From positions 50,850 through 114,849 of the forward strand of contig CANHPL010000004.1 in NCBI GenBank assembly GCA_947462685.1: a DNA stretch of 64,000 nt. Direction: 5' to 3'. The notes under the pieces were generated by a model that was given only the letters and a program-made list of their open reading frames with translations, had not been told where the DNA came from and searched no databases. This DNA is from Burkholderiaceae bacterium. Lineage in GTDB: Bacteria > Pseudomonadota > Gammaproteobacteria > Burkholderiales > Burkholderiaceae. Positions 1-64,000 of the stretch are shown one piece after another (positions within the stretch are counted from its first letter, which is position 1; each line of letters begins with the position of its first letter). A program made the translations under genes and the position numbers.

Positions 1-34
1 GTAGAGCGCCCCCCAGGAGCGCATCAAACCATTG

Positions 35-1018
35 TTATCTAAACATTTGAAGGTGTTGAAGGCAGGCATTGATAGCTTGAGGTAAAAAATCCTTGCTGCC
101 AGGATCTATGACATGACGACTAGGCATCGCCCTTAGCCAGGTAAGCTGTCTTTTACCTAGTTGTCGACTAGCTGCTAGTCCTGCTTCAACGAAATCTTTA
201 TAAGTTATTTCATGATTGAAGTAACTTATCGCTTGTCGATAACCTACAGCCCTCATGGAAGGTAATTCAGGTTTGATATTGGGATGATTTAAAAGTAATT
301 GAACCTCATCCAAAAAACCTTGATCGAGCATATGCATGAAGCGCATTCGAATCCGTTCATGAAGCCACCCACGGTCTTCAGGCTCTAGTGAGACCAAATT
401 ATTTGCAAAAGATGCATCATCCCGAGATTCTGAGTAGGGTTGTAAAGCCAAAAACTCTGACATAGGCGTGCCAGTCATTGTATAAATCTCTAAAGCACGA
501 GAAACTCTTTGAGTATCTCCCGCAGGGAGCCTTGAAGCAGTTTGTGGATCAATGTTCTGTAATTTTTCATACATGGCATCCCAGCCGATTTCAGATGCTT
601 CTTGAGCGATTTTTACACGAATTTCAGGGGATGTTGCTGGCAAGTCAGTAAGTCCTTGCACCAAGGCTCGCCAATACAGCATAGTGCCACCCACAATGAT
701 TGGCACATGACCTCGAGACTTAATTTCACTTGCCCACTGAATAGCATCCTTGGCAAACTGAGCTGCAGAATAACTTTGCCAAGGTTCTCGAATATTCAAG
801 CCATGGTGAGGAATTAAGGCTTGTGCTTCGAGACTCGGCTTTGCGGTACCAATATCCATGCCTTTGTATACCAGTGCCGAGTCCATGCTGATGATTTCAA
901 CAGACATACCGCAAAGTTTGGCAGATTTTGCAAGTTCAAATGACAAGGTACTTTTACCACTTGCAGTTGGCCCCACAATGGCAAGAATATTTTCTAAAGG
1001 ATGTTTAGAAAATGACAT
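35..1018 (-). CDS. miaA: tRNA dimethylallyltransferase MiaA
   Basis: This enzyme transfers a dimethylallyl group to N6 of adenosine 37 in tRNAs that read UNN codons, the first step towards ms2i6A. The P-loop GPTASGKST lies at residues 16-24, followed by the substrate-binding stretch around ISMDSALVYKGMDIGTAKPS (near 44-63). IIVGGTMLYW (near 106) and the late RAVGYRQ motif are also typical. The length of 327 residues is normal for the family. It starts 7 bases after the mutL stop and reads in the same direction, so mutL-miaA is probably one transcript, as in many proteobacteria. The 34 bases beyond its stop, at the window edge, are too short to assign. Confidence 0.97.
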   Translation of the reverse strand: MSFSKHPLENILAIVGPTASGKSTLSFELAKSAKLCGMSVEIISMDSALVYKGMDIGTAKPSLEAQALIPHHGLNIREPWQSYSAAQFAKDAIQWASEIKSRGHVPIIVGGTMLYWRALVQGLTDLPATSPEIRVKIAQEASEIGWDAMYEKLQNIDPQTASRLPAGDTQRVSRALEIYTMTGTPMSEFLALQPYSESRDDASFANNLVSLEPEDRGWLHERIRMRFMHMLDQGFLDEVQLLLNHPNIKPELPSMRAVGYRQAISYFNHEITYKDFVEAGLAASRQLGKRQLTWLRAMPSRHVIDPGSKDFLPQAINACLQHLQMFR

Positions 1019-1025
1019 ATTAAAC

Positions 1026-2828
1026 TCAGCGACCTCTTAAAAAGAACTTATCTAAATCCTGCACACTTAACTGAATCCAGGTAGGCCGACCATGATTACA
1101 TTGATCGGCTCTGTCCGTAGTTTCCATTTGTCTTAGGAGGGCATTCATTTCGGGAATAGTCAAGATTCGATGCGCGCGAACAGCAGCATGACAAGCCTTC
1201 GTTGCTAAGCGTTCATGCTTGGCAGAGTCAACGACACCAGAAGAGCCTACATCATCTAAATCATTAATAAGTGTGCGCACTAAAGCTGTAGGTTCTGCCT
1301 TATTCAAAAGTGCAGGAATCGATCGAATACAAATTTGTTCAGGACCCAAGGTCGTGATATCAAAACCTAACTCACTCAGGGCAGATTGATTGTCGTTGAG
1401 TAATGCAATTTCGAGAGAGCTCACATGCATGACAGCAGGAACTAAGAGGGTTTGTATGGCCACCTGGCCCTGTAAATCAGTTTTTAATTTTTCATATAAA
1501 ACGCGTTCATGAGCGGCATGCATATCAACCAGAACTAAACCATTATAGTTTTGCGCCAGAATATATATTCCTGCAATTTGTGCGATTGCATAACCCAGTG
1601 GGTAATGATGATCATCCTGAGAGGTTAAAGAAGAATTTGAGGCAGTCGATTCAATTTGATTCCTTTCACCTAATAACTGAATCATGGATTCCTTAATTGA
1701 GTTGTTCGGGAGAGTAAATTGCATCGGTTGTTGATACCGTAAAGTTGGAGGACTAACAAACGAACTTTGATTTGTCAAAGAATTGGTATTTGTAAGAGGA
1801 CTTTGAATAAAACTGGTGTTCGCAGTTGATGATGCTTGCGCATGTCCTGCACCATGAGATAAACGATCTTTAATTGAGTGATATACAAATTGATGGACTG
1901 CACGACTATCGCGAAAACGTACTTCAATTTTTGCTGGATGTACATTGACATCAACAAGTTCGGGTTGAATGGATAAATTCAGCAATAAGATGGGTTGACG
2001 ATCACCATGAAGAACATCCTGATAGGCGCTGCGAATAGCATGATTAATTAATTTATCTTTAATAAAACGATGATTAACAAATATATATTGTTGATCCGCT
2101 CTCGCCCTACTCGCTGTTGGAGCCCCAATGTATCCATGGAGTTGAATCAGATCTGTACCTACCTTTAAAGCTAACTTTGCCTCATGAAACTCGACACCCA
2201 ATATATCATCTGCTCTTTTTTCTAAAGTGCCTGATGACCAGCGGTGCAAAGGTTTGCCGTTGTGCCAAACTGAAAAACCGACATGGGGATTGGCTAAAGC
2301 GCAACGCCTGATCGCCTCTAAGCAATGGCCAAATTCAGTTGCTGAGGATTTTAAAAACTTACGACGCGCAGGTGTATTAAAAAATAGATCTTGAATATCA
2401 ATTCGTGTTCCGAAATCACCCGCTGCAGGTTTAATCTCCAATGTGGAGCTATTGATTAAATTTGCGTGCTCATCATTCGCGGTTCTCGTTGTAAGTGTGA
2501 CATTAGCAACAGACGCAATAGAAGCGAGGGCTTCACCCCTGAAGCCCATTGTCATTACTGATTCTAAATCCTCCAAGCTATAAATCTTACTTGTGGCATG
2601 ACGCGTTAATGCAAGTTTGAGCTCGGTTGTAGGGATGCCCTGACCATCATCTGAGATAACTATTCTTGTTGTGCCACCTTCTTCAAGACGAATATCTAGA
2701 GCCGTTGCATGCGCATCGATTGCATTTTCAAGAAGCTCTTTCACAACAGCACTCGGTCGCTCAATAACTTCTCCAGCAGCAATCTGGCTAATTAACTGAT
2801 CTGGCAGAGTGCGTATTGGATTTCTCAT
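1026..2828 (-). CDS. mutL: DNA mismatch repair protein MutL
   Basis: MutL is the ATP-dependent coupling factor of mismatch repair. The N-terminal GHKL ATPase is complete, with ELLENAIDA (near 32-40), DDGQGIP and GFRGEALASI. A variable linker rich in Ser, Asn and Gln separates it from a C-terminal dimerisation domain. Near residue 434 it reads DMHAAHERVLYE, which fits the metal-dependent endonuclease motif DxHA-x2-E-x4-E. The supporting ACHAAVRAH and CNHGRPT motifs follow. This form is known in betaproteobacteria and suits organisms without MutH. The length is 600 residues. It is first in an operon with miaA and divergent from the DedA gene, with 57 bases between start codons. Confidence 0.97.
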   Translation of the reverse strand: MRNPIRTLPDQLISQIAAGEVIERPSAVVKELLENAIDAHATALDIRLEEGGTTRIVISDDGQGIPTTELKLALTRHATSKIYSLEDLESVMTMGFRGEALASIASVANVTLTTRTANDEHANLINSSTLEIKPAAGDFGTRIDIQDLFFNTPARRKFLKSSATEFGHCLEAIRRCALANPHVGFSVWHNGKPLHRWSSGTLEKRADDILGVEFHEAKLALKVGTDLIQLHGYIGAPTASRARADQQYIFVNHRFIKDKLINHAIRSAYQDVLHGDRQPILLLNLSIQPELVDVNVHPAKIEVRFRDSRAVHQFVYHSIKDRLSHGAGHAQASSTANTSFIQSPLTNTNSLTNQSSFVSPPTLRYQQPMQFTLPNNSIKESMIQLLGERNQIESTASNSSLTSQDDHHYPLGYAIAQIAGIYILAQNYNGLVLVDMHAAHERVLYEKLKTDLQGQVAIQTLLVPAVMHVSSLEIALLNDNQSALSELGFDITTLGPEQICIRSIPALLNKAEPTALVRTLINDLDDVGSSGVVDSAKHERLATKACHAAVRAHRILTIPEMNALLRQMETTDRADQCNHGRPTWIQLSVQDLDKFFLRGR

Positions 2829-2885
2829 AAACTTATTTTCTCACGATAATCTTGAACATCATTTGAAACTGTTAATATATCCAAC

Positions 2886-3527
2886 GTGGATCAATTAATT
2901 TCTTTATTTCATTTTGTCATGCACATTGGAGATCATCTCGGTGAGTATGGCACCTTGGCATACGCCATTCTTAGCCTCATTATTTTCACTGAAACTGGCT
3001 TTGTTGTTTTTCCATTTCTACCCGGTGATACATTGCTCTTTGCTGCCGGCGCCTTTTGCGCTAGTGGCCAATTAAGCTTAGTTACCCTCAACCTTGTCAT
3101 TATTATTTCTGCAGTGCTAGGTAATACTGTAAATTTTTGGGTTGGTTACTATTTGGTAGGCCGTATCGATATCAGTAAGGCCAAATGGATTGATCAAACG
3201 GCTTTAGAAAAAACACATACATTTTTTGAAAAACATGGCGGAAAAACGATTATTTTGGCCAGATTTGTGCCTTTAGTCAGATCCTTTGCTCCTTTTGTTG
3301 CCGGCGTTTCTCATATGGATCATCAAAAATTTCAAACCTATAACATCATTGGCGCCGTTTTATGGAGTGGGATATTAACTATTTGTGGTTATTTTTTCGG
3401 AAACTTACCCATCATTCGGGATAATCTTAATGAAATCGTTCTCATCGGAGCACTTGCGGCTATTATTCCCACGATTATTGCCGGTCTGTGGCGTTTCATA
3501 CAGCCTTTATTTAAGAAACCAAATTAA
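2886..3527 (+). CDS. DedA/SNARE-associated family membrane protein
   Basis: This is a DedA-family integral membrane protein of 213 residues. The family includes undecaprenyl-phosphate and phospholipid translocases of the inner membrane, but the substrate here cannot be read from sequence. Typical features are FLPGDTLLFAAGAF (near 44-57), a central re-entrant region, and ARFVPLVRSFAPFVAGVS (near 134-151) with the conserved arginines, plus several long hydrophobic segments. The start is a GTG; no better in-frame ATG lies upstream. The 3' end overlaps the convergent SirB1-like gene by four bases. Confidence 0.9.
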   Translation: MDQLISLFHFVMHIGDHLGEYGTLAYAILSLIIFTETGFVVFPFLPGDTLLFAAGAFCASGQLSLVTLNLVIIISAVLGNTVNFWVGYYLVGRIDISKAKWIDQTALEKTHTFFEKHGGKTIILARFVPLVRSFAPFVAGVSHMDHQKFQTYNIIGAVLWSGILTICGYFFGNLPIIRDNLNEIVLIGALAAIIPTIIAGLWRFIQPLFKKPN

Positions 3528-4366
3528 CTGGCTTTGAGGGATTTCTCTAAATCTTCAAGGTGCATTCTAATTTCCGTAACATCTGTTGCGCTTGGATTTT
3601 TTTCTAAATAATGGTGCAAATCATTGATTGCAGGACGAATGTAGTCAAGTTGTGCAAAAGCTAATCCACGATCTCGAACCTCTTCAACTTCGCCAGGTAA
3701 AAGTAGGACTAATCTTTCTTGAATACTGAGTAATCGCTCCCATCGATCTTGGTGACTATATACAGCTTTTAAATTCCTTAAAAAGCGTGACAAAATTTCT
3801 CTAGGACTAGAGCTTCTTAAAAACAAACTAAGCGGTAATGCAAGTTCGCCGCGGTATCCTTTTGCGTCTAAATATGGGTCGAGCATGGCTTGTAATTCAT
3901 GCTTAGACAAAGAAGAACCTGTGGTTGGATCCATCACCACTTCTCCTTGAGGGAGTGAAATACGTACTAAAAAATGATTTGGAAATGAAATTCCGCGAAT
4001 TTGAATACCGATTTGATTTCCAAACTCCATCAGTAAAAGAGCTAAAGAAATGGGTATTCCACGCCGATGTTGAATCAAACTGTGAAGATAAGAGTTTTCA
4101 GGGGCATAGTAATCGTTCGTATTGAGACCAAAATGCATTTCCTGAAAAAAGAAATATTTCAGAAATTGTAATTTTTGTAAGTCAGTTGTTTCAGCTGTAA
4201 AACGAGACTTTAATTTAAGCACCAGTTGATCAATATCATCTAAGGTTTGTTGCACATCTAGTGAGGGATAGGCATGTTGACCAACAGCAATTGCAGCCTC
4301 AGTAAGTGGAAAATGAGCATCATCTGCTACAAGTGATTTAAAGTAGTCTAGTTGTTTAGTTGGCAT
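3524..4366 (-). CDS. SirB1/transglutaminase-like family protein
   Basis: This is a SirB1-type protein of 280 residues whose N-terminal half carries a transglutaminase-like fold. The characteristic stretch HRRGIPISLALLLMEFG (near 96-112) is followed by FPNHFLVRI and then by VVMDPTTG. A helical, TPR-like C-terminal region follows (RDRGLAFAQLDYIRPAINDL). The biochemical role of the family is not established, and the catalytic triad of true transglutaminases is not obvious here. It starts three bases downstream of the murJ stop codon on the same strand, so it is probably cotranscribed with murJ. Confidence 0.85.
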   Translation of the reverse strand: MPTKQLDYFKSLVADDAHFPLTEAAIAVGQHAYPSLDVQQTLDDIDQLVLKLKSRFTAETTDLQKLQFLKYFFFQEMHFGLNTNDYYAPENSYLHSLIQHRRGIPISLALLLMEFGNQIGIQIRGISFPNHFLVRISLPQGEVVMDPTTGSSLSKHELQAMLDPYLDAKGYRGELALPLSLFLRSSSPREILSRFLRNLKAVYSHQDRWERLLSIQERLVLLLPGEVEEVRDRGLAFAQLDYIRPAINDLHHYLEKNPSATDVTEIRMHLEDLEKSLKAS

Positions 4367-4369
4367 AAA

Positions 4370-5929
4370 TTAATGAGTGTGACGGATGAATTCTTTAAAG
4401 CGAAATCCACAAACTTTTAGAACAAGAGCATAAACAATCATAGCGAAAATACCCCAGCCAAGCATCAAAGTAATTCTTTTCAATGGTTCATCAGCAAGAC
4501 TAATCCAGTCATGATAATTAGCACCCCAAAAAAGAACCGCACCAAAAGCCAATAGGGCAACTAGGAGACGCAAGAAAAATGAAGCCCACGCTTGATTGCT
4601 GGCCAGCATTTGACCTTTTCTCGCCAAGCCTATCCAAAGGAGTGCGGCATTCAAACAAGCACCAATGCCAATAGACAGTGCCAGACCGGCATGGGCAAAG
4701 TAAGGCACAAAAATGAAATTTAAGAACTGCGTAAAAACCAAAACAATCAGACCTATTTTTACTGGAGTACGTATATCTTGTTTTGCATAAAACCCAGGAG
4801 CTAAAATTTTTATCAGAATAAGCCCAATTAAACCAATACCATAAGCTTGTAAAGCCATCTGCGTCATTTGGACATCATGAGCAGTAAATTGACCGTAATG
4901 GTAAAGACTCGCTGCCATGGGTGTGCCAAAGATAAAAAGTGCAATCGCTGCTGGCGTTGCCATTACAAAGGTTAACCGAATACCCCAACTCATCAGACTT
5001 TTTGATTGTTCAATATCGCCATTAGCATTTGCTCGACTCAAGCTTGGTAAAAGGACAGTCCCTACTGCAACACCTAGAAGTGCCGTAGGAAACTCCATTA
5101 AGCGGTCGGCATACGACAACCAAGAAACACTTCCAGCCTGAAGATGCGAAGCAATATTGGTATTAATAATTAAAGAGAGTTGGCTTACGGAGACAGCAAA
5201 TATGGCAGGCCCCATTAATTTTAAAATTCTGATTGCTTCAGGATTTTTTAAGGCCACACGGATATTTTTGATCCCCATGCCGATTTTGGGCATCATCCCG
5301 AGTCGAAATAATGCAGGTATCTGAATCGCTAACTGTAAAACTCCGCCCAACATGACTCCAACGCCAAGTCCATAAATCGGTGTTGAAAAATAGGGGGCAA
5401 AAATAAGAGACCCTGTAATCATGCCTAAATTCAGTAAAACAGGAGTAAAAGCAGGAATTAAAAACTTTTTATGGGTATTCAGAATTCCTGCGGCAAGGGA
5501 TACCATGGAAATAAAACCAATATACGGAAACATCATGCGTGTCAAAACAACACTCATCGAGTACGTGTCGGAGGATTTAAAGCCAGATGCAATCATGAAG
5601 ACTAGATAAGGTGCAAAAACGACCCCAATAATGACGGTGATAAGTAAACTCCAAAAAAGTAGTGTCGTAACGACATCAATAAGCTCTTTTGTCGCTTTTT
5701 CACCGTTTTTAGCACTAACTTCGCCTAAAATAGGCACAAAAGCTTGAGAAAACGCACCTTCTGCAAATAGTCGTCTAAATAAATTAGGAATCCGAAAGGC
5801 TACATTAAAGGCATCCGTCATTTCGGAAGCTCCAAAAGCCCTAGCAATGAGAGTTTCCCTCACGAGTCCCAAAACTCGGGATAGCATGGTCATACTACTG
5901 ACCTTTGCGGCGGCAGATAAAAGATTCAC
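4370..5929 (-). CDS. murJ: Lipid II flippase MurJ (MviN)
   Basis: MurJ moves lipid-linked peptidoglycan precursor (lipid II) across the inner membrane. The 519-residue protein is almost wholly hydrophobic, with about 13-14 predicted membrane segments. The N-terminus carries the family signature SRVLGLVRETLIARAFGAS and RIPNLFRRLFAEGAFSQAFVP. A GTG at the listed position is used as start because it gives the normal MviN N-terminus. The gene is the first of a leftward pair with the SirB1-like gene and is divergent from rpsT. Confidence 0.96.
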   Translation of the reverse strand: MNLLSAAAKVSSMTMLSRVLGLVRETLIARAFGASEMTDAFNVAFRIPNLFRRLFAEGAFSQAFVPILGEVSAKNGEKATKELIDVVTTLLFWSLLITVIIGVVFAPYLVFMIASGFKSSDTYSMSVVLTRMMFPYIGFISMVSLAAGILNTHKKFLIPAFTPVLLNLGMITGSLIFAPYFSTPIYGLGVGVMLGGVLQLAIQIPALFRLGMMPKIGMGIKNIRVALKNPEAIRILKLMGPAIFAVSVSQLSLIINTNIASHLQAGSVSWLSYADRLMEFPTALLGVAVGTVLLPSLSRANANGDIEQSKSLMSWGIRLTFVMATPAAIALFIFGTPMAASLYHYGQFTAHDVQMTQMALQAYGIGLIGLILIKILAPGFYAKQDIRTPVKIGLIVLVFTQFLNFIFVPYFAHAGLALSIGIGACLNAALLWIGLARKGQMLASNQAWASFFLRLLVALLAFGAVLFWGANYHDWISLADEPLKRITLMLGWGIFAMIVYALVLKVCGFRFKEFIRHTH

Positions 5930-5957
5930 GTCTTTAGTTTCGCTGATTTAGAAGGGC

Positions 5958-5986
5958 TAGTCAAAATTTCTTTGTTCAGTTATAAT
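5958..5986 (+). promoter_or_regulatory. Possible sigma-70 promoter of rpsT
   Basis: TATAAT at 5981-5986 lies 17 bases after TAGTCA at 5958-5963, a 4 of 6 match to the -35 consensus. It would leave a leader of about 115 bases before rpsT. The -35 element is weak and the region is AT-rich, so this is a tentative call. Confidence 0.35.
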
Positions 5987-6108
5987 AATTGATTATGTTT
6001 TTCAAACAACTCTAAAGATACAAGTAGAGATGTTCGGATAATTAACCTTAATAATTGTAATGAATGCAACTTAATGCATTTGTTCTTGAAGAGAAATAGA
6101 GTAAAAAT

Positions 6109-6375
6109 ATGGCAAATACCGCACAAGCTCGTAAACGCGCTCGGCAAGCAGTGAAGCAAAACGCTCACAATTCCAGCTTACGTTCACGCTTAAGAACTGC
6201 AATTAAATCAGTACGCAAAGCTGTAACTGCTGGCGACAAAGAGGCAGCTGCTAAAGTATTTTTAGCGGCACAATCAACGATTGATCAAATTGCTGACAAG
6301 AAAATTGTTCACAAGAACACCGCCTCACGTCAAAAGTCTCGTTTATCAGCCGCCATTAAGGGCATGACAAGCTGA
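6109..6375 (+). CDS. rpsT: 30S ribosomal protein S20
   Basis: S20 binds 16S rRNA early in small-subunit assembly. The 88-residue, strongly basic protein begins [13 protein letters not shown] and continues with the helical [16 protein letters not shown] pattern, ending in [14 protein letters not shown], all typical of S20. The length is normal. It stands alone, divergent from murJ, and is followed at once by an intrinsic terminator. rpsT beside a DUF3579 gene and argF is an arrangement I associate with Burkholderiales. Confidence 0.98.
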
Positions 6376-6392
6376 CATTTTTTTGGCTTGGT

Positions 6393-6418
6393 AAAAAATC
6401 CGCTCTTGGCGGATTTTT
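6393..6418 (+). terminator. Bidirectional rho-independent terminator after rpsT
   Basis: The arms AAAAATCCGC and GCGGATTTTT flank a five-base loop, with A-rich and T-rich ends on both sides. The hairpin can stop transcription of rpsT from the left and of the convergent DUF3579 gene from the right. Confidence 0.88.
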
Positions 6419-6435
6419 AGTTTTTAGAGCTCATA

Positions 6436-6741
6436 TTATTTATTTGAACTTGGAAGTTCAGAAATATAGTTGAGAACCAAATCGTTATCTTTTGCAAAGC
6501 CCAAGACAAAATCTAACGCTTTAGGGTCAATTTCATGAAGTCTTTCATCAACAAAGACACATCTAATGCCATTCATCATTTCAGGGCGAACGTAGGGTGA
6601 ATGAGTAAACCTTGGGTCGCCAAGGTCGGATTTAGGTCTAAAGGGGGCCATTACACCACATAAACGATCAATCCAATCACTTGGCCTAAAATCCTTGCCC
6701 TCAGAGGTAATACCTTGAATGAGAAATTGTTTATGTGTCAA
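6436..6741 (-). CDS. DUF3579 domain protein
   Basis: This is a 101-residue soluble protein of the DUF3579 family, known mainly from betaproteobacteria and without an assigned function. The conserved run includes IQGITSEGKDFRPSDWIDRL near the N-terminus, then PFRPKSD and SPYVRP, and ends in a short helix followed by a hydrophobic strand. There is no signal peptide and no cysteine pair. It lies between rpsT (convergent) and argF (divergent). The steady conservation of this position suggests a housekeeping role, but nothing in the sequence shows which. Confidence 0.85.
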   Translation of the reverse strand: MTHKQFLIQGITSEGKDFRPSDWIDRLCGVMAPFRPKSDLGDPRFTHSPYVRPEMMNGIRCVFVDERLHEIDPKALDFVLGFAKDNDLVLNYISELPSSNK

Positions 6742-6860
6742 TTTGCGTAAATTAGAAGATTAAATGAATCATGACAGACTATAGCCTATAAAGATTGCTA
6801 AAATATTTTTTAACAAGATTGATTGAATACAATAGGTATTTAAATCATTCATAATTTCTT

Positions 6861-7793
6861 ATGACTCAATTAAAAGTTCCGCTGCGACATTACCTTCAAT
6901 TTTCTGACTTTAATGCAGAAGACTACGCTTACATATTAAATCGCTCTAAAATTTTGAAAGAAAAATTTAAGAACTACGAAACGTGGCATCCGCTTCATGA
7001 TCGAACTTTGGCAATGATTTTTGAAAAGAACTCCACAAGAACACGATTATCTTTTGAAGCAGGGATGTTTCAATTGGGAGGGCATGCAGTTTATTTAAAT
7101 ACGCGCGATACCCAATTGGGGCGTGGCGAACCTGTTGAGGATGCCGCACAGGTAATTTCTAGGATGACCGATATCATTATGGTTCGCACCTTCGGTCAAG
7201 ATATATTGGAGCGATTTGCAACAAATTCTAGGGTACCCGTTATTAATGGCTTAACAAATGAGTTTCATCCATGCCAAGTACTGGCTGATATCTTCACTTA
7301 CCATGAGTTAAGAGGGGATATTTCCGGCAAAACAGTTACTTGGATTGGTGATGCGAATAATATGGCATATACCTGGTTACAAGCTGCGCGAATTTTAAAT
7401 TTTCAGCTTCACTTTTCTGGACCCAAGGACTACTCATTAGATATGAGTCGTATTAGCTCGGAAGAGGAAAAACATCTACACATTTTTGAAGACCCGTTAG
7501 AAGCTTGTCGAAATGCACATTTGGTAACGACCGATGTTTGGACGAGTATGGGTTACGAAAAAGAGAACCAAGAACGTTTAGTAGCTTTTGAACGTTGGAT
7601 TGTAGATGAGCAAAAGATGTCAGTTGCACAGCAAGAAGCGGTATTTATGCATTGTTTGCCAGCCCATCGAGGGGAAGAGGTTTCGAGTGGTGTTATCGAT
7701 GGCCCCCAAAGTGTCGTATGGCAAGAAGCAGAAAACCGTTTGCATGTGCAGAAAGCGCTCATGGAGTTTTTATTGTGTGGAAAATTTAATTAA
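6861..7793 (+). CDS. argF: Ornithine carbamoyltransferase
   Basis: ArgF makes citrulline from ornithine and carbamoyl phosphate. The carbamoyl-phosphate motif STRTR is at residues 58-62. HPCQVLADI (near 134) and the ornithine-site MHCLPAHRGEEV (near 267) are intact. The length of 310 residues fits the anabolic enzyme. It lies 10 bases before argG in the same direction, so the last two steps before argininosuccinate lyase are probably coexpressed. I looked for a clear ArgR box upstream and did not find one. Confidence 0.97.
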   Translation: MTQLKVPLRHYLQFSDFNAEDYAYILNRSKILKEKFKNYETWHPLHDRTLAMIFEKNSTRTRLSFEAGMFQLGGHAVYLNTRDTQLGRGEPVEDAAQVISRMTDIIMVRTFGQDILERFATNSRVPVINGLTNEFHPCQVLADIFTYHELRGDISGKTVTWIGDANNMAYTWLQAARILNFQLHFSGPKDYSLDMSRISSEEEKHLHIFEDPLEACRNAHLVTTDVWTSMGYEKENQERLVAFERWIVDEQKMSVAQQEAVFMHCLPAHRGEEVSSGVIDGPQSVVWQEAENRLHVQKALMEFLLCGKFN

Positions 7794-7803
7794 TTGGTAA
7801 ATA

Positions 7804-9039
7804 ATGATGGCAGATATAAATAAAGTGGTTTTAGCCTATTCTGGTGGATTAGACACCAGTGTGATTTTGAAATGGTTACAAGACACCTACAAATGTGAGA
7901 TTGTGACTTTTACTGCAGACCTTGGTCAAGGTGAAGAATTAGAGCCTGCAAGAGCCAAGGCCTTGCAATTTGGGATTAAGCCAGAAAATATTTTTATTGA
8001 TGACTTACGTGAAGAGTTCGTTCGGGACTTTGTATTTCCCATGTTCCGCGCAAATACGATTTATGAAGGCGAGTATCTTTTAGGAACTTCTATTGCCAGG
8101 CCGCTGATTGCCAAACGTCAAATTGAAATTGCACGTATGACTGGAGCAGATTCCGTTTCGCATGGGGCTACAGGGAAGGGTAATGATCAAGTTCGATTTG
8201 AGTTGGGGTATTACGCTCTTGAGCCAGGCATTAAAGTAATTGCACCTTGGCGTGAATGGGATTTACTTTCACGCGAAAAATTACTCGCCTACGCACAAAC
8301 AAATGGCATCCCTGTTGAAATGAAGCATAAACAAGGCGGCGCACCATATTCTATGGACGCAAATCTATTGCACATCAGCTTTGAAGGTCGGCATTTAGAG
8401 GATCCAAACGCACAGGCAGAAGAGTCCATGTGGCGTTGGACAGTTTCCCCTGAAAAAGCGCCAGATCAACCTGAAGAAATTGAACTTGAATTTGCCAAAG
8501 GAGATGTTGTTGCCATTGATGGACAACATATGGCACCACACACATTACTTGCCAAGTTAAATGAACTTGGAGGCAAGCACGGCATTGGCCGCTTAGATTT
8601 AGTAGAAAATCGCTTTGTTGGGATGAAGAGTAGAGGGTGTTATGAGACACCCGGCGGAACTATTTTGCTTAAAGCGCATCGTGGGATAGAGAGTATTACC
8701 TTGGATCGTGAAGTGGCTCATTTAAAAGATGATTTAATGCCCCGTTATGCAAGCTTAATTTATAACGGGTATTGGTGGTCTCCCGAAAGAATCGCTTTGC
8801 AAACCTTGATAAACCATACTCAAGAAATGGTGAATGGATTTGTAAAACTCAAGTTATACAAAGGCTCAGTTTCCGTATTATCAAGAAACTCATTAAACAC
8901 CTTATTTGATCAAAACATTGCTACTTTTGACGATGATGGCGGCGCATATAACCAAGCAGATGCCGGCGGATTTATTAAGTTAAACGCCTTACGTATGCGG
9001 ATTGCAGAAATTGCAAGGCGTAAAAGAATAACAAAGTAA
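7804..9039 (+). CDS. argG: Argininosuccinate synthase
   Basis: ArgG joins citrulline and aspartate with ATP to form argininosuccinate. The PP-loop SGGLDTS is at residues 13-19, and [17 protein letters not shown] lies near residue 120. The length of 411 residues is normal. Two adjacent ATG codons could start it; the upstream ribosome binding site is weak for both. It follows argF closely, and a short ppnP gene comes 25 bases later, so the three may share a transcript. Confidence 0.97.
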
Positions 9040-9064
9040 GTTTAAATTTAAGGGGATAGGGTAA

Positions 9065-9370
9065 ATGCAATTCGATCTGGTATCTGTAAGTAAAAAAGCA
9101 AATGTATATTTTGACGGTAAATGTATTTCCCATACGGTCACTTTAGCTGACGGAACTCGTAAGTCAGTAGGCGTTATTTTGCCAAGTACATTACGCTTTG
9201 ATTTAAGTACAAAAGAAATCATGGAAGTCGTTGACGGGACCGCATTTGTTGCCATCAATGGTCGCCCAGAACTCACCTACACGACTGGACAAATTTGGGA
9301 AGTAGAGGCTGGAGGATATTTTGAGATCCGTGTGGAGGCCCCATTACATTATGTCTGTCATTTTGGGTAG
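9065..9370 (+). CDS. ppnP: Pyrimidine/purine nucleoside phosphorylase PpnP
   Basis: This is a 101-residue cupin-like protein of the DUF1255/PpnP (YaiE) family, which cleaves several nucleosides with phosphate. The typical parts are VYFDGKCISHTVTLADGTRK, LGVILPS-like VGVILPSTLRF, and the C-terminal EVEAGGYFEIRVE followed by a short aromatic end. The family and length match well; the enzyme activity is known for the family and not seen here. Its stop codon directly abuts that of the convergent DUF192 gene. Confidence 0.88.
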   Translation: MQFDLVSVSKKANVYFDGKCISHTVTLADGTRKSVGVILPSTLRFDLSTKEIMEVVDGTAFVAINGRPELTYTTGQIWEVEAGGYFEIRVEAPLHYVCHFG

Positions 9371-9796
9371 TTAAGGTTTAGGTAGTCCCATAACTAATTT
9401 GCCTGCTCCTAGTTGACGTTTTTCGAACCAATTGGAATTCATCTCTAAAGCGTATCGAATAGGTTTTAAGGGGCAGTGATTTTCCTCAGATTGAGGTTTC
9501 ATTTCTTCAACATTAACGATTTTGCCATCATCATCGATAAATGCGATAGAGAGTGGCAAAAGGGTGTTTTTCATCCAAAAGCAATGCCCTGCCTTTTGCT
9601 CAAAAACGAATAGCATGCCATTTTGTTCAGGCATGGACTTCCTATACATGAGACCTAATTGTTGACTAGATGCGGTACTTGCAACCTCTGCTTTGATTAT
9701 GTTTTTGTCAATTTTTAAGTTAATGACAGGCAATGCCGAACTATAGGCAAGACAAGGGAGGATTGCGAATATGGAAGAGATATAAATTTTCAACAT
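9371..9796 (-). CDS. DUF192 family exported protein
   Basis: This is a 141-residue protein with an N-terminal signal peptide (hydrophobic residues 4-18, likely cleavage near AYSSA). A DUF192 domain follows, with GLMYRKSMPEQNGMLFVF and CFWMKNTLLPLSIAFID. The family function is unknown; it is a small beta-rich fold. It is transcribed towards ppnP with no gap and has a 400-base gene-poor region upstream. Confidence 0.85.
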   Translation of the reverse strand: MLKIYISSIFAILPCLAYSSALPVINLKIDKNIIKAEVASTASSQQLGLMYRKSMPEQNGMLFVFEQKAGHCFWMKNTLLPLSIAFIDDDGKIVNVEEMKPQSEENHCPLKPIRYALEMNSNWFEKRQLGAGKLVMGLPKP

Positions 9797-10154
9797 ATGT
9801 CCTTAGAAAATTAATTAATAAATATTAAATGAATGATTTCGGGAAATTAAATCACCTTAAAATATCCTGTAATAAGAATGATTGTAGAAGACTAGCAATT
9901 TAATTTGTAATAGTATGACATTAGAGCAAATTACCTTTTATTCAGATTTGTTTATCGATATACCCGAGAATCTAATTACCCGCTATCAAGAATCGATTTT
10001 TTCTAAGAGAGTGACTTATGCGTTGCTCGTTTAATGAATGGCGCTAAACAAGTATCATGCTCTAGCTTTGGTTAAGTCTTAATTGATAACATAAAATGTA
10101 CTTTTGGATACTGCCGCTGTAGAGGCTATCAAAGTTTTTCAACGCGTTAAAAAC
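9797..10154. other. Gene-poor region with a 39-codon ORF
   Basis: This is the only long stretch without a recognised gene. It is very AT-rich. It holds one short open frame on the + strand (9915-10034) that would encode 39 residues beginning MTLEQITFYSDLF. Just past its stop, another frame reads ARLMNGAKQVSC and then stops, which would fit a frameshifted remnant. No clear ribosome binding site precedes the ATG. I do not recognise the peptide. It could be a small gene, a decayed gene or chance. Confidence 0.3.
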
Positions 10155-10179
10155 AAAAAAACCCCTTAAAGGGGTTTTT
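10155..10179 (-). terminator. Rho-independent terminator of the cold-shock gene
   Basis: The arms AAAAACCCC and GGGGTTTTT enclose a five-base loop. Read on the minus strand the hairpin is followed by a long T tract, as expected for the csp transcript that ends about 30 bases upstream. Confidence 0.85.
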
Positions 10180-10208
10180 GTCCAACATCCTATAAAGGAT
10201 TAACTCAA

Positions 10209-10412
10209 TTAAGCACCTTGAATATTGGTAGCTTGTTTGCCTTTTGGGCCTTGAGTAATATCAAAGGTAACTTTTTGACCTTCTTTGAGGGTTTTGAAAC
10301 CACTCATTGTAATTGCGCTGAAGTGAGCAAATAACTCTTCTTCACCATCATCAGGTTTGATAAAACCAAAACCTTTTGCATCATTAAACCATTTTACGAC
10401 ACCGGTTGCCAT
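10209..10412 (-). CDS. Cold-shock protein (CspA family)
   Basis: This is a 67-residue single cold-shock domain that binds single-stranded RNA and DNA. RNP1 KGFGFIKPD (near 13-21) and RNP2 LFAHFSAI (near 27-34) are intact, and the start [14 protein letters not shown] is standard. A good ribosome binding site (AACGGAG) precedes the ATG. A leader of roughly 100 bases separates it from the nearest promoter-like sequence, as is usual for csp genes. It cannot be told apart from CspA, CspC or CspE by sequence alone. Confidence 0.95.
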
Positions 10413-10516
10413 TCGAACTCCGTTACATTTTAAAGAATCAATCTTGAAGCGTGAAAAACATTAAAGCTAACACATCTACAAGCCTCGTGTATAAAACCTC
10501 TAATACACATAGCTTG

Positions 10517-10545
10517 ATTGTTTTCCTTTATTGTCATTATGTCAA
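10517..10545 (-). promoter_or_regulatory. Possible promoter of the cold-shock gene
   Basis: On the minus strand a perfect TTGACA (10545-10540) is followed after 17 bases by AACAAT (10522-10517), a 4 of 6 match to the -10 consensus. It would give a leader of about 100 bases. The call rests on the strong -35 element. Confidence 0.42.
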
Positions 10546-10691
10546 GGCGTAATAGGTCAAAAAACATTAGTATTTGCCCTAAAAGAACACATTTTTTGTT
10601 AAATTATGAATATTGTTGCTGTTTTAAAGAAAATTTAGTCTATAAACACCCAAAAAAAACAGTAAATTGAGCAAATGATTAGAATCTAGGT

Positions 10692-11051
10692 ATGAACACG
10701 AAATTAAGCAAAAATACGATTCTAGCCATGAATCCTTCCTTGCCTTTGACTGGCGACGATAGGACTACTGCCTTGGATCGTGAGGCTAAAAAAGTTGAGC
10801 CTCCACCACTCTATAAAGTGGTTTTGTTAAATGATGACTTCACACCAATGGAGTTTGTAGTCATGGTGATTCAAGAGTATTTTCATAAAGATCAGGAAAC
10901 TGCCACTAGAATTATGTTACAAGTACATTTAGAAGGAAAAGGTGTATGCGGTGTTTATACACATGATGTAGCAGCAACAAAAGTCGCTCACGTAACAGAA
11001 ATTTCCCGTAAGTCGGGTCACCCTTTGCAATGCATGATGGAGGAAGTATGA
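10692..11051 (+). CDS. clpS: ATP-dependent Clp protease adaptor ClpS
   Basis: ClpS delivers N-degron substrates to ClpAP. The core contains [17 protein letters not shown] (near 41-57), with the N-degron pocket residues, and later [14 protein letters not shown] (near 84-97). The length is 119 residues, with a disordered N-terminal arm of about 38 residues that is needed in the family for engaging ClpA. The stop overlaps the clpA start (ATGA), which implies coupled translation. Confidence 0.96.
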
Positions 11052-13348
11052 TTGCCCAAGAACTAGAAGTCAGTTTACATATGGCTTTTGTGGATGCACG
11101 TGCCGCACGTCATGAGTTCATTACGGTAGAACATTTATTAAGTGCCCTATTAGATAATGCGACTGCTGTGGAAGTTTTAAAGGCCTGCGCCGTGAATATT
11201 GCAGACCTTCGAGCACAACTAAAGAACTTCATCAATGACAACACGCCTATCGTCCCTGGCACTGAAGAAGTTGATACTCAACCCACACTTGGATTTCAGC
11301 GAGTCATCCAACGTGCCATTATGCATGTTCAATCTACATCAAGTGGCAAGAAAGAAGTTACCGGGGCCAATGTATTAGTTGCGATTTTTGGTGAAAAAGA
11401 TTCTCATGCTGTGTATTACCTGCAACAGCAAGGAGTAACCCGTTTAGATGTTGTGAATTTTATCAGTCATGGCATTCGTAAAGATCAAGCAGATTCTCCA
11501 AAACCTGAGTCAGCAGGTACAGAAACTGATGATGCCGCCAATGGTGGAAAAGATAGTCCGTTAGAACAATATACTCAAAACCTCAATGTATTAGCTCGCC
11601 AAGGAAAAATAGATCCACTTATTGGGCGTGAACATGAAGTTGAAAGAGTAATACAAATATTGTGCCGTCGCAGAAAAAATAATCCATTATTAGTGGGTGA
11701 AGCTGGTGTAGGTAAAACAGCCATTGCAGAAGGGCTCGCTTGGAGAATCACGCAAGGTGATGTGCCAGACATATTAAAAGAAGCAATGGTTTATTCTTTA
11801 GATATGGGAGCGTTACTCGCCGGCACAAAATACCGAGGTGATTTTGAGCAACGCTTAAAGGCTGTCTTGAAATCATTGAAAGATAATGTGCATGCGGTTT
11901 TGTTTATTGATGAGATTCATACATTAATTGGAGCTGGTGCGGCATCAGGGGGTACATTAGATGCTAGCAACTTGTTGAAGCCCGCTTTATCTAGTGGTCA
12001 ATTAAAATGTATTGGCGCCACGACATTCACGGAATATCGAGGTATCTTTGAGAAAGATGCGGCTTTATCCAGAAGATTTCAGAAAATAGATGTTCTTGAG
12101 CCTTCTGTAGATCAGACTGTACAGATCCTACGCGGACTCAAGTCGCGCTTTGAAGAGCATCATGGGGTCAAGTACTCGCAGAGCGCTTTAAGCGCCGCCG
12201 CAGAGCTCTCCTCGCGTTATATCAATGACAGGCAGTTGCCAGATAAAGCAATCGATGTCATCGATGAAGCTGGTGCAGCGCAGCGTATATTGCCAAAATC
12301 CAAACAAAAGAAAACCATTGGACGTCTAGAGATTGAAGACATTGTTTCTAAAATCGCTCGGATTCCAGCACAGTCTGTGAGTGTTGATGATCGTAGCAAG
12401 TTACAAACCTTAGACCGTGATTTAAAAAGCGTGGTCTTTGGGCAAGATCCTGCAATTGAAGCTCTCGCGTCAGCGATTAAGATGGCTAGAGCTGGTTTAG
12501 GTAAAGTCGACAAGCCAATCGGGTCATTTTTATTCTCAGGACCAACTGGCGTTGGAAAAACTGAAGTTGCAAAACAGTTGGCTTTTATCATGGGCGTCGA
12601 GCTCTTACGTTTTGATATGTCCGAATACATGGAGCGACATGCCGTGAGTCGATTGATCGGCGCACCTCCGGGATATGTTGGTTTTGATCAGGGTGGATTA
12701 TTAACCGAAGGGGTCAATAAAAAACCACATTGTGTTTTGTTACTGGACGAAATTGAAAAAGCTCACCCGGACATCTTTAATATCTTGTTGCAGGTGATGG
12801 ATCATGGCACTTTGACAGATAATAATGGCCGTAAAGCTGATTTCAGAAATGTCATTATTGTCATGACAACCAATGCTGGTGCTGAAACGATGAATAAGGC
12901 AACTATTGGTTTTACAAATCCACGTGAGTCTGGTGACGAAATGGCAGATATCAAGAAGATGTTTACGCCAGAGTTCCGGAATCGTTTAGACGCTATTGTT
13001 TCATTTAAAGCGCTTGATGAATCGATTATTCTCCGTGTCGTCGACAAATTCCTCATGCAGTTAGAAGAGCAGTTACATGAGAAAAAAGTAGATGCTACAT
13101 TTTCCTCTGGATTACGTACTTACCTTGCTAAAAAGGGATTTGATCCGCTGATGGGAGCACGTCCAATGCAGCGTCTCATTCAAGATACTGTCCGCAAAGC
13201 CTTAGCTGATGAGTTATTGTTTGGCAAATTAGTCAATGGCGGCACCGTCTTGGTGGATGTTGATGCGGATGATCAAGTAATTTTGGAGATTCATGCTGCG
13301 GCAGTTAAAGGAAAGACAGCCTCAACAGAAACTTCAGAAGAACTGTAA
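11048..13348 (+). CDS. clpA: ATP-dependent Clp protease ATP-binding subunit ClpA
   Basis: ClpA is the AAA+ unfoldase that feeds ClpP. An N-terminal Clp-N repeat domain is followed by D1 with Walker [10 protein letters not shown] (near 217) and Walker [11 protein letters not shown]2 follows with Walker [10 protein letters not shown] (near 498) and Walker [12 protein letters not shown]. An IGF tripeptide near 619, in [10 protein letters not shown], matches the ClpP-docking loop. I start it at the ATG at 11048 and not at the longer ORF start, because a strong GGAGGA site precedes it and ClpA proteins begin MIAQELE. The length is 766 residues. Confidence 0.97.
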
Positions 13349-13362
13349 TACTGAGAAATACA

Positions 13363-13395
13363 CTAAAAAAGCCTCGTTAATCGAGGCTTTTTTAG
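13363..13395 (+). terminator. Bidirectional terminator between clpA and dut
   Basis: The perfect arms CTAAAAAAGCCTCG and CGAGGCTTTTTTAG surround a five-base loop. The A and T runs on both sides let it serve both convergent units. Confidence 0.93.
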
Positions 13396-13461
13396 ATCCC
13401 AGAGATGACCGTGTATCTGGTGCTGCGCTATAGGCTTAAGTAATCAATTTAACTAATTGTT

Positions 13462-13911
13462 TTAGGTCTTTCCAGTACTTCCAAAGCCACCTTCACCACG
13501 ATCAGAAGATGCGAATTCATCAACAATCGACCATTCAATTTGCATGACTGGAACGATGACAATCTGCGCCAAACGCTCCATGGGCTCCAATCGAAAGCTA
13601 GAAGTGCCACGATTCCAGGTACTGATCATTAACTGCCCTTGATAGTCTGAGTCGATAAGTCCTACGAGATTACCCAAGACAATGCCATGCTTGTGCCCAA
13701 GGCCAGAGCGAGGCAGAATCATGGCGCAGTACCTAGGGTCGTTAATGTAAATAGAAATACCCGTAGGGACAAGTAAAGTTTGTCCAGGGGCAATATCGAT
13801 TGCCTCATCTAAGCAGGCTCTTAAATCTAATCCAGCACTGCCCGGAGTGGCGTATTGAGGAAGTTGTGAACGCATCCGCTCATCAATAATTTTTACTTGA
13901 AGTTTTTGCAT
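13462..13911 (-). CDS. dut: Deoxyuridine 5'-triphosphate nucleotidohydrolase
   Basis: The trimeric dUTPase splits dUTP to dUMP and pyrophosphate, keeping uracil out of DNA and supplying dTMP synthesis. All five motifs are visible: [34 protein letters not shown] and the C-terminal glycine-rich [10 protein letters not shown]. The length of 149 residues is standard. It follows coaBC by five bases on the same strand; the coaBC-dut pair is common in proteobacteria. Confidence 0.97.
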
Positions 13912-13916
13912 ATGAG

Positions 13917-15152
13917 TTACTTTAATAAACGATGTGCTACTTGAAAAATAATGTCGCGCGCTAGAGCAAGCTTGTCAGATGGACCAAGACTTAATTCCCC
14001 ATGAGAGTCAATCAAAGTAACTTGATTGATATCTTCCCCAAAAGTACTAGGCCCATGATTGGCGATTAATAAGGGAATTTTTTTTGCAATAAGCTTTTTT
14101 TTGCCGTATTCAAGAATATTTTCTGACTCTGCGGCAAAGCCGATACAAAAAGCAGACTGACCAACAGGACTAGTGGCAAAGTCCAACAAAATATCTGGGT
14201 TTTGTACAAGCTCTAAAGTAAGAGTATCTGATGCAGACTGCTTCTTCATTTTTTGAGAAGCTACTTGACTTACACGCCAATCAGCTACAGCTGCAACACT
14301 AAAAAATACATCGCAATGCGACTGCGACATCACAGCAGCATGCATTTCTGTGGCGCTTTGCACATATATTCTTTTCGTTTTTCCAAGAAACGCTAGGGGG
14401 GTGTCTAGATGAACAGAACCACTAATTAACTGAACTTCAGCACCAGCCTCAACAGCTGCCCTGGCAATGGCGAATCCCATTTTTCCCGAACTACGGTTTG
14501 TAATACCCCTGACAGGATCTATCTCCTCAAAGGTGGGGCCAGCAGTAATCAGTACTTTTTTCCCTTGCAGAAGCTTTGGTTGAAAAAATGCAATTACAGA
14601 CTCGCAGATTTCAATGGGCTCTAACATACGTCCCATACCAACTTCTCCACAGGCTTGATCGCCACTTGCAGGCCCTAATATGGTTACTTGATCTTGCAAC
14701 AAACGTTGCACACTTCTTTGTGTAGCCACATGCTCCCACATTTGACGATTCATCGCTGGCGTAATGAGAAGAGGGCACGGCGCAATTTCACCTTGTGACT
14801 CATGGCCTTTAGCAAGGCATAAGGTGCTTAATAAGTCATTCGCAAGACCTAAAGAAAGTTTAGCCATGAAATCAGCGCTAGCAGGAGCAATCAAAATTGC
14901 ATCGACATCTCTGGTGAGCTCGATATGGGGCATGCCATTTGCGATGCGAGTATCCCATTGACTTAAAAACACCGGATTTCCAGATACTGCTTGCATCGTT
15001 GTTGGAGTCACAAATTGAGTCGCTGCATCTGTCATTACTACTTGCACTTGAGCACCCTGCTTAATCAACTGGCGAACAAGTTCAGGAGATTTGTAAGCAG
15101 CTATCCCACCTGAAATACCAAGCAGAATTTTTTTATTATTGAGAGACATCAT
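13917..15152 (-). CDS. coaBC: Bifunctional phosphopantothenoylcysteine decarboxylase/ligase CoaBC
   Basis: CoaBC carries out two steps of coenzyme A synthesis. The N-terminal flavoprotein (CoaC) has [18 protein letters not shown], the PAMNRQMW motif and the cysteine in [13 protein letters not shown]. The C-terminal CoaB ligase begins at [20 protein letters not shown] and includes NRSSGKMG. I start it at the ATG at 15152, which lies about nine bases after a GGAG site; the ORF track starts seven codons earlier at a TTG. The length is 411 residues. It follows lspA closely. Confidence 0.95.
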
Positions 15153-15173
15153 AGTAGAACTCTCCATTTTCAA

Positions 15174-15683
15174 TCAACGTCGTTTGATCACACGTATTAG
15201 CTCATCAATAATTAATAAGCCTGTACCCAACGTGATGGCACTGTCAGCAATGTTAAACGCCGGCCAGTGATACTGTTGGTAATATACATCAATGAAATCA
15301 ACTACTGCGCCATGGACAAAGCGGTCTATTAAATTACCTATTGCACCACCAAGTATGAGAGAGATTGAAAAACAAAAGATTCCCTGATTGGCATGGCGTT
15401 TTAAAAGCCATAACATTACGATTACAGCGAATGATCCAATACCAATAAAAAACCATTTTTGCCAACCGCCTTCATTCGCTAAAAATGAAAATGCTGCTCC
15501 TGGGTTATAAACAAGTACCCAATTCAAAAACGCGTTGATTTTACGTGAACCATGCTCAGCAATTTGACTAAGCGTAATCCATTTTGTGGCTTGATCAATC
15601 AGGATGACAAATATCGAAATGCATAACCACATGAAGAAATCATTTGAATGTTGATTTGTAAATGTAGACCTACCTTTAGCCAT
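15174..15683 (-). CDS. lspA: Lipoprotein signal peptidase
   Basis: LspA is the inner-membrane aspartyl protease that removes the signal peptide from diacylated prolipoproteins. Four hydrophobic segments are visible. The catalytic aspartates sit in GNLIDR and in FNIADSAI; the conserved VYNPGAAFSFLA stretch is also present. The length of 169 residues is normal. An AGGGG site precedes the ATG. It lies 18 bases after ileS, and the pair ileS-lspA is widely conserved. Confidence 0.97.
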   Translation of the reverse strand: MAKGRSTFTNQHSNDFFMWLCISIFVILIDQATKWITLSQIAEHGSRKINAFLNWVLVYNPGAAFSFLANEGGWQKWFFIGIGSFAVIVMLWLLKRHANQGIFCFSISLILGGAIGNLIDRFVHGAVVDFIDVYYQQYHWPAFNIADSAITLGTGLLIIDELIRVIKRR

Positions 15684-15701
15684 GACTTTACCCCTTAGAT
15701 T

Positions 15702-18542
15702 CTATGCATAATGTCGTATTTCACCAGTGCCATGAAGATTAACGTCACATCTTTCACAAAGCTCTGGGTGCGATGGGAGACTTCCTACTGCTGGAGTATA
15801 GTGCCAGCAACGGGTACACTTTAAAAATGAAGAAGCTCTTACCGCAACTTGCAACGGAGCACCGGTCGTCGTTGTTATAACTTCGGCCTTTGAGGTGATC
15901 AGAACAAACTTCAATTCAGGACCAATACTTTTTAAAATTTCAGCTTGCTCCGGTGGTGCTTCAATTGTGATTTCAGCTTGCAGTGAAGAGCCAACTTTTC
16001 CAGCCTCTCGTTCAATTTCAATGGCCTTGGTCACATCTTGACGAATATGACGAATTTTATTCCACTTTTGAAGTAAATCAGGTGCATTTGATGTGGTTGG
16101 GACAGCTTGATATTCAGTCGTAAAAATAGTCGTTGAATGGCCCATATTACGATTAAATGTTTGCCATGCTTCTTCCGCTGTAAATGAAAGGAAGGGCGCC
16201 ATCCAATGCAACATAGAATCAATGATGATATGTAAAACCGTTTGAGCACTTTTACGCGAACTTGCACTTGGTGAGTTGGTGTACAAACGATCTTTTAAGA
16301 TATCTAAATAAAAGCCACCAAGGTCTTCAGTACAAAATGACATGATGCGGGATACAGCGGTATGAAACTCATAACGATCGTAGAGCTCCATGAGCTCACT
16401 TTGAACCTGAGAAGTTAAGGCGAGCATATACTGATCAATCTCTACAAGTTCGAGGATAGTAACTGCTTCTTTTGGTTGATCAAAATCACTCACATTAGCT
16501 AGTAAAAAACGTAAGGTATTTCTAATTCGACGATAAGATTCAACCACTCTTTTTAAGATTTCATCTGAGATAGTCATCTCACCGGAATAGTCAGTTGAAG
16601 CTGTCCATAAACGGATGATTTCTGCCCCCATCTTATCTGCAACTTCTTGAGGCGCAATCACATTTCCTAGAGATTTACTCATTTTTCTGCCGTTACCATC
16701 GACAGTAAAGCCATGGGTTAGCAGTGCTTTATAGGGTGGCTTGCCATCTAACATGACACCTGTGAGTAACGAAGAATGAAACCATCCGCGGTGCTGGTCT
16801 GAGCCCTCTAGATATAAATCAGCCCAACGATCATGATCTGAGTGCAATTCTTGTTGGTGTGAACCACGAATGACATGCCAATGTGTGCTGCCCGAGTCAA
16901 ACCAAACATCTAATGTGTCTTTATTTTTTTCGTACAGATCAGCGTCCGCACCCAAGAAAGCATGAATATCTAGAGTTTGCCATGCTTCTATGCCATGAAC
17001 CTCAATTAATTTTGCAATAGCCTCCATGTGCTCTAAGGTTTGGGGATGAAGCTCCCCCGTTTGCCGGTGCACAAAAAATGCCATGGGGACGCCCCATTGC
17101 CTTTGCCTTGATAAAGTCCAATCCGGACGATTTGCAATCATGCCATGAAGACGTTGTTTACCCCAAGCTGGATAAAAGTGCGTCGTCTCAATCCCCGCAA
17201 GAGCCATCTCACGCAAACTTTGAGAGGTTCCAGCAGGTTTGAAATCCATACTGGCAAACCATTGCGAAGTTGCTCTGTAAATAATGGGCGTTTTATGTCG
17301 CCAACAATGCATATAGGAGTGAGTAAACTCAATAGCCTTTAAGAGCGATCCTGCTTGAGATAAGGCTTGCACAATATTTGGGTTTGCCTTCCATACAAAT
17401 TGACCACCAAATAAAGGCAGATTATTAGCGTAGACACCATTGCTCATAACAGGACTAATAATGTCAGTATCTTTTAAGCCATGAGCCTTGCAGGATTTAT
17501 AGTCTTCTTCACCGTAAGCTGGAGCGCTATGCACGATGCCAGTACCACTATCTAGGGTTACATATTGCGCGCAATAAACAGGAGATAGTCTTTGATATCC
17601 AGGATCAAGAGAGGCTAAGGGGTGCTCGAAAGAGAAATTTTCAAGAGCCTGTCCAAGACAAACTCCTAAGACCTTACCCTCAAGACCATAAGACTCGAGG
17701 CAGGCTTCTACCCTCTCTTTTGCCAAAATTAATAACTGCGTGCCAACATCAACCAACGCATATTCAAATTCTGGATGAACATTGAGGGCTTGATTAGACG
17801 GAATTGTCCAAGGAGTAGTCGTCCAAATAACAACACGCCCATCCTTTTGAGGAAATGTAGACAACCCAAATACTTGTGCGAGAGCATTTTTTTGACTCTG
17901 TTGAACACGAAAACCAACATCAATGGCAGGATCTTTTTTATCTTGATACTCCACTTCAGCTTCCGCCAAAGCTGATCCACAGTCAAAACACCAATTAACG
18001 GGCTTAAGCCCTCTAAAAACAAAGCCCTTTTTCATGATTTTTGCAAGGGCTCTTAATTCATTTGCCTCATTGGTAAAGTTCATGGTGAGATAAGGATTTT
18101 TCCAATCTCCAAGAACGCCTAGTCTTTCAAAATCGTTCTTTTGTTGCTCAATTTGCTCATTTGCGTAGGCACGAGCTTTTGCTTGAACTTCAGCAGTACT
18201 TAAGTTCTTACCATACTTTTTTTCAATTTGGATTTCGATTGGCATGCCATGACAATCCCAACCTGGAACATAAACTGCGTCAAAACCCATTAAAGTTTTA
18301 CTTTTGACGATCATGTCTTTTAAAATTTTATTGACCGCATGACCAATATGAATATTGCCATTTGCATAAGGAGGCCCATCATGCAAAATAAATTTTTCTC
18401 GGCCAGATCTCGCTGCGCGAATTAGCCCATAAATATTTTTTTCTTGCCATTCTTTGACCCAGCGTGGTTCACGCTTAGGTAAGTCCCCTCTCATTGGAAA
18501 AGGGGTATCCAGTAAATTGACAGGGTATTGGTTATCAGACAT
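15702..18542 (-). CDS. ileS: Isoleucyl-tRNA synthetase
   Basis: IleS is a class I synthetase that charges tRNA-Ile and edits valine. The HIGH motif appears in [11 protein letters not shown], and KMSKS in [12 protein letters not shown]. The editing domain includes [13 protein letters not shown]. The C-terminal zinc-binding cysteines CTRC and CERC mark the bacterial long form. I place the start at the ATG at 18542 (MSDNQYPVN), 17 codons inside the ORF-track start, because the longer form would run into ribF. The length is 946 residues. It begins one base after the ribF stop. Confidence 0.97.
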
Positions 18543-18543
18543 A

Positions 18544-19485
18544 TTAATTTTTAAAATAATTTCTTGCAGCGTTCGCATCAGCCTCAATTGCAATTTGCAA
18601 AGAGGTTAAATCAGAGTATTTTGCCTCATCTCTGAGCTTTTTCAAAAATTCTACTTGGATAATTTTCCCATACACTTCTTCATGAAAATCAAATAGGTGT
18701 GTTTCCAGCAAAACACGACCAGCATCCTCAACAGTAGGTCGATAGCCTAAGCTGGCCACACCAGGAATAGGGTTTTTTCCTAAACCGTGTACTTGAACCA
18801 CAAAAATACCGGTCATTGCAGGAGGTCTTTGTTGAAAGCGATTTGTCATCGCCACATTTAAAGTTGGAAATCCTAAAGTTCGACCTAATTTTTTGCCATG
18901 GATAACATGCCCTGAAATCATATAGGGGCGACCCAATAATTGTTGAGCAAGCTTAAGATCACCTTGATGTAAAGCATTTCTAACCGCAGTACTAGAAATA
19001 CGTTGACTTTGAGAATCGTTGATCGTATTTAAAGCATGGACAGAAAAACCATATTGTTCCCCAGCTATTTTTAAGGATTCAATATTCCCAGCTCTTTTTG
19101 CACCGTAGTGGAAATCATCGCCAATGACGATGTGACGAGTATTTAATCCTTTTACGAGGATGTCATAAACAAATTCATTAGGAGTTTTTTTTGCAAAGTG
19201 GGCATTAAAGTGTTCAACAATCACAAGATCCACATTGGTTTTTTTTAATGCATCTAATTTATCTCTTAACCCCAAGATTCTTGCGGGAGCATTTTGGTGA
19301 GCAAAAAATTCTTTTGGATGCGGTTCAAAGGTTAACAAACACGTCTGTAGTTGGTGCTGTTGCGCATAAGTATGTAATTCTGCGAGCAACGCCTGATGCC
19401 CCAAGTGCACACCATCAAAATTACCAATGGTTAACGCGCACGGGGCCCGAATTAAAGAGGGGGGTATTCCACGAATAACTTTCAC
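18544..19485 (-). CDS. ribF: Bifunctional riboflavin kinase/FAD synthetase
   Basis: RibF phosphorylates riboflavin to FMN and adenylates it to FAD. The N-terminal FAD synthetase half carries [16 protein letters not shown] (near 20-35) and [14 protein letters not shown]. The C-terminal kinase half has [11 protein letters not shown] and ends with a [11 protein letters not shown] helix. The length of 313 residues is normal. It is the first gene of the ribF-ileS-lspA-coaBC-dut run and is divergent from purN with about 25 bases between, so promoters must be very close to the genes. Confidence 0.97.
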
Positions 19486-19512
19486 AACAATTTATCAATT
19501 ATATTAGGGGTG

Positions 19513-20154
19513 ATGAAAAAAATTGTGATTCTTATTTCTGGACGTGGGTCAAATCTTGCCGCAATCCTTGAGGCCCAACATACAAGGGCTTGGGAAGCTC
19601 ATGTGGTACACGTCATTTGTAATCAACCTGATGCCCCAGGAATTGCAATTGCCAAGAAATTTGGCGTACAAGTCACGATTATTGATCACAAAAGCTTTTC
19701 TAACAGGTCTTTATATGACCAAGCTTTATTAGAAAAAACACGCAATCTTGAGCCAGATTTAGTTCTTTTAGCTGGTTATATGAGAATATTATCAAGTGAG
19801 TTTGTCCATCAATTTAGTAAGAGATTGATGAATATTCATCCTTCGTTATTGCCCAGTTTTCCTGGCTTAAATACCCATCGTGCAGCCTTAAGTGCTGGGG
19901 TTAAATGGCATGGAGCTACGGTGCACTTTGTTACAGAAGATTTAGATGTTGGCCCGATCGTTGCGCAAGGGATTGTGCCGGTTTTGCAAAACGACACCGA
20001 AGAGCTATTGGCAAATAGGGTTTTTGTCATCGAGCACTTGATTTATCCACAAGCAATTGAGTGGTTTATTCGGGAACAACTTGTTTTAGAGCAGGGAAAT
20101 GTTAGAGTAGAACCTGCGCAGCAACAATTTTTTATGTTGCCAACTACCCCTTAA
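19513..20154 (+). CDS. purN: Phosphoribosylglycinamide formyltransferase PurN
   Basis: PurN formylates GAR with 10-formyl-THF in purine synthesis. ISGRGSNLAAIL occurs at the N-terminus. The catalytic Asn and His are in MNIHPSLLPSFPG (near 110), and the Asp follows in GATVHFVTEDLDVGPIV. The length is about 213 residues. A GTG lies one codon upstream of the ATG I use; the AGGGG site is close to both. Two further + strand genes follow with short gaps. Confidence 0.96.
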   Translation: MKKIVILISGRGSNLAAILEAQHTRAWEAHVVHVICNQPDAPGIAIAKKFGVQVTIIDHKSFSNRSLYDQALLEKTRNLEPDLVLLAGYMRILSSEFVHQFSKRLMNIHPSLLPSFPGLNTHRAALSAGVKWHGATVHFVTEDLDVGPIVAQGIVPVLQNDTEELLANRVFVIEHLIYPQAIEWFIREQLVLEQGNVRVEPAQQQFFMLPTTP

Positions 20155-20170
20155 GGAATCATTCATTCTA

Positions 20171-21643
20171 ATGATGAATAAAAAAACCCCTCCTGCAAAG
20201 AAAGTTTCAAGCAGGACAAGCTCACCCAAAAAAACACCTTATAACCCGGCGATCGCTAAGGCCAAGGCATTACCTGTTCACTTAGAGCATTTGATGCGAT
20301 TACTGCCCGAAGTCTTAAAGTTTGATAGCCCAGCGGATATGGTGGTGAGTAAATATTTTAAAGATAATAGCCAACTGGGTAATCGTGATCGTGCTTTGAT
20401 TGCCGAGTCTACATTTTCGGTATTACGACATAAATTAGAGTTACTGCAATATGCGCAAAGTGGTCAAGGTGCTCTTTATAGAAGAATTGCTTTACTAGGT
20501 TTAATGATTTCTTTATCTGAAGGGGGATTGGGGACCAGTCATCGCTTAGAGAGTGCATTAGCCGATTTAGCTTTTGTTGCCCACCCTGGAGAAATTGAAT
20601 GGTTACAACGGTTTATTAACTACCCTCGAGATAGCCTTACACCACCTGTAAGGTTTAATTTGCCTGATTGGTTATGGGAAGAGCTGGAGCAGCAAATTGG
20701 CGCTCAATCTAGGGAGGAGTTAGCACTTGCTTTATTAAAGCCTGCTGCCCTGGATTGTCGCGTGAATACGATGAAAGAAAAAAGAGAAGCCTTGCTTGAA
20801 GAACTAAATCTTCTTGGAGGACGCTATCAGGCAGTGCCAACGCCATATTCAGAATTAGGGGTGAGGTTACTTGGTAAGCCTGCATTACAAAACTTACAAA
20901 GTTTTAAAGATGGTAAGTTTGAGGTACAAGACGAGGGTAGTCAATTACTCAGTATGTTACTAGCTCCTAAAAGAGGAGAGATGGTAGTTGATTTTTGCGC
21001 TGGAGCTGGAGGGAAGACTCTCGCAATGGGCGCTTTAATGAAATCTATGGGACGGTTGTATGCCTTTGATATATCTGCAAGAAGGCTTGCAAGATTAAAG
21101 CCAAGAGTTGCTAAAAGTGGATTGTCCAATGTTCACCCCGTATGGATTGATAGTGAAAATGACGCTAAAGTAAAACGTTTGGCGGGAAAAATTGATCGAG
21201 TTTTAGTCGATGCCCCTTGTAGTGGTTTAGGCACGCTCCGGAGAAATCCTGATTTAAAGTGGCGACAAAGCCCTCAGTCGATTGAAGAGCTGCAAGCGAA
21301 ACAATATTCCATACTGAACGCTGCAGCAAAATTATTAAAGCCTGGTGGAAGATTAGTGTATGCAACTTGTAGTATTTTGGAGCAAGAAAATCAAGTCATC
21401 GTTCTTGAGTTTTTAAAACAACATCCGAATTTTGTATTACTTGATCCAAAAGAGGTTTTAAAGGGATCATTCCCGCAGCTTAATGAAATTCCAGTAGGCG
21501 CGAGCTTAGACTCATCTTGGTGGCAACTATGGCCTAATCGACATGAAACCGACGGTTTTTTTGCGGCAATACTTGAGAAAAAAACAACTCCAATTCAAGC
21601 CACACCAGAAGTGGTGCAAGAAACTCTAGTGGAAGAAGAGTAA
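20171..21643 (+). CDS. RsmB/NOP-family RNA m5C methyltransferase
   Basis: This is a SAM-dependent cytosine-C5 RNA methyltransferase of the RsmB/NOP family, 490 residues long. A basic N-terminal tail (about 25 residues) precedes a helical region, then the catalytic domain with FEVQDEGSQLLS and VDFCAGAGGKTLAMG. The two family cysteines are in DAPCSGLGTLRRNPDLKW and YATCSI. It resembles RsmB in the catalytic part; the N-terminal part is not clearly the NusB-like domain of RsmB, so the target cytosine is uncertain. It starts 16 bases after purN. Confidence 0.9.
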   Translation: MMNKKTPPAKKVSSRTSSPKKTPYNPAIAKAKALPVHLEHLMRLLPEVLKFDSPADMVVSKYFKDNSQLGNRDRALIAESTFSVLRHKLELLQYAQSGQGALYRRIALLGLMISLSEGGLGTSHRLESALADLAFVAHPGEIEWLQRFINYPRDSLTPPVRFNLPDWLWEELEQQIGAQSREELALALLKPAALDCRVNTMKEKREALLEELNLLGGRYQAVPTPYSELGVRLLGKPALQNLQSFKDGKFEVQDEGSQLLSMLLAPKRGEMVVDFCAGAGGKTLAMGALMKSMGRLYAFDISARRLARLKPRVAKSGLSNVHPVWIDSENDAKVKRLAGKIDRVLVDAPCSGLGTLRRNPDLKWRQSPQSIEELQAKQYSILNAAAKLLKPGGRLVYATCSILEQENQVIVLEFLKQHPNFVLLDPKEVLKGSFPQLNEIPVGASLDSSWWQLWPNRHETDGFFAAILEKKTTPIQATPEVVQETLVEEE

Positions 21644-21666
21644 AATAAAGTTTTTGGCACATTAGA

Positions 21667-22878
21667 GTGAGTTTAATTTTGCAAGAACTAAATCAAGTAT
21701 TACCAAAGTGGTTGCTGGAATGGGTGTCTAGTGGAGTATTGGATTGGTCTGGATGGGGAATTTTTTGGTATCTCATTATCATGACCCACATCACCATTGC
21801 TAGTGTGACCATTTATTTACATCGACACCAAGCGCATCGAGCCCTCGACTTACACCCCGCTGTATCACACTTTTTCCGTTTTTGGCTGTGGTTAACAACC
21901 GGAATGGTCACCAAAGAATGGGCGGCGATACATCGTAAACATCACGCTAAATGTGAAACTGTTGATGACCCTCATAGTCCTCAAGTTTTAGGGATCCATA
22001 CAGTGATGTGGCGCGGAGCTGATTTATATAAATTAGAAGTTAATAATCAAGAAACTATGGATAAATTTGGTCACGGCACACCAGATGATTGGGTGGAACA
22101 TCATATTTATTCTTATTACCGTTGGCAAGGCGTTGGTTTAATGATGGTTATTAACCTTCTCCTGTTTGGAGCGATTGGCGGATTTATTTGGGCCATTCAA
22201 ATGATTTGGATTCCCATAACAGCTGCCGGAATTATTAATGGTATCGGGCATTTTTGGGGTTATCGAAATTATGACTGCGAAGATGCCTCAAGAAATATCT
22301 TGCCCTTAGGCTTGATTATCGGTGGCGAAGAATTGCACAATAATCATCACACGTTCGCTACAAGTGCTAAGTTATCAAGTAAGTGGTATGAAATTGATAT
22401 TGGTTGGTTATATATTTGCGGATTACAACTTTTGAAGTTAGCACATGTCAAAAAGACGATCCCCAAAATCCGCCTCACGCAAACCCAAGCCATCAATGAA
22501 GAACTCGTTAAAACAGTGATCAAACATCGTTACGAGCTTATGGCGCAGTATAGTAAGACTTTGAAAGAGGCCTTTAGGCAGGAAGTTAAAGTCATGAGGG
22601 ATCTTGCAAAAGAGTTTGCTGACAATCATTATTGGTTATGTAAGGATGAAAACAAATTAAGCTCCCTTCATAAAACCCGTTTAGAAACTTTGATGAGTGC
22701 CAATGATCGTATGAAGCATTTGATAGAAATGCGAAGAGAGTTAACACAAATTTGGTCAAGATCCTCTGCAACTGGCGATCAATTACTTGAGCAGTTACAT
22801 CATTGGTGCATTAAAGCTGAGAAAAGTAATAATCAGTTCTTGCAACTGTTTTCTCAAAAATTAAAAACTCTGGCATAA
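21667..22878 (+). CDS. Membrane fatty acid desaturase with long C-terminal extension
   Basis: This is a membrane-bound di-iron desaturase. The three histidine boxes are complete: HRHQAH at 52-57, HRKHH at 89-93 and HNNHH at 224-228. Long hydrophobic segments lie between them, as in acyl-CoA delta-9 desaturases. The start is a GTG. At 403 residues it is well over 100 longer than the minimal desaturase. From about residue 265 it continues as a soluble, helical, charged region (HRYELMAQYSKTLKEAF, then LSSLHKTRLETLM and QLHHWCIKAEKS) whose pattern resembles the C-terminal part of ISL3-type transposases. A terminator follows directly. Confidence 0.9.
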   Translation: MSLILQELNQVLPKWLLEWVSSGVLDWSGWGIFWYLIIMTHITIASVTIYLHRHQAHRALDLHPAVSHFFRFWLWLTTGMVTKEWAAIHRKHHAKCETVDDPHSPQVLGIHTVMWRGADLYKLEVNNQETMDKFGHGTPDDWVEHHIYSYYRWQGVGLMMVINLLLFGAIGGFIWAIQMIWIPITAAGIINGIGHFWGYRNYDCEDASRNILPLGLIIGGEELHNNHHTFATSAKLSSKWYEIDIGWLYICGLQLLKLAHVKKTIPKIRLTQTQAINEELVKTVIKHRYELMAQYSKTLKEAFRQEVKVMRDLAKEFADNHYWLCKDENKLSSLHKTRLETLMSANDRMKHLIEMRRELTQIWSRSSATGDQLLEQLHHWCIKAEKSNNQFLQLFSQKLKTLA

Positions 22879-22903
22879 AAAAACCGCACATCGTGCGGTT
22901 TTT
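22879..22903 (+). terminator. Bidirectional terminator between desaturase and rpmG
   Basis: The arms AAAAACCGCAC and GTGCGGTTTTT surround a three-base loop, with A and T runs on the outside. It serves both the desaturase and the convergent ribosomal protein genes. Confidence 0.92.
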
Positions 22904-22920
22904 GAACAATTGAAAAGCAA

Positions 22921-23088
22921 TTACTTGATCTTTGTTTCTTTATAAGAAACATGCTTACGAGCCTTAGGATCAAATTTCATAATTTCCATTTTTTCAGGAG
23001 TGGTTCTTTTATTTTTAGTCGTTGTATAAAAATGTCCAGTACCTGCTGTGGATTCTAATTTAATTTTTTCGCGTCCGCCTTTTGCCAT
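22921..23088 (-). CDS. rpmG: 50S ribosomal protein L33
   Basis: This gene is too short for the ORF track. It encodes 55 residues beginning [18 protein letters not shown] and ending in SYKETKIK, the normal length and sequence of bacterial L33. It has no CxxC pairs, so this is the zinc-independent form. It lies 18 bases after rpmB; radC-rpmB-rpmG is a conserved order also seen in Escherichia coli. Confidence 0.96.
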
Positions 23089-23106
23089 GATGGTTTCCTT
23101 AAGTTT

Positions 23107-23340
23107 TTATAGTTCACCACGAGCACGGATATCAGCCAAAACTGAATCGATACCGTTTTTATCAATGAGACGTAATCCCGCATTAGTAAGGCGTAAGCTT
23201 ATCCAACGGTTTTCTGACTCAACCCAAAAACGACGATTTTGCAAGTTAGGCAAAAAACGACGTTTAGTTTTATTGTTTGCATGGGAAACATTGTTACCGA
23301 CCATCGGTTTTTTCCCGGTGACTTGGCATACTTTAGCCAT
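23107..23340 (-). CDS. rpmB: 50S ribosomal protein L28
   Basis: L28 has 77 residues when started at [12 protein letters not shown], the universal L28 start. The ORF track begins nine codons too early. The conserved [14 protein letters not shown] and [14 protein letters not shown] stretches are present. It lies between radC and rpmG, the latter only 18 bases downstream. Confidence 0.97.
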
Positions 23341-23425
23341 GACACACTCCTTCATATTCTGTACCAAAGAAAATGATTATAGCATTTACTAATTGGAATT
23401 GCCAAGAGTAATAAGAATATTTCTT

Positions 23426-24130
23426 CTATTCTTCTCGACATAGGTTTCCGCCGTCCAAAAGTGAATAATAGGCATTTTGAGTAACAATGAGGTGGTCTAG
23501 AACATTGATTTCTATGGATTTTAATAATTTCCTAAGCGTTTTTGTTAACACGATATCTGCCTCACTAGGAAAAGCTAGTCCATTTGGGTGATTATGCGCC
23601 AATATAATTCCAGAGCTATTTCTTTTGAGCGCCTCTTTTACTAATTCTCGAGGATAAATAAAAGTTTGGTGGAAATCCCCCCGAAAAAGAACTTTAAACT
23701 CAATCAAATAACCCATTTGATCAAGAAAAAAGCAGGCAAAGACCTCGTGATCTAAGGAGCCAATACTTGTTTGTAAAAACTGTCTCGTCATTGCTTGAGA
23801 CTGTAAAAGTGGCCGATCTTTTAACTTTTCCAAGCTCGCTCTTTTTACTAATTCTTGCGCAGCTTGTATTTGCGCCCATTTAGCAATGCCTAAGCCAGGT
23901 ATATCTTTAAAATCTTCTAAAGAGCTTGTTAAAAGATGTTGAAACCCGCCAAAATGTTGCAAAATATCAGAAGAGAGTTCTATTGCATTTCGATTTTTAT
24001 TACCTGTTTGAATAAAAATTGCTAGTAACTCAGCATTATTTAAGGATTGGATGCCGAACTGCAGAACCCTTTCTCTAGGCTGCATTTCAATAGGCCAATT
24101 TCGAATGGATGAGCGTGTTGGTGGTGCCAT
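23426..24130 (-). CDS. radC: DNA repair protein RadC (JAB/MPN domain)
   Basis: This is a RadC-family protein of 234 residues. It has an N-terminal helix-hairpin-helix (IPGLGIAKWAQIQAA) and a C-terminal JAMM/MPN metalloprotease-like domain with HNHPNG and S-x-D (SEADIVLTKTL). Its molecular role is not settled despite the name. The start at 24130 gives MAPPTRSSIRNWPIEMQPRE, which matches related RadC N-termini. The 544-residue ORF in the track simply reads on, antisense, through fkpB and ispH. The start codon is only 18 bases from that of the divergent fkpB. Confidence 0.93.
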   Translation of the reverse strand: MAPPTRSSIRNWPIEMQPRERVLQFGIQSLNNAELLAIFIQTGNKNRNAIELSSDILQHFGGFQHLLTSSLEDFKDIPGLGIAKWAQIQAAQELVKRASLEKLKDRPLLQSQAMTRQFLQTSIGSLDHEVFACFFLDQMGYLIEFKVLFRGDFHQTFIYPRELVKEALKRNSSGIILAHNHPNGLAFPSEADIVLTKTLRKLLKSIEINVLDHLIVTQNAYYSLLDGGNLCREE

Positions 24131-24148
24131 CGCTACAATAGGTAAATT

Positions 24149-24592
24149 ATGGAAAATATTGTAAAAAATGAATCTTTTTTGACTTTGCACTATCGATTGA
24201 GTTTTAAGGATGGCGCAGACATTGCAAATACATTTACCGATAAACCAGCAACGGTTTTGATTGGTGCCGGTCAATTCGCACCAGGATTGGAAAACGTCAT
24301 GATGGGCTTGCCCAGTGGTACCCATCAAACATTTACGCTCAGTCCTGAAAATGCCTATGGATTGCGTAATTCTGAGTTGGTGCAAAAAATATCTGTTCAA
24401 ACCTTGCAACAAAATAGTGATCCAGAAGCAGAGTATTCTCCAGGTGATATTGTCGAGTTTGAAGCGCCTCACGGTGGTAAGTATGCTGGTACTTTGCAGA
24501 GTGTGGATGAGTCTGGCGCCTGGTTTGACTTTAATCATCCGTTGGCTGGCAAAGAGATGATCTTCGAAGTCAAAATTATTTCTATCCTTTAA
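24149..24592 (+). CDS. fkpB: FKBP-type peptidyl-prolyl isomerase (SlpA/FkpB type)
   Basis: This is a 147-residue FKBP prolyl isomerase of the SlyD/SlpA branch. The FKBP core begins at LTLHYRLSFKDGADIANTF and continues GAGQFAPGLENVMMGLP. An insert-in-flap segment follows (ENAYGLRNSELVQKI), and the FKBP fold ends with FDFNHPLAGKEMIFEVKI. There is no signal peptide and no histidine-rich tail, which favours SlpA over SlyD. It lies 18 bases before ispH; the slpA-ispH pair is widely conserved. Confidence 0.94.
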   Translation: MENIVKNESFLTLHYRLSFKDGADIANTFTDKPATVLIGAGQFAPGLENVMMGLPSGTHQTFTLSPENAYGLRNSELVQKISVQTLQQNSDPEAEYSPGDIVEFEAPHGGKYAGTLQSVDESGAWFDFNHPLAGKEMIFEVKIISIL

Positions 24593-24610
24593 TACAAGTA
24601 ACCCAACAAA

Positions 24611-25582
24611 ATGAGTCAAGACATTCATCCAACTGCTGAAATTGTATTGGCACAGCCAAGAGGATTTTGTGCTGGGGTTGACCGAGCAATTACGATTGTG
24701 AATCAGGCGCTGGAGCAATTTGGTGCTCCAATTTATGTGCGTCATGAAATCGTTCATAACAAATACGTTGTGGATGACTTGCGCTCTAGAGGAGCAATTT
24801 TCATTGATGATTTGGCTAAAGTTCCTGCAGGAGCAACTTTGGTTTTTAGTGCTCATGGAGTTCCTCCGAAAGTGAAAGATGAAGCTCAAGTAAGAGGCTT
24901 TCGTGTTTTTGATGCAACATGCCCACTGGTAACCAAGGTACATGTGGAAGTGGCGAAAATGTATCGTGATGGACATTACATTGTGATGATTGGTCATAAA
25001 GGACATCCTGAAGTTGAAGGAACGATGGGGCAGGTGAAAGATCGGATTAGCCTGGTCCAAACAGTGGAAGATGTGGAGAGCTTAGATTTGCCGTTAAGCA
25101 TCCCAATTGCCTTCGTAACACAAACCACTTTATCAATTGATGAAACGGCAGATATTGTTGTTGCATTGACCAAAAAATTTCCTCACATCACACAACCTAA
25201 AAAGCAAGACATTTGTTATGCAACTCAGAATCGACAAGATGCTGTCAAACTCATGGTGCCTCAAGTTGAAGTCATTATTGTCGTGGGTAGCCCTAATAGT
25301 TCGAACTCGAATCGCTTGTGGGAGCTTTCTGAAAAATTAGGCGTAAAAGCTTACATGATCGATCATCCCTCACAATTAAAGGAGGAGTGGTTTAAAGATA
25401 TTAAGAGAGTGGGATTAACTGCCGGGGCATCAGCACCCGAGGTTCTTGCACAATCCATCATCGAAAAAATTAGAGAATTTGGTCCAAGAGCTGTAAGGTC
25501 ATTGGATGGTGTAATTGAAAACACCATTTTTCAATTACCTAAGGGTTTAAATCCAAATTCAACGAGTAGAATAAAACAATAA
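24611..25582 (+). CDS. ispH: 4-hydroxy-3-methylbut-2-enyl diphosphate reductase
   Basis: IspH (LytB) makes IPP and DMAPP in the last step of the MEP pathway. The three cysteines for its iron-sulfur cluster are at C20 (RGFCAGVDRAI), C104 (DATCPLVTKVH) and C202 (ICYATQNRQ). VVGSPNSSNSNRL is also typical. The length is 323 residues. dxs and ispA of the same pathway lie about 30 kb away in this window. Confidence 0.98.
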   Translation: MSQDIHPTAEIVLAQPRGFCAGVDRAITIVNQALEQFGAPIYVRHEIVHNKYVVDDLRSRGAIFIDDLAKVPAGATLVFSAHGVPPKVKDEAQVRGFRVFDATCPLVTKVHVEVAKMYRDGHYIVMIGHKGHPEVEGTMGQVKDRISLVQTVEDVESLDLPLSIPIAFVTQTTLSIDETADIVVALTKKFPHITQPKKQDICYATQNRQDAVKLMVPQVEVIIVVGSPNSSNSNRLWELSEKLGVKAYMIDHPSQLKEEWFKDIKRVGLTAGASAPEVLAQSIIEKIREFGPRAVRSLDGVIENTIFQLPKGLNPNSTSRIKQ

Positions 25583-25626
25583 TTGCAATACATTCAGCGC
25601 ATTAAATTCAGCAAAGGAGAATGAAT

Positions 25627-26814
25627 ATGGGTTACATAGTAAACAAAAATATCTTAGATTTAACGAAGTTTGTTGGTGCGGTAAGCGTGTCGGCACTAAT
25701 ATTGGTTTCTTGTGGAAAAAAAGAGAGCGCTTCAGTTTCTTCGGACTCAATTGTTGTGAAAATTGGAAATGTAGCCCCTGTCACTGGCCCCAACGCTCAT
25801 CTTGGAAAAGACAATGAAAATGGTGCAAGACTTGCGATTGAAGAAGTGAATAAACAAGGCCTTGTTATTAATGGGAAAAAAATTACTTTAGAGTTTTTGG
25901 CGGAAGATGACGCTTCGGATCCAAAACAAGGTACTCAAGTAGCTCAAAAATTAGTTGACCAAAAAGTTGTTGCTGTTGTTGGGCATTTAAATTCTGGAGT
26001 ATCAATTCCCGCATCTAAAATTTACAGCGAAGCTGGTATTGCCCAAATTTCGCCTTCATCTACAAATCCTGAATATACAAAACAAGGATTTAAAACCACA
26101 TTTCGTTTAGTTGGCACTGATGCACAACAAGGACCAGTATTAGCGAAATACACCTTAGAAAAACTCAATGGAAAAAATATTGCCATTGTGGATGATTCAA
26201 CACAATACGGTAAGGGCTTAGCCGATGAGTTTGAAAAAACAATTTTTGCTTCGGGTGGAAAAATTGTGATTCATGAAGCAACGAATGACAAAGCTACGGA
26301 TTTTAAAGCGATTTTAACCAACATTAAATCGAAAAAGCCAGATGTGATTTTGTATGGCGGTATGGACGCCACAGGTGGACCGTTTGCTAGGCAAGCAAAG
26401 GAATTGGGGATTACGGCTAAGATTATTGGTGGTGATGGTATTTGTAGTCCCACATTAGCACAACTTGCCGGTGATGCTGCAGTCAATGTGATTTGCTCGA
26501 CTGTAGGAGTTCCGAAGGAAAGCTTAAGTAATGGTGAAGCCTTTTTAAAGAATTATCAAGAGCGTTTTAAATCTCAGGTAGAAATTTACTCACCAATGGC
26601 ATATGATGCCGTCATGATTATTGTTGACGCAATGAAGCGCGCAAATGCCACAGATGCCGCCGCTATCTTGGCAGCTTTACCTGCAACTAATTATGCTGGT
26701 TTGTCTGGGCAGATTGCCTTTGATGCGAAGGGTGATTTAAAAGAAAGTGTAATTACTTTGAATCAATATAAAGACGGTAAAGTGGTTACACTTGAAGTGA
26801 TAAAAATGCAATAA
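25627..26814 (+). CDS. livK: Branched-chain amino acid ABC transporter, substrate-binding lipoprotein
   Basis: This is a periplasmic Leu/Ile/Val-type binding protein. A short N-terminal segment is followed by a hydrophobic stretch and the lipobox LVSC, so it is probably a lipoprotein. The mature part starts with VKIGNVAPVTGPNAHLGKDN and has ISPSSTNPEYTKQGFKTTFR, typical of the Peripla_BP_6 fold. I use the ATG at 25627 because GGAGA ends six bases before it; the ORF-track ATG at 25621 would directly abut that site. The ligand could be another amino acid. It is first in the liv cluster and ends before a hairpin. Confidence 0.93.
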   Translation: MGYIVNKNILDLTKFVGAVSVSALILVSCGKKESASVSSDSIVVKIGNVAPVTGPNAHLGKDNENGARLAIEEVNKQGLVINGKKITLEFLAEDDASDPKQGTQVAQKLVDQKVVAVVGHLNSGVSIPASKIYSEAGIAQISPSSTNPEYTKQGFKTTFRLVGTDAQQGPVLAKYTLEKLNGKNIAIVDDSTQYGKGLADEFEKTIFASGGKIVIHEATNDKATDFKAILTNIKSKKPDVILYGGMDATGGPFARQAKELGITAKIIGGDGICSPTLAQLAGDAAVNVICSTVGVPKESLSNGEAFLKNYQERFKSQVEIYSPMAYDAVMIIVDAMKRANATDAAAILAALPATNYAGLSGQIAFDAKGDLKESVITLNQYKDGKVVTLEVIKMQ

Positions 26815-26820
26815 ATATTT

Positions 26821-26844
26821 AACGGCAGATTTTCATCTGCCGTT
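26821..26844 (+). promoter_or_regulatory. Hairpin between livK and livH
   Basis: The arms AACGGCAGAT and ATCTGCCGTT form a perfect 10-base stem with a four-base loop, six bases after the livK stop. There is no T run, so it is a weak terminator at most. It may protect the 3' end of livK mRNA and lower transporter expression. It ends five bases before the livH ATG. Confidence 0.75.
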
Positions 26845-26849
26845 TCATT

Positions 26850-27785
26850 ATGGATACCCTCTTACAGCAAATTCTGAATGGCTTAGTTTTAGGTAGTATT
26901 TATGCCTTAATTGCTTTGGGCTACACCATGGTTTACGGTGTCCTTGGGATTATCAATTTTGCTCATGGTGAAGTCTTGATGTTAGGCGCCTTGATCGCTT
27001 TAACTTGTATTCAAGTACTTCAATATTTTTTCCCAGAGCTGCCGGTTCTTATCACGATTTTGACTGTATTGATTGTGTCCATATCTGCATGTGCAGTAAT
27101 TAGTTTTTATATTGAAAAATTAGCATATCGACCTTTACGATTTGCACCACGACTTGCCCCATTGATTTCAGCTATTGGAATGTCAATCCTGCTGCAAACC
27201 ATTGCAATGATGATTTGGGGAAGAACGCCTTTGCGATTCCCGCAATTGTTACCAACCCAAGCCATTCAAATCCCATATACGACTGCGACACTCACAACAA
27301 AAGAAATGATCATCATCGTTGTTTCATTGATAGTGATGTTCACATTACTAGTACTTGTGAAAAAAACCAAGTTTGGACGAGCGATTCGCGCAACCTCAGA
27401 AAATCCTTCAGTTGCAGGTTTGATGGGTGTTAATACGGATCGAGTGATTTCATACACATTTATGCTAGGAGGTGGACTTGCAGCTCTGGCTGGTTTTATG
27501 ATTGCTAGCAATTATGGATCGGCACATTTTTATATGGGCTTTACTCCTGGATTAAAAGCTTTTACAGCAGCTGTTCTTGGAGGTATTGGTAACATCCCTG
27601 GTGCAATGCTTGGTGGCTTGCTACTAGGGTTAATTGAATCTCTAGGATCAGGATATATCAGTGAATTAACGGGAGGAGTATTTGGCTCTAACTATCAAGA
27701 TATATTTGCATTTCTTGTTTTAATTGTCGTACTCATTTTTAGACCATCAGGTTTGTTAGGTGAAAAGCAAGGAGATCGGGCATGA
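26850..27785 (+). CDS. livH: Branched-chain amino acid ABC transporter permease LivH
   Basis: This is a 311-residue inner-membrane permease with about eight membrane segments. The LivH signature GYTMVYGVLGIINFAHGEVL lies near residues 24-43, and the late FTAAVLGGIGNIPGAMLGG stretch includes the coupling region. The start MDTLLQQILNGLVLGSIYAL matches homologues, yet no Shine-Dalgarno sequence precedes it; a hairpin occupies that place. The stop overlaps livM (ATGA). Confidence 0.96.
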   Translation: MDTLLQQILNGLVLGSIYALIALGYTMVYGVLGIINFAHGEVLMLGALIALTCIQVLQYFFPELPVLITILTVLIVSISACAVISFYIEKLAYRPLRFAPRLAPLISAIGMSILLQTIAMMIWGRTPLRFPQLLPTQAIQIPYTTATLTTKEMIIIVVSLIVMFTLLVLVKKTKFGRAIRATSENPSVAGLMGVNTDRVISYTFMLGGGLAALAGFMIASNYGSAHFYMGFTPGLKAFTAAVLGGIGNIPGAMLGGLLLGLIESLGSGYISELTGGVFGSNYQDIFAFLVLIVVLIFRPSGLLGEKQGDRA

Positions 27786-28861
27786 TCCAGCTCTCCCAAG
27801 ATAAAAAAATGGCCCATTGGCTTTTTTTAGCCATTTTGTTGTGCATAACTCCTTGGTTGTGTCTATTTGCAGGAGGAAATTATTGGGTTAGAGTTCTTGA
27901 TTTTGCATTGTTATATATATTTTTGGCATTAGGTTTAAATATTGTTGTTGGTTTTGCAGGATTACTTGATCTAGGCTATATCGCTTTTTATGCTGTCGGA
28001 GCCTATTGCGCGGGATTGTTGGCTTCACCACATCTGCTTAATTCATTTATGCAACTCAAAGAGTTATTTCCAATGGGTATGCATACCTCTTATTGGTTAA
28101 TTTTGCCGATAGCTGCATTCATGGCGGGTATATTCGGGGTTTTATTAGGTACACCTACACTTAAACTTCGTGGGGACTATTTAGCGATTGTTACGTTAGG
28201 ATTTGGGGAAATTATTCGAATTTTTTTGAATAATCTTGATCGCCCAATTAATTTAACCAATGGACCTAAAGGCATTAATGGTATTGATGGAGTCAATATA
28301 TTCGGTTTGTATTTTGGTAAGAAGTTGAGTATTTCCGAATTTGTCATCCCCTCAGTCATCCTCAATTACTATTTATTCTTGATCTTGGTCATTGGGGTTG
28401 TGATTATCTGTGCACGTCTACAACATTCAAGAATCGGTCGAGCTTGGGTTGCTATTCGTGAAGATGAAATTGCAGCTAAAGCAATGGGGCTAAATACGCG
28501 CAACTTGAAATTGTTGGCATTTGCAATTGGCGCCTCCTTTGGCGGGATTTCGGGGGCATTATTTGCATCATTTCAGGGTTTTATTTCACCAGAATCATTC
28601 TCTTTATCGGAATCAATTGTTGTCTTGGCCATGGTGGTTCTTGGAGGAATGGGGCATATACCAGGGGTTATTTTAGGAAGCTTATTACTCGCAGTATTTC
28701 CAGAGTTTCTCAGAGCCGTCTTAGTGCCAATTCAAACAATGCTATTTGGGCATGTTGTGGTTGATGCTGAAATCATTCGTCAATTTTTATATGGATGCGC
28801 ACTCATCTTAATCATCCGGTATCGCCCTAATGGCTTATGGCCTCAGATGAGAGTTTCCTGA
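27782..28861 (+). CDS. livM: Branched-chain amino acid ABC transporter permease LivM
   Basis: This is the second permease, 359 residues, with about ten membrane segments. LGLNIVVGFAGLLDLGYIAF (near 48-67) and the later RIGRAWVAIREDEIAAKAMG, the loop that contacts the ATPase, are typical of LivM. It overlaps livH by four bases at its start and livG by one base at its end, so translation of the set is probably coupled. Confidence 0.96.
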   Translation: MIQLSQDKKMAHWLFLAILLCITPWLCLFAGGNYWVRVLDFALLYIFLALGLNIVVGFAGLLDLGYIAFYAVGAYCAGLLASPHLLNSFMQLKELFPMGMHTSYWLILPIAAFMAGIFGVLLGTPTLKLRGDYLAIVTLGFGEIIRIFLNNLDRPINLTNGPKGINGIDGVNIFGLYFGKKLSISEFVIPSVILNYYLFLILVIGVVIICARLQHSRIGRAWVAIREDEIAAKAMGLNTRNLKLLAFAIGASFGGISGALFASFQGFISPESFSLSESIVVLAMVVLGGMGHIPGVILGSLLLAVFPEFLRAVLVPIQTMLFGHVVVDAEIIRQFLYGCALILIIRYRPNGLWPQMRVS

Positions 28862-29628
28862 TGGCCTTATTAGAAATTACAGGTGTAAATAAACGATTTG
28901 GGGGTTTGCAAGCCCTGAATGAAGCGTATTTGACTGTTCCGGAAGGTTTGATTGTAGGATTAATTGGACCCAATGGCGCTGGTAAAACCAGTTTTTTCAA
29001 TGTTATGACTGGTTTATACCCAGCAGATTCAGGGGTGTTTAAATTAAATGGCCAACCCTACAATCCAAGTGCTGTGGATGAAGTTTTAAAAGCGGGTATT
29101 GCAAGAACTTTTCAGAATATTCGGCTATTTAAAGAAATGACTGTTCTTGAAAATGTGATGGTGGGCCGACATGTGCGAAGCTCATCTGGATTTTTCAGTA
29201 CGATTTTTAAAACATCATCCCAAATTAAAGAAGAGAAACAAATTGTTAATGATGCTATGCGACTTTTAGCATATGTCGGGATTGAAAATGAAGCCTATCA
29301 AGTTTCAAAAAACCTCTCCTATGGATCCCAACGGCGTTTAGAAATCGCACGCGCGCTAGCGACTGAGCCACTTCTATTAGCTTTAGATGAGCCTGCGGCA
29401 GGCATGAACCAAACGGAAAAAAAAGAATTACAACACCTACTACAAAAAATTTGTGAGGACGGCACAACGATTTTAATGATTGAGCATGATGTTCGATTAG
29501 TGATGGGTATTTGCAGTGAAATCACCGTACTGGATGAAGGGCGAGTTATTGCCCAAGGCACTCCAGAGATTGTAAGAAGGGATCCTGCGGTAATTGAGGC
29601 TTATTTAGGCCTAGCACATCATGGTTAG
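28861..29628 (+). CDS. livG: Branched-chain amino acid ABC transporter ATP-binding protein LivG
   Basis: This is one of two ATPases of the transporter. Walker A is GPNGAGKTS, the ABC signature is the variant LSYGSQRRLEIARA, and Walker B is LLLALDEPAAGMN, followed by a switch histidine in MIEHD. The ATG at 28861 gives 255 residues and overlaps the livM stop by one base; the ORF track begins eight codons earlier inside livM. It overlaps livF by eight bases. Confidence 0.96.
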   Translation: MALLEITGVNKRFGGLQALNEAYLTVPEGLIVGLIGPNGAGKTSFFNVMTGLYPADSGVFKLNGQPYNPSAVDEVLKAGIARTFQNIRLFKEMTVLENVMVGRHVRSSSGFFSTIFKTSSQIKEEKQIVNDAMRLLAYVGIENEAYQVSKNLSYGSQRRLEIARALATEPLLLALDEPAAGMNQTEKKELQHLLQKICEDGTTILMIEHDVRLVMGICSEITVLDEGRVIAQGTPEIVRRDPAVIEAYLGLAHHG

Positions 29629-30334
29629 TGAGCATATTTTAAAAATCTCCAATCTTGAAATTTCTTATGGGGGAATAAGGGCAGTAAAAGACATTCATTT
29701 ATTTATTCAAAAGGGTGAGTTGGTCAGCTTAATTGGCTCCAATGGAGCGGGTAAAACAAGCACACTAAAAGCAATCGCGGGCTTATTGAAACCTAGTATG
29801 GGGAGTATCTTTTTTCAAGGAAAGCTTAGCAACTATCAATCACACAAATTAGTCCAAGAGGGACTTGCATTAGTTCCTGAGGGGCGCGGTATATTTACTC
29901 GAATGTCCGTTATGGAGAACTTGATGATGGGCGCTTATTTGCGAGATGATGAGCAAATTGAGCAGGATCTCCAACAAATGTTTGAATATTTTCCAAGGAT
30001 TTTAGAACGCGCCCATCAGTTAGCGGGAACTCTATCTGGCGGTGAACAACAAATGTTAGCGATTGCACGCGCACTCATGTCCAAACCTAAGTTGCTTTTA
30101 CTAGATGAGCCAACGATGGGGCTATCCCCGATGATGGTAGACAATATTTTTGAGGTTATCCGTAAAATATCTCAGCAAGGTATGACCATTTTTCTCGTTG
30201 AACAAAATGCCAATATTGCTTTAGCAATGTCTGACCGAGCTTATGTTATGGAAAGTGGCGAAATAACGATGACTGGTGAAGGCGAGGATCTTAGCCAAGA
30301 TCCTCGTATTCATTCAGCTTACTTGGGTGCTTGA
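29621..30334 (+). CDS. livF: Branched-chain amino acid ABC transporter ATP-binding protein LivF
   Basis: This is the second ATPase, 237 residues. Walker A GSNGAGKTS, signature LSGGEQQMLAIARA, Walker B LLLLDEPTMGLSP and the switch FLVEQN are complete. It is the last gene of livKHMGF. Near its 3' end the coding sequence holds a perfect 10-base inverted repeat (30283-30306). Its last 16 bases overlap the convergent aminotransferase gene. Confidence 0.96.
   Translation: MVSEHILKISNLEISYGGIRAVKDIHLFIQKGELVSLIGSNGAGKTSTLKAIAGLLKPSMGSIFFQGKLSNYQSHKLVQEGLALVPEGRGIFTRMSVMENLMMGAYLRDDEQIEQDLQQMFEYFPRILERAHQLAGTLSGGEQQMLAIARALMSKPKLLLLDEPTMGLSPMMVDNIFEVIRKISQQGMTIFLVEQNANIALAMSDRAYVMESGEITMTGEGEDLSQDPRIHSAYLGA
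30283..30306. repeat. Perfect inverted repeat in the 3' end of livF
   Basis: The arms CGAGGATCTT and AAGATCCTCG enclose the four-base loop AGCC. It lies inside the coding sequence just before the convergent overlap with the aminotransferase gene. No T run follows on either strand. Confidence 0.7.
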
Positions 30335-31497
30335 GTCAAAAAACTATCTAGCATAGAAATCATTTGATCGATTTCATCGCGACTTACGTTGAGAGCCGGC
30401 ATAAATCTTAATAAATCTGGACGAGGTGAGTTAATCAATAATCCAGTGGGTGTATTGTTTCTTGCGGCCTCTACTAGATCTGGACCAATATCACGCCCTA
30501 ACTTAAGGGCACGCAATAATCCTTCACCCCTTTCACCAGCCATTTGATACTTTTCTGAAAGCTGTAATAATTTTTCTTTGAGATATTCGCCTTTAGCTTG
30601 AACTTCTTCTAGAAATCCAGGAGCAGTTAACTGTTGAATAACACTGATACCTACGGCACACATTAATGGGTTGCCGTTATAAGTCCCCCCTTGGTCACCT
30701 GGCTCAAAGCATGCAACCGCGTCAGTACACAAAAGTGCAGATAAAGGCACACCACCACCGATACCCTTTCCAAGAGTCATGATATCTGGCTCAATATTGA
30801 AGAGTTGATGGGCAAATAATTTACCAGTTCGCCCACAACCAGATTGAACTTCATCAACAATCAATAAGATGCCTTTTTCTGAAGTAAGCTTGCGCAACGC
30901 TTTCATAAATTCTTGCGTGGCTGGAATGACACCTCCCTCACCTTGAACTGGCTCCAACATCACTGCAACAGTTTTTTTATTGATTAATTTTTCAACTGAA
31001 GCTAAATCATTTAAATCTGCTTTTGGAAAACCATCTACTTGAGGGGCAAACATCGTATCCCAACCTGGCTTGCCTGAGGCGCTCATCGTTGCAATGGTTC
31101 GCCCATGAAAACTATGATCAAACGTAATAATTTCATAGGCTGAATGTTTGTGGATCTTACCCCATTTACGCGCAAGTTTAATTGCCCCCTCATTTGCTTC
31201 AGCACCACTGTTTGCAAAAAAGACTTTATCAAAACAGCTATTTGCAGTCAGAAGGTCAGCGAGCTCAATCATTGGGGAGTTATAAAACGCTGGACTAGGA
31301 TTAATTACCTTGCGCGCTTGAGCATCCAAGGCGGCAATCATACCAGGATTGCCGTGACCTAAACAATTCACGGCCCAGCCCTGCATAAAATCTAGATAGT
31401 GTTTTCCATTGTTATCGACTAACCAAGAGCCGTTACCTGAAATCATTTCGATTTCAGGTCTTTTGGTGATGAACATGACTGAATGTGGATCGTGCAT
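30319..31497 (-). CDS. argD: Acetylornithine-type aminotransferase (class III, PLP)
   Basis: This is a class III PLP-dependent transaminase of 392 residues. Typical stretches are FANSGAEANEGAIKLARKW (near 95), HGRTIATMSASG, LLIVDEVQSGCGRTG (near 216) and the catalytic lysine in TLGKGIGGGVPLSALL (near 243). The best fit is acetylornithine transaminase of arginine synthesis, which would join argF and argG elsewhere in this window. Related ornithine or 4-aminobutyrate transaminases cannot be excluded by eye. It converges on livF and is followed upstream by the reductase gene. Confidence 0.85.
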   Translation of the reverse strand: MHDPHSVMFITKRPEIEMISGNGSWLVDNNGKHYLDFMQGWAVNCLGHGNPGMIAALDAQARKVINPSPAFYNSPMIELADLLTANSCFDKVFFANSGAEANEGAIKLARKWGKIHKHSAYEIITFDHSFHGRTIATMSASGKPGWDTMFAPQVDGFPKADLNDLASVEKLINKKTVAVMLEPVQGEGGVIPATQEFMKALRKLTSEKGILLIVDEVQSGCGRTGKLFAHQLFNIEPDIMTLGKGIGGGVPLSALLCTDAVACFEPGDQGGTYNGNPLMCAVGISVIQQLTAPGFLEEVQAKGEYLKEKLLQLSEKYQMAGERGEGLLRALKLGRDIGPDLVEAARNNTPTGLLINSPRPDLLRFMPALNVSRDEIDQMISMLDSFLTQAPK

Positions 31498-31559
31498 AGT
31501 GTTCTCGATAAATAAATTAAGGATTGTTCATTTTAAGTTTCAAAGATGACGGAATTTCT

Positions 31560-32645
31560 TCAATTGGCAAGATCAGCAGCTGAGGTAAATGAATCTGCAT
31601 AAAACTCATCTTCAGGAAGTTGGCATTTATTTGTGAAGTCTCTTTGGGCAGAAGTGATGACAATGGGGGCGCCACAGGCATAAACTTGATATTCACTCAT
31701 ATTTGGATAATCATCAACCGCCGCTTGATGAACAAATCCAGCTCTGCCTTGCCAAGCATCTTCAGGCAGAGCATCAGAAATCACTGGAATATATTGGATA
31801 TGGGAGTGCTCTTTCGCCCAAGTTAAACATTTTTCATGCTCGTATAAATCACTTGGCCGACGTCCACCCCAATAAATATGGATTGGCCTTGTCATTTTTT
31901 CATGTATGGTGTGCTCAATAATCGCTTGTATTGGTGCAAAACCAGTCCCAGAAGCGATAAAAATCATTGGCTTATCAGATGCCTCTCTTAAAAAGAAACT
32001 GCCTAGCGGGCCTTCAAAGCGAAGAATATCTTTTACTTTCATGAGGGCATTCGGATTAGCACCAAATACATGGTCAGTAAATAATCCTCCTGGCATATGA
32101 CGAATATGAAGTTCTATAGGACCTTCTTCATGGGGAGGGGTGGCAATGGAATATGCCCTTCGTTTACCATCTTTGAGTAAAAACTCTACGTATTGACCAG
32201 CGCGGTACTGAAACCTCTCCGTTGAGGGAAGTTGTAGCTTTAAGACCATGACATCACTCGCAACTTGTTCTAAATCAGCTACTCGGCAAGGGATTTTTTT
32301 GATAGGAATTTCGCCAGCTTCAATTTCTCGAGCTGATACCAAACAGTCGCTTAAAGGAAAAGAGCAGCAAAGAAGTGCTACTTTACGTTGCTCCTCTTCT
32401 TCTGTCAGTGTTGATGCGTTGTGTGGCCCCATACGAACTTCGCCACCAAGGATTTTTCCTTTACATGAACCACAGGCACCATTTTTACAGCCATAGGCTA
32501 GAATAATTCCAGCTTTGAGAGAGGCATCTAAAATAGTTTCATCTGGTTGAACGGAAAAGCTTTTGCCACTTGCTTGAAGTGTCACTACAAAACTTGCGCT
32601 AGAATCCAAAACACGTCCTTTCATATAACGTTTACTATTCATCAT
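31560..32645 (-). CDS. Ferredoxin-type flavin reductase (CDP-6-deoxyglucoseen reductase-like)
   Basis: This electron-transfer protein combines an N-terminal plant-type [2Fe-2S] ferredoxin (YGCKNGACGSCKG, fourth cysteine in LLCCSFP) with an FAD/NAD(P)H reductase. RAYSIATPP binds FAD and GTGFAPIQAI binds the nicotinamide nucleotide. The layout matches proteins annotated as CDP-6-deoxy-delta-3,4-glucoseen reductase in Burkholderiales. That name probably overstates what is known, and no dideoxysugar genes are nearby. The start is uncertain: GTG 32666, ATG 32645 or ATG 32624. All lie against or within the divergent SDR gene. Confidence 0.83.
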   Translation of the reverse strand: MMNSKRYMKGRVLDSSASFVVTLQASGKSFSVQPDETILDASLKAGIILAYGCKNGACGSCKGKILGGEVRMGPHNASTLTEEEEQRKVALLCCSFPLSDCLVSAREIEAGEIPIKKIPCRVADLEQVASDVMVLKLQLPSTERFQYRAGQYVEFLLKDGKRRAYSIATPPHEEGPIELHIRHMPGGLFTDHVFGANPNALMKVKDILRFEGPLGSFFLREASDKPMIFIASGTGFAPIQAIIEHTIHEKMTRPIHIYWGGRRPSDLYEHEKCLTWAKEHSHIQYIPVISDALPEDAWQGRAGFVHQAAVDDYPNMSEYQVYACGAPIVITSAQRDFTNKCQLPEDEFYADSFTSAADLAN

Positions 32646-33540
32646 GTCAGTATCTTCATCCGTCACTGCAAATCAACCAAGAGCTCTAATCATTGGTTGC
32701 GGTGATGTTGGCATGAGAATACTACCTATTTTAGTCAAAACTCACAAAGTATATGTATTAACCACTCAGGATTCTAAAAAAAGCCTTTTGAGAAGCATGG
32801 GAGCAGTTCCCCTGGTCGGCAATTTAGATCAACGGCATACCCTGAAAAAAATAGCACATTTAGCCCCATATGTGATTCATCTTGCACCGCCAAATCAAGA
32901 GGGTCCCAAAGACCTTAGAACGAGAAATTTATTGCGCGCTCTCTCTCAAGGGGGGAAAACGCAACGTTTGATTTATGTCAGCACATCAGGTGTTTATGGC
33001 GATTGCAAAGGAGATTTTGTTTCAGAAACAAGGACTTTAGCTCCTACTAATCCTAGGGGTCAAAGAAGAATGGATGCTGAACAACAGCTTAGAGCCTGGG
33101 CAATCTACCATCGGGTCCAAGTAAGTATTTTGCGCGTCCCCGGGATTTATGCTGGTAACCGTTTACCAATTGAACGATTAAAGACTGGAACTCCTGCTTT
33201 AAAACATGAGGAAGATGTATTTACAAACCATATACATGCAGATGATTTAGCGCGAATCATTCTTTACGCTTTATATCGAGGATCACCACAACGAGTTCTC
33301 AATGCAAGCGATTCGAGTTGGCTCAAAATGGGGGAGTATTTTGACTTGGTTGCAAAAACTTTCGGCTTACCAAGTCCTCAACGCTTAACGTTTGAGGAAC
33401 TAAGAACTCAAGTTAGCTCACAAATGCTGAGTTTTATGAAGGAGTCTAGACGACTCCAAAATGAGCGTTTAATGGAGTTAGGGTTTCATTTCTTGTATCC
33501 AACAGTTGAAGACTTTCTTCAATACCAAAAAGAGAAGTAA
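32644..33540 (+). CDS. NAD-dependent epimerase/SDR family protein
   Basis: This is an extended short-chain dehydrogenase-like protein of 298 residues. The nucleotide-binding GCGDVGMRILPIL appears near residue 18, and LIYVSTSGVYGDCKGD (near 112-127) is the Ser/Tyr active-site region. HADDLARIILYAL is typical of the epimerase superfamily. It is nearest to the YeeZ-like group whose substrate is unknown. Its start overlaps the 5' end of the divergent reductase gene, so each gene must have promoter elements inside the other. Its end converges on glnS with a 13-base gap. Confidence 0.85.
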   Translation: MSVSSSVTANQPRALIIGCGDVGMRILPILVKTHKVYVLTTQDSKKSLLRSMGAVPLVGNLDQRHTLKKIAHLAPYVIHLAPPNQEGPKDLRTRNLLRALSQGGKTQRLIYVSTSGVYGDCKGDFVSETRTLAPTNPRGQRRMDAEQQLRAWAIYHRVQVSILRVPGIYAGNRLPIERLKTGTPALKHEEDVFTNHIHADDLARIILYALYRGSPQRVLNASDSSWLKMGEYFDLVAKTFGLPSPQRLTFEELRTQVSSQMLSFMKESRRLQNERLMELGFHFLYPTVEDFLQYQKEK

Positions 33541-33553
33541 GACACTTTTTAGG

Positions 33554-35335
33554 CTATTTTTTCCATTGATCCTTTAATCCCACTGCAAAATTAAATACAG
33601 GTCGGTCAGTTGTGTAATCAACACGATCAGCCACAAAATAGCCATGTCTTTCAAATTGAAAGCGTTGTTCTATAACGGCAAGTGCAAGACTGGGCTCAAC
33701 AAACGCACGTAAGATTTTTTTAGAATCAGGATTAAGAAGCGTTAAAAAATCTTTATCCCCACTCGCTGGATTTGGATCTGTAAAGAGTCGATCATACATA
33801 CGGATTTCCGCTTGAATAGCATGGCTCACGCTAACCCAATGAATATTTCCTTTGACTTTGTAATCTGCTGAGCCTGGAGTGCCGCTTTTACTATCCGGAA
33901 AATATTTGACTCGAACAGCGATTGGATTGCCATGTTCATCTGTATCAAAACCTGTGCATTCCACAACAAAGCCATAACGTAATCTCACTCGATTGCCGGG
34001 TTGACCATCTTTCGGTGGATAAAGCCTGAAGAAACCTTTCATGGGCTCCATCATAAAGTCATCTGATTCGATCCAAAGTTCTTTCGTGAGCGCAAATTCA
34101 CGACGCCCCCAGTCTTCATGATGGGGATGTTTTGGCGCAGAGCACCACTCAAGATCACCCTCAAAGTTTTCAATAATCAGTTTCAGAGGCGACAAAACTG
34201 CAGTGCCTCTTTCTACTTTAGGATCTAAATCATCTCTGAGGGATTGTTCTAAAACACTCATATCAATCCAACTATCTGCTTTAGAGACACCAATTCGTTC
34301 ACAAAAGAGTTGTAAAGCCTCTGGGGTGTAACCTCTCCGACGAAGGCCAACTATGGTTGGCATGCGAGGGTCATCCCAGTCGTCAACATAATTTTCTTGA
34401 ACAAGTTGCAGTAATTTACGCTTACTCGTTAATGTATAAGTTAAATTTAACCTAGCAAACTCATATTGATGGGGCAGAGGTGACTTGAGAGCACCTGCAG
34501 TTTCAAGTTCATGAAGAATCCATTCATACAAAGGACGATTATTCTCAAACTCCAAAGTACAAATAGAGTGCGTAATGTTTTCTAGCGCATCAGAAATGCA
34601 ATGTGTAAAGTCGTATAGAGGATAGATACACCAAGTGTTACCAGTTCGGTGATGATGCGCATGACGAATGCGATAAATGACTGGATCACGCATCACCAGG
34701 TTAGGGTGAGTCATATCAATCTTTAAGCGGAGAACATGTTCACCGTCAGCGAATTGATCAGCCCGCATACCTCTAAAGAGTTCTAAGTTTTCAGCAACAC
34801 TTCGATTTCTAAAGGGGCTTTCTTTACCGGTTTGTTGAAAGTTTCCTCGGTTGATTTGGATATCTTCAGCGCTTTGACTATCTACATAGGCTTTACCGGA
34901 AGATATTAATATTTCTGCAAATGAATAGAGGGTTTCGAAGTAATCGCTGGCATAAAACTGATAGGATTTTCCCTGATGATGCCAGTCAAATCCTAGCCAC
35001 GTAACAGCGTCCAAGATACTATCGACATATTCTGTTTCTTCTTTTGCTGGATTGGTATCATCAAAACGCATATGACATCTTGCACCACCCGGTAACTGCC
35101 CATAATCGAGGGCAAGACCAAAATTAAGGCATATGCTCTTCGCATGACCAATGTGCAGGTAGCCATTAGGCTCCGGTGGAAACCTAGTAATGACAGAAGG
35201 TAGGCGATTACCACTGCTATCTAAACGATTAGCATAAATGCCTTTGGCACCATCATGATCAATAATCTGCCGCAAAAAGTTAGAAACCTCGGTGTTTGCC
35301 GAGGTTTCTAAGGAGTTTTTTATTTCTTTAGACAT
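33554..35335 (-). CDS. glnS: Glutaminyl-tRNA synthetase
   Basis: GlnS is a class I synthetase. The HIGH-type motif lies in PPEPNGYLHIGHAKS near residue 57, and the KMSKS-like site in TLTSKRKLLQLV. VGLRRRGYTPEALQLFCERIG is characteristic of the GlnS branch. The C-terminal anticodon-binding beta barrels are present, and the length is 593 residues. I use the ATG at 35335; a GTG two codons upstream is the ORF-track start. Codons 9-18 form a terminator-like hairpin. The start cannot move past it, because the following NFLRQIID aligns with the N-terminus of known GlnS. Confidence 0.96.
   Translation of the reverse strand: MSKEIKNSLETSANTEVSNFLRQIIDHDGAKGIYANRLDSSGNRLPSVITRFPPEPNGYLHIGHAKSICLNFGLALDYGQLPGGARCHMRFDDTNPAKEETEYVDSILDAVTWLGFDWHHQGKSYQFYASDYFETLYSFAEILISSGKAYVDSQSAEDIQINRGNFQQTGKESPFRNRSVAENLELFRGMRADQFADGEHVLRLKIDMTHPNLVMRDPVIYRIRHAHHHRTGNTWCIYPLYDFTHCISDALENITHSICTLEFENNRPLYEWILHELETAGALKSPLPHQYEFARLNLTYTLTSKRKLLQLVQENYVDDWDDPRMPTIVGLRRRGYTPEALQLFCERIGVSKADSWIDMSVLEQSLRDDLDPKVERGTAVLSPLKLIIENFEGDLEWCSAPKHPHHEDWGRREFALTKELWIESDDFMMEPMKGFFRLYPPKDGQPGNRVRLRYGFVVECTGFDTDEHGNPIAVRVKYFPDSKSGTPGSADYKVKGNIHWVSVSHAIQAEIRMYDRLFTDPNPASGDKDFLTLLNPDSKKILRAFVEPSLALAVIEQRFQFERHGYFVADRVDYTTDRPVFNFAVGLKDQWKK
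35274..35310 (-). terminator. Terminator-like hairpin inside the 5' end of glnS
   Basis: The perfect 12-base arms TAGAAACCTCGG and CCGAGGTTTCTA enclose a six-base loop. On the minus strand the stem is followed by ACTTTTTG, giving the form of an intrinsic terminator. It lies within codons 9-18 of glnS, about 60 bases past the tctA stop. It could end tctBA transcripts or act as an attenuator for glnS. Confidence 0.6.
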
Positions 35336-35369
35336 AGACACATATTGTAATGTGCCTTGAAGAACACCA

Positions 35370-36872
35370 TCAATCTTCTACGAAAGCTTCTTCACGGGTC
35401 TTCTTAAATGCTGGAAGCATTACGATCACTACCAAGAATGCTGCAGCGGCTAAGAGCGATGCTGAAAGTGGACGAGTTAAAAATACGGTGTAATCGCCAC
35501 GAGATAACAAGAGTGCTCTACGGAAGTTTTCTTCCATCATAGGCCCTAATACAAAGCCTAGTAATAAAGGAGGAGCTTCACACTTAAACTTCATGAAGAG
35601 ATATCCAAGAATACCGAAACCAGCAGTCAAATAGATATCGAATACTGTGTTGTTTACAGAGTAAACACCAATACAACAGAAAACTAAGATGGCAGGATAT
35701 AGATGTCTATATGGGATTGTTAACAACTTAACCCAAACACCAATCATTGGTAAATTTAAAATAATCAACATAAAATTACCAATCCACATCGAGGCAATTA
35801 GACCCCAGAAGAGAGCTGGATTGCTAGTCATCACTTGCGGACCAGGTTGAATATTATGAATCGTCATCGCACCAACCATTAGCGCCATCACAGCGTTTGG
35901 TGGAATACCTAAAGTTAGTAGTGGAATGAAGGAAGTTTGAGCAGCAGCGTTATTCGCGCTTTCTGGAGCAGCAACACCCTCGATAGCGCCTTTGCCAAAC
36001 TCATGACCATATTTAGATACTTTTTTCTCCAAAGAGTAAGCTCCGAAAGCAGCAAGAGCGGCACCACCACCTGGCAGAATACCTAAAACAGACCCTAAAG
36101 TTGTACCACGTAAGATTGGCATGATCATACGTTTAAAGTCTGCCTTAGTGGGCCACAAATTAGTAACCTTGTCCAAGAATGTTTCCCGATTTTCTTTTTG
36201 CTCAAGGTTTGCCATAATCTCAGCAAAACCAAACACGCCCATCGCCACGGCAACGAATCCTAAACCATCGGTTAATTGAGGTACATCAAAAGAATATCGA
36301 GCAGTACCAGAGTTAACGTCGGTTCCAACAAGGCCTAATAAAAGACCAAGGACAATCATGGCAATCGCTTTGATTAATGATCCAGAAGCTAAAACCACAG
36401 CACCAATTAAGCCCAATACCATTAATGAAAAATATTCAGCAGGACCGAATTTGAAAGCCAACTCAGATAACGGAGCAGCAAATGCGGCCAAAACTAATGT
36501 AGCCACGCAGCCAGCGAAGAATGACCCCATACCAGCAGTAAATAAGGCCACACCTGCTCGACCATTTCTCGCCATCTTATAGCCGTCAATCGCGGTAACG
36601 ACAGAAGAGGACTCCCCTGGAATATTAATCAAAATAGCCGTGGTTGATCCACCATATTGTGCACCGTAGTAAATACCGGCAAGCATAATTAAAGCAGCAA
36701 TTGGGGGGAGAGCGTAGGTAGCTGGAAGCAACATCGCAATGGTTGCAATTGGTCCGAGTCCAGGTAAAACCCCAATAAGAGTTCCAAGAACACAGCCAAT
36801 AAAGCAATAGGCTAAGTTTTGTAGAGTAAAGGCTGTAGCAAAGCCTAGGGAGAGATTACTTAACAGATCCAT
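35370..36872 (-). CDS. tctA: Tripartite tricarboxylate transporter, large membrane subunit TctA
   Basis: TctA is the large membrane subunit of a TTT-family secondary transporter, 500 residues with about 11-12 membrane segments. The two related glycine-rich motifs are GVLPGLGPIATIAMLLP near residue 39 and GILPGGGAALAAFGAYS in the second half. The transporter normally works with a small membrane subunit (TctB, immediately upstream here) and a periplasmic binding protein. No TctC gene is in the window, so the substrate is open. Confidence 0.94.
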   Translation of the reverse strand: MDLLSNLSLGFATAFTLQNLAYCFIGCVLGTLIGVLPGLGPIATIAMLLPATYALPPIAALIMLAGIYYGAQYGGSTTAILINIPGESSSVVTAIDGYKMARNGRAGVALFTAGMGSFFAGCVATLVLAAFAAPLSELAFKFGPAEYFSLMVLGLIGAVVLASGSLIKAIAMIVLGLLLGLVGTDVNSGTARYSFDVPQLTDGLGFVAVAMGVFGFAEIMANLEQKENRETFLDKVTNLWPTKADFKRMIMPILRGTTLGSVLGILPGGGAALAAFGAYSLEKKVSKYGHEFGKGAIEGVAAPESANNAAAQTSFIPLLTLGIPPNAVMALMVGAMTIHNIQPGPQVMTSNPALFWGLIASMWIGNFMLIILNLPMIGVWVKLLTIPYRHLYPAILVFCCIGVYSVNNTVFDIYLTAGFGILGYLFMKFKCEAPPLLLGFVLGPMMEENFRRALLLSRGDYTVFLTRPLSASLLAAAAFLVVIVMLPAFKKTREEAFVED

Positions 36873-36919
36873 TTGATAGTTCTTTCTTTAATAGGTATTT
36901 GTTTGTATGGACAGATTGA

Positions 36920-37387
36920 TTAGCCGACTAGGAATGGAGGCCATACTGGGAACTGAAGTTTGAGGCCCCATACGAATGCTCCATAGCAAATACCAATCAA
37001 AATGATAGAGCTCACTAGAGTTTGCTTCCAATTAAATTCATGACTTGCTAAAGCCGAGAAATAAACTAATATGATGATAGATAAAATCAGACCTAAATAT
37101 TGAAGAATCACGGCAAATAAAATAACAGCGCCAGTAATCCAAAGTACAGTCTTCCAATCCCATTTTCCAAGGTCATGCTCTTCACTGCTTGCAGCTAAAG
37201 ACTTTACTAAAACGATGAGACCAAGCAGTCCAAGAAGCACGCCCAACCAAAATGGAAAATAACCCGAACCCATTTTTGCTGCCGTACCCATTTGATAGCC
37301 TCGAGCAAGTATTGCGAAAAATGCTCCAAATGCAATAAACATTAAACCTGAGGCAAAGTCTTTCTTATCTTTTATTCTCAATTCCAA
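36920..37387 (-). CDS. tctB: Tripartite tricarboxylate transporter, small membrane subunit TctB
   Basis: This is a 155-residue membrane protein with four hydrophobic segments, matching the TctB/DUF1468 family. The first segment carries the usual FASGLMFIAFGAFFAILAR pattern, and a Gly-rich MGSGYFPFWLGVLLGLLG follows. It lies 47 bases before tctA on the same strand and is divergent from alaS, with a 147-base region that must hold both promoters. Confidence 0.9.
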   Translation of the reverse strand: MELRIKDKKDFASGLMFIAFGAFFAILARGYQMGTAAKMGSGYFPFWLGVLLGLLGLIVLVKSLAASSEEHDLGKWDWKTVLWITGAVILFAVILQYLGLILSIIILVYFSALASHEFNWKQTLVSSIILIGICYGAFVWGLKLQFPVWPPFLVG

Positions 37388-37499
37388 CTCCTAAATAATT
37401 GTTTTAATAACGATGAGTGATTGTAAGTTTAATTTTCCTGATTCACCCTAAGGGTTTCCCCTTATTCTCGAGATTAAACCACATGTATAGTGTGAGTTT

Positions 37500-37527
37500 T
37501 TGGCAATTCGCACCAAAATGAGATAAT
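37500..37527 (+). promoter_or_regulatory. Likely sigma-70 promoter of alaS
   Basis: TTGGCA (37500-37505) and GATAAT (37522-37527), each 5 of 6 matches to consensus, are separated by 16 bases. The predicted start of transcription falls at about 37534, next to the alaS ATG at 37535, so the message could be leaderless. Confidence 0.5.
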
Positions 37528-37534
37528 ACCGTTT

Positions 37535-40177
37535 ATGAAAGTAAATGAAATTAGACAAAGTTTTTTGGATTTTTTTGCATCCAAAGGGCATCAAATTATA
37601 AGCTCAAGTCCAGTTGTTCCTGGAGATGATCCGACATTGTTATTTACCAATGCCGGAATGAATCAATTTAAAGATGTCTTCTTAGGATTTGATAAAAGGC
37701 CATATACGAGGGCAACCACCGCTCAAAAGTGTATTCGTGCCGGTGGTAAACATAATGATTTAGATAATGTTGGTTACACGGCTAGGCACCACACTTTCTT
37801 TGAAATGTTAGGCAACTTTTCTTTTGGCGATTATTTCAAAGAAGATGCTATTCAATATGCTTGGGAATTGTTGACCGAAGTTTTCAAACTTCCTAAAGAG
37901 AAGTTGCTGGTGACGATTTATCAAGATGACGAAGATGCGTATGATATTTGGACAAAAAAAATAGGAGTGCCAGCAAATCGAGTCATTCGAATAGGTGATA
38001 ACAAAGGTTCTCGATACGCTTCAGATAATTTTTGGATGATGGGTGATACGGGACCTTGCGGACCGTGTACTGAGATTTTTTACGATCATGGTGAAGATAT
38101 CCCTGGCGGCCCCCCCGGCAGTCCTGAAGAAGATGGTGATCGCTTCATCGAGATTTGGAACAATGTGTTTATGCAATTTAATCGTGATGAAAATGGTGTC
38201 ATGCACCCTTTGCCCAAGAAGAGCGTTGATACAGGTATGGGCTTAGAAAGGATTTCTGCGGTTTTACAGCATGTCCACTCCAATTATGAAATCGATTTAT
38301 TTGTTAATTTGATTGCTGCCGCTAAGTTAAGCGTTGAATCTGCGGGTGGGGAACAGGTTGATCTAAAAAGCCCATCATTAAGAGTGATTGCAGATCATAT
38401 TCGAGCATGTAGTTTTACCGTACTAGATGGTGTTATTCCTGGAAACGCAGGTCGTGGCTACGTCTTAAGAAGAATTACGCGTCGCGCAATCCGTCATGGA
38501 TATAAGCTTGGTGCTCGAACACCTTTCTTTTATCGTTTAGTGTCCGCCTTGGCAAAGGAAATGGGACAGGCATATCCTGATTTGTTGAGACAACAAGAAA
38601 AAATTACTGAAGTCATCAAACAAGAAGAAGAACGCTTTTTCCAAACTATCGCTAATGGTATGGAAATTTTGGAACAAGCCTTATCTGAATTAGGAACAAA
38701 CTCTCTTACTCAATCATTAGATGGGGCTATTGCTTTCAAATTACACGATACGTTTGGCTTCCCGCTCGATTTAACCGCTGATGTTTGTAGAGAAAGAAAT
38801 CTTCAAGTAGATGAGGTTGGTTTTGATTTAGCTATGAATCAACAGCGAAGCTTGGCTAGAGCTGCTGGTAAATTTAAAATGGCTCAGGGATTGGAGTACA
38901 AAGGTATCCCTACCGAGTTTTTGGGTTATGATCATTTGTCCATTGAAAGGGCAACCGTTCAAGCAATCTATATCGATGGCTCACAAGTGGCTGAATTAAA
39001 GAGTGGAGAAGATGCTGTTATTGTTCTCGATCAAACGCCTTTTTATGCAGAGTCTGGCGGACAAATTGGTGATCAAGGTGAGTTAAGGAATCAATCAGCA
39101 CTCTTTCAGGTTGACGATACGATGAAAATTCAGGCAGATGTATTTGGTCATCAAGGTCGATTACTCGAAGGCACACTTAAACTTGGTGATGTGCTTCATC
39201 CCAAAGTAGATCAAATAGCACGCGTTGCAACCACTCGTAATCATAGTGCTACGCATCTGATGCATAAAGCATTACGAGAAGTTTTGGGAATTCATGTCCA
39301 ACAAAAAGGTTCTTTAGTCGATACTGAAAAAACCCGTTTTGACTTTACGCATAATGTACCTGTAACGCGTGATGAAATAGTAAGAATTGAGCAAATTGTC
39401 AATACTGAGATTTTGCTAAATGCTATCAGCTCAGCCAAATCAATGAGCATTGATGATGCTCAAAAAACGGGTGCCATGATGTTGTTCGGAGAAAAATATG
39501 GCGATGTGGTCCGTGTTTTAGAAATCGGTAGTTCAAAAGAGTTATGTGGCGGCACGCACGTCGACCGCACAGGTGATATTGGTTTATTTAAGATTGTTTC
39601 TGAGAGCGGTGTGGCAGCAGGTATCAGGCGGATCGAAGCGATTACTGGTGAAAACGCACTCAATAGAATACAAAAATTAGATCAACAAATTCATCAAATT
39701 GCCGGAGCTTTAAAAACCCACCCGGAAGAAGTGCAACATCGCATTGAACAGTTGCAAGATCACGTTAAGGTATTAGAAAAAGATCTGGAGCGATTTAAAT
39801 CGAAGATGGCGGCGAGTCAAGGTGAAGAACTTCTTTCAAAAGTGGTATTGATAAATAATGTTAGTACTTTGGTCGCGAAACTAGATGGTTTAGATGTCAA
39901 GAGCTTGCGTGAAACTTTAGACCAAATTAAAAATAAGATGCATTCTGGAGTTGTGGTGTTAGCTACCGTTCAAGATGACAAGGTTCAAATTGTGGCTGGT
40001 ATAACCCAAGACTTAACTAGTCGAGTTAAAGCGGGTGATCTTGTGAACCATATTGCTATGCAAGTTGGTGGTAAGGGCGGCGGCAAGCCAGATATGGCGA
40101 TGGCTGGCGGAAATCAGCCACAACTATTACCCCAAGCACTAGCAAGTGTTGAACATTGGTTAAAGGAGCATTTATGA
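37535..40177 (+). CDS. alaS: Alanyl-tRNA synthetase
   Basis: AlaS is a class II synthetase with 880 residues. Motif 1-3 regions include [20 protein letters not shown] and [17 protein letters not shown]. The editing domain carries [12 protein letters not shown] and [13 protein letters not shown], the zinc-binding sites. The C-Ala domain has [15 protein letters not shown] near the end. No clear Shine-Dalgarno sequence precedes the ATG. The stop overlaps the start of a tusA-like gene (ATGA). Confidence 0.97.
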
Positions 40178-40410
40178 CACCAGAACAAGTTGATAAAGAG
40201 TTAGATTGTATGGGTATGATCTGCCCGTTACCTGTGCTTCGCACCAAGAAGGCATTAGCTGATATGCAAACCGGTCAAGTATTAAAAGTAGTCGCAAATG
40301 ATCGTGGTGCTGAACAGGATATCCCGATGTTTGCAAAACAAACAGGTAACGAATTGCTTGGTGCAGAAAAGCAGGATGAAACCTTTACTTTTTATTTAAA
40401 GCGTCGTTGA
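40174..40410 (+). CDS. TusA-family sulfurtransferase
   Basis: This is a 78-residue SirA/TusA-type sulfur carrier. The family motif [12 protein letters not shown] begins at the persulfide cysteine C17. The start at 40174 ([10 protein letters not shown]) overlaps the alaS stop and is preceded by AAAGGAG, while the ORF-track start lies inside alaS. The family relays sulfur to tRNA thiolation and to other pathways. Which one applies here is not shown; no other tus genes are nearby. Confidence 0.9.
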
Positions 40411-40414
40411 ATTT

Positions 40415-41281
40415 TTAACGGTTTTTTAAAAAGTGGGCAAAATCAGCGCCAACTTCAGGATGATTTAAAGCAAACTCAACGGTCGCCTTTAAATAACCTA
40501 ATTTGCTACCGCAGTCATAACGAATACCTTCATATTCATATGCTAGTACTTGTTCTTTTTGGATTAAAGACTGAATCGCATCCGTTAATTGATACTCGCC
40601 ACCAGCACCTAAAGATAAATTTCGAATATGACTAAAAATATTCGCCGTTAACACATACCTTCCAACAACACCCATATTGGAAGGAGCATCTTCAGGAGCA
40701 GGTTTTTCTACGATGCCATTCAGTTTGTAGATATTTTCATCCCATTTTTTCCCTTCAATCACACCATAAGATCTACTTTGTTCTTTAGTAATTTCTTCCA
40801 CACCAATAATCGAGCAACGGTAGTGATTAAATAATTGAATCATTTGGCCCAAAACGGGTTGTTTGCCCGTCAATAAATCATCTGCCAAAATGACAGCGAA
40901 GGGGTCATTCCCAACCAATTTCTCGGCACATAAAATGGCATGACCGAGACCAAGCGCCTCTGATTGTCTAACATAGACACAATCGACATGACTTGGTTTA
41001 ATGTTTTGCACAATCTCAAGCAAATCTTTTTTATTTTTATGCTCAAGTTCATTTTCTAACTCATAAGCTTTATCGAAATGGTCTTCAATTGCTCTTTTGG
41101 AACGCCCAGTTACAAAAATGAGTTCAGTAATGCCAGCAGCAATCGCTTCTTCAACTGCATATTGAATAAGAGGTTTATCAACGATGGTTAACATTTCTTT
41201 TGGCATAGCCTTAGTGGCTGGTAAAAAACGAGTACCTAAACCAGCGACAGGAAAGACTGCTTTAAAGATATTAGTATTCAT
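40415..41281 (-). CDS. galU: UTP-glucose-1-phosphate uridylyltransferase
   Basis: GalU makes UDP-glucose for envelope polysaccharides. The nucleotidyltransferase motif [19 protein letters not shown] is at residues 14-32, [18 protein letters not shown] follows, and the later ILADDLL and GVVGRYVL are typical. The length of 288 residues is normal. It lies 12 bases after valS on the same strand and ends close to the convergent tusA-like gene. Confidence 0.96.
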
Positions 41282-41293
41282 ATTGTTGTAATT

Positions 41294-44191
41294 TCAAGAT
41301 GATTGAAGACGTTCTAATTGAAGGCGCAGCTTTTCTATAAGTATATTGAAATCATTTAAACGTTGTTGCTCTTGCGCGACCACATCTGGAGGGGCGCGGT
41401 CCACAAAACTCTGATTGCTAAGTTTTGCATTCGCTTTGGCTATTTCTGATTCTAAACGAGAAATTTCTTTTCCAAGCCTAATTCTTTCTGCGGCAATATC
41501 CACCTCAACCTCTAACAACAAACGATGGTTGTTAACGATCACGACTGGCGCATGAGTAGCTTTTTCATCAATCAAAGCTCCCGTTGAATCAATTACTACA
41601 TTGGATAGCTTGGCTAAATTTAAAAGATATGGAGTATAGGCCTTTAGAAGCTCTTCATTTCCTTGAACAATCAAGGGTACTTTGGTCGCTGGTGAGATTT
41701 GCATTTCACCTCGCAGGTTTCTGCAGGCATCAACTAACTGCTTCAATTCTTTGACCCATTGTTCACTGGATTCATCAATTTTCTCTAATTGAGCCATTGG
41801 GTACGGTTGCAGTGCAATCGATTGCAGTGGACAAAGGGCTAAATCCTTACCCGATTTTGGCGCAACGGTTTGCCAAAGTTCTTCAGTAATAAAAGGGATC
41901 AAAGGGTGAGCTAAGCGCAAAATTGTTTCCAAAACCCGGAGTAAAGTTCTTCTTGTGCCACGTTGATTCGCAGCAGAGCCCTGTTGGAGTTGTACTTTTG
42001 CTAGCTCTAGGTACCAATCGCAATATTCATCCCAAACAAATTGATAGAGAGACGCCGCAATTAGATCAAACCGATATTCCGCAAAACCGCGATTAATATC
42101 TGCTTCGACTCTTTGTAATTCAGAAACAATCCAACGATCTGCAGGAGAGAAGTGAAGATAGCCCTCCGGACCGCAATTGCCGATGCATGGTGCAACACCA
42201 TTTTCTTCGGGACCATCTGGGCAATTCATCAGCACAAAGCGCGAAGCATTCCATAATTTATTACAAAAATTACGATAACCCTCGCAGCGCTTTTGATCAA
42301 AGTTGATGTTTCTACCTAAGGTTGCCATTGATGCAAAGGTAAATCGCAAAGCATCTGTGCCAAAAGGAGGAATTCCTTCTGGAAATTCTTTTTTTGTCTT
42401 TTTGGTAATTGATTCAGCTTGCTTAGGGTTCATGAGCCCTTGAGTCCGTTTTTTTAATAACTCCTCAAGCGTAATACCGTCAATGAGATCTAATGGGTCC
42501 AAGGTATTTCCCTTAGACTTACTCATTTTTTGACCTTCTGAGTCACGAACTAAGCCATGCACATACACTTTCTTAAAGGGCACTTTGCCTGTGAAATGGC
42601 AGGTCATCATGACCATACGCGCTACCCAAAAGAAAATGATGTCAAACCCAGTAACTAAAACTGTTGAAGGTAAAAAATGATCTAATAATTCAGTTTTTTT
42701 AGGCCACCCTAAAGAAGAAAAAGGAACTAGTGCGGAGCTAAACCAAGTATCAAGAACGTCAGGATCCCTAACTAGTTTGCCAGTGTATGACTCATGGCGC
42801 GCTTTTTCCTGAGCTTCTTCGAGAGATCTGGCAACAATGAAGGAACCGTCTTCTTTGTACCATGCTGGAATTTGATGACCCCACCATAATTGTCTTGAAA
42901 TACACCAATCTTGAATATTTTCTAACCAACCACTGTAGGTACTATTCCAATTGTCAGGAACCAAAGCTATATCACCATTTTTAACAGCCGCGAGGGCTGC
43001 ACTAGCAATTGATTCACCAGGCATATATTGATTCGCTGAAGATGGTTTTGACATCGCCACAAACCACTGGTCAGTCAACATTGGCTCAATCACACTTTGC
43101 GTACGATCACCGCGAGGTACCATTAAGGTATGGGGTACGACAGCATTTAAAAGTCCCGCGTCTTCTAGGTCAGAGACAATTTTTTTACGAGCATCAAAGC
43201 GATCAAGGCCCCTGAAGGCTATTGGGGCCTGATCATTAATTTTGGCATCTAAGGTCAAGATGTTTATCAGGGGTAATTGATGACGTTGACCAACAGCATA
43301 GTCATTGAAATCATGAGCGGGTGTAACTTTGACAACACCCGTACCAAAACTCATATCCACATAATCATCGGCAATGATGGGAACGGTTCGATTACATAAA
43401 GGTAAGATCACCGATTGACCGATCAGGTGTTGATATCTTTCATCATCCGGGTGCACCATAACGGCCACATCGCCTAGCATCGTTTCTGGCCTTGTTGTGG
43501 CAACGGTAAGACTACCCGACCCATCTTCTAATGGGTATTGAATTTGCCACATAAAACCTTGCTCTTCAACACTCTCAACTTCAAGGTCAGAGACAGCTGT
43601 TCCGAGTACGGGATCCCAATTAACTAGCCGTTTACCACGATAAATTAGCCCTTGATCATAAAGCGAGACAAAAACCTCAATAACGGCTTCAGACATAGCT
43701 GGATTCATGGTGAAATACTCATGATTCCAATCGATCGAAGCGCCCATCCGTCTAATTTGTTTTGTGATTGTCGAGCCAGATTCCTCTTTCCAAGCCCAAA
43801 CTTTTTCAAGGAACTTTTCACGCCCTAAATCATGACGAGATATTTTTTTTGCATCTAATTGACGTTCAACTACAATTTGGGTAGCAATCCCAGCATGGTC
43901 TGTTCCTGGTACCCAAAGGGTATTTTGCCCCCGCATTCGGGCATGCCTTGTAAGTCCATCCATAATGGTTTGGTTAAAAGCGTGCCCCATGTGCAAAGTA
44001 CCTGTAACATTAGGGGGTGGCAATTGGATACAAAAATTATCCCGATCAGATTGAATATCAACTGCGCCGATATTTTTTTTTGCCCAGATTTCCAAAAGGA
44101 GTTGTTCAACCTTATGGGGTTCAAATGCTTTTGCTAAATCAACAGTTGGAGGCTGAGAACTACTAGAGTGTTTATTTTCATTTATAGACAT
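41294..44191 (-). CDS. valS: Valyl-tRNA synthetase
   Basis: ValS is a class I synthetase that also edits threonine. The HIGH motif is in [17 protein letters not shown], and KMSKS in [20 protein letters not shown]-terminal coiled-coil arm ([19 protein letters not shown]) binds the tRNA. I start at the ATG at 44191 (MSINENKH); the ORF track uses a TTG three codons upstream. The length is 965 residues. It is divergent from uvrD with 38 bases between starts, and galU follows. Confidence 0.97.
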
Positions 44192-44229
44192 ATGTCTCAA
44201 ATTATAATTTGGTATTTAAATAAAGTTAC

Positions 44230-46560
44230 GTGAACGATTTATTAGACAACTTAAACCCTGAGCAATTGGAGGCTGTAACACTAAGCGCCGACCCTTCTGA
44301 AGCACATTTACCTTCAGCCCTTATTTTAGCCGGAGCGGGAAGCGGAAAAACCAAAGTTTTGACGACTCGTATTGCTTGGTTGATTCAAACTGGACAAGTT
44401 TCACCGATTGGTATTTTAGCAGTTACTTTTACCAATAAAGCTGCAAAAGAGATGTTGACACGATTATCTGCGATGTTACCGATTAATACCCGCGGCATGT
44501 GGGTTGGTACGTTTCATGGATTATGTAATCGACTCTTAAGGGCGCACTTCCAAGATGCTGGTCTGCCTTCAACATTTCAAATATTAGATACGCAAGACCA
44601 GCTCTCAGCAATCAAACGCTTGTTAAAAGTGCAACAAGTGGATGATGAAAAATACCCACCCAAACAATTGCAATACTTTATATCGCATGCAAAGGAAAAA
44701 GGACAACGCCCTAAGGATCTATCTCCCTCTGATGATTTTCAGGCAATGCTGATTAAGTTATATGCCGCATATGAGGAACAATGTAATCGAGAAGGCGTAG
44801 TCGATTTTTCTGAATTAATGCTTCGTTCTTATGAGTTACTTAAGCATCATGAACCGATTCGCCGACATTACCAACAAAGGTTTCGACATATTTTGGTGGA
44901 TGAGTTTCAAGATACTAACGCACTTCAATACGCCTGGTTAAAATTATTGTCGAATCATGGCGGACAGACGCCATCAGCAGTTTTTGCCGTTGGTGATGAT
45001 GACCAAAGCATCTACGCTTTTCGTGGCGCAGATGTCGCCAATATGCGCCTATTTGAACGGCAGTTTAGGCCAGTTATGGTGAAGTTAGAGCAAAATTATC
45101 GATCCCATGGACATATTTTAGATACGGCCAATCACTTGATTGCCAACAATACAGAGCGTTTGGGAAAAAACTTAAGAACTGATGCAGGTTATGGAGAATT
45201 AGTTCGTCTGTTTGAGGCCGGTAGTGATGGAGCAGAAGCTGGTTGGTTAATTGATGAAATTCGTGGACTTATTCATGATGGTTATGCGCGTAGTGAAATT
45301 GCTATTTTGTATCGAAGTAATGCGCAGTCACGAATTATTGAACATGGACTTTTCTCAGCCAGCATTGCTTATCGGGTGTATGGCGGATTGCGCTTTTTTG
45401 AAAGATCCGAGATTAAGCATGCCTTGGCATATTTACGTCTTTTGGAAAACCCCAATGATGACACATCATTTTCAAGGGTCGTCAACTTTCCAACTAGAGG
45501 TATTGGGGCAAGATCAATTGAGGCGTTACAGGATATTGCAAAAACTCAACAGTGTTCTTTATATACAGCAGGTAGTTTTTTAGAGGGTAAATCAGGCACC
45601 GCGATTAATGGATTTATTCGTCTCATAGACTACATGCGCGATTCAACTAAAAATAACACCCTACCAGAATTAATTGACTTTGTTATACAGCATTGTGGAT
45701 TAATACAGCATTACTTGACTGAGAAAGAAGGTCAGGACCGAATTGAAAACTTACAAGAATTAATTAATGCCGCAACTGCATTTATTGCAGAAGAGGGGAT
45801 TGGTCAAGATACAAAAGCACTAACTCCCATGGAGTTCAACACAAGTATTTCAGTTGAACCCTTATTTGAAAATCAAAACAATAATCAAACTATTCCTGAT
45901 ATGTCCCCACTGGCCGCTTTTTTATCCCATGCCTCACTTGAGGCTGGAGATAATCAAGCGCAAGCTGGACAAGAAGCTGTGCAATTAATGACAGTCCATG
46001 CGTCGAAAGGTTTAGAGTTTAAAGCTGTATTTATTACAGGCCTTGAAGAGGGCTTATTTCCGCATGAAAATAGCTTAAATGAAGATAAAGGACTAGAGGA
46101 AGAGAGGCGATTAATGTACGTCGCCATTACTCGAGCCAGAGATCGCTTATATATTTCACATACGCAATCGCGCATGTTGCATGGACAAGTGAGATATAAC
46201 TTACCCTCACGTTTTATCGAAGAGTTGCCTAAAGAAAGTGTTAAATTACTGACCCCAAAACAAAAAGATTCTGCATGGTCATCTCATTCTAGGCAAGTAA
46301 ATCCTAGTTGGGGTCAAGCGAGTCTTGGGGATGAACGTCGAACTACTTCACTAAATGCATCTTCAGTTTTAGTTAGCCATACTCGTGCGAAAGATGAGCA
46401 CGGTTTTCATGTTGGACAAAATGTATTTCATAGTAAATTTGGTGAAGGCCGCATTATTAATTTTGAAGGTAATGGCACAGACACTAAAGTACAAGTTGGT
46501 TTTGCAAGGCATGGGACGAAGTGGCTGCAATTAAGCATTGCCAAATTATCGAAAATTTAG
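44230..46560 (+). CDS. uvrD: UvrD/PcrA-type DNA helicase
   Basis: This is a superfamily 1A 3'-5' helicase of 776 residues. Walker A is AGAGSGKTKVL near 36-46, motif II is ILVDEFQDTN, motif III is AVGDDDQSIYAFRGA and motif VI is RRLMYVAITRARDRLYI. A C-terminal Tudor-like segment (FHSKFGEGRIINFEGNG) favours UvrD/PcrA over Rep. The start is a GTG. UvrD acts in nucleotide excision and mismatch repair, so it would work with MutL of this window. It converges with a membrane protein gene with overlapping stop codons. Confidence 0.95.
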   Translation: MNDLLDNLNPEQLEAVTLSADPSEAHLPSALILAGAGSGKTKVLTTRIAWLIQTGQVSPIGILAVTFTNKAAKEMLTRLSAMLPINTRGMWVGTFHGLCNRLLRAHFQDAGLPSTFQILDTQDQLSAIKRLLKVQQVDDEKYPPKQLQYFISHAKEKGQRPKDLSPSDDFQAMLIKLYAAYEEQCNREGVVDFSELMLRSYELLKHHEPIRRHYQQRFRHILVDEFQDTNALQYAWLKLLSNHGGQTPSAVFAVGDDDQSIYAFRGADVANMRLFERQFRPVMVKLEQNYRSHGHILDTANHLIANNTERLGKNLRTDAGYGELVRLFEAGSDGAEAGWLIDEIRGLIHDGYARSEIAILYRSNAQSRIIEHGLFSASIAYRVYGGLRFFERSEIKHALAYLRLLENPNDDTSFSRVVNFPTRGIGARSIEALQDIAKTQQCSLYTAGSFLEGKSGTAINGFIRLIDYMRDSTKNNTLPELIDFVIQHCGLIQHYLTEKEGQDRIENLQELINAATAFIAEEGIGQDTKALTPMEFNTSISVEPLFENQNNNQTIPDMSPLAAFLSHASLEAGDNQAQAGQEAVQLMTVHASKGLEFKAVFITGLEEGLFPHENSLNEDKGLEEERRLMYVAITRARDRLYISHTQSRMLHGQVRYNLPSRFIEELPKESVKLLTPKQKDSAWSSHSRQVNPSWGQASLGDERRTTSLNASSVLVSHTRAKDEHGFHVGQNVFHSKFGEGRIINFEGNGTDTKVQVGFARHGTKWLQLSIAKLSKI

Positions 46561-47348
46561 AGCACGGGGGGAATTTTTTCGGCGTTATCGATAAAGCATC
46601 CCTTCCAAGTAGCAAAAAAAGTGCAATATAAAACAGTGATAGCAGCCATGCTTAATGGGGTAATAATAAAAGACGCATATTCACCGAGTTGAATCGCTTC
46701 AAAAAAGGCGCCTAAAAATAAGGGAATTGCAACCAGAATGATGCCCCACGTACTGAAATAAACAAAAAATGCACCTTTATTAAGCCAAAAAGCCATCCAG
46801 CTACCAAACAGTGCTTTAGGAATTGAGAGATTTTTCCAGGCAATTAATTGCGGGGAAAACCACATAAAGATGGCGATGGGGAGATAGAGGATGACCGCAA
46901 CACACATCGCAAGGTACATTTCCTTTACTAACGCTGGACCAGTTAATTTGCCTTCAGTTAGAAGGGGAATGATTTTTTCAACATCGACAAATTGAGCAGC
47001 AACAATACTTAGCAATACGATGAATAATGTGTAAATTGACCCTAATTGAATCAGCCGCGTACGGATCGGTCCGGCATAATCTCGTAAAGGGCTTAAATAA
47101 ATGGTGGGCTTAACCGCTTCTTTACGAATCACTTTTTGACAAGCAGTTAAAAATCCTACAGACAGTACAGGGCTCAAAATTAGCACAATGACAAATCCAA
47201 CAATTGGGATAAACATCGACATTTGAACAACAAAAATATATAAAAAGACGAGCATTAAAAAAGTAAAAGGACTTTGCTTAAAAAGCCAAATCCCTTGTCT
47301 TATCCAGGTATATCCTGTTGAAGTTGCAACGCGATTAATTTGTATCAT
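46557..47348 (-). CDS. BPSS1780-type membrane protein
   Basis: This is a 263-residue membrane protein with about six hydrophobic segments, of the family named after Burkholderia BPSS1780. The amphipathic start WIRQGIWLFKQSPFTFLMLV and the later PIAIFMWFSPQLIAWKN are typical. No enzyme motif is visible. Its start overlaps the end of thrB by 14 bases on the same strand, so the two are probably cotranscribed. The function is unknown. Confidence 0.82.
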   Translation of the reverse strand: MIQINRVATSTGYTWIRQGIWLFKQSPFTFLMLVFLYIFVVQMSMFIPIVGFVIVLILSPVLSVGFLTACQKVIRKEAVKPTIYLSPLRDYAGPIRTRLIQLGSIYTLFIVLLSIVAAQFVDVEKIIPLLTEGKLTGPALVKEMYLAMCVAVILYLPIAIFMWFSPQLIAWKNLSIPKALFGSWMAFWLNKGAFFVYFSTWGIILVAIPLFLGAFFEAIQLGEYASFIITPLSMAAITVLYCTFFATWKGCFIDNAEKIPPVL

Positions 47349-48300
47349 CTTTGACTCTTAAACGAAGAATGGTTTCAAAATGGGTTGGATCATGTGGCGT
47401 TAGTAATTGGGCATTTCTAGGGATATAAAAATCCCATAACCGTGAAATCCAGAATCGTAGCGCCGCGGCCCTTAGCATTAATTGCCAACAGTTTTTTTCA
47501 TCACTTGTCAAAGGGCGGACTTCTTCATAGGAATTAAGAAGCGCTTGCAACCTTACTTGGTCAAATACTCCCGTTTTAAGGTTGATACACCAATCATTTG
47601 CAGTAACGGCAATATCAAAAAGCCATTTATCAGTTCCAGCAAAATAAAAATCAAAAAAGCCGCTTAAAACTTCATTGTCTTTAAAAAGAACATTGTCCCT
47701 GAACAAGTCGCAATGACAAGCTCCGGAAGGCAGTTTAGAAAACGCCAAACTATTGAAAAATTGCTCTTGAGTATTTAATTCAGAGGTCAATAAGTCTATT
47801 TTTGCGCCATCAATGAAGGGTAAAATTTCTTGAGTGGCTGATTTCCACCAAGAAAGACTTCGTAAATTTTCTTGGATGTCGGGATAAGATTTACCTGCCA
47901 CATGCATTTTGGCAAGCATTTCTCCGACTTGAGAACAGTGGTAAGGCAAAGGATCAAGGCGCGCAGAACCCTCTAGCTTGCTAACGATGACTGCTGGTTT
48001 ACTTGAGAGACTTTGCAGGATGACGCCATCCCGATTCGGGTATGGGGTTGGCACCTTTATGTCATGCGTAGAAAGGTGTGCCATTAAATTTAAATAAAAG
48101 GGAAGTTGCTCTCTCTCAAGTCGCTCAAAGATGGTTAGAACATATTCTTTGCTGAGATTGTCTTGAGTAACATCTAAAAAATAATTTGTATTTTCTATAC
48201 CACCACTAATGCCTGTCAAATGCGTTAACTGACCTAGTTCAAAGGTCTTACTTAACCACTGTTGGGCATCTTCAAAGGCGATGGTTGTATAGACAGCCAT
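47335..48300 (-). CDS. thrB: Homoserine kinase (ThrB, choline-kinase-like type)
   Basis: This is a homoserine kinase of the aminoglycoside phosphotransferase fold, 321 residues, the type found in beta- and many alphaproteobacteria. ISGGIENTNYFLDV lies near residue 30, and the catalytic SGACHCDLFRDNVLF and metal-binding FFDFYFAGTDKWLFDIAV are in the second half. It phosphorylates homoserine for threonine synthesis. It is in a leftward set with a small exported protein upstream and the BPSS1780-type gene downstream. Confidence 0.94.
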   Translation of the reverse strand: MAVYTTIAFEDAQQWLSKTFELGQLTHLTGISGGIENTNYFLDVTQDNLSKEYVLTIFERLEREQLPFYLNLMAHLSTHDIKVPTPYPNRDGVILQSLSSKPAVIVSKLEGSARLDPLPYHCSQVGEMLAKMHVAGKSYPDIQENLRSLSWWKSATQEILPFIDGAKIDLLTSELNTQEQFFNSLAFSKLPSGACHCDLFRDNVLFKDNEVLSGFFDFYFAGTDKWLFDIAVTANDWCINLKTGVFDQVRLQALLNSYEEVRPLTSDEKNCWQLMLRAAALRFWISRLWDFYIPRNAQLLTPHDPTHFETILRLRVKDDTN

Positions 48301-48305
48301 GGAAA

Positions 48306-48713
48306 TTAAAATGGCAGGTTGATGGATGGCACACGATTGATCGTTTGCCTAGTGGAATCGAGATCTTTATTTAAAACAGGACTCATTTGATAGTGAGTGC
48401 CAATGCCGGAATCGACTTGGATTTCAGTATTGTGACCAAGGTCTTTGAATTCTTGAATTCTTGTGCCGCTATTTTCTTGATAAGAAAAACTAGTTTCACG
48501 CTTTTGAATTCCCTGAACACCTTCTGTTGCAGATGCTTTAGTGGCAATCGGTTGACGGTTAATTGCATCTAACTCTTGTTGGTTCAATATTTGTGACTTA
48601 GATGCTCTAGATGATTCGGTTGCTTGGGCATGACTGAAATCAGGAGTTAGCAAATTTAGGGTGATAATAGTCCCTAAGAAATATCGAAAAAATAAATATA
48701 AGATGTTATTCAT
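48306..48713 (-). CDS. Small exported protein, DUF2782-like
   Basis: This is a 135-residue protein with an N-terminal signal peptide (about residues 1-29, likely cleavage after SHA). The rest is polar. A stretch SGTRIQEFKDLGHNTEIQV, followed by VDSGIGTHYQM-like sequence and a VPSINLPF end, resembles DUF2782 proteins, which sit between polA and thrB in related genomes. I judge this partly by position. The function is unknown. It lies five bases before thrB and is divergent from polA. Confidence 0.65.
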   Translation of the reverse strand: MNNILYLFFRYFLGTIITLNLLTPDFSHAQATESSRASKSQILNQQELDAINRQPIATKASATEGVQGIQKRETSFSYQENSGTRIQEFKDLGHNTEIQVDSGIGTHYQMSPVLNKDLDSTRQTINRVPSINLPF

Positions 48714-48735
48714 AGGTCAATTGTACGATTAAGGT

Positions 48736-51468
48736 ATGTCTAAAGAATTTTTATTACTAGTTGACGGTTCTAGCTACTTGTATAGGGCCTTTCATGCGAT
48801 GCCTGATTTGCGCAATCCTAAAGGAGAGCCCACAGGTGCCATTTATGGCATGATTAATATGTTACGCCGATTGCGTACCGAGTTGCCAACTTCCCATATA
48901 GCCTGTATTTTTGATGCCAAGGGCCCCACATTTAGAGATGAATGGTACCCCCAATATAAAGCTAATCGTTCGCCAATGCCAGAGGATCTGGTTAAGCAAA
49001 TTGAACCCATTCATGCAGTTGTAAAAGCTTTAGGCTGGCCAGTAATTATGGTGCCAGGTGTCGAAGCAGATGACGTCATTGGGACTTTGGCGAAAAAAGC
49101 CACCGCTGTGGGTTGGAAAACCGTGATTTCGACAGGAGACAAAGATCTTGCGCAATTAGTTGATGAGTCGGTCACACTGATTAATACCATGACCAACGAA
49201 AAACTTGACATACAAGGCGTGATTAATAAATTTGGTATTGCGCCACACTTAATCGTAGATTATTTAACGATTATTGGGGACACCGTAGATAACGTTCCAG
49301 GTGTGCCCAAGGCGGGACCAAAGACTGCATTGAAATGGTTGACCGAGTTTGGGGACTTAGATAACATCATTTCGCAGTCTAATCAAATCAAAGGTGTCGT
49401 TGGAGAAAATCTGAGAAGTTCCATTCAATGGTTAGAGCAGGCGAAGCGCTTGCTGACCGTGAAAGTAGATTGTGAACTTGATGCGCATTTAAATGATCTT
49501 TCTGAGCTACAAGTTCAACCTGAAAATCATGATGAATTAAGGCAATTATTTGTTCGTTATGGATTTAGAACTTGGTTAAAAGAATATGAATCAGTTACTC
49601 AAAGTATTGAACAAGGGACTGAAGGAAGCTCTCAGCAAAACCAATTATCTTTACCATCAGCACCAATAAATATAAATTATGAAATGGTTACTACCAAGGA
49701 GCAATTGCATGTTTGGCTTGAAAAAATCAAGTCTGCTTCCTTAACTTGTATCGATACAGAAACGACCGGATTAGACCCTATGCGCTCGCAATTGGTTGGT
49801 ATTTCGTTATCTGTTATGGTGGGTCAAGCTTGCTATATTCCGCTCAAGCACGTTACCAATGAAGATCAATTGGATCGAACAGAGACATTAGAAGCTTTAC
49901 GCCCCTGGTTAGAGGATGCCCAAGCATCTAAACTGGGTCAAAACCTGAAATTTGATTGGCATATATTGGCAAATCACGGAATTACACTTCGTGGGATTGT
50001 GCATGACACCTTATTGCAATCTTATGTGTATGAATCACATCGCTCGCACGATATGGACAGTTTGGCACAGCGTCATCTTGGAGTGAAGACGATCACTTTT
50101 GAAGAGGTTTGTGGTAAAGGAGCTTCACAGATTGGATTTGATCAGGTAGATATTGTTACTGCAACCCGTTATGCCGCAGAGGATGCAGATATTACGTTGC
50201 GTCTTCATCAGCATCTATGGCAGATAATTGAGGCAGATCCCCAACTGCGTTATGTTTACCAAGATATTGAGATACCAACTATGTTGGTTCTTGCACGTAT
50301 GGAGCGCAATGGTATTCTGATTGATTCTGCCAAATTAGCCCAACAAGGGCAAGTCATCGGCATGCGACTCTTAGAGTTAGAAAAAGAAATACATACTTTG
50401 GCGGGACAACCGTTTAATATTCAATCCCCAAAGCAAATTGGAGAAATCCTTTTTCAAGTTAAAAATTTACCTATTATTAAAAAAACTCCTGGTGGTGCAC
50501 CCTCTACAGACGAAGAGGTATTACAAAAATTATCAGAAAATTATCCTTTGCCTGCGCGGATTTTGGATTATCGATCTTTAGCAAAATTGCAATCGACTTA
50601 TGTTGAAAAATTGCCAAGAATGGCTGATAGTAAAACCGGTAGAGTTCATACTAATTATGCTCAAGCAGTTGCAGCAACAGGTCGATTAGCCTCGAACGAA
50701 CCTAATTTACAGAATATCCCAGTTCGGACAGAAGAGGGTCGCAAAATTAGGGAAGCGTTTATTGCCAAACCAGAATGGCAGTTAATTTCTGCAGATTATT
50801 CACAAATTGAATTAAGGATCATGGCGCATATTGCCCAGGATGCCAATTTACTTGAAGCTTTTGCTCAGGGACGGGATATTCACCAAGCAACAGCGGCTGA
50901 GATTTTTGGAGTTCCTCTTGAAGGAGTGACACCTGAGCAAAGACGTTATGCGAAAGTCATTAATTTTGGCTTAATTTATGGCATGAGTGCTTTTGGTTTA
51001 GCTAGCAACCTGGGGATTGAGCGTTCTGCAGCACAAACGTATATTGATACTTATTTTGGTCGTTACCCTGGAGTTGCTAAATACATGTCTGATACCCGCG
51101 TTTTAGCAAAAGAAAAAGGCTATGTTGAAACTATTTTTGGCAGAAGGTTATGGCTTCCAGAAATTAATAGTTCAAATGGCATGAGACGCCAAGGAGCTGA
51201 GCGTGCAGCGATTAACGCACCGATGCAAGGCACTGCGGCAGATTTAATTAAGCTTTCCATGATTGCAGTCCAGTCTTGGCTAGAAACCCAACATTTGCAA
51301 ACAAAAATGCTCTTACAGGTTCATGATGAATTGGTTTTAGAAGTACCGCCAAGCGAGCTAGAGCTCGTTAAAATGAATCTTAGAAATTTAATGACACAAG
51401 TAGCCACTTTAAGAGTGCCACTTGAAGTAGGTATCGGTATTGGCAGTAATTGGGAAGAGGCACACTAA
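48736..51468 (+). CDS. polA: DNA polymerase I
   Basis: PolA fills gaps and removes RNA primers. All three domains are present in 910 residues. The 5'-3' exonuclease has DGSSYLYRAFHAMP and GVEADDVIGTLA. The 3'-5' proofreading domain looks active, with CIDTETTGLDP and AEDADITLRLH. The polymerase carries SADYSQIELRIMAHIAQD, RRYAKVINFGLIYGMSAFG and LQVHDELVLEV. An AAGG site precedes the ATG. A ZIP transporter gene follows two bases after the stop. Confidence 0.98.
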   Translation: MSKEFLLLVDGSSYLYRAFHAMPDLRNPKGEPTGAIYGMINMLRRLRTELPTSHIACIFDAKGPTFRDEWYPQYKANRSPMPEDLVKQIEPIHAVVKALGWPVIMVPGVEADDVIGTLAKKATAVGWKTVISTGDKDLAQLVDESVTLINTMTNEKLDIQGVINKFGIAPHLIVDYLTIIGDTVDNVPGVPKAGPKTALKWLTEFGDLDNIISQSNQIKGVVGENLRSSIQWLEQAKRLLTVKVDCELDAHLNDLSELQVQPENHDELRQLFVRYGFRTWLKEYESVTQSIEQGTEGSSQQNQLSLPSAPININYEMVTTKEQLHVWLEKIKSASLTCIDTETTGLDPMRSQLVGISLSVMVGQACYIPLKHVTNEDQLDRTETLEALRPWLEDAQASKLGQNLKFDWHILANHGITLRGIVHDTLLQSYVYESHRSHDMDSLAQRHLGVKTITFEEVCGKGASQIGFDQVDIVTATRYAAEDADITLRLHQHLWQIIEADPQLRYVYQDIEIPTMLVLARMERNGILIDSAKLAQQGQVIGMRLLELEKEIHTLAGQPFNIQSPKQIGEILFQVKNLPIIKKTPGGAPSTDEEVLQKLSENYPLPARILDYRSLAKLQSTYVEKLPRMADSKTGRVHTNYAQAVAATGRLASNEPNLQNIPVRTEEGRKIREAFIAKPEWQLISADYSQIELRIMAHIAQDANLLEAFAQGRDIHQATAAEIFGVPLEGVTPEQRRYAKVINFGLIYGMSAFGLASNLGIERSAAQTYIDTYFGRYPGVAKYMSDTRVLAKEKGYVETIFGRRLWLPEINSSNGMRRQGAERAAINAPMQGTAADLIKLSMIAVQSWLETQHLQTKMLLQVHDELVLEVPPSELELVKMNLRNLMTQVATLRVPLEVGIGIGSNWEEAH

Positions 51469-51470
51469 GC

Positions 51471-52256
51471 GTGGATAGTCATAACGTATTGATTTGGATT
51501 GTAATAGCGACTTTGTCTGCAGGGATCGTCAGTATTTCTGCCGCAGCTACTCTGTCCTTTAAGTTTTTAGGTTCCATCGTCGAAAACATGGTGAGTTTTT
51601 CTGTTGGACTATTGTTAGCAACAGCTTTTTTGCATTCCTTGCCTGAAGCCTTTCAAGATTCGGAAACCTCTACCACGTATTTATTTTCATTATTGTTGGC
51701 AGGCATCTTGTTCTTCTTTATGCTCGAAAAAGTGGCGCTTCTGAGACATAACCATCATCATGAAGGTGATGGTCATAATCACCATATTGGACATGATGCA
51801 GAGGAGGCGGGAAAAAGTGGTTGGATGATTTTAGTTGGTGATGGCGTTCATAATTTTGTGGACGGAGTTTTAATTGCGGCTGCCTTTATTGCCAATCCAG
51901 AAGTAGGTATTTTGACTGCGATTGCCATTATTGCTCATGAAATACCTCAAGAAATTGGTAATTTTATGGTGCTTCTCAACGCTGGATTTAGTAAGAAAAG
52001 GGCTTTAATTTACAACATGGTTTGCGGATTGCTAGCGGTGGTGGGAGGAGTTTTGGGATATGCATTTTTAGAGCAATCAATTGCTTGGATCCCCTATCTA
52101 CTCGTATTTGCTTCTAGTAGTTTTATTTATATTGCCGTAAGTGATTTAATGCCACAAATGAATCGACGGATACAAATTAAAGAATCAATTAAACAAATTA
52201 CATTGATTCTGCTTGGAGTAGGCCTAGTCATCGGCCTCTCCTTTTTTCATCATTAA
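51471..52256 (+). CDS. ZIP-family divalent metal transporter
   Basis: This is a ZIP metal-ion transporter of 261 residues with about seven to eight membrane segments. The cytoplasmic loop is rich in histidine (HNHHHEGDGHNHH-like), and the transport helices carry VGDGVHNFVDGVLIAAAF and AIIAHEIPQEIGNFMVL, the metal-site motifs. I start it at the GTG at 51471, ten bases after GAAGAGG. The ORF-track start lies inside polA. Zinc is the likely substrate, though iron or manganese is possible. It converges on the Rieske oxygenase with a four-base overlap. Confidence 0.92.
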   Translation: MDSHNVLIWIVIATLSAGIVSISAAATLSFKFLGSIVENMVSFSVGLLLATAFLHSLPEAFQDSETSTTYLFSLLLAGILFFFMLEKVALLRHNHHHEGDGHNHHIGHDAEEAGKSGWMILVGDGVHNFVDGVLIAAAFIANPEVGILTAIAIIAHEIPQEIGNFMVLLNAGFSKKRALIYNMVCGLLAVVGGVLGYAFLEQSIAWIPYLLVFASSSFIYIAVSDLMPQMNRRIQIKESIKQITLILLGVGLVIGLSFFHH

Positions 52257-53350
52257 AACTTCATCGCTGCGCGATACCACTCGTGAAAGTGTTGCATGCC
52301 ATCCTCCATTGGGCTTTGATAAGGCCCCACTTCATTTTGACCTCTGGCTAATAGAGCGGCTCGTCCTGCATCCATCCGCTGTGCGATTTCATCATCTTCG
52401 ATACAAGTTTCCATGTAGGCGGCGCGTTCAGCTTCAATGAATTCGCGCTCAAACCAAACGATTTCTTCAGGGTAATAAAACTCGACAATATTTCTAGTTT
52501 TGTTCGGGCCCAAGGGGTGAAGTGTAGAAATACAAAGTACACCTGGGTACCACTCAATCATGACATTCGGATAATAAGTTAACCAAATTGCGCCGCAATC
52601 GGGTAATTTGCCACCATGGTGACGCAACACGGCATCATGCCATTTTGCATAAACATGTGAACCAGGTTTTTTGAGTTGATTATTTAAACCTACTTTTTGC
52701 ACGTTATACCAATTACCAAATTCCCAAGATAAATCATCGCAGCTTACAAATTGTCCTAAGCCTGGATGAAATGGACCCACATGATAGTCTTCAAGATAGA
52801 CTTCAATAAAGGTTTTCCAGTTGTAATTGCATTCGTGAACCTCCACATGATCAAGCAAATAACCCTGAAAATTCAATTCTTCTTTTACACCTAACTTTTT
52901 TAGATCAGTATGGACGTCCCTTGGCCCCTCGAAAAGTAACCCTTGCCAATTTTGAAGTGGACTTTTGCCAAGATGCAAACAAGGATTTTCTCCGAAATGA
53001 GGAGCACCTAAGAGTTCACCTTGTAAATCATATGTCCAACGATGTAGAGGGCAGACGATATGATCAACTTGACCTTTACCATTAAGCATAATAGCTTGAC
53101 GATGCCTGCATACGTTAGAGAGTAGCTCGACACCTCGTTCATTACGCACGAGAACTCGGCCTTCATTTTCGGTTCGCAGTGTTTGGTAGTCTCCCACCTC
53201 TGGAACCATCAGTTCATGACCGATGTAATTTGGACCATTTGCAAAAAGCAAGGCCATTTCTTTACTAAACAACTCAGTGTCAAAATACGCTATGACAGGT
53301 AACTGCAAATTGGACGGCGCAAGCTGCTGCGCGGTAGCCAGATTAGTCAT
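52253..53350 (-). CDS. Rieske-type ring-hydroxylating oxygenase, alpha subunit
   Basis: This is a Rieske non-heme iron oxygenase of 365 residues. The [2Fe-2S] ligands are C81, H83, C100 and H103 (CRHRQ and CPLHR). The mononuclear iron site is in EDYHVGPFHPG near 192. The start at 53350 (MTNLATAQQL) fits homologues; the ORF track adds 30 residues. No beta subunit or dedicated reductase is next to it. It may use general electron donors such as the ferredoxin-type reductase at 31.6 kb; this is only a guess. The substrate is unknown. Confidence 0.88.
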   Translation of the reverse strand: MTNLATAQQLAPSNLQLPVIAYFDTELFSKEMALLFANGPNYIGHELMVPEVGDYQTLRTENEGRVLVRNERGVELLSNVCRHRQAIMLNGKGQVDHIVCPLHRWTYDLQGELLGAPHFGENPCLHLGKSPLQNWQGLLFEGPRDVHTDLKKLGVKEELNFQGYLLDHVEVHECNYNWKTFIEVYLEDYHVGPFHPGLGQFVSCDDLSWEFGNWYNVQKVGLNNQLKKPGSHVYAKWHDAVLRHHGGKLPDCGAIWLTYYPNVMIEWYPGVLCISTLHPLGPNKTRNIVEFYYPEEIVWFEREFIEAERAAYMETCIEDDEIAQRMDAGRAALLARGQNEVGPYQSPMEDGMQHFHEWYRAAMKF

Positions 53351-53520
53351 TCTCCCCACCCCCGAAAAAAAGTCAGCCGAAGCTAAGCGGAATAACCAAT
53401 CCAACCATCGACATGTCGATATTGGAAAGGAATCTAGCATTATACTAAAACAGAAATTTGAAGTCCATATAATTCTACTAATTAATCTAAAGTTACTTAT
53501 TTATTAAAGGTCTTAATTGC

Positions 53521-53757
53521 ATGCCATCTGCCAAAGGAAAAGAATCCAAAATGGATGAAGTAAAAGTCAGTATTCAAGAACCCAACTATGAGCAAGCTGT
53601 TGCTGAGTTAGAAAAATTAATTCAAGAGATGGAGTCCGGGAAAATGCCACTTGAAGAGAATTTGGCTTCCTATAAACGTGGCGTTGAATTAATCAAACTA
53701 TGTCAAAAGTTGTTAGATCAAGTTGAACAGCAAGTTAAAGTTTTTGAGGCAGAATAA
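53521..53757 (+). CDS. xseB: Exodeoxyribonuclease VII small subunit
   Basis: XseB is the small subunit of exonuclease VII. The family core NYEQAVAELEKLIQEMESGKMPLEENLASYKRG (quoted in parts: YEQAVAELEKLI, GKMPLEENLA) is complete. The length is 78 residues with a short polar N-terminal extension, so an internal ATG at codon 11 could also be the start. The stop overlaps the ispA start (TAATG). xseB-ispA-dxs is a classic proteobacterial order. Confidence 0.93.
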   Translation: MPSAKGKESKMDEVKVSIQEPNYEQAVAELEKLIQEMESGKMPLEENLASYKRGVELIKLCQKLLDQVEQQVKVFEAE

Positions 53758-54650
53758 TGTTTGATTGGAAAACGTGGCGCACAGAATACGCACAGCGCAT
53801 TGAATTAGCTTTAATAGAAGCCATTCCATCAGTGGAAGATGGCTTAGACCAGTTGTATCCAGCCATGGCTTATGCAGTTCGAGCAGGTGGTAAAAGAATA
53901 CGACCATTACTGATTTATGCGGCATGGCAATTGGGCCAAAAATCTGACATGCAAGACATTAGTCAAGTAGATGAAGTTGCCGTTGCAATTGAATTGATTC
54001 ACACCTATTCTTTGGTGCATGATGATTTGCCGTCGATGGATAACGATGATCTGCGTCGTGGCAAACCTACTACCCACAAAGTATTTAATGAAGCTACAGC
54101 ATTATTGGTAGGCGATGCACTTCAGGCGCAGGCGTTTGTCATCCTCGCTAAGATGCAGATGCCCGCGAAGTTAAAAATAGAACTTATTCAAGAGTTAGCA
54201 GTTAGTTCAGGAATGCAAGGCATGTGTAAGGGGCAAGCAATTGATTTAGCAAATGTAGGAAAAATATTAAATCTAGAAATACTAGAAAAAATGCATCGAC
54301 TCAAAACTGGAGCTTTACTTAATTGCGCAATTCGCATGGGGGCAATTTTAGGTGGTGTTGATGTTGAAAAGAGAAAAATTCTGGATCAAATTGCTCAAGA
54401 TGTTGGTTTAGGATTCCAAGTAACTGATGACATTTTGGATGCAACTGAAAATTCTGAAACTCTAGGTAAAACTGCAGGTAAAGATGAGCAGGCAGATAAA
54501 CCCACATTTGTTAGTTTTATGGGCCTTGAGGCATCTCAAGTCTATGCAAAAGAACTTTTGGATCGATCCTTTGATGCTTTAAATACATGGGGTAGTGAAG
54601 CAGATCCACTGCGAGCAATTGTGCAGTGGGCTTTTGTCAGGAATTCTTAA
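53757..54650 (+). CDS. ispA: Farnesyl diphosphate synthase (polyprenyl synthetase)
   Basis: This is a short-chain trans-prenyl synthase of 297 residues. The first aspartate-rich motif DDLPSMDND lies near residue 88, followed by RRGKPTTHKVF. The second, DDILD, is near 226. It condenses IPP with DMAPP and GPP to give farnesyl diphosphate. It overlaps xseB by one base and lies about 100 bases before dxs, which supplies the pathway. Confidence 0.95.
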   Translation: MFDWKTWRTEYAQRIELALIEAIPSVEDGLDQLYPAMAYAVRAGGKRIRPLLIYAAWQLGQKSDMQDISQVDEVAVAIELIHTYSLVHDDLPSMDNDDLRRGKPTTHKVFNEATALLVGDALQAQAFVILAKMQMPAKLKIELIQELAVSSGMQGMCKGQAIDLANVGKILNLEILEKMHRLKTGALLNCAIRMGAILGGVDVEKRKILDQIAQDVGLGFQVTDDILDATENSETLGKTAGKDEQADKPTFVSFMGLEASQVYAKELLDRSFDALNTWGSEADPLRAIVQWAFVRNS

Positions 54651-54718
54651 TTCAAGAACGTTGTTTGTATCTTCAATAGAAATGCAAACCTGAGAGATAA
54701 TAGTGGTTTATCTTTCTT

Positions 54719-54735
54719 CGCTTCATGATGAAGCG
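54719..54735 (+). repeat. Short hairpin in the dxs leader
   Basis: CGCTTCAT and ATGAAGCG flank a single base, so a six-base stem with a five-base loop can form. It ends 17 bases before the dxs ATG and could influence ribosome access. No Shine-Dalgarno sequence is obvious nearby. Confidence 0.4.
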
Positions 54736-54752
54736 CTTTGAACGAAATATTT

Positions 54753-56657
54753 ATGAAGCAAGACAATTTACTGCAACAAATTGAATCTCCAGATGATTTA
54801 AGAAAATTATCTCGTGATGATTTACCCCAGCTAGCCAATGAGTTAAGAGCGTTTATTCTAAATTCAGTATCCAAAACGGGAGGTCATTTATCGTCTAATT
54901 TGGGGACTGTTGAGTTGGCCATTGCTTTACATTATGTGCTTGATACTCCGGATGATCGTTTGATTTGGGATGTTGGCCATCAAAGTTATGCCCATAAAAT
55001 TCTAACTGGTAGGCGGCAGCTCATGCATACCTTAAGAAAATTAGATGGTATTTCTGGCTTTCCTAAGCGTTCTGAAAGCACGTACGACACGTTTGGCACG
55101 GCCCATTCTTCGACTAGTATTTCGGCGGCGATGGGTATGGCCCGGGGATTGCAAACTAAACATGAGAATCAAGTTGCTGTTGCGGTGATTGGTGATGGCG
55201 CCATGAGCGCTGGTATGGCGTTTGAAGCCTTAAATAATGCGGGTGTGTATGAAGATTTACCGCTCATTGTGATTTTAAATGATAACGATATGTCTATTTC
55301 TCCAGCAGTGGGAGCTTTGAATCGTTATTTGGCAAGATTGATGAGTGGCAGTTTTTATGCTTCGACAAAAAAAGGGATTGATTCCGTATTATCTTTAGCG
55401 CCACCACTGAGGGAGTTCGCAAAAAGGCTGGAAGAGCATACTAAAGGTATGGTTGTTCCAGGAACTATTTTTGAAGAATTTGGTTTTAACTATATAGGAC
55501 CTATTGATGGTCATGACTTGGATTCATTAATTCCAACATTACAAAATGTTAAAAAGCTAGCCTTATCTGGTAAAGGCCCCCAGTTTTTGCATATTGTGAC
55601 GAAAAAGGGCCAAGGCTATAAATTGGCTGAAGTCGATCCTGTTCTGTATCACGGACCCAGTAAATTCGATCCTATCAAAGGAATTCAAAGCTCAAAGGCG
55701 CCTGCTAAACAAACCTTTACTCAAGTATTTGGCCAATGGTTGTGTGATCAAGCAACAGCGGACGAACGTTTGATCGGAATTACTCCTGCCATGCGAGAGG
55801 GGTCTGGACTTGTTGAGTTCGAAAAATTATTTCCTAATCGATATTATGACGTGGGTATTGCTGAGCAACATGCCGTTACTTTTGCCGCAGGTTTGGCTTG
55901 TGAGGGGTTGAAGCCAGTGGTAGCAATTTATTCGACTTTCCTACAGCGTGGGTATGATCAGTTAATTCATGATGTGGCATTACAAGATTTGCCTATAGTG
56001 TTTGCTTTGGATAGGGCTGGTATTGTTGGCGCAGATGGCGCAACGCATGCAGGTGCATTTGATATCCCTTACTTGAGATGTATCCCTAATATGGTTATTA
56101 TGACTCCGGCAGATGAGAGAGAGTGCCGACAGTTATTAACCACTGCCTATAGTTTGAGTCATCCAAGTGCTGTAAGGTATCCTCGTGGTGCAGGAGTTGG
56201 CAACACACCTTTAGACGAACTAGACACACTCACCGTAGGAAAAGCAAAAATTGAGAGACTATCCCAGCAATCTCCGGGAAAAAAAATTGCGATTCTTTGT
56301 TTTGGTACCTTGTTATATCCAGCTTTGGAAGTGGCCAAGCGTATTGACGCTACGGTCGTGAACATGCGTTTTGTAAAACCGATTGATGAATCTTTATTGC
56401 TTCAATTGAGTCGTGAATATGATGGTTTTGTTACCTTAGAAGATGGGGTAATTGCTGGCGGTGCTGGTAGTGCATGTATTGAGTTTCTAATGAAATCAGG
56501 TATTTGTAAGCCTTTTTTACAGCTTGGTTTGCCAGATCAGTTCATTGACCATGGTGATCCACAAATGCTGATGTCTCAATGTGGTTTGGATGAAAGTGGT
56601 ATTGAAAAGTCCATTCGAAATTATTTCAGCGCGATGGATTTACCCAAGATAACTTGA
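54753..56657 (+). CDS. dxs: 1-deoxy-D-xylulose-5-phosphate synthase
   Basis: Dxs is the TPP-dependent first enzyme of the MEP pathway. [18 protein letters not shown] (near 144) is the TPP-binding motif, and FDRAG-type [19 protein letters not shown] lies near 418. The N-terminal [18 protein letters not shown] is typical. I use the ATG at 54753; the ORF track starts five codons earlier at a TTG. The length is 634 residues. A short overlapping frame (54725-54784) precedes it. folE2 follows after 19 bases. Confidence 0.96.
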
Positions 56658-56676
56658 TTTCTAGGACAATAGCAAT

Positions 56677-57495
56677 GTGAGTGATATGAAAATAACCCAG
56701 TTAAACACAGCATCTATGCCTGATATTCAATCTAACGTAGATGATCGTAACTTAGCTATTGAGCAAGTTGGTGTGCGCAATATTCGCTTTCCAATTATGG
56801 TGCAAGGCGAACAGGAACTGATGCCATCTGTTGCGCAATTTAATTTAAATGTGGCATTACCCGCTGAAAAAAAAGGTACCCACATGTCACGCTTTATGGC
56901 GCTTTTACAAGAGTCAAAAGAGCCGATCAGTGCCAAAAGTTTAAATCAACTCATTCGTAAAATGCTACCTTTGCTAGAGGCAAAAAAAGGCATGATTGAG
57001 CTCAGTTACGCTCATTTTGTGAATAAAAAAGCCCCAATTTCGGGCATTCAAAGTTTGATGGACTATCAGGTTACCTGGACTAGTTTTGCTGAAGAACATA
57101 ACGACACAGTGCATGTGGCGAATTTTCTAAAAGTGCTGGTGCCTGTCATGAGTTTATGCCCTTGTTCAAAAGAAATTTCTGATTATGGCGCTCACAACCA
57201 GCGTTCTCATGTAGTGATTGAAGTGCGCTTAAAGAATGACACTTCGATGTATGTCGAAGAACTGATTCGCATTGCTGAATCACAAGCGTCATGTGAATTA
57301 TGGGGACTTTTGAAGAGAACGGATGAAAAATACGTTACTGAGAAATCGTATGAAAATCCTAAGTTTGTTGAGGACTTGGTGCGAGATGTTGCAAGTCACG
57401 TTGCTCTGTTAGACGGGATTGTTTCGTATGAAGTCGAAGCAGAAAATTTTGAATCGATTCATAATCACAGCGCTTTTGCTAGGATTAGTTCTTAG
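56677..57495 (+). CDS. folE2: GTP cyclohydrolase FolE2
   Basis: FolE2 (GTP cyclohydrolase IB) makes dihydroneopterin triphosphate for folate and related cofactors. [20 protein letters not shown] (near 166) carries the conserved cysteine and metal ligands. DVQSSVD-like [18 protein letters not shown] at the N-terminus is also typical. The length is 272 residues. The GTG start lies ten bases after AGGA; an ATG three codons later is an alternative. The type IB enzyme is not strictly zinc-dependent. It converges on tsaD. Confidence 0.94.
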
Positions 57496-58571
57496 TCGAT
57501 GAGCTGGTTTAGTGGCCAGCGAGGTTTGACATCAAAAGAAAAAGTAGACTCAGCTAAACTTGGGTTTTTAAGAAGTTTGATAGCCCCGGCAAATGCAATC
57601 ATTGCGCCATTATCTGTACATAAATCCAGAGGTGGATACAACACTTGAATGCATAACTGCTCGGCAATCAAATTCAACCCAGTTCTTAATTGTTCATTCG
57701 CACCAACCCCCCCTGCAACAACGAGTGTTTTGCAGTCTGTTAAATGAATCGCGTCTTTGACTTTTTTACACAATACTTCGACGACTGCTTCAACAAATGC
57801 AAGAGACAGGTCTGCTTTAAATTGCTGATCCAAAGTTTGGTCGGTTTTAATCTTTAATTTTGTTTGTGTCAGCACTGCAGTTTTTAGACCGGCAAAAGAA
57901 AAATCCAAATTTTTTGAGTGCATAAGCGGTCTTGGAAGGGTAAATTTTCCAGGTACTCCATGTTTTGCAAGCAAAGATACAGCCGGTCCACCTGGGTAAG
58001 TTAGCCCTAATAATTTTGCTGTTTTGTCAAAGGCTTCACCTGCAGCATCATCTAGAGTTTCACCGAGAAGTTCATAAACCCCAATATCCTTTACCAACAT
58101 GAGTTGAGTGTGGCCCCCCGAAACCAAAAGTGCTAAAAATGGGAAAAGATCTTGAGTCTCGAAGTTTTCTATGTTGGGAGAAAGTAATGGTGAGAGCAAA
58201 TGACCTTCTAGGTGGTGAATACCGATAATTTTTTTAGAAAGGGCAAATGCAATAGCCTTAGCAATCGAAGTGCCCACTAACAAAGTGCCTGCTAGCCCAG
58301 GTCCTTTCGTATAGGCTATGCCATCAATTTGTGAAATTGTTAAACCTGACTTTTTTAAACAGTCATCAATTAAGGGCAGTCCCAGTCGAATATGATCCCG
58401 CGAAGCAAGTTCCGGTACTACACCCCCGTAAATCTCATGCATTTTGACTTGGGAAAATAGACTTTGTCCTAAAAGCCCGAGATGGGCGGGTTGATTCGAC
58501 TCCCAAAAGCTCGAATCGTAGACAGCTATGCCTGTCTCATCGCAAGAAGTTTCTATTCCTAGTATGTACAT
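57492..58571 (-). CDS. tsaD: tRNA N6-threonylcarbamoyladenosine transferase TsaD
   Basis: TsaD transfers the threonylcarbamoyl group to A37 of ANN-reading tRNAs, together with TsaB, TsaC and Tsa[18 protein letters not shown] is the N-terminal signature. The metal-binding histidines are in [12 protein letters not shown] near 120, and [11 protein letters not shown] and [13 protein letters not shown] are present. The length of 359 residues is normal. It is divergent from rpsU, the common arrangement in proteobacteria. Confidence 0.97.
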
Positions 58572-58586
58572 TTTTTGATTTTCTCA

Positions 58587-58595
58587 TGATATACT
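58587..58595 (+). promoter_or_regulatory. Extended -10 promoter of rpsU
   Basis: TGATATACT fits the extended -10 form TGnTATAAT with one mismatch. It lies 33 bases before the rpsU ATG. The -35 region is weak, as is usual with extended -10 promoters. Confidence 0.45.
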
Positions 58596-58628
58596 TGTAG
58601 TCTTTAGTTTATTTAGAAAATTTAACGC

Positions 58629-58841
58629 ATGACCACTATTCGCCTTCGTGAAAATGAGCCCTTTGAAGTTGCTCTCCGCCGTTTTAAACGCACCATTGAA
58701 AAAAATGGTTTGCTAACTGACTTACGTGCCCGTGAGTTTTATGAAAAACCAACGGCTGAACGCAAACGTAAAAAAGCAGCTGCTGCTAAGCGCCACTATA
58801 AGCGCATTCGTAGCCAAATGTTACCTAAAAAACTTTACTAA
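58629..58841 (+). CDS. rpsU: 30S ribosomal protein S21
   Basis: This is S21 with 70 residues, the usual length. It begins [21 protein letters not shown] and has a basic C-terminal helix rich in Arg and Lys. It opens the rpsU-yqeY-dnaG-rpoD series, the macromolecular synthesis gene set. Two hairpins follow, the second a clear terminator, so S21 can be made in excess over the genes downstream. Confidence 0.97.
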
Positions 58842-58850
58842 TTTAATACC

Positions 58851-58896
58851 ATTAATCTTTACATGGGCATGTTTTATTACATGCTCATGGATTAAT
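58851..58896 (+). repeat. First hairpin after rpsU
   Basis: The inner arms CATGGGCATG and CATGCTCATG pair with one G-U wobble around an eight-base loop. The outer arms ATTAATC and GATTAAT extend it. No T run follows, so a role in 3'-end protection is more likely than termination. Confidence 0.6.
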
Positions 58897-58904
58897 TAAA
58901 ATAC

Positions 58905-58938
58905 AACCCACCATCACGTGCATGGTGGGTTTTCTTTT
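58905..58938 (+). terminator. Rho-independent terminator after rpsU
   Basis: The arms AACCCACCAT and ATGGTGGGTT enclose a seven-base loop and are followed by TTCTTTTT. This is a strong intrinsic terminator between rpsU and the yqeY-dnaG genes. Confidence 0.9.
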
Positions 58939-59011
58939 TGTCTCAGATGGTCAAGAAAAATGAATAAATCTTGTCATAATGGAGATAACTAAACTGCTGA
59001 TTGAGGAAAAT

Positions 59012-59458
59012 ATGAGCTTAAAAGAACAAATTACGACGGATATGAAAAACGCAATGCGTAGCAAGGAAACTGAGCGTTTAAATACAATTCGCTTATTACT
59101 AGCTGCAATGAAACAAAAAGAAGTAGATGAACGTATTGAGCTTACAGATGCACATATTATTACGATTATTGAAAAAATGATTAAGCAACGTAAAGATTCA
59201 ATTAGCCAATATGAAGCTGCCAAAAGAGAAGACTTGGTGGCAAGTGAGACTTTTGAGTTAAAACTACTGCAAACTTATCTACCTGAACAGTTATCCGATG
59301 AAGCGATAGTAAAAGCGATTCAGAAAGCGATTCAAGTCTGTGGAGCAAGTGGCCCACAGGATATGGGTAAGGTGATTGCATTACTTAAGACAGAGTTCGC
59401 TGGTCAAGCTGATATGGGTAAAGTATCTGGATTAGTTAAATCTGCATTACAACAGTAA
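59012..59458 (+). CDS. yqeY: GatB/YqeY domain protein
   Basis: This is a 148-residue YqeY-type protein. The family features MRSKETERLNTIRLLLAAMKQ near the N-terminus, QRKDSISQYEAAKREDL and the C-terminal DMGKVSGLVKSAL are all present. It resembles the tail domain of GatB and is thought to bind tRNA, but its role is not proven. The ATG at 59012 follows GAGGAAAA and gives the usual length; the ORF track starts 11 codons earlier. It sits between rpsU and dnaG, its common place in proteobacteria. Confidence 0.93.
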   Translation: MSLKEQITTDMKNAMRSKETERLNTIRLLLAAMKQKEVDERIELTDAHIITIIEKMIKQRKDSISQYEAAKREDLVASETFELKLLQTYLPEQLSDEAIVKAIQKAIQVCGASGPQDMGKVIALLKTEFAGQADMGKVSGLVKSALQQ

Positions 59459-59470
59459 GAAGGATTACGT

Positions 59471-61342
59471 TTGATACCTCGCGCTTTTATTGATGAAGTT
59501 TTAAATCGAGTTGATATTGTTACGATCATCAGTCAATCGGTGACCTTAAAAAAAGGTGGGGCAAATTTACAAGGTCTGTGCCCCTTTCATCAAGAAAAAT
59601 CCCCATCATTTACAGTCTCAGAAACTAAACAGTTTTATCACTGTTTTGGCTGCGGGGCTCATGGAACAGCCATCAGTTTTTTAATGGAGTATGCAGGACT
59701 AACGTTTGTGGACACCATTGAAGAGTTAGCTAAATCTGTTGGTTTAACTGTTCCGAAGCAAGCTTATGAAGCGGTAAAAATGGTGGATCAACAGCAAACT
59801 ACCATGCTTACCCAAAGTATGGAAAAAATCATGGACTGGTATCAAGAAGAGTTAAAAAAAAATTCTCGTGCTATCCAGTATTTAAAAAACCGGGGCCTAT
59901 CAGGAGAAGTAGCTAAACGTTTTGGATTGGGTTATGCACCTGATGCTTGGCAAAATTTTGAACCTGTTTTTGGCAGCTACGATGTAGAAGCAACAGCAAA
60001 ATTATTGGCTGAGTCTGGAATGATGATTCAGTCCGAAGTAGAGGGGGCGGTAAGAGTAAAAAGATATGACCGATTTAGAGATCGGGTTATGTTCCCTATT
60101 CGTAATTTAAAGGGCCAGGTTATTGGTTTTGGCGGACGCATTATTGATAAAGGTGAGCCAAAATATCTAAACTCACCAGAAACAACCTTGTTTAAAAAAG
60201 GTCATACCTTATATGGTCTATTTGAGGCAAGAAAATATATTCGCGAAAAAGGATTTGTATTAGTTTGCGAAGGGTACATGGACGTTGTTGCTCTTGCGCA
60301 AATGGGATTTGCTAATGCAGTCGCTACTCTAGGAACCGCATGCTCTGATCATCATATTCAATTACTTTTAAGACATACCGATAAAGTTATATTTTCTTTT
60401 GATGGAGATTCAGCTGGTAGAAAAGCTGCAAAAAGAGCTTTCGAAGCTTCTATTCCTCATTTAGCAGATGATAAAGAGATTCGATTCTTGTTTTTGCCCA
60501 AGGAGCATGATCCTGATAGTTATATTAGGGAGTTTGGTGAGGAAGTATTTCAATCACAAATACAAAAGGCGCAACCCTTGTCCCGATTTTTTATCGATGT
60601 AGTTGGAGAGGATATTGATTGGTCAAGTGCTGAAGGCAAAGCTCAAGTTCAAAATATCGCTAAAGAACATTTCAAAAAAATGCCACCTATTGCATTACGA
60701 GTGCAAATCTTACGTGATTTAGCTAAACGTCTTGGGTCAACACAAATAGAGTTAGAGAAATTTTATGGCCTGCCAAGTACTCAGGAAATAGAAGTCATTA
60801 CACCCCAGAAAAAAATAGATACAAGTTTTAAAAAGACTGTTGGAAAAGAAGACTGGAAGAAAAAAACAGAGTTACGCGCCCTAGAAAACCTTGCTAAGCA
60901 ACAGCCAGTAGCTCCTACTAAGTTGGTCATTCAAATGATGTGGATATTAATTCAACACCCTCAATTAGGAAAGGCGCTTAGCTCAAACCAAAGGATGCTT
61001 CTAGAAAACATTGCATTGCAGAGGTCGGAGAAGGCAAAAGTAGTTATGCACCATTTGTTGGATTTGTGCGAGAACGTTCAAGAAGAGACGAATTTTGCAG
61101 TTTTTCAGCACACTTTAATGAGTTCAGATCTAGCAAGTGAATATGAGGCCTTAATTAAAAAAGTTTTTGAGTCAGAGTTTAGCCGTGAGGAGGCAAAAAC
61201 TCACCTTGATGGAGCTCTCAAAAAATTAGAAATTGAGCTTACTAAAAAAGAAATGCAAGAAATTACGCAAAAGATTGAGAAAAACACCCACCAGCCTCAA
61301 GATTTGATTCGATATAGAGAGTTGGGTATGAAACTTCGATAA
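59471..61342 (+). CDS. dnaG: DNA primase
   Basis: DnaG makes RNA primers at the replication fork. The zinc-ribbon ligands are C37, H40, C57 and C60. The RNA polymerase core and Toprim fold follow with VLVCEGYMDVVALAQMG and FSFDGDSAGRKAAKRAFE. The C-terminal helical domain that binds DnaB is present. The length is 623 residues. The start is a TTG (M-IPRAFIDEVLNRVDIV, as in other DnaG proteins) preceded by AAGGA. yqeY lies 12 bases upstream. Confidence 0.97.
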   Translation: MIPRAFIDEVLNRVDIVTIISQSVTLKKGGANLQGLCPFHQEKSPSFTVSETKQFYHCFGCGAHGTAISFLMEYAGLTFVDTIEELAKSVGLTVPKQAYEAVKMVDQQQTTMLTQSMEKIMDWYQEELKKNSRAIQYLKNRGLSGEVAKRFGLGYAPDAWQNFEPVFGSYDVEATAKLLAESGMMIQSEVEGAVRVKRYDRFRDRVMFPIRNLKGQVIGFGGRIIDKGEPKYLNSPETTLFKKGHTLYGLFEARKYIREKGFVLVCEGYMDVVALAQMGFANAVATLGTACSDHHIQLLLRHTDKVIFSFDGDSAGRKAAKRAFEASIPHLADDKEIRFLFLPKEHDPDSYIREFGEEVFQSQIQKAQPLSRFFIDVVGEDIDWSSAEGKAQVQNIAKEHFKKMPPIALRVQILRDLAKRLGSTQIELEKFYGLPSTQEIEVITPQKKIDTSFKKTVGKEDWKKKTELRALENLAKQQPVAPTKLVIQMMWILIQHPQLGKALSSNQRMLLENIALQRSEKAKVVMHHLLDLCENVQEETNFAVFQHTLMSSDLASEYEALIKKVFESEFSREEAKTHLDGALKKLEIELTKKEMQEITQKIEKNTHQPQDLIRYRELGMKLR

Positions 61343-61380
61343 GTTTTTCGCAGACTTTAGATATAAAAAGTACTCCATTA

Positions 61381-61410
61381 TTGAAAAAAACAGTATTTTG
61401 GCAGTATAAT
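61381..61410 (+). promoter_or_regulatory. Sigma-70 promoter of rpoD
   Basis: TTGAAA (61381-61386) and a perfect TATAAT (61405-61410) are separated by 18 bases. It lies in the 205-base gap between dnaG and rpoD and would leave a leader of about 130 bases. rpoD can thus be transcribed apart from dnaG. Confidence 0.7.
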
Positions 61411-61547
61411 AGAAGGCTATCAAATATATATTGAATTCAAAGACTTGCCTGATTTAGGGGATTTTTTCAAAGCCTTCAGGGATTTCATTATTGCAAGACA
61501 TGTTGTGACTTAAGTAACACTCCTTTAATTTTTAACATCTAGCGAAT

Positions 61548-64000
61548 ATGCCAAAGACCATCCCAGTTAAAAAAACGACTACCAAAACTGTTTCAACCAA
61601 AAAATCAACTCCAGCAAAAGCAGTGAAAAAACCTGTCATCGTCACCAAGAAGTCAGCCACTTCAAAAAATGTGAAAAAGCCAGCTGTAAAGGTTGTTAAA
61701 GCAATGCCTAAAAAGCCGACAAAGCCAGTTAAAAAAGTTATCGTTGCTAAAGGCGCTAAAGGGACTGCAAAGGGCGTTGTTAAGAAAATTGCTACAAAGA
61801 CACCTACAGGCAAAATTGTAGCCAAAAAAGTCATCGTTGCAAAAGCGCCCGTTAAAAAATTAGTGAGTAAAACTGTAGCAAAAGAGTCTGCAAAAAAAGT
61901 AATTAGTAAGCCTACTGTGAAAGCCGCCACTAAAGTACTTACTAAAACAGTTACCAAAACAGTAAAGCCTTCTAAGGCGGAAGCAGCCCCTATTAAAAAG
62001 CAAACACCTAAATCCAAATCTTTAGAAAGAGTTGAAGAGGTTATTGAGGTGATTGCTCCGGTTTTATCTGAAGCTGCAGCAGACCTTGAGCAACCTGTTA
62101 AAAAGACACGCGGAAGAAAACCAAAACCAAAACCAGAAGTAGATCCGAATGCAGATATTAGAACGGATCGCCAGAAAGCACGTGATCGCAAGGCAAAAGA
62201 AAAAGCATTATTACTCGAATTTAACGCGACAAAATTAGGAAGTGAAGAGCAGCTCGAGTTGCGTCGCGCAAGATTGAAGCATTTGATTAAGATGGGTAAG
62301 TCACGTGGGTATTTAACTCACGGTGAGATCAATGACGTTATGTCTGATGAATTATCAGATACCGATTCTTTAGAAACCTTAATTGCGTTATTGAGTGATA
62401 TCGGCATTATGGTTTATGAGCAAGCGCCTGATGCTGAAACTCTGATATTGAATGAGAATGCGATCACCGCATCTTCAGACGAAGAAGCAGAAGAGGAAGC
62501 GGAAGCTGCTCTAGGTGCAGTTGATTCCGAGTTTGGTAGAACGACTGATCCTGTCCGTATGTATATGCGTGAAATGGGAACAGTTGATTTATTAACTCGC
62601 GAAGATGAAATTGTTATTGCTAAGAAAATTGAAGCTGGTTTAAAGGATATGTTGATGGCTTTATCTGCATGTCCAGTAACGATTGCGGAAATTATTGAGT
62701 TAGCTGATCAAATTGGCTCTGGAGCAATCCAAGTTGATGATTTTGTAGATGGCTTGGTGGATCCCAATGCAGAAGATATTCCGATGGCATCAGCTGCTGT
62801 TGAGGAATTAGACTTAGATGAAGAGTCCGATGATGGATCTGAAGAAGAGGATGAGGATGGTGGCGCAGGTGGCGCAGCTGCTTCAGCCGCATCAGCAAAA
62901 CAACTGGAGGAACTCAAGCAACTTTCTTTAGAAAAATTTGTAATTATTCGCACACAGTTTGATAAGATGCGTCGCGCTTATGACCGTGAAGGTTATAACT
63001 CAGTAAGCTATATAAAAGCACAAACATTGATTCGTAATGAGTTGCTTGGCTTCAGATTTACTGCCAAGAGCGTTGAGCGTTTATGCGACACAATTCGTAC
63101 TCAAGTGAATCAAGTATGGTCGACAGAGCGCTCGATTTTAAATATTCTGGTCGATAAAATTGGTATTCCTCGCTCTGAGGTTTTAGCGCAGTTGCCTAAA
63201 AATACAATGAATTTGCAATGGACTGATGCCTTATTAAAAGACACTAAGCCATATTCGGCTCTTTTAGAGCGAAATGTTCCAGCTATTCAAGAGTTACAAC
63301 AAAAATTAATTGATTTACAAAATAAAGTTGTTATTCCATTGCCCGAATTAAAAGAAGTTCATAAACAAATGACGGCTGGCGAAAAGCGCGCTCGTGAAGC
63401 AAAGCGTGAGATGACAGTTGCTAACTTACGTTTAGTTATTTCGATTGCTAAAAAATATACCAACCGAGGTTTACAGTTCCTTGATTTGATTCAAGAAGGA
63501 AACATTGGCCTCATGAAGGCGGTAGATAAGTTTGAGTACCGCCGTGGTTATAAGTTTTCTACTTATGCAACCTGGTGGATTCGTCAGGCTATTACAAGAT
63601 CTATCGCTGATCAAGCCAGAACGATCCGTATTCCTGTGCACATGATTGAAACGATTAATAAAATGAATCGTATTAGTCGTCAAATATTGCAAGAGACAGG
63701 CATAGAGCCAGATGCAGCAACTCTGGCAGCCAAGATGGAGATTCCAGAGGATAAGATTCGTAAGATCATGAAGATTGCTAAAGAGCCGATTTCAATGGAA
63801 ACCCCGATCGGTGATGATGAAGATTCGCATCTTGGAGACTTTATTGAGGACAGCAATACATTAGCTCCAGCAGAAGCTGCTTTGCATGATTCAATGCGTG
63901 ATGTGGTGAAAGATATTTTGGACTCACTTACACCAAGAGAAGCAAAGGTTCTTAGAATGCGTTTTGGTATTGAGATGAGTACAGATCATACTTTGGAAGA
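61548..64000 (+). CDS. rpoD: RNA polymerase sigma factor RpoD (partial, cut by window end)
   Basis: This is the primary sigma factor, open to the window edge and so missing from the ORF track. It begins [19 protein letters not shown]. The first 220 residues are a low-complexity leader rich in Lys, Ala, Thr and Val, as in other Burkholderiales RpoD proteins. Region 1.1 ([18 protein letters not shown]), region 1.2 ([20 protein letters not shown], near 333), an acidic non-conserved insert ([15 protein letters not shown]) and regions 2.1-2.4 ([20 protein letters not shown]) follow. The sequence stops early in region 4 ([18 protein letters not shown]). About 817 codons are present. Confidence 0.97.

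Follow-up and report, generated by a model that had tools for sequence, protein, structure and literature searches.

Characterized enzymes related to the DesA family of membrane fatty acid desaturases (NCBIfam NF049918) include DesA of Pseudomonas aeruginosa (PA0286) and PA3FAD9 of Pseudomonas sp. A3. One paper describes P. aeruginosa DesA as an sn-2 phospholipid delta-9 desaturase (PMC10269440), and delta-9 desaturation is also reported for the A3 enzyme in PMC4975390. According to that report, PA3FAD9 has 394 amino acids, the N-terminus MWYNGFLDLSAWQLVAVTLLMT and a first histidine box at residues 34 to 39, and it was active in Escherichia coli. SCD1 (structures 4ymk, 4zyo, and 6wf2) shares the core and the histidine boxes with DesA; its substrate is acyl-CoA, that of P. 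aeruginosa DesA phospholipid (PMC10269440). As for redox partners, PMC10634369 states that the reductase DesC serves DesB and that Pseudomonas putida DesA, even when supplied with DesC, still did not support the growth of a fabA deletion strain; no identification of the electron donor of DesA was found in the literature.

The second group of described relatives consists of transposases. Those of the ISL3 family (IS204/IS1001/IS1096/IS1165; PF01610, NF033550) carry between the catalytic residues D2 and E an insertion domain homologous to the C-terminal tail of DesA and identical to it in the order of the helices. For ISCth4, too, an alpha-helical insertion in this position has been described, along with a C/DxxH motif that matters for catalysis (PMC7780238). 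The fusion is already catalogued in NCBIfam, where NF049918 stands beside NF049919, "DesA/ISL3 alpha bundle tail domain," and it is visible in Pfam. The name and type of NF049919 convey a shared domain only and are silent on its place in the transposase fold, the direction of transfer, and its role. The available parts of PMC4975390, PMC10269440, and PMC10634369 do not mention the tail, and a literature search whose coverage left out most subscription journals returned no paper on an ISL3-desaturase fusion; no experiments on the tail were found in the literature. The original prediction had supposed that the role of the fusion was undescribed; NCBIfam already has a name for the pairing, so this is true of the role of the tail and not of the fusion itself.

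The window analyzed here, a stretch of 64,000 nucleotides from a Burkholderiaceae bacterium, encodes such a protein, with the following features:

21667..22878, + strand: whole open reading frame of a DesA-family fatty acid desaturase, 403 amino acids, GTG start (NF049918, 584 bits)
21733..22452, + strand: membrane desaturase core, residues ~23 to 262, with three histidine boxes (Pfam FA_desaturase, SCD1 4zyo/4ymk, Foldseek, motifs)
22453..22512, + strand: linker (residues 263 to 282) that includes the beginning of the first tail helix; helix 278 to 286 starts here (secondary structure, start of the hhalign alignment)
22513..22875, + strand: homologue, as judged by sequence and predicted helices, of the ISL3 insertion domain, residues 283 to 403 (PF01610, NF049919 at 284 to 401, tblastn, hhalign, AF2 helices)
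22525..22536, + strand: degenerate DxxH remnant HRYE, residues 287 to 290 (alignment, motif counts)
22789..22866, + strand: best-conserved tail motif, WC..AE.SG...L..F...L together with the residues immediately preceding it, 375 to 400 (alignments)

Residues 23 to 402 of this protein matched NF049918 with 584.4 bits (cutoff, 400), and its architecture and histidine boxes were the same as those of the DesA family. The three boxes of a membrane desaturase were found at residues 52 to 57 (HRHQAH), 89 to 93 (HRKHH), and 224 to 228 (HNNHH), Pfam FA_desaturase matched residues 29 to 232 (E value, 1.2e-13), the SCD1 structures 4zyo and 4ymk were similar over residues 30 to 269 (E value, 2e-10), and Foldseek returned SCD1 for the full DesA model with a probability of 1.00. 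These boundaries are in agreement with the predicted completion of the core by about residue 260. Some 140 further helical residues had been expected, and predicted helices indeed spanned residues 278 to 399, in a separate helical region extending about 134 residues beyond the core; the motifs singled out in it (WLCKDE, RLETLM, RRELTQIW, and WCIKAEKS) were all present. The AF2 model of the window protein had a mean pLDDT of 86.5 and a pTM of 0.80, with residues ~191 to 230 poorly predicted. Compared with the PDB and BFVD by Foldseek, the full model yielded desaturase cores only and no match to the tail; nothing in SCD1 matches it either. Among the BFVD entries, a tail-less tailed-phage desaturase of 233 amino acids (A0A6J5LCH2) resembled the DesA model in the core region (TM-score normalized to the length of the phage protein, 0.83; identity, 27%).

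Within the family, the window protein is a divergent representative from the Burkholderiaceae, 45 to 46% identical to the Pseudomonas-type homologue L082. The latter has 394 amino acids, the N-terminus MWYNGFLDLSPWQLVAVTLVLT, which PA3FAD9 matches, a first histidine box at residues 34 to 39 as in PA3FAD9, and a tail scoring 113 bits. Since L082 is an evident relative of PA3FAD9, DesA proteins bearing the tail are very probably real desaturases. The window protein is an ordinary chromosomal DesA and, most likely, acts as a phospholipid delta-9 desaturase. Directly after its stop codon lies a terminator-like hairpin (aaaccgcacatcgtgcggttttt, window positions 22880 to 22905), which was absent from the consensus scan list.

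Residues 262 to 403, searched alone as the original prediction had proposed, matched Pfam DDE_Tnp_ISL3 (PF01610) with 30.1 bits (cutoff, 23; E value, 5e-7). Within the whole protein the match covered residues 287 to 398 with 26.5 bits, and other DesA proteins gave far stronger matches (E values of 4.4e-15 and 2.5e-14). NF049919 scored 94.5 bits with the whole protein (cutoff, 30) and 97.9 bits with the tail alone, coinciding exactly with the tail (model positions 2 to 120 of 122). A tail-only profile made from 30 DesA tail sequences (alignment A1) retrieved full-length ISL3 transposases that lack any desaturase portion, with a best E value among the open reading frames of the loci of 7e-20 (L065). 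Even the single tail sequence of the window, compared by tblastn with 72,556 plasmid records, found a transposase of Octadecabacter arcticus annotated as ISL3 (29.5% identity; E value, 2e-9), and hhalign aligned the tail with ISL3 with a probability of 98.6% and a score of 106. The best-conserved motif of the DesA tail is common to the nearest ISL3 transposases as W...A..SGI..L..FA..L. A sequence search of the PDB with the tail alone gave no significant match. Judged from the sequence comparisons, the homology of the tail to ISL3 transposases, over residues ~283 to 403 (from nucleotide ~22513), is real; residues 263 to 282 have no transposase homology of their own.

The alignment also defined the part of the transposase concerned. 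In L065, the residues D161, D216, and E373 were assigned as the DDE triad because of their near-invariance (conservation among 37 ISL3 sequences) and their places in the modeled RNase H fold (AF2; mean pLDDT, 89; pTM, 0.79). The tail aligned by hhalign with L065 residues 233 to 352, a segment that begins at the strand following D2 and stops short of the E helix; all three catalytic residues lie outside it. Thus, the tail is the alpha-helical insertion domain located between the catalytic D2 and E of an ISL3 transposase. The fusion of a transposase fragment to a membrane desaturase, as originally predicted, is borne out by Pfam DDE_Tnp_ISL3, hhalign, and the helix-by-helix correspondence of the AF2 models; its attribution to the C-terminal end of the transposase was rejected, given that the aligned part stops before the catalytic E373. 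In the separate models, eight predicted helices of the tail (288 to 309, 311 to 316, 322 to 325, 328 to 330, 333 to 345, 347 to 364, 370 to 385, and 390 to 399) matched those of the L065 insertion domain (238 to 260, 265 to 272, 275 to 279, 282 to 284, 288 to 300, 302 to 317, 323 to 339, and 343 to 354) in identical order and with similar lengths. The window tail therefore has both the profile similarity and the helix order of the ISL3 insertion domain, and the plain coiled coil that had been named as the alternative was not seen.

The rest of the transposase is missing. The zinc ribbon and helix-turn-helix (HTH) N-terminal domains present in L065 are absent from DesA, as are the RNase H core with its DDE residues and the DxxH motif, in whose place the window protein has HRYE. 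The full-length ISL3 family NF033550 gave only 28 bits (profile positions 210 to 321 of 370) against a cutoff of 180. The DxxH motif was found in 42 of 42 ISL3 sequences (D237xxH240 in L065), whereas its initial D occurred in none of 153 distinct DesA proteins, in which the first position was mostly N (108 sequences) or H (40 sequences), with N-R-Y-E/D as the usual reading. Its histidine was kept in three of the 153 (L044, L078, and L117; NxxH-like), possibly as a trace of the ancestral motif. Since the aligned segment excludes the DDE residues and DxxH has been lost, the DesA tail is an insertion domain without any known catalytic residue. The solved structure nearest to the ISL3 model was ISCth4, of the IS256 family (6xg8 and 6xgx), with its helical insertion at the same place and its C/DxxH motif (PMC7780238); that insertion has four helices and is a remote counterpart of the DesA tail, likened to it through the ISL3 model and not through the DesA sequence. 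Two ISL3 transposases of 574 and 527 amino acids (L111, 1359 to 3080, and L064, 1492 to 3072, both on the - strand) carried extra IS21/IS481-like sequence inside the insertion domain, indicating that the ISL3 bundle has itself received an insertion.

A match to the window protein was found in 39 of 41 relatives, and orthologues across the order carried the tail. A recent insertion of an IS element into desA at this locus was rejected, because its own genome contains no ISL3 transposase and the orthologues throughout the order have the tail. Among 399 Pseudomonadota genomes, 61 loci encoded desaturase cores at least 52% identical to that of the window, and the tail was present in every one of them, without a single tail-less orthologue; the loci exceeding the DesA cutoff through the tail also numbered 61. 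The next desaturases in those genomes had about 31% core identity and no tail. All 61 loci belonged to the class of the window (in a GTDB-style grouping that joins beta- and gammaproteobacteria). The tail thus marks the DesA family as a whole throughout the class to which Pseudomonas belongs: the long desaturases predicted for other Burkholderiales do occur there, but they extend well beyond that order. Two loci deserve comment. One is a contig titled Thermoflexus hugenholtzii MAG (L131), whose DesA shares 66% identity with the window protein; the contig is probably betaproteobacterial and misbinned. The open frame of another DesA copy (L045, 1501 to 3375, - strand) extends about 230 residues upstream without a Pfam match, which probably represents an upstream open frame only.

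The tail profile matched 87 of the 399 Pseudomonadota genomes, through DesA and ISL3 elements alike, as well as Corynebacterium and Methanosarcina. ISL3 transposases were more widespread, occurring on Enterococcus, Lactobacillus, Bifidobacterium, and Nostoc plasmids (Bacillota, Actinomycetota, and Cyanobacteriota). In a domain tree without an outgroup, 21 DesA tails formed one clade (support, 100/99) as against 36 ISL3 sequences. Together with the presence of the tail in 61 of 61 cores, this clade argues for a single origin, in concordance with the prediction of an old, retained fusion. Rooting with ISAon1 transposases found no member above the cutoff in the genomes searched, and as the tree has no outgroup, the direction of transfer rests on distribution and on the place of the domain in the transposase fold. 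The nearest desaturases are tail-less and ISL3 occurs in several phyla, so that a desaturase is likely to have captured the domain from a transposase once, ahead of the spread of DesA through its class. Alternatively, the bundle might have begun as a mobile domain in its own right, or as the tail of a desaturase, and found its way into both proteins, and the root of the tree could fall on the one branch that divides DesA tails from ISL3. Such an origin is unlikely: within the transposase fold the bundle follows the last strand of the core and precedes the E helix, a position in which other DDE transposases (the IS256-type ISCth4 and Hermes) also have helical insertions (PMC7780238), ISL3 is spread over several bacterial phyla while tail-bearing DesA was found in one class only, three DesA proteins show the trace of the DxxH histidine, and no third architecture appeared among the loci classified, all of which were DesA or ISL3.

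A captured domain might have kept its former activity, making DesA a membrane-tethered regulator or a DNA anchor with a nucleic-acid-binding tail. The net charge would be compatible with this, having a median of +7 in DesA tails and in ISL3 insertion domains alike, and transposase insertion domains work beside DNA (PMC7780238). Nevertheless, DxxH, the catalytic residues, and the zinc ribbon and HTH with which ISL3 binds DNA are all absent, and a tail-bearing relative worked in E. coli, where its native partners are lacking (PMC4975390), making such a function quite improbable.

Selection on the tail was estimated from 31 congeneric orthologue pairs (dS < 2). The median dN/dS was 0.049 for the tail and 0.029 for the core, values that are rough, most pairs being close to saturation at synonymous sites, though far below 1. 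At the level of sequence, purifying selection on the tail (dN/dS, ~0.05) is thus shown. A harmless read-through extension that was simply never lost would fit the lower conservation of the tail (mean pairwise identity, 39%, compared to 67% for the core), but such a neutral vestige is highly improbable in view of this dN/dS, the retention of the tail in all 61 cores, and the virtual invariance of W380, A384, E385, and S387 across 153 DesA proteins. The data point to the tail as a kept working part of DesA, derived from one old capture.

There is virtually no chance that the tail is a nonspecific bundle of charged helices resembling ISL3 in composition only, as its helical, charged sequence and weak unrelated matches (CREPT, ZapG-like, and NUP214; E values of 0.07 to 2.4) might suggest, since hhalign controls scored far below 106 (reversed tail, 16.4; reversed ISL3, 15.3; 20 column shuffles, 10.0 to 15.7; desaturase head, 24.2), the DesA-tail profile matches were reciprocal, the single-sequence tblastn search reached an ISL3 transposase, and the helices corresponded one to one and in order in separate AF2 models.

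The termini of membrane desaturases are expected on the cytosolic side. Cytosolic termini are also predicted for the Pseudomonas A3 desaturase in PMC4975390. From this location, the fold, and the strict retention of the tail, we infer with moderate confidence a packing or docking role, its basis being location, conservation, and a model with a pTM of 0.80. The ~120 C-terminal residues of DesA are an ISL3 insertion domain, which would no longer act on DNA but would fold beside the desaturase core, on its cytosolic side, as a module for packing or docking; the bundle might, for example, stabilize the enzyme or receive the electron donor of DesA. Taken as a whole, this explanation, namely, DesA with an ISL3 insertion domain acquired in one old capture and serving as such a module, is one that we hold to be probable. 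More tentatively, DesA may require the bundle as a working part, be it for activity or for the recognition of the electron donor or the lipid substrate, a proposal that we put forward with less than even confidence. If so, a lipid enzyme would have made an insertion domain of a DDE transposase into an organ of its own, a reuse of which we found no description.

To what was already catalogued, the present analysis adds the exact correspondence between the tail and the insertion domain, the finding that DxxH has been lost, the lack of tail-less orthologues in the sample, and an estimate of selection. Because the helical domain was captured from a transposase, the transposase labels that DesA proteins bear in databases reflect true homology and not error, although they do not imply transposase activity. 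Part of a transposase is thus present in a whole family of membrane desaturases, to which the studied DesA of Pseudomonas apparently belongs; here, clearly, a protein module from a mobile element has become fixed in lipid metabolism.

Follow-up and report, generated by a model that had tools for sequence, protein, structure and literature searches.

A probable tctBA terminator lies within the first codons of glnS in some freshwater Polynucleobacter

The window (the whole analyzed stretch of 64,000 nt) comes from a genome of 2.6 Mb in 99 contigs, which is of the Polynucleobacter type, going by its named relatives. On the minus strand the genes tctB, tctA and glnS follow each other in this order (Table 1), and tctA ends at position 35370, that is, 34 nt ahead of the glnS ATG; the hairpin considered below is hence indeed close to the end of the tctBA genes, as a preliminary description of the locus had it. 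The essential gene glnS is present in 150 of the 151 genus genomes searched, and tctA adjoins it upstream on the same strand in every genus locus whose contig reaches far enough. In a longer variant of glnS, starting with GTG at 35341, the start codon would fall upstream of the expected transcription start. No tRNA genes and no Rfam matches (neither a T-box nor any other known RNA family) have been identified in the window, and no plasmid relatives have been found.

Table 1. Features of the tctBA-glnS junction, listed in minus-strand order
Feature	Coordinates	Strand	Remarks
tctB, first gene of the tctBA unit	36920..37387	(-)	Pfam TctB, E 4e-23
tctA	35370..36872	(-)	Pfam TctA, E 1e-162
Weak -35-like element TTGATG	35368..35373	(-)	overlaps the tctA stop codon; 9/12 matches, spacer 18
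Second hairpin, AGGCACAT-TACAAT-ATGTGTCT	35336..35357	(-)	-10 element in the loop; ends directly before the ATG
Putative -10 element TACAAT	35344..35349	(-)	ends 8 nt before the glnS ATG; promoter-like match
glnS, glutaminyl-tRNA synthetase	33554..35335	(-)	Pfam tRNA-synt_1c, E 3.6e-101; ATG start at 35335
5' arm of the terminator-like stem, TTAGAAACCTCGG	35299..35311	(-)	13 perfect pairs
Loop CAAACA, 6 nt	35293..35298	(-)	next to codon 13 (GCN)
3' arm of the terminator-like stem, CCGAGGTTTCTAA	35280..35292	(-)	codons GAG GTT TCT the same in 12/12 clade A rows
T-tract CTTTTTG	35273..35279	(-)	codons 20-21, Phe-Leu

From 35311 down to 35270 the minus strand reads TTAGAAACCTCGG-CAAACA-CCGAGGTTTCTAA and then CTTTTTGCGG, forming a stable hairpin with a short loop (-19.5 kcal/mol, 13 bp, 6 nt). 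The preliminary description, which had placed a perfect 12-base stem with a six-base loop within codons 9-18 of glnS, was correct about the perfect pairing, the loop and the location inside the 5' codons, but the stem is longer: it comprises 13 Watson-Crick pairs (35311-35299 with 35292-35280, minus strand) and, counting from the ATG at 35335, spans codons 9-19, with the T-tract in codons 20-21. No other terminator-like site in the window, or in the 16 kb scanned, is as strong; the terminator scans allow shorter stems, as in one group of relatives (clade B, see below) the stem runs into the T-tract. The arm sequence forms a hairpin at glnS and nowhere else in the genome, and a dispersed repeat was therefore rejected.

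The tctA-glnS junction was read in 87 loci of the genus, and pattern searches covered all 186 genus genomes. Two types of in-gene hairpin are observed. In clade A, which includes the window, the stem is GAAACCTCGG/CCGAGGTTTC and the hairpin is found in all 11 loci, the same stem being present in locus L038; in clade B, the stem is TTCGAGACC/GGTCTCGAA, followed by TTTTTTG, again in 11 loci out of 11. The A-type and the B-type stem each occur in 14 of the 186 genomes (28 in total), always as a single site at glnS. None of the 11 clade A and none of the 11 clade B loci have an intergenic terminator between tctA and glnS. Of the 65 remaining loci (group C), 64 carry such a terminator, whose typical form is GCCCGC...GCGGGC with T's after it, and none of the 65 has an in-gene glnS hairpin. 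The two arrangements do not co-occur in any genus locus read: the hairpin stands where a transcription unit has ended, and another terminator takes its place where it is absent. The spacer between tctA and glnS is 33-35 nt in clade A, 15 nt in clade B, and 59-140 nt (about 84 nt) in group C. The sole group C junction without a recognizable intergenic terminator, L138 (genome G011), lacks the in-gene one as well.

In the GlnS tree, constructed with the hairpin codons left out, A and B together are recovered as a single clade (96/90), and so are A, B and C taken individually. The in-gene terminator-like element has thus probably arisen once and then diverged, judging from the tree, and since the switch between the intergenic and in-gene positions is a single event, the alternation amounts to one independent contrast. 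The 5' arms of A and B may nevertheless have separate origins, as the two leaders are equally long and homology of the arms would need both a deletion in the loop and an insertion upstream. Outside the genus, the in-gene hairpin is absent from all 71 glnS loci, the single match being located upstream of the coding start.

The hairpin cannot be moved out of the gene by a later start codon. The segment NFLRQIID, encoded straight after it, is found in nearly all relatives, so that by homology the glnS start precedes the hairpin, as had been argued from the outset. The sole later start-like codon is TTG at codon 21; an internal start here, with GAGG of the stem as the Shine-Dalgarno sequence, was rejected, as this codon is TTA, CTA or CTG in 7 of the 12 clade A rows.

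Compared with dinucleotide shuffles, the fold has z = -4.1, and none of 200 shuffles fold as well (values for the plus-strand fold, where G-U pairs differ slightly). Synonymous recoding, which keeps the protein and draws codons from glnS usage, is stricter than shuffling. Here, 17 of 5000 recodings of the window glnS fold as well overall, hence some 5' codons are recoded into hairpins fairly easily, and one could suppose that the amino acids merely permit a palindrome. However, an equally strong hairpin with a T-tract is reached by just 1 of 5000 recodings (2 of 2000 in each of the relatives L009 and L019 in the same test), wobble bases involved in pairs are frozen (see below), and the hairpin is kept in 28 genomes. 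Chance or protein constraint is therefore extremely improbable as an explanation; the hairpin does not simply follow from the protein sequence.

Codon conservation in relatives points in the same direction. In clade A, an invariant degenerate amino acid occupies 324 columns of the gene, and 18 of these show a single codon throughout the 12 rows; among the 8 eligible codons of the stem and tract, 6 do so (P 3e-7). For clade B, the figure for the whole gene is 40 of 401, and that for the stem and tract is 10 of 10 (P 3e-11). Codon 13 (GCN), whose wobble position is at the loop, occurs in clade A as GCA, GCG, GCT and GCC. The Phe codon of the tract is TTT in 23 of 23 rows of A and B versus 39 of 71 rows of group C (Fisher p 2e-5, an optimistic value, the rows being related). 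Between A and B, two stem pairs are changed on both sides, one from A-U to C-G (its 3' side going from TCT to TCG), and the other from A-U to G-C (GTT to GTC, both encoding valine). The full leader alignment is unusable for covariation, as it places the 5' arm of A 9 nt out of register with that of B, and pairs were counted on loop-trimmed stems; the resulting covariation is modest, with 16 of 500 shuffles scoring as high. Still, according to these alignments, the arms of A and B have changed in step, be they homologous base for base or otherwise. Hence the comparison of synonymous sites in relatives, suggested in the preliminary description as a way to look for compensatory changes, has yielded them, and the frozen paired wobbles together with the two doubly changed pairs argue that the structure of the glnS hairpin RNA is under selection.

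A perfect palindrome close to a promoter, with both arms changing together, could also be a DNA site bound by a regulatory protein. Clades A and B have different arm sequences and a different spacing, though, and the T-tract is kept on one strand only, which makes protein binding at this palindrome extremely improbable as well. A terminator on the opposite strand was rejected, as the corresponding T-run of the window, GGAGTTTTTT, is interrupted both in L005-L007 and in clade B.

The quality of the predicted terminator differs between the clades. Clade B has the canonical form, with the energy of -13 kcal/mol and six T's directly after the stem. Clade A stems are at -16 to -21 kcal/mol, and a gap of 1-3 nt (C or AAC) precedes five T's. 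The tract scores are 0.6-2.2 in clade A, 4.2-4.3 in clade B, and 2.7-4.7 for the intergenic terminators of group C. Given the gap and the low scores, the clade A hairpins, including that of the window, may terminate weakly, and termination appears more secure for clade B. The imperfect tract and the very stable stem of clade A, located 9-11 nt from a possible pause site, would also fit a hairpin kept for mRNA stability, polymerase pausing or control of 5' translation without termination; a leaderless mRNA (see below) could be protected by structure at its 5' end. Against this, TTT encodes the tract Phe in all A and B rows while being mixed in C, clade B shows a textbook stem with T6, and the hairpin exactly alternates with an ordinary intergenic terminator; we consider a role without termination rather improbable.

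The position of the hairpin relative to the neighboring reading frames would suit termination. The stem starts 58-61 nt (A) or 45-46 nt (B) after the tctA stop codon, and 24-27 nt (A) or 30-31 nt (B) after the glnS ATG. In an E. coli reporter, a terminator is clear of the last ribosome and fully efficient at a distance of about 27-30 nt from the stop codon upstream of it, and in one placed 48 bp past a stop codon and 30 bp past an AUG, translation lowered the efficiency by only about 10% (PMC4824070). By analogy with this precedent, the hairpin should stop tctBA transcription, and it should likewise cut glnS transcripts. RNA polymerase arriving from tctBA would be released approximately 58 nt (A) or 46 nt (B) past the tctA stop, far enough from the last tctA ribosome for the hairpin to fold. 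With a probability of roughly 0.7, we interpret the hairpin with its T-tract as the intrinsic terminator of the tctBA operon, situated inside the first 21 codons of glnS. The alternation of the in-gene and intergenic positions, the paired changes and the frozen codons lend good support to the initial proposal, in which tctBA transcription stops at the hairpin within the next gene.

The other initial proposal was an attenuator, with the hairpin kept open by ribosomes on the first glnS codons. TACAAT is observed 6-8 nt before the glnS ATG in all 117 genus loci with a readable start (some of which carry an earlier in-frame ATG). Among glnS loci, 2.6% reach an anti-Shine-Dalgarno energy of -4 or better, compared to 37-38% of other genes. 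Since the promoter element is so close to the ATG and a Shine-Dalgarno sequence is almost never present, the glnS mRNA is probably leaderless throughout the genus, to judge from these upstream sequences. The glnS promoter would thus yield an mRNA with no leader or almost none, onto which a ribosome could load once the 5' end emerges. Ribosomes are able to block intrinsic terminators (PMC5021804; PMC10135430). Some glnS transcripts would then pass, either with a ribosome already on the first codons or due to a leaky terminator, and the remaining ones would be lost, resulting in a constant attenuation of glnS.

It could thus be supposed that the hairpin is mainly a glnS attenuator, with termination set by the loading of the first ribosome and the output following the translation capacity. 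A terminator at this place must also act on glnS transcripts, and the 5' codons of an apparently leaderless gene without a Shine-Dalgarno sequence are where it would sense initiation. However, group C has the same gene and promoter with no in-gene hairpin, and its intergenic terminator, being upstream of the glnS promoter, cannot act on the glnS mRNA. Gln codons before the hairpin are absent from the window and from clade B (one is present in L008), the leader folds contain the same hairpin with no evident antiterminator alternative of comparable strength, and early terminators in E. coli respond weakly to translation (PMC4824070). Attenuation as the main function is accordingly unlikely, though less so than a role without termination.

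A second hairpin, with the -10 element in its loop, is located directly upstream of the glnS ATG. In the window it has the energy of -9.6 kcal/mol (z -4.0). Clade A members have a stem of 8-9 bp with -9.6 to -12.4 kcal/mol, formed by different paired bases in L009 and L010. In clade B (L017, L022 and others), a weaker hairpin closes around the glnS ATG, GGGT...ACCC, and its version in L022, AGGCAT...ATGCCT, has changed bases with the pairing kept. The second hairpin is present in full only in RNA entering from tctA, as RNA starting at the glnS promoter is without its 5' arm. It would therefore keep the read-through RNA untranslated, and hence terminable. One can tentatively suggest that the terminator sorts transcripts by origin, the untranslated read-through from tctA being terminated, and RNA from the glnS promoter, translated from its AUG, passing; we regard such sorting as doubtful, if somewhat less so than a main role in attenuation. 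Alternatively, the second palindrome of clade A could be an operator.

Strong in-gene sites of this kind are few in 400-kb samples of three genomes, which served as the background and were screened with a crude gene finder over the opening 100 nt of each gene. The clade A genome shows glnS and two weak sites; that of clade B has glnS, ntrB and ccoG, together with a weak site and another that is probably a mis-called start; in the group C genome, there is one weak site. The ccoG site of clade B (L218:15259-16719, minus strand), CCCCGCTCAGTGAGTGGGG-TTTTTG, is near codon 29, directly after the upstream gene. It lies within the codons of the conserved PRSVSG motif, and the same codons are used in all seven clade B loci read; the site is absent from the readable group C loci, which use other codons, two of them showing other hairpins nearby. 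In ntrB (glnL; L211:17793-18923, minus strand, and L221-L250), a terminator hairpin overlaps the 5' codons in clade B and group C, and in every locus of B and C that was read this terminator is 45-52 nt past the glnA stop. In clade B the ntrB start must precede this terminator, and in group C it may do so; ntrB is probably a further in-gene terminator-like site. In genome G023 (C1:406313-407412), ntrB matches as two separate pieces, the larger of which is interrupted by two in-frame stops; the gene is possibly broken, or the assembly contains an error.

The glnS hairpin shares with bacterial intrinsic (Rho-independent) terminators the GC-containing stem, the short loop, the T-tract and the location after the last gene of an operon. 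Unlike them, it is within the coding sequence of the next gene, past the promoter and the start codon of the latter, and in clade A a gap of 1-3 nt separates the stem from the tract, clade B being canonical. The geometry of plasmid W48 (48 bp past the stop codon, 30 bp past the AUG; PMC4824070) is nearly that of the glnS site, but those constructs are engineered, while the glnS site is natural, conserved and protein-coding. Inverted repeats in E. coli are enriched about 25-60 bp after start codons, with no assigned function (PMC6060812), and many transcripts of this species have 3' ends inside ORFs (PMC7815308). The glnS hairpin has the same position relative to the start codon as these repeats, but in contrast to a statistical excess, the comparison with relatives points to a particular role, that of the terminator of the upstream operon. 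As in ribosome-controlled attenuators (the pyrBI, trp and his leaders), the terminator hairpin is in translated 5' codons; in contrast to these, glnS has no separate stop-ended leader peptide, no run of regulatory codons and no evident antiterminator. Among open-licence papers, no literature on the glnS site has been found. The kind of element is thus already known, and what is new is its placement, its conservation and the swap with an intergenic terminator.

Predictions of in-gene terminators are easily dismissed, and gene finders ignore RNA signals in 5' codons. In the case of glnS, an essential gene likely hosts the terminator of an operon, and relatives with the terminator in the spacer provide a clean natural control. 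The site offers a testable explanation for part of the E. coli excess of inverted repeats 25-60 bp after starts (PMC6060812), and a direct way to test the competition of leaderless translation with transcription at a terminator. If the transcripts are indeed sorted by origin, compact genomes could generally use such a layout to retain a terminator where intergenic space is lacking. The glnS hairpin is, on the comparative sequence evidence, kept by evolution beyond what the protein sequence alone explains, and in some freshwater Polynucleobacter the stop signal of tctBA is probably written into the first codons of glnS.
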